In this document: in pieces, positions 1 through 51,448 of the stretch
Position numbering within the stretch: the stretch's first letter is position 1
Layout: every line of letters begins with the position of its first letter
NCBI GenBank assembly: GCA_017475035.1
Contig: JAFVGK010000159.1
Span: forward strand, 1-51,448
DNA: 51,448 bases
Direction of reading: 5' to 3'
DNA from: Blautia sp.
Lineage (GTDB): Bacteria > Bacillota > Clostridia > Lachnospirales > Lachnospiraceae
Made by a program: the position numbers and the translations under genes
Notes under the pieces: model-generated
What the model saw: the letters and a program-made list of their open reading frames with translations, nothing else
Databases searched by the model: none
Told to the model about the DNA's origin: nothing

Positions 1-27
1 AGCGGATTCCGAGTGGCTGTAGGTTGC
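1..27 (+). repeat. 27-bp direct repeat, identical to the last 27 bases
   Basis: Positions 1-27 and 51422-51448 are identical (both begin AGCGGATTCCGAGTGG and end GGTTGC). The repeat runs into hairpin-rich repeat DNA on both sides, which fits a contig cut in a multicopy element or an assembly-graph overlap. Confidence 0.95.
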
Positions 28-100
28 TGCATGCCAGTGGCATGCGTTTAGCAACGACCGAGCCGGGAGGCGAGACGCGAGAGCAGCTCCGCTGCGAAGC

Positions 101-135
101 GATCCGTAGAATCAGGCTTTTGTCGATGCAATCAT
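101..135 (+). repeat. Family B element, right end (copy B1)
   Basis: Carries GATCCGTAGAATCAGGC followed by TTTTGTCGATGCAATCAT. The same string recurs with few changes at 16450-16479, 34055-34089, 37554-37583 and, inverted, at 49679-49711. The hairpin part of the full element (see 16384-16479) is absent. Confidence 0.85.
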
Positions 136-220
136 ATGATTCCGCAGTAAATTCGTGCGCATACTATAAATGCTTCTGCGAATACCGTTGGTATCGTTCA
201 CTTAAGTGATCGCACAGGTC

Positions 221-259
221 GAACTTTTTTCAGGAACTTTTTTCAGGAACTTTTTTACA
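221..259 (+). repeat. Three tandem copies of a 13-bp unit
   Basis: The unit GAACTTTTTTCAG occurs at 221-233 and 234-246, with a third, slightly changed copy at 247-259 that runs into the leader of the GH3 gene. The T-tracts in each unit could phase-bend the DNA or vary by slippage. It ends about 20 bp before the start codon. Confidence 0.9.
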
Positions 260-279
260 GAAACAGAAAGGAATACGAC

Positions 280-2682
280 ATGAATCACTGGACCAGATTT
301 CAATATCTTCCTTGTCTGCCATTAGGGAAAAACGGGCAGAGAGTAACAGGCAGCGCGGAGCACATCGCTCTTTCCCGCAGGGCGGCTGCAGAGGGAATGG
401 TTTTGCTGAAGAACGATCATAAGATACTTCCATTGGCAAGAGGCCGGAAGGTTGCTTTGTTCGGCAAGGGCAGCGCAGACTATGTCAAAGGCGGCGGAGG
501 CAGCGGTGATGTTACGGTGGCTTATGTGCATAACCTGATCGACGGTATGCGCCGGAAGGCATCCGAGGGGAAAGTGGAGATTTATGAGCCGCTGGCTGAA
601 TTTTATGAAGAGAATGTCAGGCAGCAGGGAGCTGATCCGGGGCTGACGGTGGAGCCTGCTGTTCCGGAGGAACTATTGAACGGCGCAGCTGCTTTTACGG
701 ATACGGCCGTAATTTCGATCTGCCGTTTCTCCGGGGAAAACTGGGACCGTGTGATCGAAGGACACGAGATCAATGCTTCGAGGGAGGAAACCTTCCAGTC
801 TTTTGGGAGTGAACAGCTGGATCGCTCTGAGCAGATTTTTAAGAGAAGTGACTTTTACCTGACTTTGGAGGAAGAAGAGCTGGTATCCCTGGTAAAGGAT
901 CGTTTTGCCCATGTAACCGTTGTGCTGAATGTGGGAGGGGTTGTTGATACATCCTGGTTTATCAGTGACGACCGGATTTCAGCCGCCCTGCTTTCGTGGC
1001 AGGCAGGGATGGAAGGCGGACTGGCGGCGGCAGATGTTCTCTGCGGGGATGCCGAGCCCTCAGGAAGGCTCGTGGATACGTTTGCGAAGAGGCTGGAAGA
1101 CTATCCTTCCACTGAGCATTTCCATGATTCCATCTATTATGTGAACTACAGTGAAGATATTTATGTCGGATATCGATATTTTGAGACAATCCCCGGTGCC
1201 GGTGATAAAGTGAATTATCCTTTTGGCTTCGGACTGAGTTATACGGAGTTTCGGATTAAGGATGCGGAAGTCATCTGGAACGATGAAGGAGCCAGAGTCT
1301 TCTGCACGGTAGTGAATGTCGGTGACAGATCAGGCAAAGAGGTAGTACAGCTCTATGTCGGGGCACCCCAGGGGAAGCTCGGAAAGCCTGCCAGACAGCT
1401 GGCCGCATTTAAGAAAACCGGCCTTCTTGAGCCCGGACAGATGCAGGCGGTTGCTTTGGAAATACCCATGGAACGGCTTGCGTCCTATGATGACCTTGGA
1501 AAGATCGCAAAATCAGCTTATGTTCTGGAAAAAGGGGAGTATTCCCTTTACCTGGGTGAAAATGTACGGGAAGCAAAAAAACTGTCTCAGACAAAGATTC
1601 TGGAAAAGGATCTTGTGATCTGTCAGCTGACGAGTAAATGTGCTCCTCATATGCTGCCGGAGAGAATGATGTCTGACGGTTCCTTTGAAGCGCTTCCCAT
1701 GGATCCGGCAAAAACGGATATATCTCCATACAGCAAAGCCGATCATGACTTTTTTGCTCCTGACCAGCTGTTCGTAAAGGGAAGCATGATGAATGCGGGG
1801 CAGACTGCTTTCGTTCAGGTCGCTGAGGGAAAACAGACCCTGGATGCGTTTATGGATGATCTATCGATTGAGGATATGATCGGGCTGCTGGGAGGACATC
1901 CAAACACCGGCGTGGCAAATACGTATGGCTTTGGATGTCTTCCGGAGCATGGCGTGCCGAATGTTATGACGGCGGACGGACCTGCGGGTTTAAGAATCAG
2001 GCCGGAGTGCGGGATCCATACCACGGCTTTTCCGTGCGCAACCTTGCTGGCCTGTACCTGGAATCCGGATCTTCTTGAGGAAATCGGCGCGGCAGGCGCA
2101 AAAGAGGTAAAAGAAAATAATATCGGCGTCTGGCTGACGCCGGCGATGAATATTCACCGCAGTCCTCTGTGCGGCAGAAACTTTGAATACTATTCCGAAG
2201 ACCCGTTGATTGCCGGTAAAATGGGCGCGGCTATGGTAAGAGGGATTCAGTCTCAGAAAATCGCTGCGTCTGTAAAGCATTTTTGCGTAAATAACAAGGA
2301 AACCTGCCGTTTTGAGAGCGATTCCAGAGTGTCGGAGCGGGCTTTGCGCGAGATTTACTTAAAGGGTTTTGAAATCGTTGTCAAGGAAGCGGATCCCTGG
2401 ACGATTATGTCTTCTTATAATATTCTGAACGGATGCCGTGATTCGGAAAAGAAAGAATTGCTGACCGGCATTCTGCGTGAAGAATGGGGATTTAAAGGTA
2501 TGGTTACCACGGACTGGTGGAATCATGCTGTCCAGTATCGGGAGATTAAGGCAGGCAACGATGTGAAGATGGCGTGCGGATACCCGGAAGAGGTACTGGA
2601 AGATTATCGCCGGGGCCGGGTTTCAGAAGAGGAGATCAGAACCTGCGCCAGGAGAGTACTGGAACTGATCCTGAAACTATAA
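280..2682 (+). CDS. Glycoside hydrolase family 3 with permuted domain order (beta-glucosidase-like)
   Basis: An 800-aa cytoplasmic protein (no signal peptide) that probably releases glucose or another terminal sugar from imported oligosaccharides. The domain order is swapped relative to ordinary GH3 enzymes. The (alpha/beta)6 C-domain comes first (about residues 28-270, with a KGGGGSGDV glycine-rich motif), then a fibronectin III-like region (about 310-400). The catalytic TIM-barrel half follows (about 515-800, with TADGPAGLR, KHF and GRNFEYYSEDP). The predicted nucleophile is Asp745 in the TTDWW motif, where most family members have SDW. Permuted GH3 enzymes are known from Ruminococcus albus and Butyrivibrio. 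The ATG at 280 follows an AAAGG ribosome-binding site. Substrate cannot be told from sequence. No sugar transporter adjoins it. Confidence 0.9.
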   Translation: MNHWTRFQYLPCLPLGKNGQRVTGSAEHIALSRRAAAEGMVLLKNDHKILPLARGRKVALFGKGSADYVKGGGGSGDVTVAYVHNLIDGMRRKASEGKVEIYEPLAEFYEENVRQQGADPGLTVEPAVPEELLNGAAAFTDTAVISICRFSGENWDRVIEGHEINASREETFQSFGSEQLDRSEQIFKRSDFYLTLEEEELVSLVKDRFAHVTVVLNVGGVVDTSWFISDDRISAALLSWQAGMEGGLAAADVLCGDAEPSGRLVDTFAKRLEDYPSTEHFHDSIYYVNYSEDIYVGYRYFETIPGAGDKVNYPFGFGLSYTEFRIKDAEVIWNDEGARVFCTVVNVGDRSGKEVVQLYVGAPQGKLGKPARQLAAFKKTGLLEPGQMQAVALEIPMERLASYDDLGKIAKSAYVLEKGEYSLYLGENVREAKKLSQTKILEKDLVICQLTSKCAPHMLPERMMSDGSFEALPMDPAKTDISPYSKADHDFFAPDQLFVKGSMMNAGQTAFVQVAEGKQTLDAFMDDLSIEDMIGLLGGHPNTGVANTYGFGCLPEHGVPNVMTADGPAGLRIRPECGIHTTAFPCATLLACTWNPDLLEEIGAAGAKEVKENNIGVWLTPAMNIHRSPLCGRNFEYYSEDPLIAGKMGAAMVRGIQSQKIAASVKHFCVNNKETCRFESDSRVSERALREIYLKGFEIVVKEADPWTIMSSYNILNGCRDSEKKELLTGILREEWGFKGMVTTDWWNHAVQYREIKAGNDVKMACGYPEEVLEDYRRGRVSEEEIRTCARRVLELILKL

Positions 2683-2695
2683 AGACAGAGGCAGG

Positions 2696-2761
2696 CTTTT
2701 GCCGATACGGCAAAATCGTCATCCGAAGATATCAGCGTACAGAACTTCGTTATGGGAGGAG
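2696..2761 (+). repeat. Family A element (copy A1) supplying the RBS of the sensor kinase
   Basis: Perfect 8-bp stem TTTTGCCG / CGGCAAAA (2697-2704, 2708-2715) with a 3-nt loop, then ATCGTCATCCGAAG, a GTACAGAACTTCG stretch and TATGGGAGGAG. The final GGGAGGAG is the ribosome-binding site of the gene starting at 2768. The hairpin begins 15 bp after the GH3 stop codon. Confidence 0.9.
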
Positions 2762-2767
2762 CAGAAA

Positions 2768-4393
2768 ATGAAGACGAGACCACCGGAATCGTCAGTGTCG
2801 GAATCAAAGCCATGGCATCATTCTTTAAAAAACCAGCTGACGGTTATTTTTATCGGACTGGTTTTTTTGTCGATCCTTACGATCACCTTCATCAATTCTG
2901 TTTTTCTGGAGAGATATTATATATCCAGAAAGACAGATATTCTGGTTGAAACAATGGAATTGCTCTCAGCGATGAATCTCAAAAAGATGGTTGAGACCGT
3001 GAAAGAAGAGGGGATCGGAGTAGAGGATTTCTATTGGTATGATTCAGAGGATGAAGATGATTACGACAGCTTTGCGGAGGATGAAAACGATGCTGTTCTG
3101 GATTCTTACACCAGTCCGATCCGGCGGGGAAGCTCAAGGCAGAACCTTTCCTGGGTCATCATGGAACCGGAGAGCGGCGTCACCTTTTGCTATCCGGTGG
3201 ATGACGTTATCTTAAAGAGTAAGGTTTTCGGCTATGCTTATAATGTGGACTCGGATCGGCACAATAGTAAAATTATCCGGAAGGACAGCAGTTACATTGT
3301 CCAGATGGTGAGGGATTCTTATGCCCGGATGGATTATCTGGAGTGTTGGGGAAGATTTGATAACGGCTGCTTTTTCCTGATTCGTACTCCCATGGAGAGC
3401 ATAAAGGACAGCGTTTCGATTTCCAATACTTTTTATCTGTTTGTCGGTGTGGTTATCATTATTTTAAGCGGAATTGTTATCTGGATCGTGACAAAAAGAA
3501 TCACAAAACCAATCATAGAACTGACAGATCAGTCAAAAAAGATGTCGGAGCTGGACTTCGAAGCACGTTATACATCCCAGGCAAATAATGAAATCGATGA
3601 GCTTGGGGCAAATTTCAATGCGATGTCCGCTCAGCTGGAACGTACGATTTCCGAATTGAAATCAGCCAATCTGAAGCTGACCAGGGATATCGAGGATAAA
3701 GTCAAGATTGACGAGATGCGGAAGGAATTTCTGGATAACGTATCCCATGAACTGAAAACCCCGATTGCCATTGTACAAGGATATGCGGAGGGACTGAGGG
3801 ATGAGATCAGCGAAGATCCGGAAACCATGAAAATGTATTGTGACGTTATTATCGATGAATCCAGAAAGATGAATCGTCTGGTACAAAGCCTCCTCCATCT
3901 GAATCAGCTGGAATCGGGAAATGAAGTCCCGGATATGACACGCTTTAACATTATACCGTTGATTCGGGGCGTGATTGCGTCAATGGAAGTCCTTTTTTCT
4001 CAGAGTGAGGTACAGATTGATTTTGATGACAGCCGGAATATATACGTCTGGGCAGACGAGTTTAATACGGAACGGGTTGTGACGAACTATCTGAGCAATG
4101 CCTGTCATCATGTGGACGGTGAGAAAAGAATCAAGGTTCAGCTGGAACAACTGGAAGACCTTGGCAAGGTAAGAATTTCGGTCTTTAATACGGGGCAGCC
4201 GATACCGGAAGAATCTCTGCAGCATCTGTGGGAGAAATTCTACAAAGTAGACAAAGCCCGTACCCGTGAATACGGAGGAAGCGGGATCGGCCTGTCGATT
4301 GTAAAGGCGATTCTCGATGGTATGCAGCAGCAGTACGGCGTTATCAATCATGAAGACGGGGTGGAGTTCTGGTTCACTTTAGATATGAAATAA
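2768..4393 (+). CDS. Membrane sensor histidine kinase with acidic extracellular domain
   Basis: A 541-aa two-transmembrane histidine kinase. A cytoplasmic N-terminus precedes the first membrane span (about residues 26-48), an extracellular domain (about 50-215), a second span (about 218-240), a HAMP linker, the HisKA box with His327 in NVSHELKTP, and a HATPase domain ending in GSGIGLSIVK. The extracellular domain has a run of Asp/Glu around residues 85-105, which could bind cations or cationic peptides; that is inference. The frame extends upstream to 2699, but ATG 2768 is preferred because GGGAGGAG from repeat A1 sits 6 bp upstream. No response regulator is next to it: GH3 lies before it and hisH after it, so its partner must be elsewhere. 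Confidence 0.9.
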   Translation: MKTRPPESSVSESKPWHHSLKNQLTVIFIGLVFLSILTITFINSVFLERYYISRKTDILVETMELLSAMNLKKMVETVKEEGIGVEDFYWYDSEDEDDYDSFAEDENDAVLDSYTSPIRRGSSRQNLSWVIMEPESGVTFCYPVDDVILKSKVFGYAYNVDSDRHNSKIIRKDSSYIVQMVRDSYARMDYLECWGRFDNGCFFLIRTPMESIKDSVSISNTFYLFVGVVIIILSGIVIWIVTKRITKPIIELTDQSKKMSELDFEARYTSQANNEIDELGANFNAMSAQLERTISELKSANLKLTRDIEDKVKIDEMRKEFLDNVSHELKTPIAIVQGYAEGLRDEISEDPETMKMYCDVIIDESRKMNRLVQSLLHLNQLESGNEVPDMTRFNIIPLIRGVIASMEVLFSQSEVQIDFDDSRNIYVWADEFNTERVVTNYLSNACHHVDGEKRIKVQLEQLEDLGKVRISVFNTGQPIPEESLQHLWEKFYKVDKARTREYGGSGIGLSIVKAILDGMQQQYGVINHEDGVEFWFTLDMK

Positions 4394-4420
4394 GGATCCA
4401 TTAATTTCAGTAGAAAGAGA

Positions 4421-4513
4421 TATATTTTGTCCTGGAGCGCCAAAGCGCGATAGGGTACAAAATAGTCATCCGGACAGTAAGTCACAGTTTATAACCTGCA
4501 TTATAGGAGGAGG
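4421..4513 (+). repeat. Family A-prime element (copy A9) supplying the RBS of hisH
   Basis: Hairpin with outer arms ATTTTGT (4424-4430) and ACAAAAT (4457-4463) and inner GCGC/GCGC, then AGTCATCCGGACAGTAAG and TTATAGGAGGAGG. The core and the end match family A. The hairpin half (CTGGAGC...) defines a subfamily shared with 10731-10808 and 33941-33990. Confidence 0.8.
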
Positions 4514-4518
4514 TAAAC

Positions 4519-5124
4519 ATGTTAGCGATAATTGACTATGATGCCGGAAATATTAAAAGTGTTGAAAAAGCAGTCACTTTTTTGGGAGAAACGCCGGTCA
4601 TTTCCTCGGATCCGAATGTATTGCTTCAGGCAGACCATGTGATTCTGCCGGGTGTCGGCAATTTTGGAGATGCGATGGGAAATCTTCAAAAGTATGGCCT
4701 GGTTCCTGTGATTCATGACATCATTGAGAAAAGAACTCCGTTTCTCGGAATTTGCGTAGGTTTACAGCTTCTGTTTGAGGAAAGCGAAGAGAGTCCGGGG
4801 ATTGCCGGATTGGGAATTCTGAAAGGAAAGATCAGAAAAATACCTGAAGGAGAAGGAAGAAAGATCCCGCATATGGGGTGGAATTCCCTCCATTTTCCAA
4901 AGCAGGACCGGCTTTTTGCGGGAATTTCTGAAGGTGCATATGTTTACTTTGTCCATTCCTATTATCTGGATGCCGCGGATAAGGAAATTGTGACTGCGAA
5001 GACAGAGTATGGCGTCACAATTGACGCATCCGTCGCCCGGGAGAATATTCACGCCTGCCAGTTCCACCCGGAAAAAAGCGGGGAAGTAGGACTTGCGATT
5101 CTGAAGAACTTCCTGTTTATGTGA
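4519..5124 (+). CDS. hisH: Imidazole glycerol phosphate synthase, glutaminase subunit HisH
   Basis: A 201-aa class I glutamine amidotransferase. It hydrolyses glutamine and channels ammonia to HisF in the fifth step of histidine synthesis. The catalytic triad is visible as Cys79 in GICVGLQ with His183 and Glu185 in HPEKSG. The oxyanion region PGVGNFGDAM is present. Length is normal. AGGAGGAGG lies 5 bp before the ATG and belongs to a dispersed repeat. hisF follows after 18 bp, so the two subunits are co-transcribed. The remaining his genes are not in the window. Confidence 0.97.
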   Translation: MLAIIDYDAGNIKSVEKAVTFLGETPVISSDPNVLLQADHVILPGVGNFGDAMGNLQKYGLVPVIHDIIEKRTPFLGICVGLQLLFEESEESPGIAGLGILKGKIRKIPEGEGRKIPHMGWNSLHFPKQDRLFAGISEGAYVYFVHSYYLDAADKEIVTAKTEYGVTIDASVARENIHACQFHPEKSGEVGLAILKNFLFM

Positions 5125-5142
5125 TGATGAAGGGGAAAACCT

Positions 5143-5904
5143 ATGTTTACGAAAAGAATTATTCCCTGTCTGGATGTGAATCGCGGGCGGGTGGTTAAAG
5201 GAGTCAATTTTGTAGACCTGAAGGATGCGGGAGACCCGGTTGAAATCGCAAAAGCGTATGATGCAGCCGGAGCGGATGAACTCGTTTTTCTGGATATTAC
5301 GGCATCAAATGAAGGACGGGATACCGTGATTGATATGGTCCGCCGCGTGGCAGAGTGCGTTTTTATCCCGTTTACCGTGGGGGGCGGGATCCGCACGGTA
5401 GAAGATTTTCGCCGTTTGCTGCGGGAAGGGGCAGACAAAATTTCCGTGAATTCCGCTGCCATCGACAGACCGCAGCTGATCCGTGAGGCGGCGGACAAAT
5501 TTGGAAGCCAGTGTGTCGTCCTGGCGATTGACGCGAAGCGAAGGCCGGATGGAGGCTGGAATATATATAAACACGGAGGGCGGCTGGATACCGGTATAGA
5601 TGCTTTGGAATGGGCAGTACGAGGCGTGTCTCTCGGAGCAGGGGAGATTCTTCTCACCAGTATGGACTGTGACGGAACCAAGGCTGGCTATGATATGGAA
5701 CTCACCAGGGCGGTGGCTCAGGCCGTACCGGTACCTGTTATCGCTTCCGGCGGCGCCGGAGAGCTTTCCCATTTTTATGATGTATTGACCGAAGGAAAGG
5801 CAGATGCGGCACTTGCGGCTTCGTTGTTTCATTATAAAGAGCTGGAGATTGCAGAAGTGAAGGAATACCTTGCGAAGCGGGGCGTGTCTGTGAGAAGATC
5901 CTGA
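5143..5904 (+). CDS. hisF: Imidazole glycerol phosphate synthase, cyclase subunit HisF
   Basis: A 253-aa (beta/alpha)8 barrel that uses ammonia from HisH to convert PRFAR into imidazole glycerol phosphate and AICAR. It begins with the hallmark [16 protein letters not shown], placing catalytic Asp11. The second catalytic Asp is in AIDAKRR. The phosphate-binding loops FTVGGGIR and ASGGAG are intact. The start has a GAAGGGGAAAA ribosome-binding site. The gene ends 47 bp before the family A repeat that leads the next gene. Length and motifs are ordinary. Confidence 0.97.
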
Positions 5905-5951
5905 TCCGGGCTGCTTTCCGGGGTTTTTGAAGTTTGTGTCTAACAGGTGAC

Positions 5952-6045
5952 AGGTTTTGCTGCTTCGGCAGCTCAACTGCCGAAGCAGCAAAATCTTTAC
6001 CCGAATGATTTGAGTCAACGTACAAAGCTGTGTTATGGGAGGAGG
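5952..6045 (+). repeat. Family A element, best copy (A2), RBS of the MEMO/AMMECR1 gene
   Basis: Perfect 17-bp inverted repeat TTTTGCTGCTTCGGCAG (5955-5971) / CTGCCGAAGCAGCAAAA (5977-5993) around CTCAA. It is followed by a diverged core, TTGAGTCAACGTACAAAG and TTATGGGAGGAGG. The last bases are the ribosome-binding site of the ATG at 6053. The right half matches the copy inside the aminotransferase gene almost base for base. Confidence 0.95.
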
Positions 6046-6052
6046 TTCTGCG

Positions 6053-7435
6053 ATGCCCATTGTTGCTGCGTTTATGGTTCCCCATCCTCCGATGATCGTC
6101 CCGGAGGTGGGGAGGGGAAGTGAAAAACAAATCCTTCAGACTACGAAAGCATATGAAAGAGTGGCTGAGGAGGTGGCTGCGCTCAATCCGGAAACCATTA
6201 TCATTTCCTCTCCTCATTCGGTGCTTTATTCCGATTATTTCCACATTTCTCCCGGTAAAGGTGCAGGCGGTTCTTTCGAAGATTTTCGTGCTCCTTCCGT
6301 CCGGTTTTCGGAAACCTATGATACAGAGCTGGTGGATGAGATCAGTTCCCTGGCAAAGGAGAAAGGCTTTCCTGCGGGAAAGATGGGAGAGAGGGAACGG
6401 AGGCTGGATCACGGCGTGATGGTGCCTTTGTATTTTATCCGTAAGAAATACCGGGATTTTAAGCTGGTTCGCATAGGTCTTTCCGGACTTCCGCTGACAG
6501 ATCACTATGTGCTGGGACAGTTGATTCAAAAGTCCGTGAACCGGTTGAATCGCCGCGTTGTCTATATCGCCAGCGGAGATCTTTCCCATAAGCTTCAGGA
6601 TTACGGACCTTATGGTTTTGCTCCGGAAGGACCGGAGTATGACCGGCGTATTATGGATGTTTGTTCCCGGGGCGCTTTTGGGGAGCTGTTTGATTTTGAA
6701 GAAAGCTTTTGCGAAAAGGCGGCAGAGTGCGGTCATCGCTCCTTCGTGATCATGGCGGGAGCTCTCGACGGCGTCTCGGTGAAGGCAGAACAATTTTCCC
6801 ATGAGGATGTGACCGGAGTCGGTTATGGGATCTGCAGTTTTTATCCCGGGGAAGAAAGCCCTGAAAGGCAGTTCTTAAAAGATTATCTGAGAAAAGAAGA
6901 GTCCCGTCTGCAGGAAGCAAAGGAAAAAGAAGATTCCTATGTCCGTCTTGCCAGGGAAGTAATTGATCATTATATATCTGAAGGGAGACGGATCGGTGTT
7001 CCCGCAGATATTCCAAAGGATATGAGGGAACAAAGGGCAGGCGTTTTTGTTTCCATTCATAAGCAGGGGAAGCTCCGAGGATGCATCGGCACAATTCAGC
7101 CTGTGACAGGCTCTGTCGCCCAGGAGATTATCGAAAACGCGATCAGTGCTTCTGTAAGAGATCCCAGATTTTCTCCGATTACGCCGGAGGAACTGCCCTG
7201 GCTGGAGCTGCACGTGGATGTCCTTGGCGTGCCTGAAGATATTGCTTCCGGTGAAGAACTGGATGTAAAACGTTATGGCGTCATCGTTTCCAGGGGAGGC
7301 AGAAGAGGTCTTCTTCTCCCGGATCTGGACGGAGTAGATACGGTAGAGCAGCAGATTGCCATCGCCAGACAAAAAGCCGGCATTTCCCCGCAGGAGCCAG
7401 TGAAGCTGCAGAGATTTGAAGTGATCAGACATTGA
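6053..7435 (+). CDS. MEMO/AMMECR1 fusion protein (AmmeMemoRadiSam proteins B and A)
   Basis: A 460-aa two-domain protein. Residues about 1-260 are a MEMO domain, related to class III extradiol dioxygenases, with histidines in VPHPPMIVP, SSPHS and LDHGVMVPLYF that mark the metal pocket. Residues about 285-460 are an AMMECR1 domain with its hallmark LRGCIGTI. In many bacteria and archaea these are two genes (proteins B and A of the AmmeMemoRadiSam system) beside a radical SAM gene. Here A and B are fused and the radical SAM enzyme follows about 100 bp later. I know of no settled biochemical role for the bacterial trio. The frame opens at 6035, but ATG 6053 has GGGAGGAGG 7 bp upstream. Confidence 0.9.
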   Translation: MPIVAAFMVPHPPMIVPEVGRGSEKQILQTTKAYERVAEEVAALNPETIIISSPHSVLYSDYFHISPGKGAGGSFEDFRAPSVRFSETYDTELVDEISSLAKEKGFPAGKMGERERRLDHGVMVPLYFIRKKYRDFKLVRIGLSGLPLTDHYVLGQLIQKSVNRLNRRVVYIASGDLSHKLQDYGPYGFAPEGPEYDRRIMDVCSRGAFGELFDFEESFCEKAAECGHRSFVIMAGALDGVSVKAEQFSHEDVTGVGYGICSFYPGEESPERQFLKDYLRKEESRLQEAKEKEDSYVRLAREVIDHYISEGRRIGVPADIPKDMREQRAGVFVSIHKQGKLRGCIGTIQPVTGSVAQEIIENAISASVRDPRFSPITPEELPWLELHVDVLGVPEDIASGEELDVKRYGVIVSRGGRRGLLLPDLDGVDTVEQQIAIARQKAGISPQEPVKLQRFEVIRH

Positions 7436-7437
7436 GG

Positions 7438-7531
7438 CTGATTTTACCTTTGGCAGCATAACTGCCGAAGCCGGAAAAATCATCGTCAGAAAACATTGAG
7501 TCAACGTACAGAACTTCGTTTCAGGAGGAGG
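7438..7531 (+). repeat. Family A element (copy A3) supplying the RBS of the radical SAM gene
   Basis: Hairpin with TTTGGCAG / CTGCCGAA arms around 7449-7468, then AAAAATCATCGTCAGAAAAC, TTGAGTCAACGTACAGAAC and TTCGTTTCAGGAGGAGG. It starts almost at the stop codon of the preceding gene and ends as the ribosome-binding site for ATG 7539. Confidence 0.9.
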
Positions 7532-7538
7532 CGGGTAC

Positions 7539-8375
7539 ATGGCGAAGTGTGAAGTGTGCTTTCGACATTGTGAAATCAAAGAGGGAGAGACCGGGTTTTG
7601 CGGAGGAAGAACCTGCACAGAAGGGAAAGTCTGTGCGGACAATTATGGGAGGATTACTTCCCTTGCCCTGGATCCGATCGAAAAGAAACCCTTGCGGCGC
7701 TTTCATCCTCACAGTATGATTTTGTCCGTGGGGAGCTACGGCTGCAACCTTCGTTGTCCTTTCTGCCAGAACTATGAGATATCCTGGTCGGAACAGGCGA
7801 TGAGGCTCCGGAACAAAACGGAACAGGTGCTGCCCCGCAGGCTGGCTGATATGGCAGCAAACACCCAAAGACAAGGAAACATCGGTCTTGCCTTTACCTA
7901 CAACGAGCCGCTGATCGGTTATGAATTTGTCCGGGATACAGCAAAGCTGATCCATGAGCAGGGTATGGCGAATGTGCTGGTTACAAACGGCATGGCGGAA
8001 TTACCTGTTCTGGAAGAGCTTCTTCCCTGGATAGACGCTATGAATATCGACCTGAAGGGTTTTACGGATCATTATTATGAGGATATACTTGGCGGTAAAA
8101 GAGATATGGTCATGCGGTTTATCGAACGCTGCGTCGGACATTGTCATGTGGAACTGACAACCCTGATTGTTCCGGGTGAGAATGATACGGAAGATGAAAT
8201 GCGGGCCTTAAGCGGATACATCGCAGAGCTGGATCCTGAGATTCCCCTGCATATTTCCCGGTTCTTTCCGAGGTTTCACATGAAAGACCGCGGAGCGACG
8301 GAAGTGAGCAGGATTTACAGACTTGCCGGGATTGCAAAAGAAAACCTGAGATATGTATATACAGGCAATTGCTGA
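7539..8375 (+). CDS. AmmeMemoRadiSam system radical SAM enzyme
   Basis: A 278-aa radical SAM protein, related to pyruvate formate-lyase-activating enzymes. The cluster motif is CNLRCPFC (CxxxCxxC), so a [4Fe-4S] cluster and S-adenosylmethionine are expected. A second cysteine group lies at the N-terminus (CEVCFRHC, then CGGRTC) and probably binds metal. TYNEP and the NIDLKGF strand are typical of the family. It pairs with the MEMO/AMMECR1 fusion upstream; the reaction is not known to me. Start ATG 7539 is set by AGGAGGAGG from repeat A3. recQ begins 33 bp after the stop, so the two may be co-transcribed. Confidence 0.93.
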   Translation: MAKCEVCFRHCEIKEGETGFCGGRTCTEGKVCADNYGRITSLALDPIEKKPLRRFHPHSMILSVGSYGCNLRCPFCQNYEISWSEQAMRLRNKTEQVLPRRLADMAANTQRQGNIGLAFTYNEPLIGYEFVRDTAKLIHEQGMANVLVTNGMAELPVLEELLPWIDAMNIDLKGFTDHYYEDILGGKRDMVMRFIERCVGHCHVELTTLIVPGENDTEDEMRALSGYIAELDPEIPLHISRFFPRFHMKDRGATEVSRIYRLAGIAKENLRYVYTGNC

Positions 8376-8408
8376 GACGGTTGCCGGAAATCACAGAAAG
8401 GCGTATAC

Positions 8409-10727
8409 ATGACAAAATACGAGGTCTTAAAGACATACTTCGGATATGAGAGCTTTCGTCCGGGACAGGAGGAACTGATTGACGGACTGATGGAGGGGCG
8501 GGATGTCCTTGGCATTATGCCTACCGGCGCCGGAAAATCGATCTGTTACCAGATACCGGCGTTGCTGCTTCCCGGAATAACCCTCGTGATTTCCCCTCTG
8601 ATTTCTCTGATGAACGATCAGGTGCGGGCATTAAATGAAGCGGGGATCCATGCCGCTTACATTAACAGCTCCCTCTCGGAAAGGCAGATCTCTTTTGCTT
8701 TGGACCTGGCGAGGAAGGGGAAATACAAAATTATCTATGTTGCGCCTGAACGGCTGCTTACGCCGTTGTTTCAGATGTTTGTCCGGGATGTGACGATCTC
8801 CCTGGCTGCGGTGGATGAGGCTCATTGTGTGTCCCAATGGGGGCAGGATTTCAGGAAAAGCTATCTGCAGATCAGTGATTTTGTGGACGGTCTGAAAGAG
8901 CGTCCGCCGGTTGGCGCTTTTACAGCCACGGCAACGATATTAGTGCAGAAGGATATCCTGCAGTATTTAAAGCTGAATCATCCGCTGGAGTTAGTGGCAG
9001 GGTGCGACCGCCCGAACCTGTATTTCGCTGTCAGACAGGTGAGAAACCGTCTGCAGGAAGTCGTAAAATACACGGAAAACCACAAAGAAGATACAGGGAT
9101 CATCTATTGTTCCACAAGAAAAAATGTGGATAAGCTTTATGAAGCGCTCCTTGAAGCGGGGATCCGGGCAGGCCGTTATCACGCCGGACTTTCCGGTCAG
9201 GAAAGAACGAAGACGCAGGATGATTTTGTCTATGACCGAATCCAGGTGATAGTTGCGACGAACGCTTTCGGTATGGGGATTGATAAATCGAATGTCCGTT
9301 ATGTGCTGCATTACAACATGCCCCAGAGCATGGAAAATTACTACCAGGAAGCCGGCCGCGCGGGACGTGACGGAGAGCCTTCGGAATGTATTCTGTTCTA
9401 CAGCCCTCAGGATATTGTGATCAACAGGCTTTTGCTCTCCCACAAAGGAGAGCCGGAAGATGGAGGGGGTGATTACGGATATTCTGACTACGATATGAGT
9501 CAGGAGGAGCAGAAAGAAGAGATTGATTCTCATGATGAGTATCGTCTGCAGCAGATGATTCGCTATGCCAATGCGTCCCACTGCCTCAGGGGACAGCTCC
9601 TGAAATATTTTGGCCAGGAGCCGGAAACGGAAAACTGCGGCTTTTGTATGAACTGCGTAGAAGAGTTTGAAGAAAAGGATATTACCGAGGAAGCAAAACA
9701 GCTCATAAATTGTGTCTATGAGACGAGGCAGCGTTATGGCGTCATGGCTGTGATCGGAATTCTGCTGGGCAGTACGGCAAAAAAGATGGAACAGATCCAT
9801 GCTTCGTCATATAAATGTTACGGGAGGCTTTCCGGCAGCACAGAAGCTCTTTTGCGGCAGACGGCGGACAAGATGGTCTATGAGGGGTATTTAAAGACGA
9901 CGATGGACCGTTACCAGATCCTGAAGCTGGGAGATCGCTTCAGAGAATTATCACAGACGTCTTTAATGCTCAGAATACCCAAAAAGCCGGGAAAAGCTGA
10001 AAAGAAAGAAAATACGGCAGAAGCGGGCGCAACGAAAGCCGGTTTTTCTTCAGGCGGGAAATCGTCATCAAAAAAGAAAACCGCAGGACTATATGAGTTG
10101 AATACGTCCGGAAAAGAAATGTTTGAACATCTCCGCAGTCTCAGGAGAGAATTGGCGGAGGAAGCGCATATGCCTCCTTATATCATCTTTTCGGACGCGA
10201 CACTGGTTCAGATGTGTGTGCTTCAGCCTTCAGATGAAGAAGAGATGCTTTCGGTGAGCGGTGTCGGGAAACATAAATACGAACAATACGGGGAACGCTT
10301 CCTTACGGCAATCCGGGAAATGAATCACGGAGAAAAAACGGATAACGGAACGGTAGTGCCGGATGAAGAGCTGATCCCTGAAAAGGAAAAAGAAGACTTT
10401 TACCTGACAGAAGAGAAAGCTGGGCAGTTTGCGCCGGAAAAAGACTGTTCGCTGGGGGATCTGGTTAACCGACTGAATCTGCTCAGAGACGCGATTCATG
10501 TGAAAAAGCTGCTGCAGAAGGATATCAGGGCATATCTGGAAGAAAAGGGCGAAATACGAGAGATCAGAAAACCGGGTATATGGGATACCGTGATTACCGA
10601 AAAAGGAAAACAAAACGGAATCTCAGGCGTGGACTATACCAGAAGAGACGGAACTCCTTATCTGGGACTTATATTTTCTGAAGAAGCGCAGATGAGGATT
10701 GCGGAACATTATCGCAGAGATAAGTAA
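8409..10727 (+). CDS. recQ: ATP-dependent DNA helicase RecQ
   Basis: A 772-aa 3'-5' helicase acting in recombination and fork repair. The Walker A motif is MPTGAGKS (about residues 38-45), the box II motif is VDEAHCVSQWG, and helicase motif VI is QEAGRAGRDG. A zinc-binding region follows (C...CGFCMNC), then an RQC winged-helix region. An HRDC domain comes next (about 560-640, beginning GLYELNTSGKEMF). A linker rich in Lys, Gly and Ser (about 522-560) separates RQC from HRDC. The last about 125 residues form an extra C-terminal region that I do not recognise. The protein is longer than E. coli RecQ (about 610 aa). The ribosome-binding site is GAAAGG. Confidence 0.95.
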   Translation: MTKYEVLKTYFGYESFRPGQEELIDGLMEGRDVLGIMPTGAGKSICYQIPALLLPGITLVISPLISLMNDQVRALNEAGIHAAYINSSLSERQISFALDLARKGKYKIIYVAPERLLTPLFQMFVRDVTISLAAVDEAHCVSQWGQDFRKSYLQISDFVDGLKERPPVGAFTATATILVQKDILQYLKLNHPLELVAGCDRPNLYFAVRQVRNRLQEVVKYTENHKEDTGIIYCSTRKNVDKLYEALLEAGIRAGRYHAGLSGQERTKTQDDFVYDRIQVIVATNAFGMGIDKSNVRYVLHYNMPQSMENYYQEAGRAGRDGEPSECILFYSPQDIVINRLLLSHKGEPEDGGGDYGYSDYDMSQEEQKEEIDSHDEYRLQQMIRYANASHCLRGQLLKYFGQEPETENCGFCMNCVEEFEEKDITEEAKQLINCVYETRQRYGVMAVIGILLGSTAKKMEQIHASSYKCYGRLSGSTEALLRQTADKMVYEGYLKTTMDRYQILKLGDRFRELSQTSLMLRIPKKPGKAEKKENTAEAGATKAGFSSGGKSSSKKKTAGLYELNTSGKEMFEHLRSLRRELAEEAHMPPYIIFSDATLVQMCVLQPSDEEEMLSVSGVGKHKYEQYGERFLTAIREMNHGEKTDNGTVVPDEELIPEKEKEDFYLTEEKAGQFAPEKDCSLGDLVNRLNLLRDAIHVKKLLQKDIRAYLEEKGEIREIRKPGIWDTVITEKGKQNGISGVDYTRRDGTPYLGLIFSEEAQMRIAEHYRRDK

Positions 10728-10730
10728 AAT

Positions 10731-10808
10731 TCTGTACCGGAGCACAACAGGCTATATAAAATTTTCATCCGGACAGTATTCCGGAAAACTTCGTTTTGGA
10801 AGGAGGAG
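10731..10808 (+). repeat. Family A-prime element (copy A10) supplying the RBS of udp
   Basis: Contains ACCGGAGCACAACAGGC, then AAAATTTTCATCCGGACAGT, AAAACTTCGTTTTGG and AAGGAGGAG. The same hairpin half occurs at 4421 and 33941. The core and tail match family A. The terminal AAGGAGGAG is the ribosome-binding site for ATG 10814. Confidence 0.8.
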
Positions 10809-10813
10809 AAAAA

Positions 10814-11593
10814 ATGAGTACGGTTTATGACAGGGAAAAAGAGTTTCATTTACAGATTACGCCGGATCAGGTGGGAAAATATGTGCTTCTATGTGGTGAT
10901 CCCGCCCGATGCGAAAAGATTGCGGCCTGTTTTGATGAAGCGCATTTTGTTCATTCCAACAGGGAATATACGATCTTTACCGGCAAAATGGAGGGAGAGG
11001 ACGTAACGGTATGCAGTCACGGAATTGGCGGTCCTTCGACGGCCATCTGTCTGGAGGAACTGGTACATTGCGGCTGCCATACCTTTATCCGTGTCGGAAC
11101 CTCCGGGGGAATGGCAGTGGATGTCATGGGAGGCGATGTAGTCATAGGCACAGGCGCGATCCGAATGGAAGGAACCTCCAAGGAATATGCGCCGATCGAG
11201 TATCCTGCGGTGGCGGATTACAAAGTAGTGGACGCACTTGTCCGCGCGGCAAAGGAGTTTCCTGTAAATGCCCATGTTGGCGTCCTTCAGTGTAAAGACA
11301 GCTTTTATGGGCAGCATGATCCTTCTTCGATGCCTGTAGCATATGAACTCAAAGCAAAGTGGGATGCCTTTTTAAACTGTGGAGCCCTGGCCAGCGAGAT
11401 GGAGTCGGCAGCGTTATTTATCATTGCCGGGGTCCGCAAGGTGAGGGCAGGCTCCATCATGGCTGTGTTTGCGAATCAGACCAGGCGGGAACTGGGACTG
11501 GAGGATCCGATGGATAAGGATTCCGGCAAAGCAGTAAGGATCGCGGTTGAAGCAATGCGTATCCTGATAAGGGAAGACAGGAATCTGTCCTGA
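10814..11593 (+). CDS. udp: Uridine phosphorylase
   Basis: A 259-aa nucleoside phosphorylase-I family enzyme for pyrimidine salvage; it splits uridine with phosphate into uracil and ribose-1-phosphate. Family marks are LLCGDPARCEKIA (phosphate site), SHGIGGPSTAI, RVGTSGGM and the EMESAALF ribose-binding motif. QCKDSFYGQH fits uridine rather than purine phosphorylase. An earlier in-frame start at 10796 is less likely because AAGGAGGAG from a repeat lies 5 bp before ATG 10814. After the stop is an inverted repeat (11634-11687). No other salvage gene is near. Confidence 0.9.
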   Translation: MSTVYDREKEFHLQITPDQVGKYVLLCGDPARCEKIAACFDEAHFVHSNREYTIFTGKMEGEDVTVCSHGIGGPSTAICLEELVHCGCHTFIRVGTSGGMAVDVMGGDVVIGTGAIRMEGTSKEYAPIEYPAVADYKVVDALVRAAKEFPVNAHVGVLQCKDSFYGQHDPSSMPVAYELKAKWDAFLNCGALASEMESAALFIIAGVRKVRAGSIMAVFANQTRRELGLEDPMDKDSGKAVRIAVEAMRILIREDRNLS

Positions 11594-11633
11594 TATACGG
11601 AATGCGCATGAAACGTATGCTGCTGTAAAGCGT

Positions 11634-11687
11634 GGCTGCCGGTCATGGAGGGTCTGGCAGAATAAAGGCCTTCGATGTCCGGCAGCC
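11634..11687. repeat. 9-bp inverted repeat downstream of udp
   Basis: GGCTGCCGG (11634-11642) and CCGGCAGCC (11679-11687) are perfect complements around a 36-nt loop. No T-tract follows, so a simple intrinsic terminator is not supported. Confidence 0.6.
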
Positions 11688-11715
11688 GGATCTTTCGTAA
11701 ATACAGGGAACAGAA

Positions 11716-12393
11716 ATGATCAGAAATGTTGGAATAGAGGAGATATGGGATGGCCGGTTTTACGGTTATCAGGATATGGTGAGAGTCGGATGCCATGACT
11801 GTGAGGGCTGTTCAGCCTGCTGTCATGGCATGGAGGAAACCATTCAATTGGATCCTCTCGATATTTTCCGTCTTAGCATTGCGACAGGCAAGAGCTTTTA
11901 TGATATGGTGGAACATGAGATTGAGCTTCGCCTGATTGACGGTATCATTCTTCCGAACCTGCGAATGGCTGCAGAAAGCCCAACCGGCAGTAAAGCCTGT
12001 TTCTTTTTGGGCAAAGACGGCAGATGCGGGATTCATCCATACCGCCCGGGAATCTGCAGACTTTTTCCACTGGGGCGTTATTACGAAAACGGAAGCTTTC
12101 GCTACTTTCTGCAGAAAGGGGAATGCCGCAGAACAGACCGTTATAAAATAAAACTGCGGGATTGGATTGATGTGGAAAAGCCGCTGCAATATGATACGTA
12201 CATCTGTGACTGGCATTATTTTGTTAAGGGAATCAGTCAAAGCCTTGCTTATCTGGATGAGAACGAAAAGCGGCAGGCATATTTATATATACTGAAGCAG
12301 TTTTACGGCCTGCCTTATGAGACAGACCGGGATTTCTACGAACAGTTCTATCGTCGTCTGGAAGAAGCCCGACGGGAATTGCTGTGCCCGTAG
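11716..12393 (+). CDS. YkgJ-family cysteine cluster protein
   Basis: A 225-aa cytoplasmic protein. The N-terminal cysteine cluster CHDCEGCSACC (about residues 22-32) and the later CGIHPYRPGICRLFP and GEC motifs are the signature of the YkgJ/CxxCxxCC family, thought to bind zinc or an iron-sulfur cluster. Its function is unknown. It sits between uridine phosphorylase and the small membrane protein gene, all on the same strand, but a promoter-like sequence after its stop suggests it closes its own unit. AGGGAAC upstream is a weak ribosome-binding site. Confidence 0.85.
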   Translation: MIRNVGIEEIWDGRFYGYQDMVRVGCHDCEGCSACCHGMEETIQLDPLDIFRLSIATGKSFYDMVEHEIELRLIDGIILPNLRMAAESPTGSKACFFLGKDGRCGIHPYRPGICRLFPLGRYYENGSFRYFLQKGECRRTDRYKIKLRDWIDVEKPLQYDTYICDWHYFVKGISQSLAYLDENEKRQAYLYILKQFYGLPYETDRDFYEQFYRRLEEARRELLCP

Positions 12394-12417
12394 CTTAATG
12401 TTTGCCGACTCACTCGA

Positions 12418-12447
12418 TTGCCTTTCATGCCGCATCTGTGTTATACT
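12418..12447 (+). promoter_or_regulatory. Promoter for the 12.5-16.4 kb gene group
   Basis: TTGCCT (12418-12423), 18-bp spacer, TATACT (12442-12447) with an upstream TG (extended -10). It is about 100 bp before the ATG at 12551 and would drive the membrane protein, the GTPase-nuclease fusion and possibly greA. Confidence 0.65.
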
Positions 12448-12550
12448 GTCAAAAAACATTGTTTTTACCGGCATAACAACGCAGCCTGGGCGGATTCAGA
12501 CGCGCCGGATGAAAAGGTTATTTATGCACAGATCATAAGGGGGAGTAAAC

Positions 12551-12982
12551 ATGGCTAAACCATATAAGGAGGCAACGAAGACGGAGGATATGGATTTCGA
12601 TCAACGCTGGGAGATCATGCATAAGGAAAAAAAGAAGCTTCGCGCTCTGCAGCAAAGGGAGAAAAGCCTGTCCATCCGGCGTGTTTTTACATACTCACTG
12701 GAAGTACTGGCGGTCTCGCTGTCCTATCTGGAGCGGAGCCGCATTGTCCGGTTTATTACGGCAAAGCTGACTCTGGATACCGTGGTAGAGGTGACAGCCC
12801 ATTTTGGCAGAGATGCCGGGCATCGTCTGTCTACCGTGCTTGCGATGCTTACTGCGGAGCCGTATCTGATCGCGGTCGTATTAACCGGTATTTTTCTTGT
12901 GCTGAACTTTGTCGGTTTTCTTTCAGACCGAAGCAGAAGGAAAAAACTGAGAAAACTGGCCGAGAAAACAGGAATGCATTGA
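12551..12982 (+). CDS. Small membrane protein of unknown function
   Basis: A 143-aa protein I do not recognise. The first 50 residues are charged and helical, with basic and Glu/Lys-rich stretches (about 23-45) that could form a coiled coil. A moderately hydrophobic segment follows (about 50-75). One clear membrane span lies near 108-128 and is followed by a basic tail (RSRRKKLRKL). GGGGGAG lies 6 bp before the ATG. The stop is 18 bp from the next gene, so it should be co-transcribed and perhaps co-translated with the GTPase-nuclease fusion. A role in placing that protein at the membrane is only a guess from position. Confidence 0.75.
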   Translation: MAKPYKEATKTEDMDFDQRWEIMHKEKKKLRALQQREKSLSIRRVFTYSLEVLAVSLSYLERSRIVRFITAKLTLDTVVEVTAHFGRDAGHRLSTVLAMLTAEPYLIAVVLTGIFLVLNFVGFLSDRSRRKKLRKLAEKTGMH

Positions 12983-13000
12983 GGAACGAAAGGGAGCGGC

Positions 13001-15859
13001 ATGGGCGGAATGTCATATGAAACACAAAAAAAGCATATCTGCATCGGCCTGCTTGCTCACGTCGATGCCGGTAAGACGACACTCTCGGAAGGTTTTGCCT
13101 ATCGATGCGGTATTACAAGGGAACTGGGCCGGGTAGATCATAAAAACTCATATCTGGATACAAACGAGCTGGAGCGGGAACGGGGCATTACGATTTTTTC
13201 CAAGATGGCACAGCTGAAATGGAAGGACTGTGAGATCGCTCTTCTGGATACGCCGGGGCATGTGGATTTTTCCGCCGAAATGGAACGTACGCTGCAGGTG
13301 CTGGATTACGCTGTTCTGATCGTGAGCGGCGCGGATGGCGTGCAGGGACATACGATTACATTGTTTCGTCTTTTAGAGCACTATCATATCCCGACCTTTG
13401 TATTTTTTAACAAAATGGATCAGCCTGACACGGATCCGCAGGCTTTGCTGGATGAGATCAGGAAAAGACTGGGAGAAGGGTTTGTGGATTTTTCCAGTCT
13501 GCGCAGCCGTGAGGAAAAAGAGTCTGCCCCGGTATTGCTGTCGCAGACTGCGACATATGAAAAAGACCTTCCGGAAAATATCGCGGTCTGCGATGAGGCG
13601 GTGCTGGAGGATTATCTGGAGACAGGGGAGCTTACTCTATTTCAGATTAATTGGCTGATGAGAAAGAGAAAGCTGTTCCCCTGTTTCTTTGGGTCTGCCT
13701 TGAAATTGGAAGGAGTTACGGAACTGCTTGACGGGATTGAGATTCTTTCGGTTCAGCCGGAAAGTGATTCTTCCTTTGGCGCAAAGTTTTTCAAGATTTC
13801 CCGGGATGATGCCGGAAACCGTCTCACATTCTTAAAGGTAACAGGCGGAATCCTGAAGGTGAAGGAAACTTTGCAGGGAGGTACCGGTGATGCCTCCTGG
13901 ACGGAAAAGATCGATCAGATCCGACTGTATTCCGGAGATAAATATCAGCTGCTGAAAGAAGCCAAAGCCGGTATGGTTGTTGCAGTGACCGGACTGTCCG
14001 CGACGCATCCGGGAGAAGGGCTGGGAGAGGAGCCCGATTCCCCGCTGCCCGTTCTGGAACCTGTATTGACATATCAGCTGCTTTTGCCTGCGGATGTACA
14101 GGTAACCCTTATGCTGCGCCAGATGAGGGAGCTTGAGGAAGAGGATCCTCAGCTTCATGTGGTCTGGCGGGAAGACCTGAAAGAAATCCATGTGATGCTG
14201 ATGGGCGAAGTGCAGACACAGGTGCTGAAAAGTGTGATATGGGACAGGTTTCATGTGGCTGTGGACTTTGATGAAGGCAGCGTGGTTTATAAAGAGACGA
14301 TCGCGTCTCCTGCGATCGGAATCGGTCATTTTGAGCCTTTGCGCCATTATGCCGAGGTTCATCTGTTATTGGAACCCGCCGAACGTGGAAGCGGGATAAA
14401 TTGTTACACTGCTCTGAGCGAAGACGTTCTGGACAGGAACTGGCAGCGCCTCATCTTTACTCATCTGATGGAGAAAGAGCATCTTGGCGTACTGACCGGC
14501 TCTCCGGTAACAGATCTGGCGATTACACTGATTAACGGCCGCGCTCATATCAAACATACGGAAGGCGGGGATTTCCGCCAGGCGACGTACCGGGCAGTCC
14601 GAAACGGACTGAAAAAGGCAAAATCCATCCTTCTGGAGCCATATTATGCTTTCCGGCTGGAGCTTCCCCCCCATCTTGTCGGCAGGGCGCTGACAGATAT
14701 TCAGCAGATGGGAGGCAGATTTTCTCCGCCGGAAGTTCAGGATGATTTTACGGTGATATCCGGTGAAGCACCGGTAGGAGCAATGCGTTCCTACCCGAGA
14801 GAGCTGCTTTCCTATTCCTCCGGACAGGGGAGGATTACCCTGACGCTGTCCGGGTATGAACCCTGCAGGGAACAGGAACGGATTGTAGAAGAGCTGGGCT
14901 ATGATTCGGAACGTGACCTGGAAAATCCTGCCGGGTCGGTTTTCTGCGCTCATGGGGCAGGGTTCATTGTTCCGTGGGACGAAGTGGAAGAATACATGCA
15001 CCTTTCGGATGCCGTGAGCTTTACTGCCCTCAGCGGTCAGGGAGAAGAAAGCAATGCAGATTCCGTGCAGAGCGGCTTTTCGTCCGGAGGCACTTCTTCT
15101 GACCACGGAAATGGTGCTGCTTATCATGGTAATTCCATTTCGTCCGGAACACGACAATCGCAGACGGGAACAAAGAGAAATGACCATTCTATGGGCAGCT
15201 ATGAACAGGACAAAGAACTGCAGGCGATTTTTGAAAGAACCTTTGGTCCTGTAAAGACACGTCTGGAGAGAATGCCCTTTGCCAGAGAAATCACGGCTGT
15301 GGAAAAAGAATATAAGTATTCCCCGAAGAAACGGCTGGATGGCGAAGAATACCTGCTGGTGGATGGTTATAATGTTATTTTTGCCTGGCCGGAGCTGTCG
15401 GAAATGGCAAAGACAGATATTTACGCCGCGCAGCAGGAACTGATGGATGTCCTGTGCAACTACCAGGGAGTGACCGGTCAGACTCTGATCCTGGTGTTTG
15501 ACGCATACAAGATGGAAGGACATCCGGAGGAGGTCAGGAAGGTAGCGAATATCTATGTGGTTTATACGAAAGAAGCGGAAACCGCCGATATGTATATAGA
15601 AAGAACAGTCCATAAACTGGCGAAAAACCACAAGGTTACGGTAGCCACTTCAGACGGACTGGAACAGATCATCATTCTGGGACAGGGTGCCGCCCGGATT
15701 TCGGCGGCAGGACTGAAGGAAGAGGTAAAACGGGCCGCCGGACAGATCCGTGAAACGATCCGGACGCCAATGCCCGGAGCAAAAAGTTATTTATTTGATC
15801 ATGCATCCGAGGAAGTGGCGAAATGGATCGAAGAGCTGCGCCTCGGAAAAAAGAAATGA
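13001..15859 (+). CDS. TetM-like ribosomal GTPase fused to a Rae1/YacP-type NYN nuclease domain
   Basis: A 952-aa fusion. Residues about 1-670 are a translational GTPase of the EF-G/TetM class: P-loop AHVDAGKTT (19-27), RGITIF, DTPGHVDF (83-90), NKMD (137-140), then domains II-V. A low-complexity Ser/Gly/His-rich linker spans about 685-735. Residues about 783-952 are a YacP/NYN domain like B. subtilis Rae1, which cuts mRNA in the ribosomal A site. Its acidic positions are present: Asp788 in LVDGYNVI, Asp863 in TADMYIER, Asp885 in TSDGLEQ. Where TetM has its drug-displacing SPV loop, this protein reads HIKHTEGGDF, so tetracycline resistance is unlikely. I infer a ribosome-clearing factor that binds the A-site region and cleaves the mRNA there. 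greA follows 16 bp later. Confidence 0.9.
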   Translation: MGGMSYETQKKHICIGLLAHVDAGKTTLSEGFAYRCGITRELGRVDHKNSYLDTNELERERGITIFSKMAQLKWKDCEIALLDTPGHVDFSAEMERTLQVLDYAVLIVSGADGVQGHTITLFRLLEHYHIPTFVFFNKMDQPDTDPQALLDEIRKRLGEGFVDFSSLRSREEKESAPVLLSQTATYEKDLPENIAVCDEAVLEDYLETGELTLFQINWLMRKRKLFPCFFGSALKLEGVTELLDGIEILSVQPESDSSFGAKFFKISRDDAGNRLTFLKVTGGILKVKETLQGGTGDASWTEKIDQIRLYSGDKYQLLKEAKAGMVVAVTGLSATHPGEGLGEEPDSPLPVLEPVLTYQLLLPADVQVTLMLRQMRELEEEDPQLHVVWREDLKEIHVMLMGEVQTQVLKSVIWDRFHVAVDFDEGSVVYKETIASPAIGIGHFEPLRHYAEVHLLLEPAERGSGINCYTALSEDVLDRNWQRLIFTHLMEKEHLGVLTGSPVTDLAITLINGRAHIKHTEGGDFRQATYRAVRNGLKKAKSILLEPYYAFRLELPPHLVGRALTDIQQMGGRFSPPEVQDDFTVISGEAPVGAMRSYPRELLSYSSGQGRITLTLSGYEPCREQERIVEELGYDSERDLENPAGSVFCAHGAGFIVPWDEVEEYMHLSDAVSFTALSGQGEESNADSVQSGFSSGGTSSDHGNGAAYHGNSISSGTRQSQTGTKRNDHSMGSYEQDKELQAIFERTFGPVKTRLERMPFAREITAVEKEYKYSPKKRLDGEEYLLVDGYNVIFAWPELSEMAKTDIYAAQQELMDVLCNYQGVTGQTLILVFDAYKMEGHPEEVRKVANIYVVYTKEAETADMYIERTVHKLAKNHKVTVATSDGLEQIIILGQGAARISAAGLKEEVKRAAGQIRETIRTPMPGAKSYLFDHASEEVAKWIEELRLGKKK

Positions 15860-15875
15860 AGGATAAAAGAAACTC

Positions 15876-16376
15876 ATGGGAGAGAAACTGACAAAAAGAG
15901 ATGTAGAGAAAATTGAACAGGAACTGGATCACAGAAAAAACGTAGTACGAAGAGAAGCGATCGCCGCCGTGCAGGAAGCAAGGGCACAAGGCGATTTAAG
16001 CGAAAACTTTGAGTATTATGCGGCAAAACAGCATAAAAACCAGAATGAAAGCCGTATACGCTATCTGGAAAACATGCTGAAAAATGCAACGATTATTTCT
16101 GATCACTCAAAGGATGACGAAGTAGGGCTGGATGATCTTGTAGAAGTTTATTTCGAAGATGAGGACATAACGGAAACATATAAGCTGGTTACCTCGATCC
16201 GCGGCGATTCCCTGGAAAACCGCATCAGTATCGAATCCCCGCTGGGAAAAGCAATGAGAGGCCATCGCGTGGGCGACCAGGTGGAAGTAAAACTCGAGAA
16301 CGGAGCGTCCTTCTTTGTGGAAATCAAAGGAATCACGAAAACAGGGGAGGAAGACGAAGCAATCCGGTCTTTTTAA
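15876..16376 (+). CDS. greA: Transcription elongation factor GreA
   Basis: A 166-aa GreA/GreB-type factor that enters the RNA polymerase secondary channel and stimulates cleavage of backtracked RNA. The N-terminal coiled coil (about 5-75) carries the acidic tip motif ARAQGDLSENFEY, with the catalytic Asp and Glu. The C-terminal FKBP-like domain contains SPLGKAMRGHRVGD. Length is normal. It follows the GTPase-nuclease fusion by 16 bp, with a poor ribosome-binding site, so coupling to that gene is plausible. A full family B repeat begins 7 bp after its stop codon. Confidence 0.95.
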   Translation: MGEKLTKRDVEKIEQELDHRKNVVRREAIAAVQEARAQGDLSENFEYYAAKQHKNQNESRIRYLENMLKNATIISDHSKDDEVGLDDLVEVYFEDEDITETYKLVTSIRGDSLENRISIESPLGKAMRGHRVGDQVEVKLENGASFFVEIKGITKTGEEDEAIRSF

Positions 16377-16383
16377 CAATAAG

Positions 16384-16479
16384 ATGATTCAGGCGACAAA
16401 AGGTCATGCAAAAATGAGCCTGCTCATTTTGCATAAGATTGGGTCGCCCGCAGAATCAGGCTTTTGTCGATGCAATCAT
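16384..16479 (+). repeat. Family B element, full-length copy (B2)
   Basis: Starts GATTCAGGCGACAAAAGG, then a hairpin with GCAAAAATGAGC / GCTCATTTTGC arms (16409-16432), GATTGGGTCGCCCGCAG and AATCAGGCTTTTGTCGATG. The CGACAAAAG near the left end and CTTTTGTCG near the right end are perfect inverted repeats. It fills most of the gap between greA and the nucleotidyltransferase gene. Confidence 0.9.
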
Positions 16480-16505
16480 GAATATAAGAAAAGAGGGAAA
16501 AAAGC

Positions 16506-17432
16506 ATGTCTGTTACAAAAAAGCCTGCGTTGGTAGTTATGGCTGCCGGTATGGGAAGCCGGTACGGTGGATTAAAGCAGATAGACCCGGTGGATGAACA
16601 GGGGCACATCATCATGGATTTTTCCGTATATGATGCGGTCCGGGCCGGGTTCGGCAAGGTTATCTTCATCATAAAAAGAGAAAATGAGCAGGATTTCCGT
16701 AAGGCAATCGGCGACCGGATCCAGGAAAAAATCCCTGTGGAATATGTTTTCCAGGAGCTGCAAAACCTGCCGGAAGGCTTTAGTGTCCCGGAAGGACGAG
16801 TCAAACCCTGGGGAACCGCCCACGCCGTGCTTTCCTGCATCGATGTCATTGATACGCCATTTGCCGTAATAAACGCGGACGATTATTATGGAAGCCATGC
16901 CTTTGCTCTCGCCGCGGAATATCTGGCGAATCATACAGATGAAGAAGGCCTCTATCGCTATATGATGGTAGGATACCGGCTGGAAAATACATTGACGGAA
17001 AACGGTCATGTATCCCGCGGCATCTGCACACTCGATGCCGAAGACAGACTTGTGGATATCGTAGAGCGGACTCACATAGAACCGGGACAGGACGAAGCGG
17101 TATATACGGAAGATGATGGAAAAACGTATCATCCCATTCCCTTCGACGCAACAGTCTCCATGAACATGTGGGGCTTCACGCCGGGATTCTTACAGGAACT
17201 CAAAAAGGGATTCCCGGCCTTCCTGAGTGAAAACCTGGAAAAAAATCCTCTGAAATGTGAATACTATCTCCCCTACGCCGTGGATGTCCTTCTTAAAGAC
17301 AGAAAATGTACAGTCCAGGTACTTAAATCGCCGGACCGCTGGTTCGGCGTAACCTATAAAGAAGACAAACCCCAGGTCGTCGCAAAAATAAAAGAACTGA
17401 AGAAAGCAGGCTTATATCCTGAAGAATTCTGA
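16506..17432 (+). CDS. Sugar-phosphate nucleotidyltransferase family protein
   Basis: A 308-aa protein of the NTP_transferase superfamily that should join a nucleoside triphosphate to a sugar phosphate. The N-terminal signature MAAGMGSRYGGLKQIDP is the nucleotide-binding loop with its catalytic Arg. NADDYYG holds the metal-binding Asp. It resembles hexose-1-phosphate uridylyl/thymidylyl transferases, but the exact sugar and nucleotide cannot be read from sequence. GAGGG lies upstream of ATG 16506, just after repeat B2. A terminator and a new promoter separate it from galE, although both probably feed surface polysaccharide precursors. Confidence 0.82.
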   Translation: MSVTKKPALVVMAAGMGSRYGGLKQIDPVDEQGHIIMDFSVYDAVRAGFGKVIFIIKRENEQDFRKAIGDRIQEKIPVEYVFQELQNLPEGFSVPEGRVKPWGTAHAVLSCIDVIDTPFAVINADDYYGSHAFALAAEYLANHTDEEGLYRYMMVGYRLENTLTENGHVSRGICTLDAEDRLVDIVERTHIEPGQDEAVYTEDDGKTYHPIPFDATVSMNMWGFTPGFLQELKKGFPAFLSENLEKNPLKCEYYLPYAVDVLLKDRKCTVQVLKSPDRWFGVTYKEDKPQVVAKIKELKKAGLYPEEF

Positions 17433-17440
17433 TGGAGCCG

Positions 17441-17474
17441 CCTGCGCCGGCTTTAAAGCCGGGCGTCAGGTTTT
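17441..17474 (+). terminator. Intrinsic terminator after the nucleotidyltransferase gene
   Basis: CCTGCGCCGGCT (17441-17452) pairs imperfectly with AGCCGGGCGTCAGG (17457-17470) around TTAA and is followed by TTTT. It is GC-rich with a short T-tract. Confidence 0.7.
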
Positions 17475-17528
17475 CGCTGTCCCAAAAATTATGAATCAAT
17501 TTGTCCATGAAAATCATCGCTGTAACCA

Positions 17529-17557
17529 TAGACATTTCCGCAAGAATTCGATATAAT
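17529..17557 (+). promoter_or_regulatory. galE promoter
   Basis: TAGACA (17529-17534), 17-bp spacer, TATAAT (17552-17557). The galE ATG is 44 bp downstream of the -10 box. Confidence 0.75.
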
Positions 17558-17600
17558 CCAAAAGAAACCAGAGAACTTGGTGATATACAGGAGGGTAAAA

Positions 17601-18620
17601 ATGGCTATCTTAGTGACAGGCGGTGCTGGTTATATCGGAAGCCATACTGTAGTGGAGCTTCAGAATGCCGGCTACGATGTTGTCGTGCTCGATAATCTTT
17701 CCAATTCCAGCGAGAAAGCACTTGACCGTGTAGAAAAGCTTACAGGAAAGCACGTCCCTTTCTATAAAACAGATATCAGGGACAGAGCCGGGCTGGAAGA
17801 GATCTTCGCAAAAGAAACAATAGATTCCTGCATTCACTTTGCGGGCTTGAAGGCAGTCGGTGAATCTGTGGCAAAACCGTGGGAATATTATGAAAATAAT
17901 ATTTCGGGGACACTTGTTCTGGTTGACGTCATGCGCTCCCACGGTGTTAAGAATATCATTTTCTCTTCTTCTGCCACGGTTTATGGAGATCCGGCGATGA
18001 TTCCGATTACCGAAGAATGTCCGAAAGGTCAGTGCACGAATCCCTACGGCTGGACGAAATCCATGCTCGAGCAGATCCTCAGTGATATCCAGAAGGCAGA
18101 TCCGGAATGGAACGTGGTACTGCTTCGGTACTTCAATCCGATCGGCGCCCATAAGAGCGGAACGATCGGGGAAAATCCCAACGGTATTCCGAACAATCTG
18201 ATGCCCTACATTACACAGGTGGCTGTAGGCAAACTGAAAGAGCTTGGCGTTTTCGGGAATGATTATGATACGCCGGACGGAACAGGCGTCCGTGATTATA
18301 TTCATGTCGTAGATCTTGCTGTCGGCCATGTGAAAGCCCTGAAGAAGATCGAGGAAAAAGCCGGGCTTTGCATCTATAATCTTGGTACGGGCAAAGGATA
18401 CAGCGTACTGGATATCGTAAAGAATTTTGAAGCCGCTACCGGCGTCAGGATCCCGTATCAGATTAAGCCACGGCGTCCGGGCGACATCGCGACCTGTTAC
18501 GCGGATCCGTCCAAAGCAGAGCGGGAGCTCGGCTGGAAAGCACAGTATGATATCAAAGACATGTGCGAGGATTCCTGGAGATGGCAGTCAAATAATCCGA
18601 ACGGATATGAAGAAGGCTGA
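17601..18620 (+). CDS. galE: UDP-glucose 4-epimerase
   Basis: A 339-aa extended short-chain dehydrogenase that interconverts UDP-glucose and UDP-galactose. The NAD-binding GGAGYIGSH is at residues about 7-15. The SSSATVYG serine strand and the YGWTK Tyr-Lys catalytic pair are intact. The frame opens earlier (17577), but AGGAGGG stands 6 bp before ATG 17601. It has its own promoter and ends at a bidirectional terminator. Galactose could enter central metabolism or glycan synthesis through this enzyme. galK and galT are not here. Confidence 0.95.
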
Positions 18621-18717
18621 GTGGGAGGAGAAGCGGGAAGATAGAAAGACAGAATCTTTCCTGTCAGTATCTATGACACTCATGCGAAGATGCGTGAATA
18701 TGAATTGAATAAATAAA

Positions 18718-18762
18718 GAAAAAAGGATGACACAAGAGCAGCTCTTTCGTCATCCTTTTTTA
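18718..18762. terminator. Bidirectional terminator between galE and the DUF1846 gene
   Basis: AAAAAAGGATGAC (18719-18731) pairs with GTCATCCTTTTTT (18749-18761) around a loop that holds an inner AGAGCAGCTCT palindrome. A-tract on the left and T-tract on the right serve both convergent genes. Confidence 0.85.
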
Positions 18763-18828
18763 TATCCGCAAAGCTGCACGTCCGCCCCAAAAGCAGACTC
18801 GCAGCCGTCGGCAGAGCAGATCATCTCC

Positions 18829-20307
18829 TTAATGATAGATCCTGTGCTTTTCGAATTTCGGCTCGCAGGTAACGTCGATGCCAAGCTTTCGGAAGGCAAG
18901 AAGGTCTACGGAGGTCAGCATGACACTGGAATGTGCCTGGCAGCCTTTCAGGCGGGACAGCTGATCGAGCGCTTTACGCGCCAGCGGTTTTTCCGATGCG
19001 CTGACAGAAAGCGCGATCATGGTTTCATCCATATGGAGCCTCGGGTTTTTGCTGCCAAGATAACGGATTTTTAATTCCTGGATAGGACGGATGGCATCCG
19101 GTGAGATGACATGAATCTCATGAGGAATGCCGGCGAGCTCCTTCAGAGAATTCAAAAGCAGAGCGGAAGACGGACCCAGAAGGTCTGATGTCTTTCCTGT
19201 AATGATCCTGCCGTCCGGAAGCTCTATAGCTGCTGCAGGCATCCCGGTCTGCTTTTCCATGGTAAGGGCGGCAGGCACGACCTTACGGTCGTCTACCGTC
19301 ACATGCGCCTGCTTCAGGAGGAGCTCAATCTTAAAAACCTCATCCTCTTTGGCGCTTCCGATGACTTCAGCGGCAAGACTCCGGTAATATCTGCGTATGA
19401 TTTCCTGACGGGAAGCCTCCTGACAGGCTTCGTCATCTATGATACAGTTGCCCACCATATTGACGCCCATATCCGTCGGAGATTTATAACGGCAGGTGCC
19501 CATGATCTTCTCGAATATGGCCTGAAGGACGGGAAAGATCTCAACGTCACGATTATAATTAACCGTTGTCTCTCCATAGGCTTCCAGATGGAAGGGATCG
19601 ATCATATTGACATCATTCAGGTCCGCGGTTGCGGCCTCATAGGCGAGATTGACAGGATGCTTGAGCGGGATATTCCAGATCGGGAAGGTTTCAAATTTGG
19701 CGTAGCCGGCGCTGATTCCTCTTTTGTACTCGTGATATAGCTGTGACAGGCAGGTTGCCATCTTACCGCTTCCGGGTCCCGGGGCGGTCACAACGATCAG
19801 GGGCTTTGACGTCTCGATATAATCGTTTTTTCCGTATCCCTCATCGCTGACAATCATGGAAATATTATGTGGATACCCGCTGATCGGATAATGAAGATAA
19901 ACCTTGATGCCTTCTCTTTCGAGATAAGCTTTAAAATTATCAGCGCTTTCCTGCCCGGCGTATCGGGTGATGCAGACACTGCCCACATACAGGCCGCGGC
20001 TGGTAAAGGCATCAATCAGGCGAAGTACATCTTCGTCATAAGTGATCCCAAGGTCTTCTCTTTTTTTGTTTTTGTCGATATCGGAAGCACTGATTACGAT
20101 GACAATCTCAGCCTGGTCAGACAACTGCATCAGCATCCTCAGCTTACTGTCCGGTTCAAAACCCGGGAGAACACGGGCAGCGTGATAGTCATCAAACAGT
20201 TTTCCGCCAAACTCCAGATAAAGCTTGTTGCCGAACTCTTCGATTCTTTCTCTTATGCGCTTTGACTGCATTCTCAGGTATTTCTCGTTGTCAAATCCGA
20301 TTTTCAT
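18829..20307 (-). CDS. DUF1846 domain-containing protein
   Basis: A 492-aa cytoplasmic protein that matches the DUF1846 family over its full length. It begins MKIGFDNEKYLRMQSKRI and carries a P-loop-like VTAPGPGSGKMATCLSQLYH stretch near the middle, which suggests nucleotide binding. Family members are common in Bacillota; I know of no established function. The open frame extends 44 codons further upstream, but those codons cover the promoter region. ATG 20307 has GAGGAGG upstream. The gene is divergent from ftsH. Confidence 0.88.
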   Translation of the reverse strand: MKIGFDNEKYLRMQSKRIRERIEEFGNKLYLEFGGKLFDDYHAARVLPGFEPDSKLRMLMQLSDQAEIVIVISASDIDKNKKREDLGITYDEDVLRLIDAFTSRGLYVGSVCITRYAGQESADNFKAYLEREGIKVYLHYPISGYPHNISMIVSDEGYGKNDYIETSKPLIVVTAPGPGSGKMATCLSQLYHEYKRGISAGYAKFETFPIWNIPLKHPVNLAYEAATADLNDVNMIDPFHLEAYGETTVNYNRDVEIFPVLQAIFEKIMGTCRYKSPTDMGVNMVGNCIIDDEACQEASRQEIIRRYYRSLAAEVIGSAKEDEVFKIELLLKQAHVTVDDRKVVPAALTMEKQTGMPAAAIELPDGRIITGKTSDLLGPSSALLLNSLKELAGIPHEIHVISPDAIRPIQELKIRYLGSKNPRLHMDETMIALSVSASEKPLARKALDQLSRLKGCQAHSSVMLTSVDLLAFRKLGIDVTCEPKFEKHRIYH

Positions 20308-20373
20308 CTTGTCAGAATTCCTCCTCTTATCGAATGTAACGGATGGATAGCCGAAAAAAAAACAATCCGCTAC

Positions 20374-20402
20374 AGTATACCTCAAAAAGGGAAAGAAGAG
20401 AA
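20374..20402 (-). promoter_or_regulatory. Possible promoter of the DUF1846 gene
   Basis: On the minus strand, TATACT (20374-20379) with TTCTCT (20397-20402) 17 bp upstream. The -10 box is good and the -35 box weak. Confidence 0.45.
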
Positions 20403-20479
20403 GCTTTTTTTTCAGGGTTTGATATGAAAAAATACCCAAAATTCATTCAAAAAATCCTTTGCCTTAAATCAGCATTTAT

Positions 20480-20508
20480 TTGACTTCTTTTTGTTTTATA
20501 TTTATAAT
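20480..20508 (+). promoter_or_regulatory. ftsH promoter
   Basis: TTGACT (20480-20485), 17-bp spacer, TATAAT (20503-20508): a near-perfect housekeeping promoter 55 bp before the ftsH ATG. Confidence 0.85.
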
Positions 20509-20563
20509 GTAAAGGCTGACTGTATCATAACAGTTTATCCACATCTGAAGAAAGGATGTATGT

Positions 20564-22720
20564 ATGGACAATAATCAGGATAATAACCCTTTCGGCGGCG
20601 GTTCCGGCCCTGAGGGAAACGGAAACAAAAATCGACAATCGATTTTGCTTTTCCTTGTCTGTCTTCTGGTCATCCTTACAGTGTTCAGTTTTGTCACAAA
20701 CTCGCTGAAGGAGGACCGGAACGAGATAACCTATGACAAATTTATCGATATGGTGAACAAAGACCAGATCCGTTCTGTGACGCTTCAGTCTCAGATTTTG
20801 AAGATTGTGCCGAAGAATTCTCTGGGGCTGTCCGGGGATACCACCTATTATACCAATCAGGTGGAGGATGAGAATGCCCTGACCGAAAGACTGGAGGGAA
20901 GCGGCATTATCTTTAAGTCCGAGCCGCCGGATCCCATGGGAGAATTCATTTCCATGATGGTTTCCGTCCTTCTGCCTAGTGTACTGCTTTTTGCGATGCT
21001 GATGTACTTTATGCGGAGGATGAGGGACAGCGGCGGTGGTATTATGGGTTTCGGAAAAAGCCGCGCGAGAAATTATGTGACCAAGGAAACCGGCATCACC
21101 TTCCAGGACGTGGCAGGAGAGGAGGAAGCAAAAGAGTCTTTGCAGGAGATGGTGGACTTCCTGCATAATCCGGGAAAGTATACATCCATCGGAGCAAAGC
21201 TTCCCAAAGGAGCCCTTCTGGTGGGGCCTCCCGGTACAGGTAAGACTCTCCTTGCAAAAGCCGTCGCAGGTGAGGCTCACGTTCCCTTCTTTTCCCTCTC
21301 CGGATCGGAGTTTGTAGAGATGTTTGTCGGTGTCGGCGCTTCCCGTGTCAGGGATCTTTTTGAAGAAGCTAAAAAGAATGCTCCCTGCATCGTATTTATT
21401 GATGAGATCGATGCCATCGGAAAAAGCCGTGATTCCCGTTTCGGCGGAGGAAATGACGAGAGGGAGCAGACGCTGAACCAGCTTCTGGCAGAGATGGACG
21501 GTTTTGATACCTCCAAAGGCCTTCTGATTCTCGCCGCAACCAACCGCCCGGAAATTCTGGATCCGGCTCTGCTTCGCCCCGGCAGATTTGACCGCAGGGT
21601 CATTGTAGACCGGCCTGACCTGAAAGGCCGGGTAGAGATCCTGAAAGTACACGCAAAGAATGTAAACCTGGATGAGACGGTTGATCTGGACGCCATCGCC
21701 CTGGCTACTTCAGGCGCGGTAGGCTCCGATCTGGCAAATATGGTCAATGAAGCGGCGATCCTTGCCATTAAACATAATCGGAATGCCGTTTCCCAGAAAG
21801 ATTTATTTGAATCCGTAGAGGTGGTCCTTGTCGGCAAGGAAAAGAAAGATCGTATCTTAAGTGAAAACGAACGGAAGATCGTTTCCTATCACGAAGTAGG
21901 ACATGCGCTGCTCGGCGCCCTGCAGAAAGACGCGGAGCCTGTACAGAAGATCACGATTATTCCCAGAACGATGGGCGCTTTGGGTTATGTCATGCAGGTT
22001 CCGGAGGAAGAAAAGTATCTCAATACCCAGGCAGAGCTGGAAGCCATGCTGGTAGGACTGCTCGGGGGCAGAGCCGCAGAGGAACTGGTGTTTGACACCG
22101 TGACGACAGGCGCCTCCAATGATATTGAGAAGGCGACTAAAATTGCCAAAGCGATGATTACCCAATATGGAATGTCTGATAAATTCGGTCTGATGGCTCT
22201 GGCAACGGTTGAAGAACAATACTTAAACGGTAGGGCTGTCCTGAACTGCGGCGATGACACAGCCACGGAAATCGATCATGAGGTGATGGAGCTTCTTGAC
22301 CGCTCTTATAAAGAAGCAAAGAAGCTTCTGTCCGAGCACCGTGAGGCGCTTGACAAGATTGCGGCTTATCTGATCCGCCATGAGACCATCACGGGCAAGG
22401 AATTTATGAAAATATTCCGGGCTGTTGAGATGGGGCTGGAGATTCCGGATGATTTAAAGGATCTGGTATTGCCGGACAGCGAGGCGGCTGAAGAAAAAAA
22501 GACCGGTGCTCCGATAGAGGAGACGAAAGCCGGTGTTTCGATAGAAGAGATGAATGCCGGTGCTTCTGTGAAAGAAACGGATACCGATGTTTCCGGGGCA
22601 GCGGATGATGCTTCTTCCAAAGAAAAATCAGATGTTGACGTTTCCGCAGAAGAAACAGGTTCAGGCGCCATTGCGGAACAGGCCGGCGAAGGTGCTTCTG
22701 AGGAATCAGATCAATTATAA
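20564..22720 (+). CDS. ftsH: ATP-dependent zinc metalloprotease FtsH
   Basis: A 718-aa membrane AAA+ protease for membrane-protein quality control and regulatory proteolysis. A first membrane span (about 27-45) and a second (about 125-145) flank an extracytoplasmic segment. The AAA module carries Walker A GPPGTGKT (221-228), Walker [12 protein letters not shown] and the second region of homology. The protease motif is HEVGH (443-447). The last about 75 residues form an unusual tail of degenerate Glu/Ala/Gly/Ser-rich repeats after the normal end of the family. The gene has its own strong promoter and a terminator. Confidence 0.97.
22494..22717 (+). repeat. Degenerate in-frame repeats encoding the FtsH tail
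   Basis: Units of about 33 bp encode variants of [12 protein letters not shown] and [12 protein letters not shown]. The pattern is (G/A)xxVxE(E/M/T)xxG, with DNA-level similarity such as GCCGGTG before TTTC or CTTC. It lies after the last conserved FtsH helix. The repeats are degenerate, so unit borders are approximate. Confidence 0.7.
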
Positions 22721-22737
22721 TCGTCATACAACAAGGA

Positions 22738-22790
22738 GAGCGGCGGTTGCACAGACTGTAAAGCAGGGCAATCACCGCTCTTTGCTTTTA
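22738..22790 (+). terminator. ftsH terminator
   Basis: GAGCGGCGGTTGC (22738-22750) pairs with GGCAATCACCGCTC (22767-22780), followed by TTTGCTTTTA. Confidence 0.8.
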
Positions 22791-22793
22791 TTT

Positions 22794-22827
22794 GATGATT
22801 CGGGCGACAAAAGGTCATGTAAAAATG
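22794..22827 (+). repeat. Family B element, left end (copy B3), carrying the uvrC start codon
   Basis: Reads GATGATTCGGGCGACAAAAGG then TCATGTAAAAATG. In the full copy at 16384 the same bases are the left arm of the hairpin (GCAAAAATGAGC). The ATG in that arm is the uvrC initiation codon here, and the AAAAGG of the repeat is the only purine-rich site upstream. Confidence 0.85.
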
Positions 22828-24687
22828 TTTAATATCGAAGAAGAATTAAAAAAACTGCCGGATAAACCGGGCGTCTACATTATGCATGGAGAACAGGATG
22901 AAATCATCTATGTGGGAAAGGCTGTTGTTTTGAAGAATCGTGTAAGGCAGTATTTTCAGAGCAGCAGGAACAAAGGTCCCAAAATTGAGCAGATGGTTAC
23001 ACATATCCGGAGATTCGAATATATTATTACGGATTCCGAACTGGAAGCTTTGGTTCTGGAAAATAATCTGATTAAAGAGCATCGTCCGAAGTACAACACG
23101 ATGCTGAAAGACGACAAGACCTATCCGTTCATGAAAGTAACGGTGCAGGAAGCCTATCCGAGACTTCTTTTCACCAGGGAGATGAAAAAGGATAAGGCAA
23201 AATATTTCGGTCCCTATACAAGCTCGGAAGCCGTTAAGAACGTGATGGAGCTGGTACGGAAGGTTTATCGGGTACGCAGCTGCGCGAGGGTTCTGCCCAG
23301 AGATATCGGAAAAGAACGGCCTTGTCTGTATCATCAGATGAAACAATGTGATGCCCCCTGTCAGGGCTTGATCTCGCAGGAAGCTTATGAGAAAAAAATG
23401 GAGCAGGTTTTGCGTTTCCTGAACGGTGACGCGAAAGAAACTCTTTCTGAGCTGGAAGAAAAAATGCAGAAGGCTTCAGAGGAAATGCGTTTTGAAGAAG
23501 CGGCGCAGTACAGAGATCTGATCGGTGATATCAGAAGGATACAGGAAAGACAGAAAATTACTGCCTATGGGGAAGAGGACCGGGATATTATCGCGCTTGC
23601 GATGGACGATCAGGAAAATCTGCAGGAAATTGACGCCGTTGTCCAGGTGTTTTTTATGAGAGAAGGAAGGATCATCGGCAGGGACCACTTTTTCCTGCGT
23701 GTGGCGAAGGGAGATTCACCTTCTACAGTCCTGTCCAGCTTTCTGAAACAGTTTTACGCAGGGACTCCGCTGATTCCGAAAGAAATCATGCTGCCGGAGG
23801 AAATCGAGGACGCGGCTCTGATCGAAGAATGGCTTTCTTCCCGCCGGAAGCAGAAGGTTCATCTTGCGGTACCAAAGCGCGGGCAGAAAGAAAAACTTGT
23901 GGAGCTGGCAAGGGAAAACGCGCAGATGGTTCTTGACAAGGATCGTGAACGGATCAAGAGAGAAGAAGGACGGACGATCGGAGCCGTTCATGAGATAGAA
24001 GGCTGGCTCGGACTGCATGACCTCATTCGCATGGAAGCTTATGATATATCCAATATCAGCGGTTTTGCTTCTGTGGGATCCATGGTTGTCTATGAGAAAG
24101 GAAAACCGAAAAGAAGCGATTACCGGAAGTTCAAATTGAAATGGGTTGAAGGACCGAATGATTATGCCAGTATGGAGGAGGTTCTGACACGGCGTTTCAC
24201 ACATGATTCCGGCGGTGAATTTGACAGCTTTGCTCGAATGCCTGACCTGATCTTAATGGATGGCGGAAGAGGCCAGGTAAATATCTGCCTTGGCGTGCTC
24301 GCGAAGCTGGGACTGGACATTCCCGTTTGTGGGATGGTGAAGGATGACCATCACCGGACCAGAGGCTTATACTATAATAACGTAGAAATCCCGATCAATA
24401 CAACCGGCGAGGGATTTCACCTGATTACACGAATCCAGGATGAAGCGCACCGTTTCGCAATAGAGTTTCACCGTTCCCTTCGCGGCAAAGCCCAGGTTCA
24501 TTCTTTGCTGGATGATATTCCGGGAATCGGTGAAACACGACGGAAAGCCTTGATACGACGTTTCCTTTCCATAGATAAGATCCGTGATGCAAGTCTCGAA
24601 GAACTGGAACAGACAGAATCCATGAACGCGCGAAGTGCCAGACAGGTCTATGACTTCTTTCATAAAGTATCAGAGGAAGGGCAGTGA
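22825..24687 (+). CDS. uvrC: Excinuclease ABC subunit C
   Basis: A 620-aa subunit that makes both incisions in nucleotide excision repair. An N-terminal GIY-YIG-type nuclease domain (PGVYIMHG ... IIYVGKA, about residues 13-95) comes first. A UVR motif for UvrB contact follows (about 200-235), then the RNase H-like nuclease domain (about 380-540, with DGGRGQVN) and a C-terminal helix-hairpin-helix pair ([15 protein letters not shown]). Length is normal. The frame opens 11 codons earlier, but conserved sequence begins at ATG 22825. Its start codon and weak AAAAGG site come from a family B repeat. uvrA and uvrB are not here. Confidence 0.95.
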
Positions 24688-24692
24688 GATGC

Positions 24693-24788
24693 TTACTCCT
24701 TCCATAATAAAGTTCTGTATGTTGACGCAATGCTTTCGGATGAAGGCTTCACTGATCCGCCAGCCGGACTGCCGAAGACAAAATCAGT
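24693..24788 (-). repeat. Family A element in inverted orientation (copy A4)
   Basis: Read on the minus strand it gives GATTTTGTCTTCGGCAGTCC, TTCATCCGAAAGC, TGCGTCAACATACAGAAC and TTATGGAAGGAG. Here the Shine-Dalgarno end points into the uvrC stop region (stop at 24687) and no gene follows it, so this copy has no translational job. Confidence 0.85.
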
Positions 24789-24819
24789 CTCCTGTCTGTG
24801 CAACTTTTCATATTTTTAC

Positions 24820-24848
24820 TTGTGCGTATAGTAAGAAAGAGGTATAAT
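24820..24848 (+). promoter_or_regulatory. hprK promoter candidate
   Basis: TATAAT (24843-24848) with TTGTGC (24820-24825) 17 bp upstream; only three of six -35 bases match. Start codon 28 bp downstream. Confidence 0.55.
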
Positions 24849-24876
24849 TAACACATATATAAGAGGGGGAGCATTT

Positions 24877-25809
24877 ATGAAAGGAGTACAACTTTCTGAT
24901 CTGGCACAGGAATTAAACCTGACAAATCTCACACCTGATATCGATCTGACGGAGATTTATATTCGCACAGCGGAAATCAACCGGCCGGCTCTGCAGCTTA
25001 CAGGTTATCTGGAGCACTTTGCCAATGAAAGGGTACAGATTATCGGGTATGTGGAGTATACTTATCTGATGCAGCTGAATCCGGACGAGAGGGCATTTAA
25101 GTATGAACGTTTTATCTCAAGCAAGATTCCCTGTGTTGTATTCAGCACGATGACGAGACCCTCACAGGATATGATCGAGATGGCGATGAAATATCATGTC
25201 CCTACTTTCGTGACGGAGCGTACGACATCGAGCTTTATGGCTGAGATTATCCGATGGCTGGGCGTTCAGCTTGCTCCCTGTATATCCATTCACGGAGTAC
25301 TGGTGGATGTTTACGGAGAAGGCGTTCTGATCACTGGTGAGAGCGGTATCGGTAAGAGCGAAGCGGCTTTGGAGCTGATAAAGAGAGGACACCGTCTCGT
25401 CAGCGACGATGTTGTCGAGCTTCGAAAGGTGAGCGATGTTACTCTTGTCGGTTCGGCTCCGGATATTACGAGGCATTTTATTGAACTGCGCGGCATCGGC
25501 ATCATAGATGTAAAGACTCTTTTCGGCGTGGAGAGTGTAAAAAATACACAGTCTGTTGATCTGGTGATCAAACTGGAAGAATGGGACAGAGACAAAGAGT
25601 ATGATCGTCTGGGATTAAAGGAGGAGTATACAGAGTATCTGGGAAATAAGCTCGTATGCCATTCCCTTCCGATTCGTCCGGGCAGAAATCTGGCCGTGAT
25701 TGTGGAAGCAGCAGCCGTAAACCATCGTCAGAAGAAGATGGGATATAACGCTGCGGAGGAGCTTTATAAGAGAGTTCAGGCAAATATTACCAGAAAGCGT
25801 CAGGAATGA
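24877..25809 (+). CDS. hprK: HPr kinase/phosphorylase
   Basis: A 310-aa enzyme that phosphorylates and dephosphorylates Ser46 of HPr, the central switch of carbon catabolite control in Bacillota. The P-loop is GESGIGKS (154-161), after the conserved HGVLVDVYGEGVLI strand. The C-terminal signature region includes LRGIGIIDV. The ATG follows GAGGGGGAG by 6 bp. A ROK glucokinase gene follows after an 88-bp gap with no terminator, so both may share a transcript: one senses, the other spends, glycolytic carbon. Confidence 0.96.
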   Translation: MKGVQLSDLAQELNLTNLTPDIDLTEIYIRTAEINRPALQLTGYLEHFANERVQIIGYVEYTYLMQLNPDERAFKYERFISSKIPCVVFSTMTRPSQDMIEMAMKYHVPTFVTERTTSSFMAEIIRWLGVQLAPCISIHGVLVDVYGEGVLITGESGIGKSEAALELIKRGHRLVSDDVVELRKVSDVTLVGSAPDITRHFIELRGIGIIDVKTLFGVESVKNTQSVDLVIKLEEWDRDKEYDRLGLKEEYTEYLGNKLVCHSLPIRPGRNLAVIVEAAAVNHRQKKMGYNAAEELYKRVQANITRKRQE

Positions 25810-25897
25810 AGCAACGATCAGGATACTTGTGCAGAAGCGCAGGCTCATTGATAAAAGAGTGAATGTGGATTGAATAAAGGCGAAAGGAGTTTTGGCC

Positions 25898-26848
25898 ATG
25901 GGTATGTATTGCTTTGGAATTGATGTCGGCGGAACAACCGTCAAATGCGGATTGTTTACAACGGACGGCACCTTGGTGGAGAAGTGGGAGATTCCTACTC
26001 GGACTGAAAATGAAGGATCCTCCATTTTGCCGGACGTGGCTCAGACGATCAAGCAGAAGATCGAAGAAATGGGACTCGATATGGCGAATATAGATGGCGT
26101 CGGCATTGGCATACCCGGACCGGTAAATGAAAAAGGAGAAGTACCTGTTGCCGTAAATCTGCATTGGAGCTTTAAAGCGGTAGCCAGTGAGCTTGCCGCA
26201 TTGACCGGACTTCCGGCCAAGGCAGGAAATGACGCAAATGTTGCGGCGCTCGGTGAAGCCTGGAAGGGTGCCGCTGCGGGATCGCGATCCGTTCTGATGC
26301 TCACGCTGGGTACCGGTGTAGGCGGAGGCGTGATTGTAGACGGAAAGATTGTTTCAGGAGCACATGGTTCTGCCGGAGAGGTGGGACACGCGCATGTAAA
26401 CAGAGAGGAAACGATCGCCTGCAACTGCGGCAACTTCGGCTGCCTTGAACAGTACTGTTCAGCGACAGGGATTGCCCGCCTGGCACGGGAGCGGGTGAAA
26501 GATTATGCGGGAGAAACCGTGTTGAAACAGTTTTACGAAGACGGCACCCTGGATGCAAAAGCTGTCTTTGACGCATATAAAGATGAGGATCCGGCAGCCA
26601 TTGAGATTGTAGAGAAAGCCGCGGATATCCTTGGGAACGCGGTTGCCGTGTTCTGTGCGGTACTTGATCCTGAGACGATTGTCATAGGCGGCGGCGTGTC
26701 GCGTGCCGGTAAAGTGCTTACGGATATCATACAAAAAGCTTATGTTAAGTATGCATTCACCCCCTGCAAAACTACGCCGATCGTGATAGCCAGCCTGGGC
26801 AACAATGCAGGTATTTATGGAGCAGCGCGCATGGTGTTAAATGATTAA
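25898..26848 (+). CDS. ROK-family glucokinase
   Basis: A 316-aa sugar kinase that should phosphorylate glucose with ATP. It has the N-terminal phosphate loop FGIDVGGTTVK, the GNDANVAALGE sugar-binding motif and TLGTGVGGG. The ROK zinc motif CNCGNFGCLEQYCSATG is intact. It has no N-terminal DNA-binding domain, so it is a kinase, not a ROK repressor. ATG 25898 is preferred over the in-frame TTG two codons earlier because AAAGGAG lies 8 bp before it. It ends at a strong hairpin shared with the opposing PBP gene. Confidence 0.92.
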   Translation: MGMYCFGIDVGGTTVKCGLFTTDGTLVEKWEIPTRTENEGSSILPDVAQTIKQKIEEMGLDMANIDGVGIGIPGPVNEKGEVPVAVNLHWSFKAVASELAALTGLPAKAGNDANVAALGEAWKGAAAGSRSVLMLTLGTGVGGGVIVDGKIVSGAHGSAGEVGHAHVNREETIACNCGNFGCLEQYCSATGIARLARERVKDYAGETVLKQFYEDGTLDAKAVFDAYKDEDPAAIEIVEKAADILGNAVAVFCAVLDPETIVIGGGVSRAGKVLTDIIQKAYVKYAFTPCKTTPIVIASLGNNAGIYGAARMVLND

Positions 26849-26896
26849 CGGCATCATTTTGCTGTTAATCCGTGATCATTCTACAAATGAAATAAA

Positions 26897-26943
26897 AGCG
26901 CTTCGCGTTTTGGATATAATCTAAACGCGAAGCGCTCTTTTTA
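26897..26943. terminator. Bidirectional terminator between glucokinase and PBP
   Basis: Perfect 14-bp stem AGCGCTTCGCGTTT (26897-26910) / AAACGCGAAGCGCT (26923-26936). It is followed by CTTTTTAT on the plus strand and TTTTATTTC on the minus strand. Confidence 0.92.
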
Positions 26944-27020
26944 TCCCAGAGCCGCCCAAAGGAAAATGCCGCCTGCCGGTGACATTTTCCTAAAGAAACG
27001 GTTTTGTTTAACTTTGTCTG

Positions 27021-29564
27021 TTACCCGATCGGAATAATGTCTTCATCTGAATTGCTCAGAATCCAATCCTCATCATCAGGAATTCCTTCCATGATATAAT
27101 CCCAGTCATCCAGATTATCACGATCATTCTGGTTGTTCTGAGATCCGTTCTGGCTGCTGTCGTTGTAATCAACATAGCTGTCCAGGTCATCATCCTCATC
27201 GTAACTGTATCCGTGCCCGTAACAATGCTCTGTCGGGATATCCGCTCCTTCAAAATATTCCGTGATCTCCGGACAGTCATAGGTGGGCAGAAGCCCGGTG
27301 ATTTCGCAGACTGTCGCCTGCTGTACGGATAAGGGGCAGGTGAAGCTGACCGGGGTGAGATTTGCATGAATCCTGGTCATGACTTTTTTCCAAAGACCCT
27401 GGTGGAAATTGCGGGCGTATTCCGGCATTTCAGCGTTATCATCAAACCCGGACCAGACGGCGCAGGTGTAATACGGAGTGAAGCCGACGAACCAGAGGTC
27501 GTTATAATCCTCCGTCGTACCTGTTTTTCCGGCCACGGGCATATTGTCAAGCTTACAGGAAGTGCCGGTACCCTTTTCCACTACGTCGAGCATTGCGCTG
27601 GTCAGCAGATATGCCGTACTGTCACGGATCACGGTACGTTCCACAGAGGCATTCTCAATAAGGGTGTTGCCGTTGTGATCGATGATCCTTGTATAATAAA
27701 TCGGTTTAATATAACGTCCTTCATTGGCGATGCAGGCATAAGCAGCGCAGAGCTCAACATTCGTTACGCCATAAGAAATACCGCCAAGGGAAGTCGCCAA
27801 TGTGGCGTCTGTATAAACGTTGCCATATGCATCGGTATCCGCTTCCGTACCATGAGCCAATGTCGTGAAGCCGAAATTATCGAGATACTTTAAGCCAAGC
27901 TCGGGAGTGATATCCTGCATGACCTGGAAAGCTACCGTATTGACGGAGTTCTGGATTGCTTTACGGATGGTGGTTGTGCCGCTGAAGGACATCCAGGCAT
28001 TATTTACGGGTTCCCCGCTGGGATAGTAAACGAGCTTGTCTTCATAGGTTGTGGCAAGGGTAATTCTTTTTTCATTTAAAGCAGGCGCGTAAGTTGAGAC
28101 AATCTTGAAGGTGGATCCGGGCTGCCTGGTGGAATTGGTTGCCCGGTTCAGGGTAAGGCTGGCTGTCTTTTCTCCGCGGCCGCCGACGATAGCCTTGACA
28201 TAGCCTGTATGCTGGTCAATGACACTCATGGAGGACTGTGGCTGGGGGATAAAGTTTACCCGTTCTGAGATAACGGTGCCGCCGTCGGCGAGAATAGCCT
28301 CGCGATAACGGTCGACATAGGCCTGCCCTGCTTCAGGAGTGTCAAACAGAAGAGAAAAAGAAGGATCTGTATTCTGGAAATACAGCTGCAGCATCTCTTT
28401 GCTGTAGCTTGCGTATTCTCCTTCTTTCGTCTCGATCGTAAGAGCATAATCAAGTTCATACTGAACTGTGGAAGGATAGTTGGCCGGATCGGAATATTCT
28501 TCATCCATAATTTTCTGGATAGCCGGATCCTGTGTGGTATAAATCTGAAGCCCCCCACTGTAAAGAAGGTTTTGTGCCTGCGTACGGGTATAGCCTTTGA
28601 TGCTCATCAGATCGTTTATTACCTGCTCTGTGAGCTCATCCTCGAAATAAGAATAAATGTTGCTGTCTTCCGAAGCGGTAGCTTCCTGAGCCTGTGCGAT
28701 CCTGGTATAAACATCATCCGCCATCGCGCGTTTATATTGTTTTGAAGTGATATACCCCTGTTCAAGCATATGGGAGAGGACCATTTCACGGCGTTCCGCG
28801 TTCTTTTCAGGATAAAGAATAGGATTGTAGCCGGTCGGATTTTGTGTGATTCCGGCCAGAACGGCGCATTCCGATAAATTGAGGTCCCAGACATCCTTAT
28901 TAAAATATTGTCTGGAAGCTGCCTGGACGCCATAGGCGCCTGCGCCGAGATTGATTGTATTCAGATAATTTTCGAGTATGACATTTTTGTTATTTATTTT
29001 TTTCTCGATCTGGACGGCAAGGTACTGTTCCTGCAGCTTTCTGGTAAATCGTTCAATCAGGGTCGATTCGTTCGTCCAGTTTGTAAAGACGTTGTTCTTT
29101 AAAAGCTGCTGGGTAATCGTACTGGCGCCCTGGTCGAAGCCCCGTGAGGTAAAAGCATGTACGCCGGCACGGAGAATGCCTCTGATGTCGATTCCGTTAT
29201 GCTCGTAAAAACGTTCATCCTCAATTGCAACAACGGCATGCTGCAGCTCCAGCGGGATCTGAGAGATGGAGACAGGGAGGCGATTGGCATCCGGCGCCGC
29301 AAGCTTTCGGATCTGATTCCCATGATCGTCGTAAAGAAAGGTTGCGTATCCAAGCGGCATGATATCCACATCCTCGGCGTTCGGGGCATTTGCGATGACA
29401 CCTCTTGCTGATCCGATAATACCGCAGATTCCCATTGTTGCGAGAGCAATGAGAGAAATCAAAAGGATACGTATTATGGACACGTTGGCTCGATTTCCCA
29501 GCATGGAAGTTCTGGAGATCAGAGCATTGCGCTTTTGGTCAATCGCTTTTCTACTGTAATTCAT
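27021..29564 (-). CDS. Class A penicillin-binding protein (PBP1A-type)
   Basis: An 847-aa bifunctional peptidoglycan synthase. A membrane anchor (about 30-52) is followed by a GT51 glycosyltransferase domain, with AIEDERFYEHNGID carrying the catalytic Glu. The transpeptidase domain has PGSTFK (SxxK), SVN (SxN) and GKTGTT (KTG). The C-terminal tail of about 75 residues is strongly acidic and rich in Asp, Asn and Ser, with no PASTA domain. The frame extends 38 codons upstream, but the ATG at 29564 follows GGAGG by 7 bp. It is transcribed divergently from the sortase gene, with a leader of about 220 nt. Confidence 0.95.
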   Translation of the reverse strand: MNYSRKAIDQKRNALISRTSMLGNRANVSIIRILLISLIALATMGICGIIGSARGVIANAPNAEDVDIMPLGYATFLYDDHGNQIRKLAAPDANRLPVSISQIPLELQHAVVAIEDERFYEHNGIDIRGILRAGVHAFTSRGFDQGASTITQQLLKNNVFTNWTNESTLIERFTRKLQEQYLAVQIEKKINNKNVILENYLNTINLGAGAYGVQAASRQYFNKDVWDLNLSECAVLAGITQNPTGYNPILYPEKNAERREMVLSHMLEQGYITSKQYKRAMADDVYTRIAQAQEATASEDSNIYSYFEDELTEQVINDLMSIKGYTRTQAQNLLYSGGLQIYTTQDPAIQKIMDEEYSDPANYPSTVQYELDYALTIETKEGEYASYSKEMLQLYFQNTDPSFSLLFDTPEAGQAYVDRYREAILADGGTVISERVNFIPQPQSSMSVIDQHTGYVKAIVGGRGEKTASLTLNRATNSTRQPGSTFKIVSTYAPALNEKRITLATTYEDKLVYYPSGEPVNNAWMSFSGTTTIRKAIQNSVNTVAFQVMQDITPELGLKYLDNFGFTTLAHGTEADTDAYGNVYTDATLATSLGGISYGVTNVELCAAYACIANEGRYIKPIYYTRIIDHNGNTLIENASVERTVIRDSTAYLLTSAMLDVVEKGTGTSCKLDNMPVAGKTGTTEDYNDLWFVGFTPYYTCAVWSGFDDNAEMPEYARNFHQGLWKKVMTRIHANLTPVSFTCPLSVQQATVCEITGLLPTYDCPEITEYFEGADIPTEHCYGHGYSYDEDDDLDSYVDYNDSSQNGSQNNQNDRDNLDDWDYIMEGIPDDEDWILSNSDEDIIPIG

Positions 29565-29793
29565 TGTTGATCCTCCATAAAGCAGGAATGATACACTGCG
29601 CGGCCGCCAGGCAGCCGCGGCTCCATTGTACTTTGATATTATCTGAGACTGTGTCCGACACAAGAACGGAAGAGTCATTTTTTATGCTGGGCACTGTGTT
29701 TTTACATCAGACATCTGCTGGTGCGTTGATTCAGATTCAGGATCGCGGACAGTTTCCTTTGGAACGATCCTCAGAACCGGATTTAATGCCATC

Positions 29794-29822
29794 ATTATAG
29801 CAGATCCGGAAGGTCAAATCAA
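29794..29822 (-). promoter_or_regulatory. PBP gene promoter
   Basis: On the minus strand TTGATT (29817-29822), 17-bp spacer, TATAAT (29794-29799). Its -35 box lies 23 bp from the -35 box of the divergent sortase promoter. Confidence 0.75.
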
Positions 29823-29845
29823 GTTGCTGTTCAGGTCCCGTTCTC

Positions 29846-29874
29846 TTGACAACCCTGAAAAACTCTTCTATAAT
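29846..29874 (+). promoter_or_regulatory. Sortase promoter, perfect consensus
   Basis: TTGACA (29846-29851), 17-bp spacer, TATAAT (29869-29874). All twelve consensus bases and the ideal spacing are present. A small CAGCCC/GGGCTG hairpin follows within about 12 bp of the -10 box. Confidence 0.88.
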
Positions 29875-29932
29875 CATTCATGCAGCAGCCCTTTCGGGGC
29901 TGTTTGTATGAAAAGATGATGGGGGGTAAAAC

Positions 29933-30829
29933 GTGGCTGATAGAAGAAAAAAGTCGGCTTCGCCGGATCGGAAGACCCTGGAGAGGACACGTGCATTAAA
30001 CTCTGCTCCCAGAAACAGCAGAGGGAGAAGAAAAAAGAAAAGAAAATCAGATTTTTTACTGACATTTATTCTTGTGATTGCAATCGGAGTTTTTCTTTTT
30101 GCGGCATATAATCTTTATCACATTTACACAGAGTATAAAAAAGGATCCGATGAGTACAATGCGATCGCGCAGATGGTGGTGACAGAGAGGACGCCCGACG
30201 GGGAACGGGAGGCGCAGACTCCGAATACACAGACAGAGCCTTCCGTGGCGGTACCTATGTCGATTGATTTTGCCGCATTAAAACAGGTAAATGATGATGT
30301 AATCGGCTGGATTTACATTGAAGCCCTGGATGGGATCAGCTATCCGATTGTGCGAGGTATAGATAACAGCTACTATCTGCATATGACCTACCAGAAAAAT
30401 TATAATTTCGCCGGTACGATTTTCGCGGATTACGAAAACAGTGATGATTTTAATGACTGCAACACTATCGTTTATGGCCACAATATGAAAAACGGCTCCA
30501 TGTTCGGACAGCTGCGCAGATTCAGCACGAATGCAGATGCTTATAACAAAAGTAAGTATTTCTGGATTTTTACCCCGGATAAAGATTATCGCTATGAGAT
30601 TATCTCCGCCTATGTTACCGGTGTGACTTCGGATACCTATACGTTATTTAAAGGACCGGGAGAAGAATTCGTGGAATATATGAAAAAAATCGTGGAACGT
30701 TCCGAAATTCTTACCACTCCGGGAGAACTTACGGTGCAGGATCATATCGTTACGTTATCTACCTGTACGGGAGATGACACGACCCGTTATGTTGTTCAGG
30801 GAAAAAGAGTGGATGTTGTACGTAAATAG
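29933..30829 (+). CDS. srtB: Class B sortase
   Basis: A 298-aa membrane-anchored transpeptidase that attaches sorted proteins to peptidoglycan. A very basic N-terminus (residues 1-42) precedes one membrane span (about 44-64). The catalytic set is His in VYGHNM, Cys in LSTCTG and Arg in TTRYVVQGKR. Class B is supported by the longer region between strands and by NDDVIGWI near the domain start. It starts at GTG 29933, after GGGGGG. No sorting-signal substrate is encoded nearby. It shares a control region with the divergent cell-wall synthase. Confidence 0.9.
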   Translation: MADRRKKSASPDRKTLERTRALNSAPRNSRGRRKKKRKSDFLLTFILVIAIGVFLFAAYNLYHIYTEYKKGSDEYNAIAQMVVTERTPDGEREAQTPNTQTEPSVAVPMSIDFAALKQVNDDVIGWIYIEALDGISYPIVRGIDNSYYLHMTYQKNYNFAGTIFADYENSDDFNDCNTIVYGHNMKNGSMFGQLRRFSTNADAYNKSKYFWIFTPDKDYRYEIISAYVTGVTSDTYTLFKGPGEEFVEYMKKIVERSEILTTPGELTVQDHIVTLSTCTGDDTTRYVVQGKRVDVVRK

Positions 30830-30891
30830 GTGAGCGGGCAGTCAGGATTTGTCTCCTGATGTTCCGGATCCGCATGCAGGAGAGGGATATT

Positions 30892-32073
30892 ATGGAAAAT
30901 TTTGTAAACTATACCCCGACAAAAGTAGTTTTCGGTAAGGATACCCAGAAGGAGACCGGGAGACTGATCAGGGAAGCCGGCGGGAGCCGGGTATTGATTG
31001 TTTACGGAGGCGGAAGCGCTGTTCGCAGCGGTCTGCTTTCTGCTGTTGAGGCGTCGGTTTCTGATGCGGGATTGGCTTATGAAAGCTTTGGCGGAGTAAA
31101 AGCAAATCCTACGCTTGCTCACGCCAGAGAAGGGGTAAAGCGCGCGACAGACTTTGGAGCTGATTTTATCCTCGGCATCGGGGGCGGCAGCGTCATCGAT
31201 ACGGCAAAAGCGATTGCGCATGGTACAGCGATGGCGGGGTCTGATTTGTGGGAGATCTGGCTTGGCAAAATTGCGCTGACCCGCTCCCTCCCTGTGGGAG
31301 TCGTGCTTACGATTCCGGCAGCAGGAAGTGAAATGAGTGATTCCGCTGTTCTGACCAATGAAGAAACAAAGCAGAAACGTGGAATTAATACGGATTTTAA
31401 TCGCTGCCGGTTTGCGGTGATGAATCCCTGTCTGGCTATGACCCTGCCGAAGGTTCAGCTTTCCAACGGCATTACGGATATTATGATGCATACGATGGAG
31501 CGTTATTTTATTCCTGACAGCCATTGTGACCTGACTGATGAGATTGCGGAGGGGCTGCTGCGTACGGTAATCAAAAACGGGCGGAAGCTCATGAAGGATC
31601 AGACGGATTACGATGCGATGGCTGAAATCATGTGGTGTTCCTCTATTTCACACAATGGGCTGACAGGCCTTGGCAGAAACAGGGATTTTTCCGTACATGC
31701 CTTAGGACAGGCTCTTGGCGGGCGATATGATTTTACCCATGGCGCAACACTTTCTGCTGTCTGGGAAGCCTGGGCGAAATATCTGTACCTGGAAGACGGC
31801 GCCTTGCCGAGGTTTGCGCAATTTGCCAGGAAGGTATGGGGCGTGGATTATGAAGACGACAGGAAAGCTGCCGAAGCCGGGATTGAAAAGACGACGGCTT
31901 TCTTCAGAGAATTGGATATGCCGGTAACGATCTCCATGTTGGGCGCGGCTCCCAGTGATGAGGAGTGTATGGAGCTTGCCCGGGAAGCAACAAGAGAAGG
32001 TAAAAGACCTCTGACCCGGATCCGTCCGTTGGGAATCGAGGAGACTGCTGAGATCTTCAGGCTTGCCAGATAA
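30892..32073 (+). CDS. Iron-containing alcohol dehydrogenase (butanol dehydrogenase-like)
   Basis: A 393-aa family III alcohol dehydrogenase, probably reducing aldehydes to alcohols with NAD(P)H in fermentation. It begins NFVNYTPTKVVFGKDT, typical of the BdhA/YqhD branch. The nucleotide-binding GGGSVIDTAKAIAHG is intact. Likely metal ligands are the Asp and His in ITDIMMHTMERYF, the His in FSVHALGQALGG and the His in DFTHGATLS. ATG 30892 follows AGGAGAGG; an earlier in-frame ATG (30859) lacks a site. It follows the sortase by 62 bp on the same strand. Substrate is inferred only. Confidence 0.9.
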   Translation: MENFVNYTPTKVVFGKDTQKETGRLIREAGGSRVLIVYGGGSAVRSGLLSAVEASVSDAGLAYESFGGVKANPTLAHAREGVKRATDFGADFILGIGGGSVIDTAKAIAHGTAMAGSDLWEIWLGKIALTRSLPVGVVLTIPAAGSEMSDSAVLTNEETKQKRGINTDFNRCRFAVMNPCLAMTLPKVQLSNGITDIMMHTMERYFIPDSHCDLTDEIAEGLLRTVIKNGRKLMKDQTDYDAMAEIMWCSSISHNGLTGLGRNRDFSVHALGQALGGRYDFTHGATLSAVWEAWAKYLYLEDGALPRFAQFARKVWGVDYEDDRKAAEAGIEKTTAFFRELDMPVTISMLGAAPSDEECMELAREATREGKRPLTRIRPLGIEETAEIFRLAR

Positions 32074-32191
32074 GAGCATCTTTCTTTGGACGGCCTTGCC
32101 ATCATAACAGGGCAGAGGGAGTTGAAGCCTCCGCTCTGCCTTGTTCCCTGCCGCCGTCACCGACAGGTGATATCTTCCTCTGGGCGGCTCT

Positions 32192-32237
32192 GGGAAAATA
32201 AAAAGGCGGGAGCTGCGTCGATAGCAGTTCCCGCCTT
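32192..32237 (-). terminator. Terminator of the DtxR-like regulator gene
   Basis: AAGGCGGGAGCTGC (32203-32216) pairs with GCAGTTCCCGCCTT (32224-32237), 13 of 14 bp. On the minus strand it is followed by TTTATTTT. Confidence 0.8.
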
Positions 32238-32281
32238 CTGCTATGGCACAGAACCGGTCAAAGTGTGCTGCCGTTTTGATC

Positions 32282-32647
32282 TTATGATAGTGAGATATGC
32301 TTTTTGATAGCTGTGAAGCTTTCCGGACTGATCACGTGTTCGATCCGGCAGGCATCTTCTGTTGCGACTTTAGGATCAACCCCCAACTGAATCAGCCACT
32401 GGGAAAGGAATTGATGCCGTTCGTAGATCATATCGGCAATCTCCTGGCCGCTTTGTGTCAGATAAATATATCCTTCCGGCGTAACATAAATATGATTCTT
32501 TTCGCGAAGGTTTTTCATGGCAACGCTTACGCTGGATTTTTTGAAACCAAGTTCATCCGCGATGTCAACGGAGCGGACAACGGGTTTTTTCTTGCTAAGG
32601 ATCAGGATCGTCTCCAGGTAGTTTTCAGCAGATTCATTTGATTTCAT
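32282..32647 (-). CDS. DtxR/MntR-family metal-dependent regulator, short form
   Basis: A 121-aa protein. Residues 1-60 form a winged helix-turn-helix (SVDIADELGFKKSSVSVAMKNL), and about 65-110 the dimerisation/metal domain with ERHQFLSQWL and CRIEHVIS, where metal ligands are expected. B. subtilis MntR has 142 residues; here the C-terminal helix is missing or short, and there is no SH3-like domain. Start ATG 32647 follows AGGTGAT. It is divergent from azlCD, but a family A repeat lies between, so control of azlCD is not shown. Iron or manganese response is inferred from the family. Confidence 0.85.
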   Translation of the reverse strand: MKSNESAENYLETILILSKKKPVVRSVDIADELGFKKSSVSVAMKNLREKNHIYVTPEGYIYLTQSGQEIADMIYERHQFLSQWLIQLGVDPKVATEDACRIEHVISPESFTAIKKHISLS

Positions 32648-32688
32648 TTCTATCACCTCGTGTTTCTTGGGCTGAACTGTTAAATTCA

Positions 32689-32717
32689 AGTATAACATAT
32701 ATTCCCTTTTCAGGCAA
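32689..32717 (-). promoter_or_regulatory. Promoter of the DtxR-like gene
   Basis: Minus strand TTGCCT (32712-32717), 17-bp spacer, TATACT (32689-32694). The start codon is 42 bp downstream of the -10 box. Confidence 0.7.
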
Positions 32718-32751
32718 TAAGGAATCGAATGGGAGAAAATGATGTGAGGAG

Positions 32752-32834
32752 ACTGATTCTGCTGCTTCGGCAGCAGGGCTTACGAAGCAGCAGAATCATC
32801 ATGAGTCAACGTGCGCGCTTCGTTATGGGAGGAG
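32752..32834 (+). repeat. Family A element (copy A5) supplying the RBS of azlC
   Basis: Arms GATTCTGCTGCTTCG (32753-32767) and CGAAGCAGCAGAATC (32783-32797) form a perfect 15-bp stem. It is followed by ATGAGTCAACGTGCGCGC and TTCGTTATGGGAGGAG. The last bases are the ribosome-binding site of ATG 32847. The CATCCGAA core is reduced to ATCATC. Confidence 0.9.
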
Positions 32835-32846
32835 AGGGCTTTGAAA

Positions 32847-33575
32847 ATGGAAAATTATCGACATGGGGTAAAAGACGGCATCCCCATTGGGCTGGGATAT
32901 TTTGCCGTCTCTTTTACTTTTGGCATGATGGCCGTTTCCGGAGGACTGACGATCTGCCAGGCTGTTCTGATCTCCCTGACAAATCTGACTTCGGCAGGAC
33001 AGTTTGCCGGCCTGGATATTATTCTCGCCGCAGGTTCCTATTGGGAAATAGCGTTGACTGAGCTGGTGATCAATATGCGCTATTGTCTGATGTCCTTTTC
33101 TCTTTCTCAGAAATTACGCAGGGATGAAGCCTGGGGACATCGCTTCGCTGTTGCTTTCGGCGTCACGGATGAAATATTCGGCGTAAGCGCCAGTCAGCCG
33201 GGAAAGGTCAGTGCGTGGTATAATTATGGACTGATGACAGCGGCGATTCCGGGATGGACGATAGGAACCGCTGTCGGGGCGGTTTCAGGAAGCATTCTTC
33301 CGGATTTTATCGTCAGCGCATTGAGTGTGGCGATTTACGGGATGTTTCTTGCGATTATTATACCGCCGGCAAAAAAAGAACGTCCTGTTTTGTGTGTGGT
33401 GATCCTTGCCATGTTTTTAAGCTCTCTTTTTGCTTATGTACCGATGCTGAAGAATGTATCATCCGGATTTGCGATTATCATTATTACACTTGTGACCGCG
33501 TCTGCAGCCGCGTGGCTTTTCCCGATCCGGGATACGGATGAGAGAGAAAAGGCTGATCTGGGGGAAAAGAGATGA
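32847..33575 (+). CDS. azlC: AzlC family branched-chain amino acid exporter, large subunit
   Basis: A 242-aa inner-membrane protein with several hydrophobic spans. It starts with the family pattern GVKDGIPIGLGYFAVSFTFG and carries TNLTSAGQFAG and INMRYCLMS, typical of AzlC. With AzlD it should export branched-chain amino acids or analogues. ATG 32847 is 12 bp after GGGAGGAG of repeat A5; a GTG at 32811 is in frame but lies within the repeat. The stop overlaps the azlD start by 4 bp (ATGA), so the two are translationally coupled. Confidence 0.9.
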   Translation: MENYRHGVKDGIPIGLGYFAVSFTFGMMAVSGGLTICQAVLISLTNLTSAGQFAGLDIILAAGSYWEIALTELVINMRYCLMSFSLSQKLRRDEAWGHRFAVAFGVTDEIFGVSASQPGKVSAWYNYGLMTAAIPGWTIGTAVGAVSGSILPDFIVSALSVAIYGMFLAIIIPPAKKERPVLCVVILAMFLSSLFAYVPMLKNVSSGFAIIIITLVTASAAAWLFPIRDTDEREKADLGEKR

Positions 33576-33886
33576 AGGGTAATGTCTATATTTATATTCT
33601 GGTTATGGCGGGTGTGACATATCTGATCCGTATGTTTCCGTTGGTTCTTGTGAAAAAGGAAATTACCAGTTCCTGGGTGAAATCATTTCTTTATTACGTG
33701 CCGTATGCATGTCTGGCCGCCATGACGTTTCCGGCGATTTTATCTGCGACTGCCAGCGTGGCTTCGGCTGTTGTCGGTTTCGCTGTTGCCCTGGCAGCGG
33801 CGTATTATGAGAAGAGTTTATTGCAGGTTGCGCTGCTTGCCTGCCTGGCAGTATTTATAGCAGAGAGGATTCTTGCTTTTATATAG
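33572..33886 (+). CDS. azlD: AzlD family branched-chain amino acid exporter, small subunit
   Basis: A 104-aa membrane protein with three or four spans. TYLIRMFPLVL near the start and YVPYACLAAMTFPAIL are typical of AzlD. It overlaps azlC by 4 bp and should form the exporter with it. After its stop comes a cluster of four different repeats (33895-34089) before the next gene. Confidence 0.9.
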   Translation: MKGNVYIYILVMAGVTYLIRMFPLVLVKKEITSSWVKSFLYYVPYACLAAMTFPAILSATASVASAVVGFAVALAAAYYEKSLLQVALLACLAVFIAERILAFI

Positions 33887-33894
33887 CAGAAAGT

Positions 33895-33937
33895 GAAGCC
33901 GAAATCGTCATCTGAAGTACAAAACCGCGTTATGGGA
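33895..33937 (+). repeat. Family A element, truncated (copy A6)
   Basis: Contains GAAATCGTCATCTGAAG, GTACAAAACC and GCGTTATGGGAAAC. The palindrome is absent and the Shine-Dalgarno end has decayed (GGGAAAC). It begins just after azlD. Confidence 0.75.
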
Positions 33938-33940
33938 AAC

Positions 33941-33990
33941 ATATTTTTCCCGGAGCCCGACAGGCAGCAGAATAACCATCCGGACGGTAT
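33941..33990 (+). repeat. Family A-prime element, partial (copy A11)
   Basis: Contains TTCCCGGAGCCCGACAGGC then AGAATAACCATCCGGACGGT. It matches the hairpin half and core at 4421 and 10731 but lacks the Shine-Dalgarno end. Confidence 0.7.
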
Positions 33991-33994
33991 GTCG

Positions 33995-34053
33995 GCTTGC
34001 AGTCACTAAACAAATAAAATGCCTGCATTTTGATTCGTTTACTGACTGCAAGC
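33995..34053. repeat. Long nested palindrome (family C, copy 1)
   Basis: Outer 11-bp stem GCTTGCAGTCA (33995-34005) / TGACTGCAAGC (34043-34053). Inner arms TAAACAAATAAAATGC and GCATTTTGATTCGTTTA pair with two mismatches or bulges. The inner core resembles the hairpin at 44024-44053. Confidence 0.8.
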
Positions 34054-34054
34054 G

Positions 34055-34089
34055 ATCCGTAGAATCAGGCTTTTGTCGATGTAATCATA
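34055..34089 (+). repeat. Family B element, right end (copy B4)
   Basis: Reads ATCCGTAGAATCAGGC then TTTTGTCGATGTAATCAT, nearly identical to copy B1 at the window start. It ends about 10 bp before the GAAGGAGGAGG of the next gene. Confidence 0.85.
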
Positions 34090-34117
34090 TTATATCATTG
34101 CGAAGGAGGAGGAAAAA

Positions 34118-34702
34118 ATGAGCAGCTGTATTGTTTGCAATCAGGCCGCCGGCAGAAAACTGCTTACATTTCGTGCGCTGGAGGTACAGACCCTTCCGAT
34201 TCGTGATATCGGAGGAGAAAGAAAAGTGCAGGCACTGGGATCATTTCATGAGTTTTGTGTCTGTGAAAACTGCGCGAAGGCACGAAAGGAAAGAAACCTT
34301 GATGTCGGGAAAACAATCCGGAAAAAGATGATGTGCTTTGGGGCTGTCAGTGTCGCAGGGATCCTTCTGATTGTCGCGGATATTCTGCTTTTGCGCAGGG
34401 ACAGAGTTTTTTTTATGCTTGGTCTGTTTGCTGTCCTGTGCGGCATTCTCGGCTGCGTACAGTCATATCGGGAGGCAAAACAGAAAAGAGATTCCCTGAA
34501 CAGGATGAAGGAAGAAGAAGCCGTGCTTGATTCTGCGTGGGAGCTGGTCGTGGAACATGCGCCTAAGAAGGACGGAGACCAGGATCTTACATATATCCCG
34601 GTAACTAAGAAAACTCTTTCCTATAAAAACGGGGATATCATGATTGCTTATAACCTCTTGCCGGAAATTGCCGTGGAGGCACATAAGAGAATTCATTCCT
34701 GA
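34118..34702 (+). CDS. Zinc-ribbon membrane protein of unknown function
   Basis: A 194-aa protein that I cannot assign. The N-terminus has CIVC (residues 4-7) and FCVCENC (about 47-53), a likely four-cysteine zinc site on the cytoplasmic side. Two membrane spans follow (about 72-90 and 95-115), then a charged cytoplasmic region rich in Lys and Glu. GGAGGAGG lies 6 bp before the ATG. It is followed by a terminator, and the repeat cluster at 33895-34089 separates it from azlD. It is likely a separate unit or a weakly linked third gene of the azlCD transcript. Confidence 0.75.
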   Translation: MSSCIVCNQAAGRKLLTFRALEVQTLPIRDIGGERKVQALGSFHEFCVCENCAKARKERNLDVGKTIRKKMMCFGAVSVAGILLIVADILLLRRDRVFFMLGLFAVLCGILGCVQSYREAKQKRDSLNRMKEEEAVLDSAWELVVEHAPKKDGDQDLTYIPVTKKTLSYKNGDIMIAYNLLPEIAVEAHKRIHS

Positions 34703-34718
34703 AGCCGAAGGGATACAA

Positions 34719-34770
34719 AAGGTCTGAAGCGGCTCCGGCTCTTTCGGAGACACTTCAGACCTTATGTCTT
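34719..34770. terminator. Bidirectional terminator
   Basis: AAGGTCTGAAG (34719-34729) pairs with CTTCAGACCTT (34753-34763), with an inner CCG/CGG stem. It lies between the zinc-ribbon gene and the convergent aminotransferase gene. Confidence 0.75.
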
Positions 34771-34811
34771 TCAAGGGGAATGGCCAGGCTGTAGTTTTAT
34801 TCCTGTTTTTC

Positions 34812-36068
34812 TTATCCCAGGATTCCGCTTTTCTTTACAGCGGCCAGAGCCTGTTTTATCTGATCCGGCGGAAGAACCAGCGCAAACCGGACATATCCTT
34901 CTCCATGAGGACCAAAACTGCTGCCGGGTGTACACAGAACCCCTGCTTTGTTCAGAAGATCCATACAAAAATCCATGCTGGAGCCTGATTTTGTCTTCGG
35001 CAGCCCGGCTGCCGGAGCAGCAGAATCGCCATCAGAAGGCCTTGAGTCAACGTTCAGAGCTGTGTTATGGGAGGCGGCATAGGATTCGGGAATCGGTGCC
35101 CAGACAAACATGCTTCCGTCAGCATCCGGAATATTCCATCCGATCTCTCTGGCTCCGCCGCAGAGAGCGTCGCGCCGCTCTTCATAATCCTTGCATTGTT
35201 GTTTAACCTGTTCAAGGGATCCCTTGAGGGCTGCGACCGCTGCTTTCTGGATAGGAAGAAACATTCCGAAATCGATCTGGCTCCTCAGGAGCTTTACGGC
35301 CTGGATGACATCCCTTCGGCCGATCAGGAAGCTGATCCGTGCACCGGTAACATTAAATGATTTGGAGAGGCTGAAAAACTCAACTCCCACATCCATAGCC
35401 TCAGGGGTGCCAAGGAAGCTTTTTCCCTCCGTGCCGGAGAAGATAATATCACTGTAAGCGTTGTCATGAATGATCAGGATATCATTTGCCTTTGCCCAGG
35501 CAACGAGCTTTTCATAGAAGGCAGGGGTTGCTATGGAACCGACCGGATTGGCAGGAAGATTGACGATCATTGCTTTGGCTTTCTTTGCGACTTCCTCCGG
35601 TATCCCCTCCAGCCAGGGCAGAAAACCATGTTCCTTTGTCAGGGGATAATACCAGGGCTCTGCTTCCGCCAGAAAAACGCCTGCCTGGAATACGGGATAG
35701 CACGGATCCGGAAGAAGGATCGTATCGCCCGGGTTTAATAACGCCAGGCACAAATGTCCCGTGCCTTCCTGCGTTCCGTAACAGCTCATGATCTGATCCG
35801 GTGAAATCGCAACACCGAAACGTTTTTGATAATATTCACATACCGCGTCCAGCAGCTCCGGTATATCCCTGAGAGAATATTTCCAGGATGCGGGATCTTT
35901 AGCGCTTTCGATTAAAGCCTCCATGATATGTTCCGGTGGTGTGAAATCCGGTGTGCCGATGCTGAGATTATAAATCTTTTTTCCCTGTCTTTCCAATTCC
36001 AGTCTTTTCTCGTTCAGTGAAGCGAAAATTTCATCGCCGAACCTCTGTATCCGGTTTGCAAATTCCAT
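34812..36068 (-). CDS. Class I/II PLP aminotransferase with an in-frame repeat insertion
   Basis: A 418-aa fold-type I aminotransferase, similar to LL-diaminopimelate/aspartate-type enzymes. The PLP lysine is in SLSKSFNVTGARISF. The cofactor pocket shows YGTQEGTGH and the DNAYSD Asp, and the C-terminal FGPHGEGYVRFAL carries the carboxylate-binding Arg. Between PIPESY and SMDFCMDLL, where relatives normally run straight on, about 31 extra residues rich in Ala, Ser and Asp are encoded by a family A repeat (34986-35078) read in antisense. The frame is intact. The insert lies in the C-terminal small domain, where a surface loop might tolerate it; activity is unproven. ATG 36068 follows AGGAGG. 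Substrate is uncertain. Confidence 0.88.
   Translation of the reverse strand: MEFANRIQRFGDEIFASLNEKRLELERQGKKIYNLSIGTPDFTPPEHIMEALIESAKDPASWKYSLRDIPELLDAVCEYYQKRFGVAISPDQIMSCYGTQEGTGHLCLALLNPGDTILLPDPCYPVFQAGVFLAEAEPWYYPLTKEHGFLPWLEGIPEEVAKKAKAMIVNLPANPVGSIATPAFYEKLVAWAKANDILIIHDNAYSDIIFSGTEGKSFLGTPEAMDVGVEFFSLSKSFNVTGARISFLIGRRDVIQAVKLLRSQIDFGMFLPIQKAAVAALKGSLEQVKQQCKDYEERRDALCGGAREIGWNIPDADGSMFVWAPIPESYAASHNTALNVDSRPSDGDSAAPAAGLPKTKSGSSMDFCMDLLNKAGVLCTPGSSFGPHGEGYVRFALVLPPDQIKQALAAVKKSGILG
34986..35078 (+). repeat. Family A element inserted in frame in the aminotransferase gene (copy A7)
   Basis: Plus strand reads GATTTTGTCTTCGGCAGCCC, GCTGCCGGAGCAGCAGAATC, GCCATCAGAAGG, TTGAGTCAACGTTCAGAG and GTGTTATGGGAGGCGG. 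It matches copy A2 (5952-6045) across about 30 bp at the right end with two changes. It is antisense to the gene and adds no stop codon. Confidence 0.92.
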
Positions 36069-36104
36069 AGTGAACCTCCTGAGGGTGTGCTGTTTTGATA
36101 AAAA

Positions 36105-36133
36105 AGTATAGCAGAAGAAAAACCTGCTGGCAA
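36105..36133 (-). promoter_or_regulatory. Aminotransferase promoter
   Basis: Minus strand TTGCCA (36128-36133), 17-bp spacer, TATACT (36105-36110). It lies 37 bp upstream of the start codon. Confidence 0.78.
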
Positions 36134-36218
36134 GCTTTTGACAGTTTTTCCGCTTTGATTGTTAAACAATCCACAATATTTTTATTACTTTCTTAAGTGG
36201 TAAAATACTTACAGATAC

Positions 36219-36247
36219 TTTACGGATTAAAAAAAATGCTGTATAAT
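36219..36247 (+). promoter_or_regulatory. Malic enzyme promoter candidate
   Basis: TTTACG (36219-36224), 17-bp spacer, TATAAT (36242-36247). The palindrome GATTGTTAAACAATC lies about 50 bp upstream of the -35 box and could be an activator or repressor site. Confidence 0.6.
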
Positions 36248-36376
36248 GTGACTATCGTTTTGCCTGAGGGCAATGCATACATGGTCACTATATACAAAAT
36301 GACAGAGGGATACGAAGCGATGCCTGACAGTGTTAAGGCTTGTTTTCCCTCAGGACTCAGAAGAGGAGGAAAAAAG

Positions 36377-37549
36377 ATGAATTACGCAGAAGAATCCTTA
36401 AGGCTTCATGGAGAATGGAAGGGCAAGATCGAGGTGATCTCCCGTGTACCGGTTAAGACGAAGGACGATCTCTCCCTTGCTTATACGCCTGGTGTAGCAG
36501 AGCCGTGTCTTGAGATTCAGAAGGACGTAAATAAGTCTTATGAGCTGACTCGCCGTCATAATCTTTGCGCCGTTATTACTGACGGGACAGCTGTACTCGG
36601 ACTTGGCGACATCGGACCGGAGGCAGGTATGCCTGTCATGGAAGGTAAATGTGTCCTGTTTAAGTCCTTTGGTGATGTGGATGCATTCCCTCTCTGTGTC
36701 AAGACAAAGGATGTAGATGAGTTTGTCCGGACAGTCGCTTTGATTTCCGGTTCCTTCGGCGGCATTAACCTGGAGGATATCGCGGCTCCCCGGTGCTTCG
36801 AGATCGAGCGCAAGCTGAAGGAATGCACGGATATTCCTATTTTCCATGACGATCAGCATGGTACCGCGGTTATTACGCTGGCAGGTCTTTTAAATGCATT
36901 GAAAGTTGTCGGAAAGAAGAAAGAGGAAGTAAAGATCGTTACCTCCGGCGCCGGCGCTGCTGCGATCGCTATCGTAAAGCTTCTCCTCTCCGCAGGTTTT
37001 CAGAATGTCGTTATGTGTGACCGTAAAGGCGCGATTTATGAGGGCAGAGATGGTCTGAACTGGATCAAGGAAGAGATGGCCCTGGTTACGAATAAGGAAA
37101 AGAAGGCAGGCAGCCTTGCGGATATGCTGGTTGGAGCAGATGTCTTCATCGGCGTTTCCGCTCCCGGTACGGTTACGACGGAAATGGTTAAGACCATGAA
37201 TAAGGATGCCATCGTATTTGCCTGCGCAAATCCGACCCCGGAGATTTTCCCGGATGACGCAAAGGCTGGCGGAGCTGCCGTTATTTCTACGGGACGCAGC
37301 GATTTCCCGAACCAGATCAATAACGTCCTTGCTTTCCCGGGCATTTTCAGAGGCGCCTTTGACGTCCGTGCAAAGGATATCAATGAAGAGATGAAGATGG
37401 CGGCAGCCAAGGCTCTTGCTGATCTCATTTCTGATGATGAGTTGAGCGCCGATTATATTATTCCTTACGCCTTCGATCCGAAGGTCGGTCCTGCGGTAGC
37501 AAAGGCCGTCGCCCAGGCTGCCATTGACAGCGGAGTTGCAAGAATCTGA
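36377..37549 (+). CDS. NAD(P)-dependent malic enzyme
   Basis: A 390-aa malic enzyme that oxidatively decarboxylates malate to pyruvate and CO2. Active-site marks are Tyr in LAYTPGVAEP, Lys in VMEGKCVLFKSFG and the metal-binding IFHDDQHGTA. The dinucleotide loop SGAGAAAIA follows. It is the short bacterial form, without a phosphotransacetylase extension. ATG 36377 follows GAGGAGG; the frame runs further upstream through the promoter. With the carrier and two-component pair downstream it forms a malate uptake-and-use module. Cofactor preference is not certain from sequence. Confidence 0.93.
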   Translation: MNYAEESLRLHGEWKGKIEVISRVPVKTKDDLSLAYTPGVAEPCLEIQKDVNKSYELTRRHNLCAVITDGTAVLGLGDIGPEAGMPVMEGKCVLFKSFGDVDAFPLCVKTKDVDEFVRTVALISGSFGGINLEDIAAPRCFEIERKLKECTDIPIFHDDQHGTAVITLAGLLNALKVVGKKKEEVKIVTSGAGAAAIAIVKLLLSAGFQNVVMCDRKGAIYEGRDGLNWIKEEMALVTNKEKKAGSLADMLVGADVFIGVSAPGTVTTEMVKTMNKDAIVFACANPTPEIFPDDAKAGGAAVISTGRSDFPNQINNVLAFPGIFRGAFDVRAKDINEEMKMAAAKALADLISDDELSADYIIPYAFDPKVGPAVAKAVAQAAIDSGVARI

Positions 37550-37553
37550 TGAG

Positions 37554-37583
37554 GCAGAATCAGGCTTCTGTCGATGCTGTCAT
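37554..37583 (+). repeat. Family B element, right end (copy B5)
   Basis: Reads GCAGAATCAGGCTTCTGTCG then ATGCTGTCAT. It starts 4 bp after the malic enzyme stop and ends just before the AAAGGAC ribosome-binding site of the carrier gene. Confidence 0.75.
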
Positions 37584-37606
37584 AAATATGTGAAAGGACG
37601 AAAACA

Positions 37607-38989
37607 ATGGAGAAAAAAGAATTCAGACTCTTTAATATGCCGTGGAAAATGTTTGCATTTATCTCGGTCATTATTCTGATTGCGACTTATATCGGAGTTC
37701 TTCCTGTCGGCATGACCGGATGCTTTGCGTTTATGATCGTGGTAGGCACCTGGCTTGACCTGATCGGCAATAAGACGCCGATTATCAAGGATTTCTTTGG
37801 CGGCGGCGCGATCGTCGTTCTCTTTGGTGTTGCTGCGCTGCATTATTTCCATCTGCTTCCGGAAACCATCACGGACGCGGAGGGAAACGCTGTCGCTTAT
37901 ATGCAGCTCTGGAAGAGCTATGATCTTGTAGGCAGCATCAATTCCTTCTTTAAGCCGACAGGCGCATTCCTGGATTGGTATATTGCGGCTTTGATCACAG
38001 GCTCAATTCTTGGTATGAACCGTAAGCTCCTGATCAAGGCTGCGGCAAGATATTTCCCGGCTATCTTTGGCGGACTGGTTCTGGCCTTTGGTCTTTGCAT
38101 GGGTGTTGCCCATGTGATGGAATATGGCGATATCAAGGCTCTCCTTCTGATTGCTCTGCCGATCATGGGCGGCGGTATGGGCGCCGGCGCGTCACCATTG
38201 TCCAAGATTTTTGACGCTTCAGGTACTATGACCGCTTCGGAGGCATTGTCTGTCATGACGCCTGCGGTTGCCATCGGCAATGCGATTTCGATTGTATTGG
38301 GCGGTCTGCTCGTAAAGATCCTCCGCGGCAAATGGTGGAACGGCAACGGCCAGTTGATGCAGTCTTCTGCCATGGATCCTGCTGAGCTGGAGATCAGCCC
38401 GGAGATGCAGGCAAAGAGAGACGCGGTCACTGTGACGAATCTTGGTATCGGTCTTTTGATTTCAGGAGCATTCTTCAGCTGGGGTTACATTCTGTCCAGT
38501 ATCTGGAGCCTTCTGGTTCCGAGCGTGACGATCCATGCTTATGCGTTTATGATCATCACGGTTGCTGTCTTTAAGATCGGCAACTTTATGCCGGAGTGGG
38601 CTGAGATCGCATGCTATCAGTGGTTCCAGTTTATCATGAAAAACCTTACAAATGTTCTTTTGTTCGGTATCGGTCTTTGCTATCTGGATCTGGGACAGGT
38701 CATCAGCAGCTTCTCCTGGACATACCTGGCTCTTTGCGGTGTCACTGTTATCGGCGCATTCTTTGGCGCTGCTCTTGTCGGTAAGATTGTAGGCTTCTAT
38801 CCTGTTGAAGCAGGTGTTACTGCAGGTCTTTGCATGTCCAACATGGGCGGAACCGGTGACGTAGCCGTTCTTTCCGCCGCGGATCGTATGGAACTGATGC
38901 CTTTTGCACAGATTTCGTCCCGACTCGGCGGAGCGATCATTCTGCTTCTGGGCTCATTGCTTCTTTCAACACTGGGCGGCATGCTTTGA
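37607..38989 (+). CDS. 2-hydroxycarboxylate transporter family carrier (Na+/malate or citrate type)
   Basis: A 460-aa integral membrane carrier with about eleven spans. The two family re-entrant loop motifs are present as MGGGMGAGASPLS and MSNMGGTGDVAVL (GGxG). 2HCT proteins move malate, citrate or lactate, often by Na+ symport or by exchange. The malic enzyme gene 57 bp upstream suggests malate. AAAGGAC precedes ATG 37607. Two hairpins after the stop separate it from the regulator gene. Confidence 0.92.
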   Translation: MEKKEFRLFNMPWKMFAFISVIILIATYIGVLPVGMTGCFAFMIVVGTWLDLIGNKTPIIKDFFGGGAIVVLFGVAALHYFHLLPETITDAEGNAVAYMQLWKSYDLVGSINSFFKPTGAFLDWYIAALITGSILGMNRKLLIKAAARYFPAIFGGLVLAFGLCMGVAHVMEYGDIKALLLIALPIMGGGMGAGASPLSKIFDASGTMTASEALSVMTPAVAIGNAISIVLGGLLVKILRGKWWNGNGQLMQSSAMDPAELEISPEMQAKRDAVTVTNLGIGLLISGAFFSWGYILSSIWSLLVPSVTIHAYAFMIITVAVFKIGNFMPEWAEIACYQWFQFIMKNLTNVLLFGIGLCYLDLGQVISSFSWTYLALCGVTVIGAFFGAALVGKIVGFYPVEAGVTAGLCMSNMGGTGDVAVLSAADRMELMPFAQISSRLGGAIILLLGSLLLSTLGGML

Positions 38990-39037
38990 TGTTTATGAAC
39001 AGAAATCAGTGCAACATTTGATATAGGGAAGGAAAGG

Positions 39038-39078
39038 CAAAGGCTGTCATGGGGAGATTCCCATGGCAGCCTTTGTTC
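39038..39078 (+). terminator. Terminator after the 2HCT carrier gene
   Basis: Perfect 16-bp arms CAAAGGCTGTCATGGG (39038-39053) and CCCATGGCAGCCTTTG (39060-39075), followed by TTC. The T-tract is poor, but the stem is long. Confidence 0.7.
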
Positions 39079-39087
39079 TATGGCAGG

Positions 39088-39116
39088 GGGCAGGACGCCT
39101 TCCTCTGCCCTGTTTT
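39088..39116 (+). terminator. Second hairpin before the response regulator gene
   Basis: GGGCAG (39088-39093) pairs with CTGCCC (39105-39110), followed by TGTTTT. In tandem with the hairpin at 39038 it may limit read-through into the regulator gene. Confidence 0.55.
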
Positions 39117-39174
39117 AACTGTTATGGGCGGCGGCCGGGATTATTATCTTGAAGTGAAGAGAAAGGGGTGTGTC

Positions 39175-39864
39175 ATGTACCGAACGATCATCATTGAGGA
39201 TGACCCGATGGTTGCATCGATCAACAGGCAATACCTGCAGTCGGATTCCCGTTTTGTTCTGGATGCCATTTTCGGGAACGGGGGCGAAGCGATTGAATAT
39301 ATGGAAGGAAATAAAGTAGATCTGGCAATTGTGGATTATTATATGCCGCTTATGAATGGAATGGAGTTTATCCAGACATGCCATATGAAAGGATTTTCGG
39401 TGGCAATGATCATGATTACCGCAGCCAGTTCTGCCGGGGAGATTGCGGAATTATTTTCTCTGGGGATTTTGGATTACATTGTAAAACCCTTTACGTTTGA
39501 GAGATTTCGGGAATCCTTGAATAAGTTTATTATGGTGCAGGAACTGCGGTCCAGTGATTCCAGACTTTCACAGGAAGAGATTGACAGTCTGATCGCAGGA
39601 AGAATCCCTTCGCTCACGACGGTACATAATATGGATAAAGCGCAGGTAAAGGGGATACAGGCGCAGACTCTGGAGCTTCTGAGAGATCATTTAAGAGCGC
39701 ATAAAGAAATATTTCTGAGCAGTGATGATATATCCAAAGAAGTCTCTCTGTCCCGCATCACAATCCGCAGATACTTAAACTATCTGCTGGAAATGGGAGA
39801 AATACAAAGCATGGTGGATTATTCTACCGGAGGAAGGCCGTCCATCCGGTACCGGCTGATCTGA
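39175..39864 (+). CDS. Response regulator, DcuR/CitB type
   Basis: A 229-aa two-component regulator. The receiver domain (1-120) has IIEDDPMV, phospho-acceptor Asp54 in IVDYYMPLMNGMEF, and Lys in DYIVKPFTFERF. The C-terminal domain (about 165-229) is the helix-turn-helix of the CitB/DcuR class (SSDDISKEVSLSRITIRRYLNYL). ATG 39175 follows AAAGGGG. The paired kinase follows at 40000. Such pairs respond to external C4-dicarboxylates or citrate, and here probably control the malate carrier and malic enzyme, and possibly the ABC operon downstream. Confidence 0.9.
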   Translation: MYRTIIIEDDPMVASINRQYLQSDSRFVLDAIFGNGGEAIEYMEGNKVDLAIVDYYMPLMNGMEFIQTCHMKGFSVAMIMITAASSAGEIAELFSLGILDYIVKPFTFERFRESLNKFIMVQELRSSDSRLSQEEIDSLIAGRIPSLTTVHNMDKAQVKGIQAQTLELLRDHLRAHKEIFLSSDDISKEVSLSRITIRRYLNYLLEMGEIQSMVDYSTGGRPSIRYRLI

Positions 39865-39962
39865 GTTTTCTGATTCAGGCAGCATAAGGATTATGTCAGA
39901 AATTGCTGTCCCGAATTACTTGTCTGTTTGTCCGGGAGTATACCTCAGAAATCAGTTACATA

Positions 39963-39984
39963 GCAATCGGGCTTTTGTCGATGT
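39963..39984 (+). repeat. Family B element, right-end fragment (copy B6)
   Basis: Reads GCAATCGGGCTTTTGTCGAT then GT. It lies about 6 bp before the AGAGGAAA ribosome-binding site of the kinase gene. It is short and may be a decayed copy. Confidence 0.6.
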
Positions 39985-39999
39985 AAAGAGGAAATCCAA

Positions 40000-41592
40000 A
40001 TGAAACAGAAAAAACGGCTGACTATTTCAGGAAGGATGTACATCTCTGTCCTTCTCCTGATTGTTTTAACGATTTTGTCTACGGGTGGTATCTGCCTGAA
40101 TTACGCGCTCAAGATAAAAAACGCAGATCAGGATGTCGTGATTACGGATTTTGCGGAAATGGTCGCGTGCATGCCGGAAGTAAGAGACATGCTGAAAAAG
40201 GGGAAATCGGACCCGCAGCTGTGCGCGCAGCTGGATATGCTGACCTCCTGCATTTCCAACCTGGATATTATTGTAATCTGTGACGGCCAGAGCAGGCGCT
40301 TTTATCATACAAAACATGACAGGATCGGAGATACCTTCATCGGCAATGATGAAACAGAAATTCTGAAAGGAGCGCTTCCTTATATTTCTGTTGCGACAGG
40401 TACACTTGGCCTCCAGAGAAGAGCCTTTCATGGAGTGACCGGGGAAGACGGGGAGATTCTTGGCTTTGTGATGGCTTCTGTGCTTCAGGGGAATATCAAG
40501 CTGTTTCGCCGTCGGATCATCAGTTCCTTTTTCATTGCCCTTTCTGTAATGATCGGCCTGGGTATCCTGATTGCGGATCTTTATCGAAAAAGGCTGGAAA
40601 AAATACTTCTGGGCTACCGTCCCGAAGAGTTTGTGGATCTTTATATAGAACGGGAAGAAGTGATGAATGCCCTGGATGAGGGGCTTTTTGCCATTGACAC
40701 CGAGGGCAGGGTTATTCTGATGAACTATTCTGCAAAAAGAATGCTGGATCTGAATCCGGAAGAAAACACGGAAGGAAAACTACTCTCGGGTTATTATCCG
40801 GAAACCAGGCTGGTAAATACTGTACATACTGGCATTGCGGAACATGATATTCATTTTACGATCAAAGGCAGGAATATTATTTCCTCCCGTATCCCTGTAA
40901 AAAGAAACGGAAAGATCATCGGAGCGGTTTCAATCTTCCGCAATAAGACAGAAATGACGAAGCTGGCAGAGGAATTAACCGGCGCAAAATATATGGTAGA
41001 TACTTTGCGGGCCGTAAATCATGAGTTTATGAATAAGCTTCATGTGATTCTGGGGCTGCTGGAAATGCAGGAGATCGAACAGGCCAAAGATTATATTCTG
41101 CATACAAGCCTTGCGTCCAGCCAGGCTGTGAGCGATATACACCACCGGGTTCCGATTGCTTCGCTGGCGGCTCTCCTGATCGGAAAGCTTCTCAGAGCGA
41201 ATGAACTGGGGATTACCTTCGTTGTGAAGCAGGACAGTTATTTTGAATCCAAAATAGAAGCGCTTCCGGTGGATTCTTTCATTACACTCGTGGGAAATCT
41301 GGTTGAGAATGCCATGGATGAGTTAAACAGTCATGATTATCCGGTTAAGCGTATTGAACTCGGGATATATACGGAAGAAGGCCATACAACCATTGTCTGT
41401 GATGATACCGGAGGCGGGATTTCCGATGAAATACTGTTTTCCATCTATGATCCTCATACCACGACGAAAGGCGAGGGGCATGGAAACGGTTATGCGTTGA
41501 TGAAAAAAATTATTGACAGGTACGAGGGCACCATCCATATCGATACCGAACCCGGAATGGGAACTTCGGTGGAGATCATTCTGCCGGTTTGA
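40000..41592 (+). CDS. Sensor histidine kinase, DcuS/CitA type
   Basis: A 530-aa membrane kinase. One span (about 14-34) is followed by an extracytoplasmic Cache/PAS sensor (about 40-170), with RRFYHTKHDRIGDTF typical of citrate/C4-dicarboxylate sensors. A second span follows (about 175-195), then a cytoplasmic PAS domain (about 215-320). The phospho-acceptor is His341 in RAVNHEFMNKLHVILG, the CitA/DcuS signature. The ATPase domain has NLVENAMDEL and HGNGYALMKK. The ATG follows AGAGGAAA. It pairs with the response regulator upstream, separated by 135 bp. Confidence 0.93.
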   Translation: MKQKKRLTISGRMYISVLLLIVLTILSTGGICLNYALKIKNADQDVVITDFAEMVACMPEVRDMLKKGKSDPQLCAQLDMLTSCISNLDIIVICDGQSRRFYHTKHDRIGDTFIGNDETEILKGALPYISVATGTLGLQRRAFHGVTGEDGEILGFVMASVLQGNIKLFRRRIISSFFIALSVMIGLGILIADLYRKRLEKILLGYRPEEFVDLYIEREEVMNALDEGLFAIDTEGRVILMNYSAKRMLDLNPEENTEGKLLSGYYPETRLVNTVHTGIAEHDIHFTIKGRNIISSRIPVKRNGKIIGAVSIFRNKTEMTKLAEELTGAKYMVDTLRAVNHEFMNKLHVILGLLEMQEIEQAKDYILHTSLASSQAVSDIHHRVPIASLAALLIGKLLRANELGITFVVKQDSYFESKIEALPVDSFITLVGNLVENAMDELNSHDYPVKRIELGIYTEEGHTTIVCDDTGGGISDEILFSIYDPHTTTKGEGHGNGYALMKKIIDRYEGTIHIDTEPGMGTSVEIILPV

Positions 41593-41615
41593 GAAAGCCT
41601 TTTTTTGATTCGTAC

Positions 41616-41644
41616 TTGTCAGATTTCATCATAAATGTTATCAT
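41616..41644 (+). promoter_or_regulatory. Promoter of the ABC importer operon
   Basis: TTGTCA (41616-41621), 17-bp spacer, TATCAT (41639-41644). Direct repeats of ATCATAA at 41628-41634 and 41640-41646 overlap the spacer and -10 box with a 12-bp period; they could be a regulator site. Confidence 0.7.
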
Positions 41645-41741
41645 AAAGAAGAATTTTTTTCATCAGGTTGGATAAAGGGTTTTCCTGAACTCCTTTCCTG
41701 CGTGGAAAAAGAGAATTAAGTATATTAAGGAGGATGAGATC

Positions 41742-44000
41742 ATGAAGCTAAGAAAAGTCGTTGCTCTGTCACTTGCCGCGGTAATGTCTCTCAGCGCTTT
41801 TTCATCAGTATGGGCAGAAGAAGCCGCTGCAGAAGGAGATGATATCCCGCTGGTCGTAGGTATCGATTATTTTTCAGAGAAGTACAGTCCTTTCTTTGCT
41901 GAAAATGTTTCCGATCAGACGATCGTGGACCTGACGCAGGTGGGCATGATCGGCAATGACCGATCCGGCGGCCTTATCTATAACGGGATTGAAGGCGAGG
42001 ACAGGGAGTATAATGGTACCATGTATCATTATAATGGCATTGCCGATGTTACGGTGACAGAGGGAGATACCGAGACGGTATACAATTTTAAGCTTCGTGA
42101 TGATATTGTCTATGAGGATGGGGAACCACTGACTGCGGATGATGTGATTTTCTCTTTCTATGTCCTGGCTGATACGGATTATGACGGAAACGCAACCTTC
42201 TATGGCACAAACGTCAAGGGATTAAAGAACTATCGTCTGAATTCCACAGCGGCAGAGGATATTTCTGAGGAAGATATTTCAGCAGTCCTGGAGGAAATGC
42301 CCGAGGCGCTGGCAGACCAGATTAAAAACGATGTTGTAGAGCCACTGCTTGCTTCTGAATATTCCTGGTGTGAGGGAGCCTGGGAGGATTACGCGGAGGA
42401 TTTTGGCGTATCCAGCGCGGATGAGTTTTTTGTAACTCTGTACAGTACCGACGCAGACTATGACGGAACCGGAAAATCTGCCGAAGAGCTGATCGCTGAT
42501 CTTACCGAAATGTATGGGGCAGACTATGCGGGACTTGCGGCTGCTTACGGGGATGCCGCTTACCTGGACGCGGATGCGGAAAATGCCGCGCAGGCTTTCC
42601 TTGTTGAGCAGAAGACAGCGGAGGGTGAAGGCGAAGAGGTACCGAATATAGAAGGAATCAGGAAACTGGGCGATTACGAAGTGGAGTTTACCACAAACGG
42701 CTTTGACGCGACTACGATTTATCAGCTTGCTCAGCCCATCGGAGCGATGCATTATTACGGCGACCCGGCCTTGTATGATTATGATAACAACATGTTTGGC
42801 TTCACAAGGGGCGATCTTTCCTCTGTCCGTTCAAAGAGCGCGAAGCCGCTGGCGGCAGGTCCCTATAAGTTTGTGAAATATGAAAACAAAACCGTTTATC
42901 TGGAAGCAAATGACAATTATTATGACGGCGTGCCGAAGATCAGACATCTTCAGTTCAGAGAGACTTCTGAGCCGGATAAGATTTCCGGTATTACCACAGG
43001 AACGATCGATCTGGCAGATCCCAGCGGCAGCAAAGAGAATTTTGAGCAGATCCGCAGCTTTAACTCCAATGGTGAACTGACTGGCGACGTTCTTGGCACC
43101 AGCCTTGTAGATAATCTGGGTTATGGTTATATAGGCATTAACGCGAATACGGTAAATGTCGGCGGAGAGCCGGATTCAGATGCTTCCAGAAATCTTCGAA
43201 AAGCACTGGCGACCATTTTGGCTGTATACCGTGACGTGGCAGTTGACTCTTACTATGGGGATGCCGCTTCCGTAATCAACTATCCGATCTCCAATACGTC
43301 CTGGGCTGCTCCGCAGAAATCTGATTCCGATTATGCCGTTGCATATTCCAGGGATGTGGATGGAAACCCGATTTATACCGATGATATGACAGATGAAGAG
43401 AAATTCGCGGCTGCTTCCGAGGCGGCGCTTGGTTTCTTTGAGGCTGCCGGATATACGGTAGAAAACGGAGTCCTGACGGCTGCTCCGGATGGAGCGAAGC
43501 TTTCTTATGAGATATTCATCGGCGGGGCAGGCACCGGTGATCATCCGAGCTTTGCGATCCTGACTGATGCCAAGGCAGCGCTTTCTGAGCTTGGTTTTTC
43601 TCTTGAGATCAATGATATTACAGATACCAATATTATGTGGGATGCTTTGAATGCCGGAACGGCTGAACTCTGGACCGCCGCATGGCAGCAGACCATCGAC
43701 CCGGATATGTATCAGATTTATCATACAGAAGCGGTAAGCAGTAATTATTATCACATCAGCGATCCGACTTTGGATGCCGATATTATTGACGCCCGCTCGA
43801 CTTCCGATCAGGAGTACCGTAAGTCTGTATATAAGGAGTGCCTGGAGATCATCCTTGACTGGGGTGTCGAAGTACCGGTTTATCAGAGACAGAACTGCAT
43901 CCTCTATAGTACCGAACGGATCAAAGCAGATACCTTTACTCCGGACGTGACCACTTATTATAACTGGTATGCAGAGATCAACGGGATGGAGATGAACTGA
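41742..44000 (+). CDS. ABC transporter substrate-binding protein, family 5 (Opp/Dpp type), without lipobox
   Basis: A 752-aa secreted solute-binding protein. The N-terminus is a signal peptide (KLRKVV, then a hydrophobic core) that ends SVWAEEA and has no cysteine, so it looks cut by signal peptidase I, not lipidated. Most Gram-positive homologues are lipoproteins. Family 5 marks are TVYNFKLRDDIVYEDGEPLTADDV and WTAAWQQTIDPDMYQIY. The protein is longer than typical OppA (about 540-600 aa), with an acidic Asp/Ala/Tyr-rich stretch near residues 150-310. The likely ligand is a peptide or other small compound. AAGGAGG precedes the ATG. A terminator-like hairpin separates it from the permease genes. 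Confidence 0.9.
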   Translation: MKLRKVVALSLAAVMSLSAFSSVWAEEAAAEGDDIPLVVGIDYFSEKYSPFFAENVSDQTIVDLTQVGMIGNDRSGGLIYNGIEGEDREYNGTMYHYNGIADVTVTEGDTETVYNFKLRDDIVYEDGEPLTADDVIFSFYVLADTDYDGNATFYGTNVKGLKNYRLNSTAAEDISEEDISAVLEEMPEALADQIKNDVVEPLLASEYSWCEGAWEDYAEDFGVSSADEFFVTLYSTDADYDGTGKSAEELIADLTEMYGADYAGLAAAYGDAAYLDADAENAAQAFLVEQKTAEGEGEEVPNIEGIRKLGDYEVEFTTNGFDATTIYQLAQPIGAMHYYGDPALYDYDNNMFGFTRGDLSSVRSKSAKPLAAGPYKFVKYENKTVYLEANDNYYDGVPKIRHLQFRETSEPDKISGITTGTIDLADPSGSKENFEQIRSFNSNGELTGDVLGTSLVDNLGYGYIGINANTVNVGGEPDSDASRNLRKALATILAVYRDVAVDSYYGDAASVINYPISNTSWAAPQKSDSDYAVAYSRDVDGNPIYTDDMTDEEKFAAASEAALGFFEAAGYTVENGVLTAAPDGAKLSYEIFIGGAGTGDHPSFAILTDAKAALSELGFSLEINDITDTNIMWDALNAGTAELWTAAWQQTIDPDMYQIYHTEAVSSNYYHISDPTLDADIIDARSTSDQEYRKSVYKECLEIILDWGVEVPVYQRQNCILYSTERIKADTFTPDVTTYYNWYAEINGMEMN

Positions 44001-44122
44001 CCATATACCGATTCATTTACAGCAAACGAACAAAATGCTGCGTTTTTTCGTTTAAGATGCCGAATTTACGCTCATAGGCGGCATCTTTCCGCAGACAAAT
44101 CGTGCGCATAAAAAAATCTTTG
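44001..44122. repeat. Hairpin cluster, family C copy 2 and shared stretch
   Basis: Arms AAACGAACAAAATGC (44024-44038) and GCGTTTTTTCGTTT (44040-44053) resemble the inner core of the palindrome at 33995. A second stem AGATGCCG (44055-44062) / CGGCATCT (44079-44086) follows. Next comes TTCCGCAGACAAATCGTGCG (44087-44106), shared with 140-160. Confidence 0.7.
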
Positions 44123-44157
44123 AAAAAGGGGAGGGGAGCCGTCCTTCCCCTTTTTAC
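44123..44157 (+). terminator. Terminator between substrate-binding protein and permease genes
   Basis: AAAAAGGGGA (44123-44132) pairs with TCCCCTTTTT (44146-44155), extended by a few more pairs, and ends in a T-run. Partial read-through would give more binding protein than permease, a common arrangement in importer operons. Confidence 0.85.
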
Positions 44158-44241
44158 TATGGCAGAGGCGGCACAATGTAATATTTCGCCTGTCAGCGAA
44201 GGCCGCCCTCTGCGAGTATAGAAAACGGAAGGGATAAATTC

Positions 44242-45228
44242 ATGAAGAAATTTATTATCCGGCGTCTTTTGCTCTCCATTCTGATTTTGTTTTTCGTTTC
44301 CCTGATTATATATTGCGTTGAGAGAGCGCTGCCAACCTCCTATGTGGAAGGCCGGGCGAGAACAATGTCACAGAAACAGGGAGCAAAGTCCTATGAAGAG
44401 CTCCTCTCAGAGCTCAATGCTTCTTATGGCCTTGACAAGCCTGTTTTGCATGGATATTTCCTCTGGCTGAAGGATGCCGTGCGCGGCAGGTTTGGAGAAT
44501 CCTGGGTCTGGCATCAGCCTGTGACGGAAAAGTTTAAAAGTGTTATCTGGTATAGTTTTGCGCTGGGATTGGTATCCTTTATTCTGGAGATTGCCATCGC
44601 GATCCCTTTGGGAATTCTCTCGGCAACGAAGCAGTACAGCAAGACGGATTATGCCGTGACGGTTCTGGCTCTGATCGGTATTTCCCTGCCCAGCTTCTTT
44701 TTTGCCACGATCCTGAAATGGGTCTTTGCAATTCACCTGGGATGGTTTGATCTGTATGGCATCGTGGGAAGGATGCATGAAAGATACAGTTCCTGGGGTA
44801 AGCTTCTGGATATCGCTAAGCACCTTGTACTGCCGTCTCTGACGCTGACCATTGTGAGCGTCGGCTCTCTGATGCGTTACACGCGTACAAATATGCTGGA
44901 AGTATTGAATGCGGATTACATCCGGACAGCAAGGGCAAAAGGTCTTTCTGAAAAGAAGGTCATTTATCATCATGCGTTTCGCAATACCCTGATTCCTGTA
45001 GTGACGATTCTGGGCAATTCACTTCCCGGGCTTTTTGCCGGCGCAATGATTACCGAAACCTTGTTTCAGATTCCGGGGATAGGGTACACTTCTTATCAGA
45101 GTCTGATACAGGGCGATATCCCCTTCACCATGTTCTATATGACGTTTTTGGCCGTGCTGACCCTCTTGGGAAATCTGATCGCAGATATCCTGTATGCTGT
45201 GGTGGATCCGAGAGTACGTGTGAACTAA
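44242..45228 (+). CDS. ABC transporter permease, OppB/DppB type
   Basis: A 328-aa inner-membrane subunit with about six spans. The N-terminal FIIRRLLLSILILFFVSLI span is typical of OppB. The coupling-loop motif near residues 225-245 reads YIRTARAKGLSEKKVIYHHA (EAA motif), where the ATPases dock. It partners with the enlarged permease that follows 15 bp later. AAGGGAT precedes the ATG. No terminator separates it from the next four genes. Confidence 0.92.
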   Translation: MKKFIIRRLLLSILILFFVSLIIYCVERALPTSYVEGRARTMSQKQGAKSYEELLSELNASYGLDKPVLHGYFLWLKDAVRGRFGESWVWHQPVTEKFKSVIWYSFALGLVSFILEIAIAIPLGILSATKQYSKTDYAVTVLALIGISLPSFFFATILKWVFAIHLGWFDLYGIVGRMHERYSSWGKLLDIAKHLVLPSLTLTIVSVGSLMRYTRTNMLEVLNADYIRTARAKGLSEKKVIYHHAFRNTLIPVVTILGNSLPGLFAGAMITETLFQIPGIGYTSYQSLIQGDIPFTMFYMTFLAVLTLLGNLIADILYAVVDPRVRVN

Positions 45229-45243
45229 GGAGGGGAAGGCAAT

Positions 45244-47004
45244 ATGGATAAAGAAAAAATGACACAGGAAAACAGCATGCCGGGCGATGACGGCCTTGCC
45301 CTGGATGATGAGCAGCGAGTCAAAGTCCTTTCGCCGGGAATGCTGGTAGCAAAACGATTCTTCCGAAACAAGCTTGCCATGGCAGGGTTGATCATTCTGA
45401 TTACGATGTTTGTCTTTTCTTTTGTGGGCGGCGTGGTGAGTCCCTATCGGGAGACACAGGTATTTCGTGTTACGGAGGAATTCTGGAAGGACTATGCCGG
45501 AGCGGCCATCAACACGAACTGGATTTTTGAGACAAGAGAAGGCGCGGAATTGTCCAATGCGGCAAGGCAGCGGTTCATTCTGGTCAGCACAAAAGGCGGA
45601 GGCGCTTTTGAGGCGGATGGACAGATGCTTCAGGCTGAAGAGAGAGGACTTTGCTTTGTCCTGTATGAGAATGCTCCGGTCGCGACAGTCATGACCTTGA
45701 AGGGCAAAAGCTCTTTCAGACCGGCAGAGGGCTTTGAAGTGACGGAAGAAATGAAGGCCGCGTTTCAAAAAGCGGTTGAAGCCGGAGAAGACGGTTTTGA
45801 ACTGGATGGCACCGCATATTCTGTTACGCAGTCCGGGCGTGAAATGACGATCAGCAGTTCTGAAGAGATTGGGATGGCGACCAAGAAGGTATTTAATACG
45901 CCGGCCTCGGATCAGGAGATCGGCTATGAAGTGCAGCTTGCCGCTCTGGAAGCCCTTGCGCAGGCGGAGGCGACAGGAGAAGATCAGAAAACCTTTACTG
46001 TCGACAATAAGGAATACATGCTTTCGGCGGCTGCAAATACAAGCGGCATGGAGATTTTTGCTGACGGAGAGCTGATCGGGACGATTTCCGACCTGCTTGT
46101 TTCCTCGCAGACAAAGGGGAACTTTTTATCTCTGAATTTTAAAGAGGAAGTAGAGAAAGCGATTGCTGAAAAGACGGATACTTTTACCGCAGAGAATTCT
46201 TCAGGTGAAGAGGAAACTTATCAGCTGCTTTCCCGCAATACGCAGTACGTCATCCGTAACCGCAAGAATACGATCGTAAACGCAACCTATCAGAGTCCCA
46301 GCTATGCGCATCCGCTTGGAACGGACGGAAATGGGATGGATATGCTGACCAGGCTGATGTATGGCGGCAGGATATCCCTTCTGATCGGTTTTGTGGTTAT
46401 TTTGATTGAAACGCTGATCGGCATTGTGATCGGCGGTCTTTCCGGTTATTTTGGCGGATGGACGGATACCGCGCTTATGCGTATCGTGGATGTGGTGATC
46501 TGTATTCCCGCGATGCCGTTATATATCATCATCGGCGCGGTTATGGATTACTACCAGGTAGATCCGAGAATCCGTATTTATCTTCTGTGTGTAATCCTGG
46601 GACTTCTGGGATGGCCGGGGATTGCGCGTATGGTACGCGGACAGATTCTATCCTTGAGAGAGCAGGAATTTATGATTGCCGCAGAAGCGACAGGGGTGCG
46701 GATTTCCCGGAGAATTTTCAGGCATCTGATCCCGAACGTCATTCCTCAGCTGATTGTTATCGCAACCATGGGGCTGGGTGATGTTATTCTGACGGAAGCT
46801 ACGTTGAGCTTTCTGGGACTTGGCGTAAAATTCCCCTTTGCATCCTGGGGCAATATCGTGAACGCGGTTAATGACGCTTATGTGCTGACAAATTATTGGT
46901 TTGTCTGGATTCCTGCGGGATTTTTGATCCTGATTACGGTGCTGGGCTTTAATTTTGTCGGAGACGGACTTCGCGACGCCTTCGATCCTAAGATGAAACG
47001 GTAG
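45244..47004 (+). CDS. ABC transporter permease, OppC/DppC type, with large extracytoplasmic insertion
   Basis: A 586-aa subunit, almost twice the usual OppC length (about 300 aa). The first span is at about 44-65. The normal continuation (HPLGTDGNGMDMLTRLMYGG) only appears at about residue 356, followed by five more spans and the EAA loop FMIAAEATGVRISRRI. The roughly 280 residues in between should lie outside the membrane. They contain three related units (about 169-207, 228-274, 297-337). Each has a charged Ala/Glu-rich helix, then a strand pair of the type FELDGTAYSV, FTVDNKEYML or ENSSGEEETYQL. I infer a docking or ligand-sensing domain, perhaps for the non-lipidated binding protein. Start ATG 45244 follows AAGGAGGGG. 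Confidence 0.92.
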   Translation: MDKEKMTQENSMPGDDGLALDDEQRVKVLSPGMLVAKRFFRNKLAMAGLIILITMFVFSFVGGVVSPYRETQVFRVTEEFWKDYAGAAINTNWIFETREGAELSNAARQRFILVSTKGGGAFEADGQMLQAEERGLCFVLYENAPVATVMTLKGKSSFRPAEGFEVTEEMKAAFQKAVEAGEDGFELDGTAYSVTQSGREMTISSSEEIGMATKKVFNTPASDQEIGYEVQLAALEALAQAEATGEDQKTFTVDNKEYMLSAAANTSGMEIFADGELIGTISDLLVSSQTKGNFLSLNFKEEVEKAIAEKTDTFTAENSSGEEETYQLLSRNTQYVIRNRKNTIVNATYQSPSYAHPLGTDGNGMDMLTRLMYGGRISLLIGFVVILIETLIGIVIGGLSGYFGGWTDTALMRIVDVVICIPAMPLYIIIGAVMDYYQVDPRIRIYLLCVILGLLGWPGIARMVRGQILSLREQEFMIAAEATGVRISRRIFRHLIPNVIPQLIVIATMGLGDVILTEATLSFLGLGVKFPFASWGNIVNAVNDAYVLTNYWFVWIPAGFLILITVLGFNFVGDGLRDAFDPKMKR

Positions 47005-47013
47005 GTGATTGGC

Positions 47014-48279
47014 ATGGCTATATTCGGAAAGAAAAATGAGAATTATATCTCAGGGAAAGAGACTCGCCGTATTTCCCGAGAAAACCGGAAAATTACCGCC
47101 GAGATGGAAAAAAAGAAAAACCGTAAAAATGTGCCGGAATCAGAATATATCGTAAAGATGAAAGACCCGGCGAATGTGGTCGAGTTTGACAACGTTCATA
47201 CCTATTTCTTTACGGATATCGGTACGGTCAAGGCTGTGGATGGGGTTTCCTTTGATGTTCCTTTGGGGAAGACCGTGGGAATCGTGGGAGAATCCGGCTG
47301 CGGTAAATCGGTAACCAGTCTGTCCCTCATGCAGCTGGTCCAGCGCCCCCAGGGTCAGACCGTGGAAGGACAGATCCGCTTTAACGCGGGAAATAAGGCC
47401 TATAATATCGTAAATACACCGACAGAGATCATGCAGCACTTGCGCGGCAATGAAATGTCCATGATTTTTCAGGAACCGATGACTTCTCTGAATCCGGTAT
47501 TCCGGATCGGAGAGCAGGTGGATGAGATCATAGAGCTTCATAATCCGTCATTCAGCAAAGCGCAGATTAAAGAACGCACGATAGAAATGTTAAAAATGGT
47601 AGGGATTGCCAACAGTGAAGGCGTATACCGGATGTATCCACATGAGCTTTCCGGAGGCATGAGACAGAGAATCTGTATTGCCATAGGTCTTGCATGTAAT
47701 CCGAGACTGATTATCGCCGACGAACCGACAACGGCCCTGGATGTGACGATCCAGGCTCAGATCCTGGACCTGATGCGTGAACTGAAGGATAAGATCCATT
47801 CTTCGATTATGCTGATCACCCATGATCTGGGCGTGATTGCGGAAATGGCAGACTATGTTGTCGTCATGTATGCGGGACGTGTTGTAGAGAAAGGAACGGC
47901 GACGGAGATATTTAAAAACCCTTCCCACCCCTATACGATCGGTCTGATGCGTTCAAAGCCGGTGGTTGGAAGGCAGGTGGACAAGCTTTACAGTATACCC
48001 GGCAAGGTACCGAATCCCATTGACATGCCTGATTACTGTTATTTCCGTGACCGTTGTGAAATGAGGTGTCCGGCCTGCCAGGGCGCTTATCCGGGGATCG
48101 TTCACTTAAGTCCGACACATGAAGTGAGCTGTTATCGATATGCCGAAGGAAAGGAGACGGATTCCGTCTTCGACAGCCCAACTGCCGAAGCGGCAAAATC
48201 GTCATCCGAAGAAAATGAGTCAACGTACAATCTTTCATCCGGGGAGGAGGGAAATACGGATGCAGCAGACAGGAACTGA
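47014..48279 (+). CDS. ABC transporter ATP-binding protein, OppD/DppD type, with repeat-encoded tail
   Basis: A 421-aa ATPase that powers the importer with the next gene product. Walker A GESGCGKS, signature LSGGMRQRI and Walker B LIIADEPTTALD are intact. The C-terminal oligopeptide-transporter domain carries its cysteine motif (CYFRDRCEMRCPAC). The normal protein should end near HEVSCYRYAEG. About 40 further residues, rich in Ser, Glu and Ala, are encoded by a family A repeat (48158-48250). The first 45 residues are basic and Lys/Arg-rich, longer than usual. ATG 47014 is preferred over GTG 47005, with GGTGAT upstream. The end overlaps the next gene by 20 bp. Confidence 0.92.
   Translation: MAIFGKKNENYISGKETRRISRENRKITAEMEKKKNRKNVPESEYIVKMKDPANVVEFDNVHTYFFTDIGTVKAVDGVSFDVPLGKTVGIVGESGCGKSVTSLSLMQLVQRPQGQTVEGQIRFNAGNKAYNIVNTPTEIMQHLRGNEMSMIFQEPMTSLNPVFRIGEQVDEIIELHNPSFSKAQIKERTIEMLKMVGIANSEGVYRMYPHELSGGMRQRICIAIGLACNPRLIIADEPTTALDVTIQAQILDLMRELKDKIHSSIMLITHDLGVIAEMADYVVVMYAGRVVEKGTATEIFKNPSHPYTIGLMRSKPVVGRQVDKLYSIPGKVPNPIDMPDYCYFRDRCEMRCPACQGAYPGIVHLSPTHEVSCYRYAEGKETDSVFDSPTAEAAKSSSEENESTYNLSSGEEGNTDAADRN
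48158..48250 (+). repeat. Family A element at the junction of two ATPase genes (copy A8)
   Basis: Reads GATTCCGTCTTCGACAGCCC, ACTGCCGAAGCGGCAAAATC, GTCATCCGAAGAAAATGAGT, CAACGTACAATC and TTTCATCCGGGGAGGAGG. Its sense strand is translated as the tail of the first ATPase, and its GGGGAGGAGG end is the ribosome-binding site of the second (ATG 48260). Confidence 0.92.
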
Positions 48280-49270
48280 GATTCACGGGAAAGATCAGGC
48301 AGAGTCTTATGATATCCTGCGTGTTTCCCATCTGAAAAAATACTTTCCGATTAAGGGCGGAGTCTTTTCCCATCAGGTCGGGCAGGTGAAGGCCGTGGAT
48401 GATGTCAGCTTTACGATCAGAAAGGGAACCACCATGGGACTGGTTGGAGAATCCGGCTGCGGAAAATCCACAACAGGCCGTACGATCCTTCGGCTGATGG
48501 AAAAGACCGACGGTGAAGTGATTTTTGACGGGCAGGATGTTCATGCATTGTCCCCAAAAGAACTCCGCAGGCTTCGTACCAGGATGCAGATTGTCTTTCA
48601 GGATCCTTATTCCTCTCTATCGCCCCGACTTCCCGTAGGCGAGATCATCGGCGAGGCAGTACGGGAGCACGGGCTGGTTTCCAAAGCGGAATATCAGGAC
48701 TATCTGACAAAGGTGATGAATGACTGCGGACTGCAGTCTTACCATAAGGATCGTTATCCCCATGAGTTTTCCGGAGGCCAGAGGCAGAGGATCTGCATTG
48801 CCAGGGCTCTGGCGCTGAACCCGGACTTTGTGGTCTGCGATGAACCGGTTTCCGCCCTGGATGTTTCGGTGCAGGCGCAGATCATCAATTTGCTGCGGGA
48901 GCTGCAGGAAAAGAGAGGTCTGACCTATCTCTTCATATCCCATGATCTGTCCGTCGTGGAGCATATTTCCGATACGATCGGAGTAATGTATCTGGGCGGC
49001 CTGGTGGAAACCGGTTCGACCCGGGAGATATTCGCGAATCCGCTGCACCCTTATACGCAGGCTTTGTTTTCCGCGATCCCCATGCCGGATCCGGAGATCA
49101 AGAGAAACCGTATTATTCTCGAGGGGAGTATTCCTTCTCCGGCTAATCCGCCCAAGGGCTGCAAGTTCCATACCCGGTGCCGCATGTGCCGGGAGGAATG
49201 CAAAACCGTCGAACCGAAAGAAAAAGATATGGGCAGCGGACATATGGTCAGGTGTCATCTGTATGACTAG
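48260..49270 (+). CDS. ABC transporter ATP-binding protein, OppF/DppF type
   Basis: A 336-aa ATPase. Walker A GESGCGKST, signature FSGGQRQRICIARALAL and Walker B VVCDEPVSALD are intact. The C-terminal oligopeptide domain has GCKFHTRCRMCREEC, with cysteines that in some relatives hold an iron-sulfur cluster. A much earlier in-frame ATG (48140) lies in the upstream ATPase; ATG 48260 has GGAGGAGGG about 9 bp before it, from repeat A8. It overlaps the upstream gene by 20 bp and the downstream small gene by 8 bp. Confidence 0.92.
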   Translation: MQQTGTEIHGKDQAESYDILRVSHLKKYFPIKGGVFSHQVGQVKAVDDVSFTIRKGTTMGLVGESGCGKSTTGRTILRLMEKTDGEVIFDGQDVHALSPKELRRLRTRMQIVFQDPYSSLSPRLPVGEIIGEAVREHGLVSKAEYQDYLTKVMNDCGLQSYHKDRYPHEFSGGQRQRICIARALALNPDFVVCDEPVSALDVSVQAQIINLLRELQEKRGLTYLFISHDLSVVEHISDTIGVMYLGGLVETGSTREIFANPLHPYTQALFSAIPMPDPEIKRNRIILEGSIPSPANPPKGCKFHTRCRMCREECKTVEPKEKDMGSGHMVRCHLYD

Positions 49271-49607
49271 GAAAAAGGAAATACTTCCGGAATATACGGT
49301 GGCGGATATGGATCTGGAAGGAATGCCCTGGAACAGCAGAAGACTGTGGGATATCCGGCCCGGCGGAAGACAATATCGGAAAGAACGTCCGTGGGATGTG
49401 AAAAAGGAAGAACAGGAAAGCGCTGAAGAGAATGTCTGTCCGGAGAAAGAGCCGCTTCGGGTTGATGAAGAGGCGGAAGCCTGGACAGAAGAAGAACGGA
49501 AGCTGATCGCCCTGGGAGCCCTGAAAGCCGCTCTGCTGATCGGTGGAGTCTTTGCTCTTGCGGCATTTCTGTTCCTGTTGTTCTGCGTCTTTGTCTGGCT
49601 GAAATAG
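49263..49607 (+). CDS. Small membrane protein overlapping the ATPase gene
   Basis: A 114-aa protein I do not recognise. Residues 1-80 are charged and hydrophilic, with many Glu, Arg and Trp residues (DLEGMPWNSRRLWDIRPGG). One membrane span lies at about 86-110 near the C-terminus, so it is probably a tail-anchored cytoplasmic protein. It starts inside the last codons of the second ATPase gene (8-bp overlap), which means its translation depends on that gene. It has no clear ribosome-binding site of its own. Position suggests an accessory subunit of the importer, but this is inference. Confidence 0.75.
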   Translation: MTRKKEILPEYTVADMDLEGMPWNSRRLWDIRPGGRQYRKERPWDVKKEEQESAEENVCPEKEPLRVDEEAEAWTEEERKLIALGALKAALLIGGVFALAAFLFLLFCVFVWLK

Positions 49608-49612
49608 GTATA

Positions 49613-49661
49613 GAAAAAGGCCATGGAAAATGCGGCGGTGCATTTTTCATGGCCTTTTTCT
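49613..49661. terminator. Bidirectional terminator at the end of the importer operon
   Basis: GAAAAAGGCCATG (49613-49625) pairs with CATGGCCTTTTTC (49648-49660), continued by AAAATGC / GCATTTT. T-runs on both strands serve the importer operon and the MATE gene. Confidence 0.88.
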
Positions 49662-49678
49662 GAAGAATGTATTTCTCT

Positions 49679-49711
49679 GATTGCATAGACGAAAGCCTGC
49701 TTCTGCGGATC
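49679..49711 (-). repeat. Family B element, right end, inverted (copy B7)
   Basis: On the minus strand reads GATCCGCAGAAGCAGGC then TTTCGTCTATGCAATCA, with three or four differences from copy B1. It lies downstream of the MATE gene, not in front of a start codon. Confidence 0.75.
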
Positions 49712-49733
49712 GATACGCAGAAGAGCTGCTTTC

Positions 49734-51089
49734 TTAAAGACGTTTTACTTCTGAGTAAACGATGGGGATGCATAAAACAACAGATAAAAGATCGGCGCAG
49801 GCCTGGGTAATCTCAACCCCGAAAAGTCCGAATGCCTTTGGAAGGATCAGGATCAACGGGATAAAAAATATCCCGCTTCTTGCTGCGGATGTAACGGACG
49901 CTTTCATGCCTTTCCCGATGGACTGCAGGAGCATGTTGGTCATGACAATGATGGCCTGTAGAGGCAGAAAGAGAGTCTGTGCCCGGAGAGCAACCTTCCC
50001 TACTTCTATGACATTCGGGTCATCACGGAAGAAGCCTACGATAGGCTCGGCAAAGACAAACAGGAAAACAGCGCCGGCAGTCAGGATGATCGTCGCATAT
50101 TTCAGGCAGAAAAAGAATCCTTCTTTTACCCTTTTTGTCAGTCCGGCGCCGTAATTAAAGCTGGAAACCGGCTGGAATCCCTGACCGAAACCGATGATCG
50201 CGGAATAAATCAGCATGATGGGACGCGTGACAACAGACATGCCGGCAATGGCGGCATCCCCACCGTACTTTGCCGCTGAAAGATTCAGAAGCAGGGTAGC
50301 AACGGCGGCAAGGCCTTGCCGGAAAAGGGAAGGCAGTCCTCCGTTTACCAATTGCCTGAGATAATAACCGTTGATGCGCACATGGGAAAGCGACGGATGA
50401 ATATTACCGCCACGTAAGCTGCCAGACATCAGCACGATGAAGCTGACAATCTGTCCGGAAATGGTAGCGATGGCGGCACCCGCTATCCCCAGTCTGAAGC
50501 CGAACATAAGAATCGGATCCAGAGCGATGTTTAAAATGGCGCCGCAAAGCAGACCGATCATGGAATAAAAAGCGCTTCCCTGATAACGCAGCTGATTGTT
50601 CAGGACGAACTGTCCTGTCATGAACGGGGCTCCGAGAAGGATGATCCGCATATAAATCAGGGTGTCATGTATGGTTGTTTCGGTAGAACCGATCGCGATG
50701 GCGAGCGGATGAGCAAAAAGATTGCCGAAGACGGCGATGAGGATGCCGATGAAGAGGGATACAACAAAGCCCGTGGAAGACATTTCCTTTGCTTTGTCAA
50801 GATCGCCGGCTCCCATCATACGGGAGAGAAAGGTTCCCGAACCTTGCCCGCAGAAAAAGCCGAGTGCCTGAATGACAGCCATAACTGAAAAAACAAGTCC
50901 GACGGCCGCGGTTGCCTGGGTGGAAATACGCCCGACAAAAAAGGTATCGGCAGTATTATATATACCTGTTACCAGCATGCTGATGATTGTCGGTATCGCG
51001 AGCGTTGTAATGAGCTTTGGGACAGGGGTCCCGGTCAGATAAGCAAAACGGTCTTCTCCCTGCCCCGGAGTACGCAGTACTGATTTCAT
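49734..51089 (-). CDS. MATE family efflux transporter
   Basis: A 451-aa multidrug and toxin extrusion-type carrier with about twelve spans in two related halves. The N-terminal half has PKLITTLAIPTIISMLVTGIYNTADTFFVG, and the second half GFQPVSSFNYGAG; both are typical of the Na+- or H+-coupled MATE branch common in Clostridia. The frame opens 12 codons upstream, but ATG 51089 has AAAGGAAG about 10 bp before it. Substrate is unknown. It stands alone between the importer operon and repeat DNA. Confidence 0.92.
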   Translation of the reverse strand: MKSVLRTPGQGEDRFAYLTGTPVPKLITTLAIPTIISMLVTGIYNTADTFFVGRISTQATAAVGLVFSVMAVIQALGFFCGQGSGTFLSRMMGAGDLDKAKEMSSTGFVVSLFIGILIAVFGNLFAHPLAIAIGSTETTIHDTLIYMRIILLGAPFMTGQFVLNNQLRYQGSAFYSMIGLLCGAILNIALDPILMFGFRLGIAGAAIATISGQIVSFIVLMSGSLRGGNIHPSLSHVRINGYYLRQLVNGGLPSLFRQGLAAVATLLLNLSAAKYGGDAAIAGMSVVTRPIMLIYSAIIGFGQGFQPVSSFNYGAGLTKRVKEGFFFCLKYATIILTAGAVFLFVFAEPIVGFFRDDPNVIEVGKVALRAQTLFLPLQAIIVMTNMLLQSIGKGMKASVTSAARSGIFFIPLILILPKAFGLFGVEITQACADLLSVVLCIPIVYSEVKRL

Positions 51090-51286
51090 AGAGAGGTTCT
51101 TCCTTTCAAATAGTGATTTCATCATACCATATTACGGACAAGAATTCCAGAGGGCGATCTTTGCGCCTTTCAAAGAAAGGAAACCGCTCATATAATTTGT
51201 AAGTGACATTCGAAGATAAATGTGTTATATTTGTTTATAGCCTGATTCAGGCTGTAAAAGATGACGCTGAAATGAATTTGCATATT

Positions 51287-51353
51287 ATGATTCAGGCGAC
51301 AAAAGGGCATGCAAAAATGAGCTCGCTCATTTTTGCATGAGATTGGGTCGCCC
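51287..51353 (+). repeat. Family B element, left end with perfect hairpin (copy B8)
   Basis: ATGATTCAGGCGACAAAAGG, then perfect 14-bp arms ATGCAAAAATGAGC (51309-51322) and GCTCATTTTTGCAT (51325-51338), then GAGATTGGGTCGCCCACAG. It matches the full copy at 16384, but after CACAG the sequence diverges, so the CTTTTGTCG end is missing. Confidence 0.88.
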
Positions 51354-51421
51354 ACAGACACGAGGAAGTAGCCATTTTGCACTATTTATACTTGACTTTG
51401 CAAATCTTTCTGTGCAAAATG

Positions 51422-51448
51422 AGCGGATTCCGAGTGGCTGTAGGTTGC
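51422..51448 (+). repeat. 27-bp direct repeat, identical to the first 27 bases
   Basis: Exact match to 1-27. Directly before it lies one arm of an inverted repeat (GTGCAAAATG, 51412-51421). Confidence 0.95.

Follow-up and report, generated by a model that had tools for sequence, protein, structure and literature searches.

A small, probably mobile repeat of a Blautia lineage that appears to insert mostly in Shine-Dalgarno sequences and to rebuild them

Introduction

How does one palindromic repeat come to stand at the ribosome-binding sites of genes that have no pathway in common? The question is raised by a 51,448-nt stretch of a Blautia genome, hereafter the window, in which the end of a dispersed repeat is the Shine-Dalgarno (SD) sequence of one gene after another. 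Small mobile repeats are generally assumed to persist by avoiding genes; the present element appears to enter a gene's most exposed point, the ribosome-binding site, and to be tolerated there because the site is put back. We consider it highly probable that the repeat is mobile but non-autonomous, that it inserts 3' of GGAG, in most cases within an SD sequence, and that it thereby restores the SD.

Results

Copies in the window

The original prediction had listed about eleven copies or fragments, and the covariance model together with direct reading confirmed all eleven places (Table 1). The motif TTATGGGAGGAGG, with up to two mismatches, occurs 10 times in the window against 1.5 expected, a number reached in none of 100 shuffles. 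A covariance model seeded with 30 genomic copies, the window copies at 5945 and 34979 among them, gave 16 matches up to E 10. Ten of these are element copies (all those in Table 1 except the C-like fragment), with scores above 80 bits in five (5945, 34979, 48152, 7432 and 24695) and weak ones at 33860 (18.7 bits) and 10720 (23.7 bits). Among the remaining six, four are reverse-strand matches falling on hairpins of listed copies, one, also on the reverse strand (5910-6003), overlaps the 5945 copy, and one is weak (31857). A further fragment near 33941, identified by direct reading of the sequence, brings the total in the window to 11 copies or fragments of an element of ~95 nt.

Table 1. Element copies in the window and two genes that they run into (SD, Shine-Dalgarno sequence)
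Feature	Positions	Strand	Context
Subfamily-A copy, left part degraded	2687..2762	+	SD of histidine kinase gene at 2768
Subfamily-C copy	4415..4513	+	SD of glutamine amidotransferase (hisH-like) gene at 4519
Subfamily-A copy, full	5945..6045	+	SD of LigB/AMMECR1 gene at 6053
Subfamily-A copy	7432..7531	+	SD of radical SAM gene at 7539
Subfamily-C copy	10720..10806	+	SD of phosphorylase-superfamily gene at 10814
Subfamily-A copy, inverted	24695..24793	-	No gene start behind
Subfamily-A copy	32747..32835	+	SD of AzlC gene at 32850
Subfamily-A fragment	33860..33942	+	Abuts C-like fragment
Subfamily-C-like fragment	33934..33995	+	Read by eye
Subfamily-A copy	34979..35077	+	Antisense, in frame inside aminotransferase gene; net insertion 93 nt
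Aminotransferase gene with element as 31-codon insert	34815..36068	-	
Upstream transporter ATPase ORF	47005..48279	+	3' end reads through 48152 element
Subfamily-A copy	48152..48250	+	Where two oligopeptide-transporter ATPase genes meet; SD of gene at 48260

In seven window copies the right end is the SD of the next gene (Table 1), as had been proposed, and no pathway common to the seven different products was seen, the LigB/AMMECR1 and radical SAM genes being neighbours. The 7432 copy has its left end in contact with the preceding gene's stop codon. No Rfam covariance model matched any window copy, which agrees with the earlier statement that the repeat was not recognisable as a described family. 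A tRNA-derived repeat was considered and rejected, the window being without any tRNA.

Other palindromic sequences lie nearby. An inverted repeat with 25-nt arms (33995-34053) stands beside the two element fragments, and locus L119 has an element copy interrupted by a palindrome like it. A second dispersed palindromic family (TGATTCAGGCGACAAAAGG ... GCAGAATCAGGCTTTTGTCGATG) is found at 16379-16480 and also at 106, 22790, 34059, 37554, 39961 and 51282, with several copies just upstream of gene starts. The Rfam RNA Clostridiales-1 (RF01699) at 51288-51448 is cut by the window end, and its 5' part resembles this second family.

Plan of the element

Read 5' to 3', GGAG and AC(T)GATTTTG are followed by a first hairpin, CAAAATCGTCATCCG, the stretch TTGAGTCAACGTAC, a second, smaller hairpin (AAAACTTCGTTTT) and, at the right end, GGGAGGAG; the element is ~93 nt (subfamily A) or 97 nt (subfamily B) long, with one hairpin near each end. 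At least three subfamilies (A, B and C) share the ends and differ in the central hairpin. The order of the parts is constant, as the original prediction had it; in the subfamily-C copies at 4415 and 10720 both the hairpin and the 3' stem differ from those of A. In folding, the left half forms a long stem; five copies gave z-scores of -2.7 to -7.8.

GGAG stands at both ends as a direct and not an inverted sequence, and tandem copies meet at it. Among 100 copies with both ends the tetramer is GGAG on the left in 59 and on the right in 69. Deviating left tetramers were copied at the right end in 0 of 15, 3 of 17, 0 of 6 and 2 of 11 cases by position, near the composition expectation. There is therefore no sign of target duplication, in a test that is weak because the copies are old and many deviations are perhaps later mutations. 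Indeed, mean identity to the consensus is 83% (A) and 89% (B), with 96% for the best pair; the copies are old, and recent movement is not demonstrated by these identities.

The 3' stem before GAGGAG is paired by different sequences across subfamilies and species (CAAAAC/GTTTTG, TTACAAT/ATTGTAA, TATAAC/GTTATA, CAAATC/GATTTG, TTATAC/GTATAA and TAGAAC/GTTCTA). Of 86 pattern hits, a set that includes unrelated sequence, 35 have a stem of at least 5 pairs, against 8% in shuffles, and 46 have none of at least 4 pairs. Since pairing is kept while the sequence changes, the 3' hairpin may well matter to the element itself, whether in RNA or in single-stranded DNA form. In the main hairpin, compensatory changes were found at 0 of 13 predicted pairs (30 A copies), as is expected of copies decaying after insertion.

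Copy number and distribution

Profile and covariance searches of the host genome and its relatives, which had been suggested as a check, indicate hundreds of copies in the host. A sample of the 5.08-Mb host draft (1,133,257 nt, 22% of the genome) contained 186 non-overlapping copies (nhmmer, three models), 165 of them at E<1e-4, and the same sequence shuffled in three-base blocks contained none. The sample comprises 56 loci including the window, drawn from large contigs of which many were known beforehand to hold copies. Extrapolation gives roughly 830 copies per genome, a rough figure whose underlying density may be high given the large-contig sampling. BLAST with the first copy returned 74 matches in the host genome, many being the palindrome read on the other strand, and covariance model R1 returned at least 150 matches at E 1e-11 or better when 150 of 2723 candidate places were scored.

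The element is restricted in lineage. Of 64 genomes searched in the genus, 7 are carriers by model R1 (E<=1e-4), and in a family-wide sample of 397 genomes, with ten candidates per genome scored, the one positive was the host genome itself. The exact tail pattern occurs in 12 stretches of named genome contigs, whose titles (Blautia sp. RGIG5706 from sheep duodenum; uncultured Lachnospiraceae RUG12864, RUG12824 and RUG12865; an uncultured Clostridia bin) make the named carriers Blautia/Lachnospiraceae MAGs. The 17 copies that were read from the six other carriers differ from the host versions, to a varying degree, and B-like copies are present in carriers G433 and G452. The copy at 5945 had no match in plasmids or phages, and a tail pattern had none in viral contigs.

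Position at Shine-Dalgarno sites

A complete right end is present in 155 copies. With gene starts called by a simple rule (a start codon and an open frame, no gene finder), 103 of these are followed after 3-16 nt by the start codon of an ORF of at least 60 aa. These starts are ATG in 87 cases, GTG in 12 and TTG in 4, and the commonest distance is 8. A further feature of the complete right ends is that 21 of the 155 abut another copy, two of these being also among the 103. Start codons were much rarer in the controls. The antisense side of the left end gave 8 of 133, shifted positions gave 1281 of 7156 (18%) and GGAGG sites outside elements gave 586 of 2436 (24%). The difference between 66% at starts and the 24% of chance GGAGG insertion implies a longer target or the loss of harmful insertions, which are indistinguishable here. 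The 103 SD copies in 22% of the genome extrapolate to about 460 host genes with an SD from the repeat, or roughly one in ten at about one gene per kb.

The original prediction held that the palindrome varies while the right end is kept, as if fixed by selection or by the insertion mechanism. The right end is in fact no better conserved: per-base differences are 17.5% there against 15.4% in the body for SD copies, and 16.6% against 15.5% for other copies. Truncation tells the same story, with 32 of 48 5'-truncated copies and 71 of 107 full copies at SD sites. As SD copies and other copies are alike in per-base rates, and truncated copies equal full ones in SD frequency, selection on the right end finds no support and was dropped as an explanation. 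The abundance of SD copies thus seems to reflect a preference of insertion, or of its survival, for SD sites, and not the retention of the right end alone.

The truncated copies could also suggest spread through an RNA copy by reverse transcription, which would account for a missing 5' part and with which a right end common to all subfamilies is compatible. Right-end-only copies do outnumber left-end-only copies (48 against 26), but this count is biased by the search, in which an additional model covered the right tail and no such model the left. Moreover, truncated left junctions read by eye have no GGAG, so that later deletion is simpler, and we hold the route through RNA to be quite improbable.

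Empty sites and the insertion point

If the element is mobile and inserts in SD sequences, as we favour, orthologous junctions in relatives should be found without it. Comparison of orthologous loci gave empty sites at three SD junctions and in two coding genes. In the first junction, a gene pair that we take from its sequence to be of hydrogenase type, the host reads CACAGAGGGGAA, a 92-nt insertion and GCGGATACA-ATG, and relative G427 reads CACAGAAGGGAG directly followed by GCAGAAACC-ATG. In an ABC pair the host has AGAAAAGGAG, 93 nt and GTGGACTG-ATG where relative G411 has ACAAAAGGAG joined to GCAGATGATCC-ATG. In the third, presumably an Hsp33-like pair to judge from its sequence, TTATTAAGGAG, 97 nt and ATGATTGTTC-ATG in the host correspond to AAATAAAGGAG joined to GAAATTTTTTTAT-ATG in G411. 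At all three the element lies inside the host SD (GGAG^G), 6-13 nt before the start, and the spacing to ATG is unchanged. It follows from these alignments that the host SD ends up to the left of the element and that the element's own GGAGGAG replaces it on the right.

These three sites came from 18 junctions tried, 12 in a first set and 6 of 8 in a second, most of the others having no adjacent orthologues, imprecise starts or variable spacing. Even the Hsp33-like spacer measures 4, 10, 18, 18, 58, 117, 145 and 197 nt in eight relatives, and just some of these fit the host spacer minus the element. For window junctions 7432 and 4415 there was no such fit in the relatives; junction 48152 (93 nt) fits the same GGAG^G reading, with no comparable junction in the relatives with hits. 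The window genes at 4519, 6053 and 7539 have orthologues in relative G433, itself a carrier, and the stretches compared there contain no element. One case stands apart: at L142:17809-17909 (-) an overlapping gene pair is split by the element, both genes keep their ends and about 30 nt of host sequence is found on both sides, an arrangement that simple insertion leaves unexplained.

Copies inside protein genes

A minority of copies lie in frame within genes. Sense copies occur in genes for a UvrD-like helicase (presumably HelD-like, from its domains), a binding-protein transport permease, a BadF/HGD-D protein, anthranilate synthase I (which its domains lead us to take as TrpE), a CbiA-like protein and a DUF2264 protein; the class I/II aminotransferase of the window carries an antisense copy. 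Subfamily A amounts to 31 codons and is stop-free in one sense frame, and the six genes with sense copies use one common frame, yielding a peptide like ETDFVFGSPTAEAAKSSSEDIESTYKTALWEE. The CbiA-like gene (L139:17784-19499, +) contains three tandem copies, all in frame.

The insert in the aminotransferase and HelD-like genes is exactly 93 nt (31 codons) net. It adds about 30 residues to the aminotransferase against solved structures and is absent in 8 of 8 aligned relatives (11 with hits), as it is from the HelD-like gene in 3 of 3. TrpE is about 31 codons longer than in four of five relatives by hand count, the fifth having a long linker of its own. Length differences of ~30 codons (DUF2264) and ~49 codons (permease) give the exact insert length in neither gene. 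The length is a multiple of three in 9 of 9 accepted in-gene copies, against 17 of 35 subfamily-A SD copies without a through-going frame (Fisher p 0.006). The nine were accepted from 12 cases after two neighbouring antisense copies (L108, a doubtful gene) and one 91-nt copy (L181) had been dropped, three of them are tandem copies of one gene and one, in L115, lies in an ORF without Pfam match; 15 SD copies were kept out of the group of 35 because a frame runs through them.

These observations bear on the view that the repeat is a conserved cis-regulatory leader RNA, belonging to a regulon or riboswitch-like, that spread with its genes. Strong folding in the five copies and the placing of most copies in 5' leaders are what such an RNA would lead one to expect. 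Yet the genes downstream in the window are unrelated, in-gene copies stand in both orientations, the element is absent from the same genes in relatives and the main hairpin has no compensatory change at its 13 predicted pairs in 30 copies. Neither of the two results that the original prediction held against mobility, the same leader at the same genes in distant genera or a genome-wide count of a few copies, was found. We judge a leader RNA very improbable; the variant with trans regulation, raised in the original prediction, likewise finds no support in the present analysis.

Candidate mobilising enzymes

What might move a repeat of this size? Single-strand (Y1-type) transposition of the IS200/IS605 kind keeps a fixed 5' target on the left, involves hairpins near both ends and makes no target duplication. 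The present element has the fixed left target and the two hairpins expected of IS200/IS605-derived elements, target duplication being weakly tested, and its fixed left flank with a hairpin next to each end suggests, as a lead, that it may move in this way.

Genes for the Y1 transposase family were found in 19 of 26 genomes searched. The host genome has just a 59-codon IS200-like fragment, which lies at the end of a contig and has another terminal hairpin behind it; a full RAYT (REP-associated Y1 transposase) was not found in this draft, which holds the most copies of all carriers. A RAYT-like protein of G427 has a relative in G452 alone among the 26 genomes, that is, in two of seven carriers, and in these drafts no recognisable element copy flanks the Y1 genes of either. 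Nor did any of five carrier Y1 loci read in the drafts encode a Y1 transposase with matching ends, and a transposase with the element's ends was not found in the draft genomes searched, which are incomplete. A Y1 transposase is therefore not supported as the proven mobiliser, given the host fragment with its other hairpin and a G427 RAYT-like protein not found in five of seven carriers. Relatives G432 and G400 have 13 and 14 Y1-family matches, and no copy of the element was found in them.

A hairpin with GGAG at its foot, a target kept on the left flank, the lack of a target duplication (weakly tested) and long Y1 proteins in two of seven carriers are all features that a REP/REPIN-type element, moved in trans by a RAYT or another IS200/IS605 enzyme, would display. 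Set against them are the host draft, richest in copies, in which a full RAYT was not found, and the two Y1 loci without a recognisable flanking copy; we regard membership of this type as rather unlikely.

A larger autonomous element was sought among same-strand pairs of left-only and right-only ends within 7 kb, of which there are five in the 22% host sample. Two of these pairs are in fact one copy each, split by other sequence. A third encloses a 461-aa ORF that, judged by eye, does not resemble a transposase, and the last two cover >6 kb with several ORFs. With no evident transposase in these five pairs, the last two of which had no gene-by-gene search, a larger autonomous element is not supported.

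Discussion

We therefore return to a non-autonomous element that would insert directly 3' of a host GGAG (GGAG^G), with most visible insertions at SD sequences. Because the inserted DNA ends in GGGAGGAG, the downstream gene would regain an SD at the old distance from its start codon, and this new SD presumably works in the cell. Subfamily A would be tolerated inside genes too, because its 31 codons are without a stop in one sense frame. Movement would depend on an enzyme acting in trans, which we infer, as we do the order of cuts at insertion.

The proposal that a mobile element survives by landing before genes and giving them a good ribosome-binding site is thus supported, with a refinement. 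Mobility agrees with the hundreds of copies, the empty sites and the absence from most genomes of the genus, but what the element does at the SD is to replace one that exists. It gives no ribosome-binding site to genes without one: it enters an existing GGAG(G), mostly a host SD, and in a minority of cases lies in frame inside genes.

It is quite possible, and we suggest it tentatively, that this represents a new class of mobile element, whose target is the SD itself, whose body carries the replacement SD and which an enzyme acting in trans would have spread to roughly a tenth of the start sites of a genome. The Blautia lineage allows a base-by-base comparison of empty and filled sites, which makes it possible to test both how translation starts evolve and by what means repeats without their own enzyme are moved.

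Among matches listed for the open-access literature there was no paper on the present element and no description of repeats that insert into and restore SD sequences. REP sequences carry an unpaired GTAG or CGTC tag at one end of a 20-40 nt palindrome, reach high copy number, are in some families species-specific and lie mainly downstream of coding regions, according to PMC3733652, in the main text of which the terms 'Firmicutes' and 'Clostridi' do not appear. A high-copy hairpin repeat with a fixed terminal tetranucleotide is common to both, whereas the present element has GGAG as its left tag, measures 93-97 nt with two hairpins, lies upstream of starts and has no full RAYT found with it. 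Like the MITEs (Correia, RUP, ERIC) it is a short non-autonomous dispersed repeat, but GGAG stands direct at both ends, with no pair of terminal inverted repeats recognised, and target duplication was undetected in a weak test.

Rickettsia palindromic elements (RPEs) are short palindromic dispersed repeats of 105-146 bp that are also found in frame inside unrelated conserved protein genes (PMC2229807, PMC10969869), and 'Shine-Dalgarno' and 'ribosome binding' are absent from the main text of both sources. As far as these texts describe them, RPEs share with the present element the in-frame insertion in unrelated protein genes; here, in contrast, most copies stand at SD sites, the length is 93 or 97 nt, the host is one of the Lachnospiraceae and a target, GGAG, is identified. 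Mycobacterial interspersed repetitive units (MIRUs) are mobile-looking repeats that insert at start codons, bring an ORF of their own coupled to the gene and probably have little effect on it (PMC12548453). They have in common with the present element the habit of start sites, but the latter enters the SD and supplies a new one; at the three junctions with empty sites it went in 6-13 nt before the start and not at the start codon. The shared habits, in-frame insertion in RPEs and start-site insertion in MIRUs, might suggest true membership of one of these families, but the target differs, as do the hosts of RPEs and MIRUs from the Lachnospiraceae host, and we find membership extremely improbable. 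Judged by the texts available to us, the closest kinds are RPEs for insertion in frame and MIRUs for insertion at the start codon. We place the element with the non-autonomous small mobile repeats, and in none of the RPE, MIRU or REP families.
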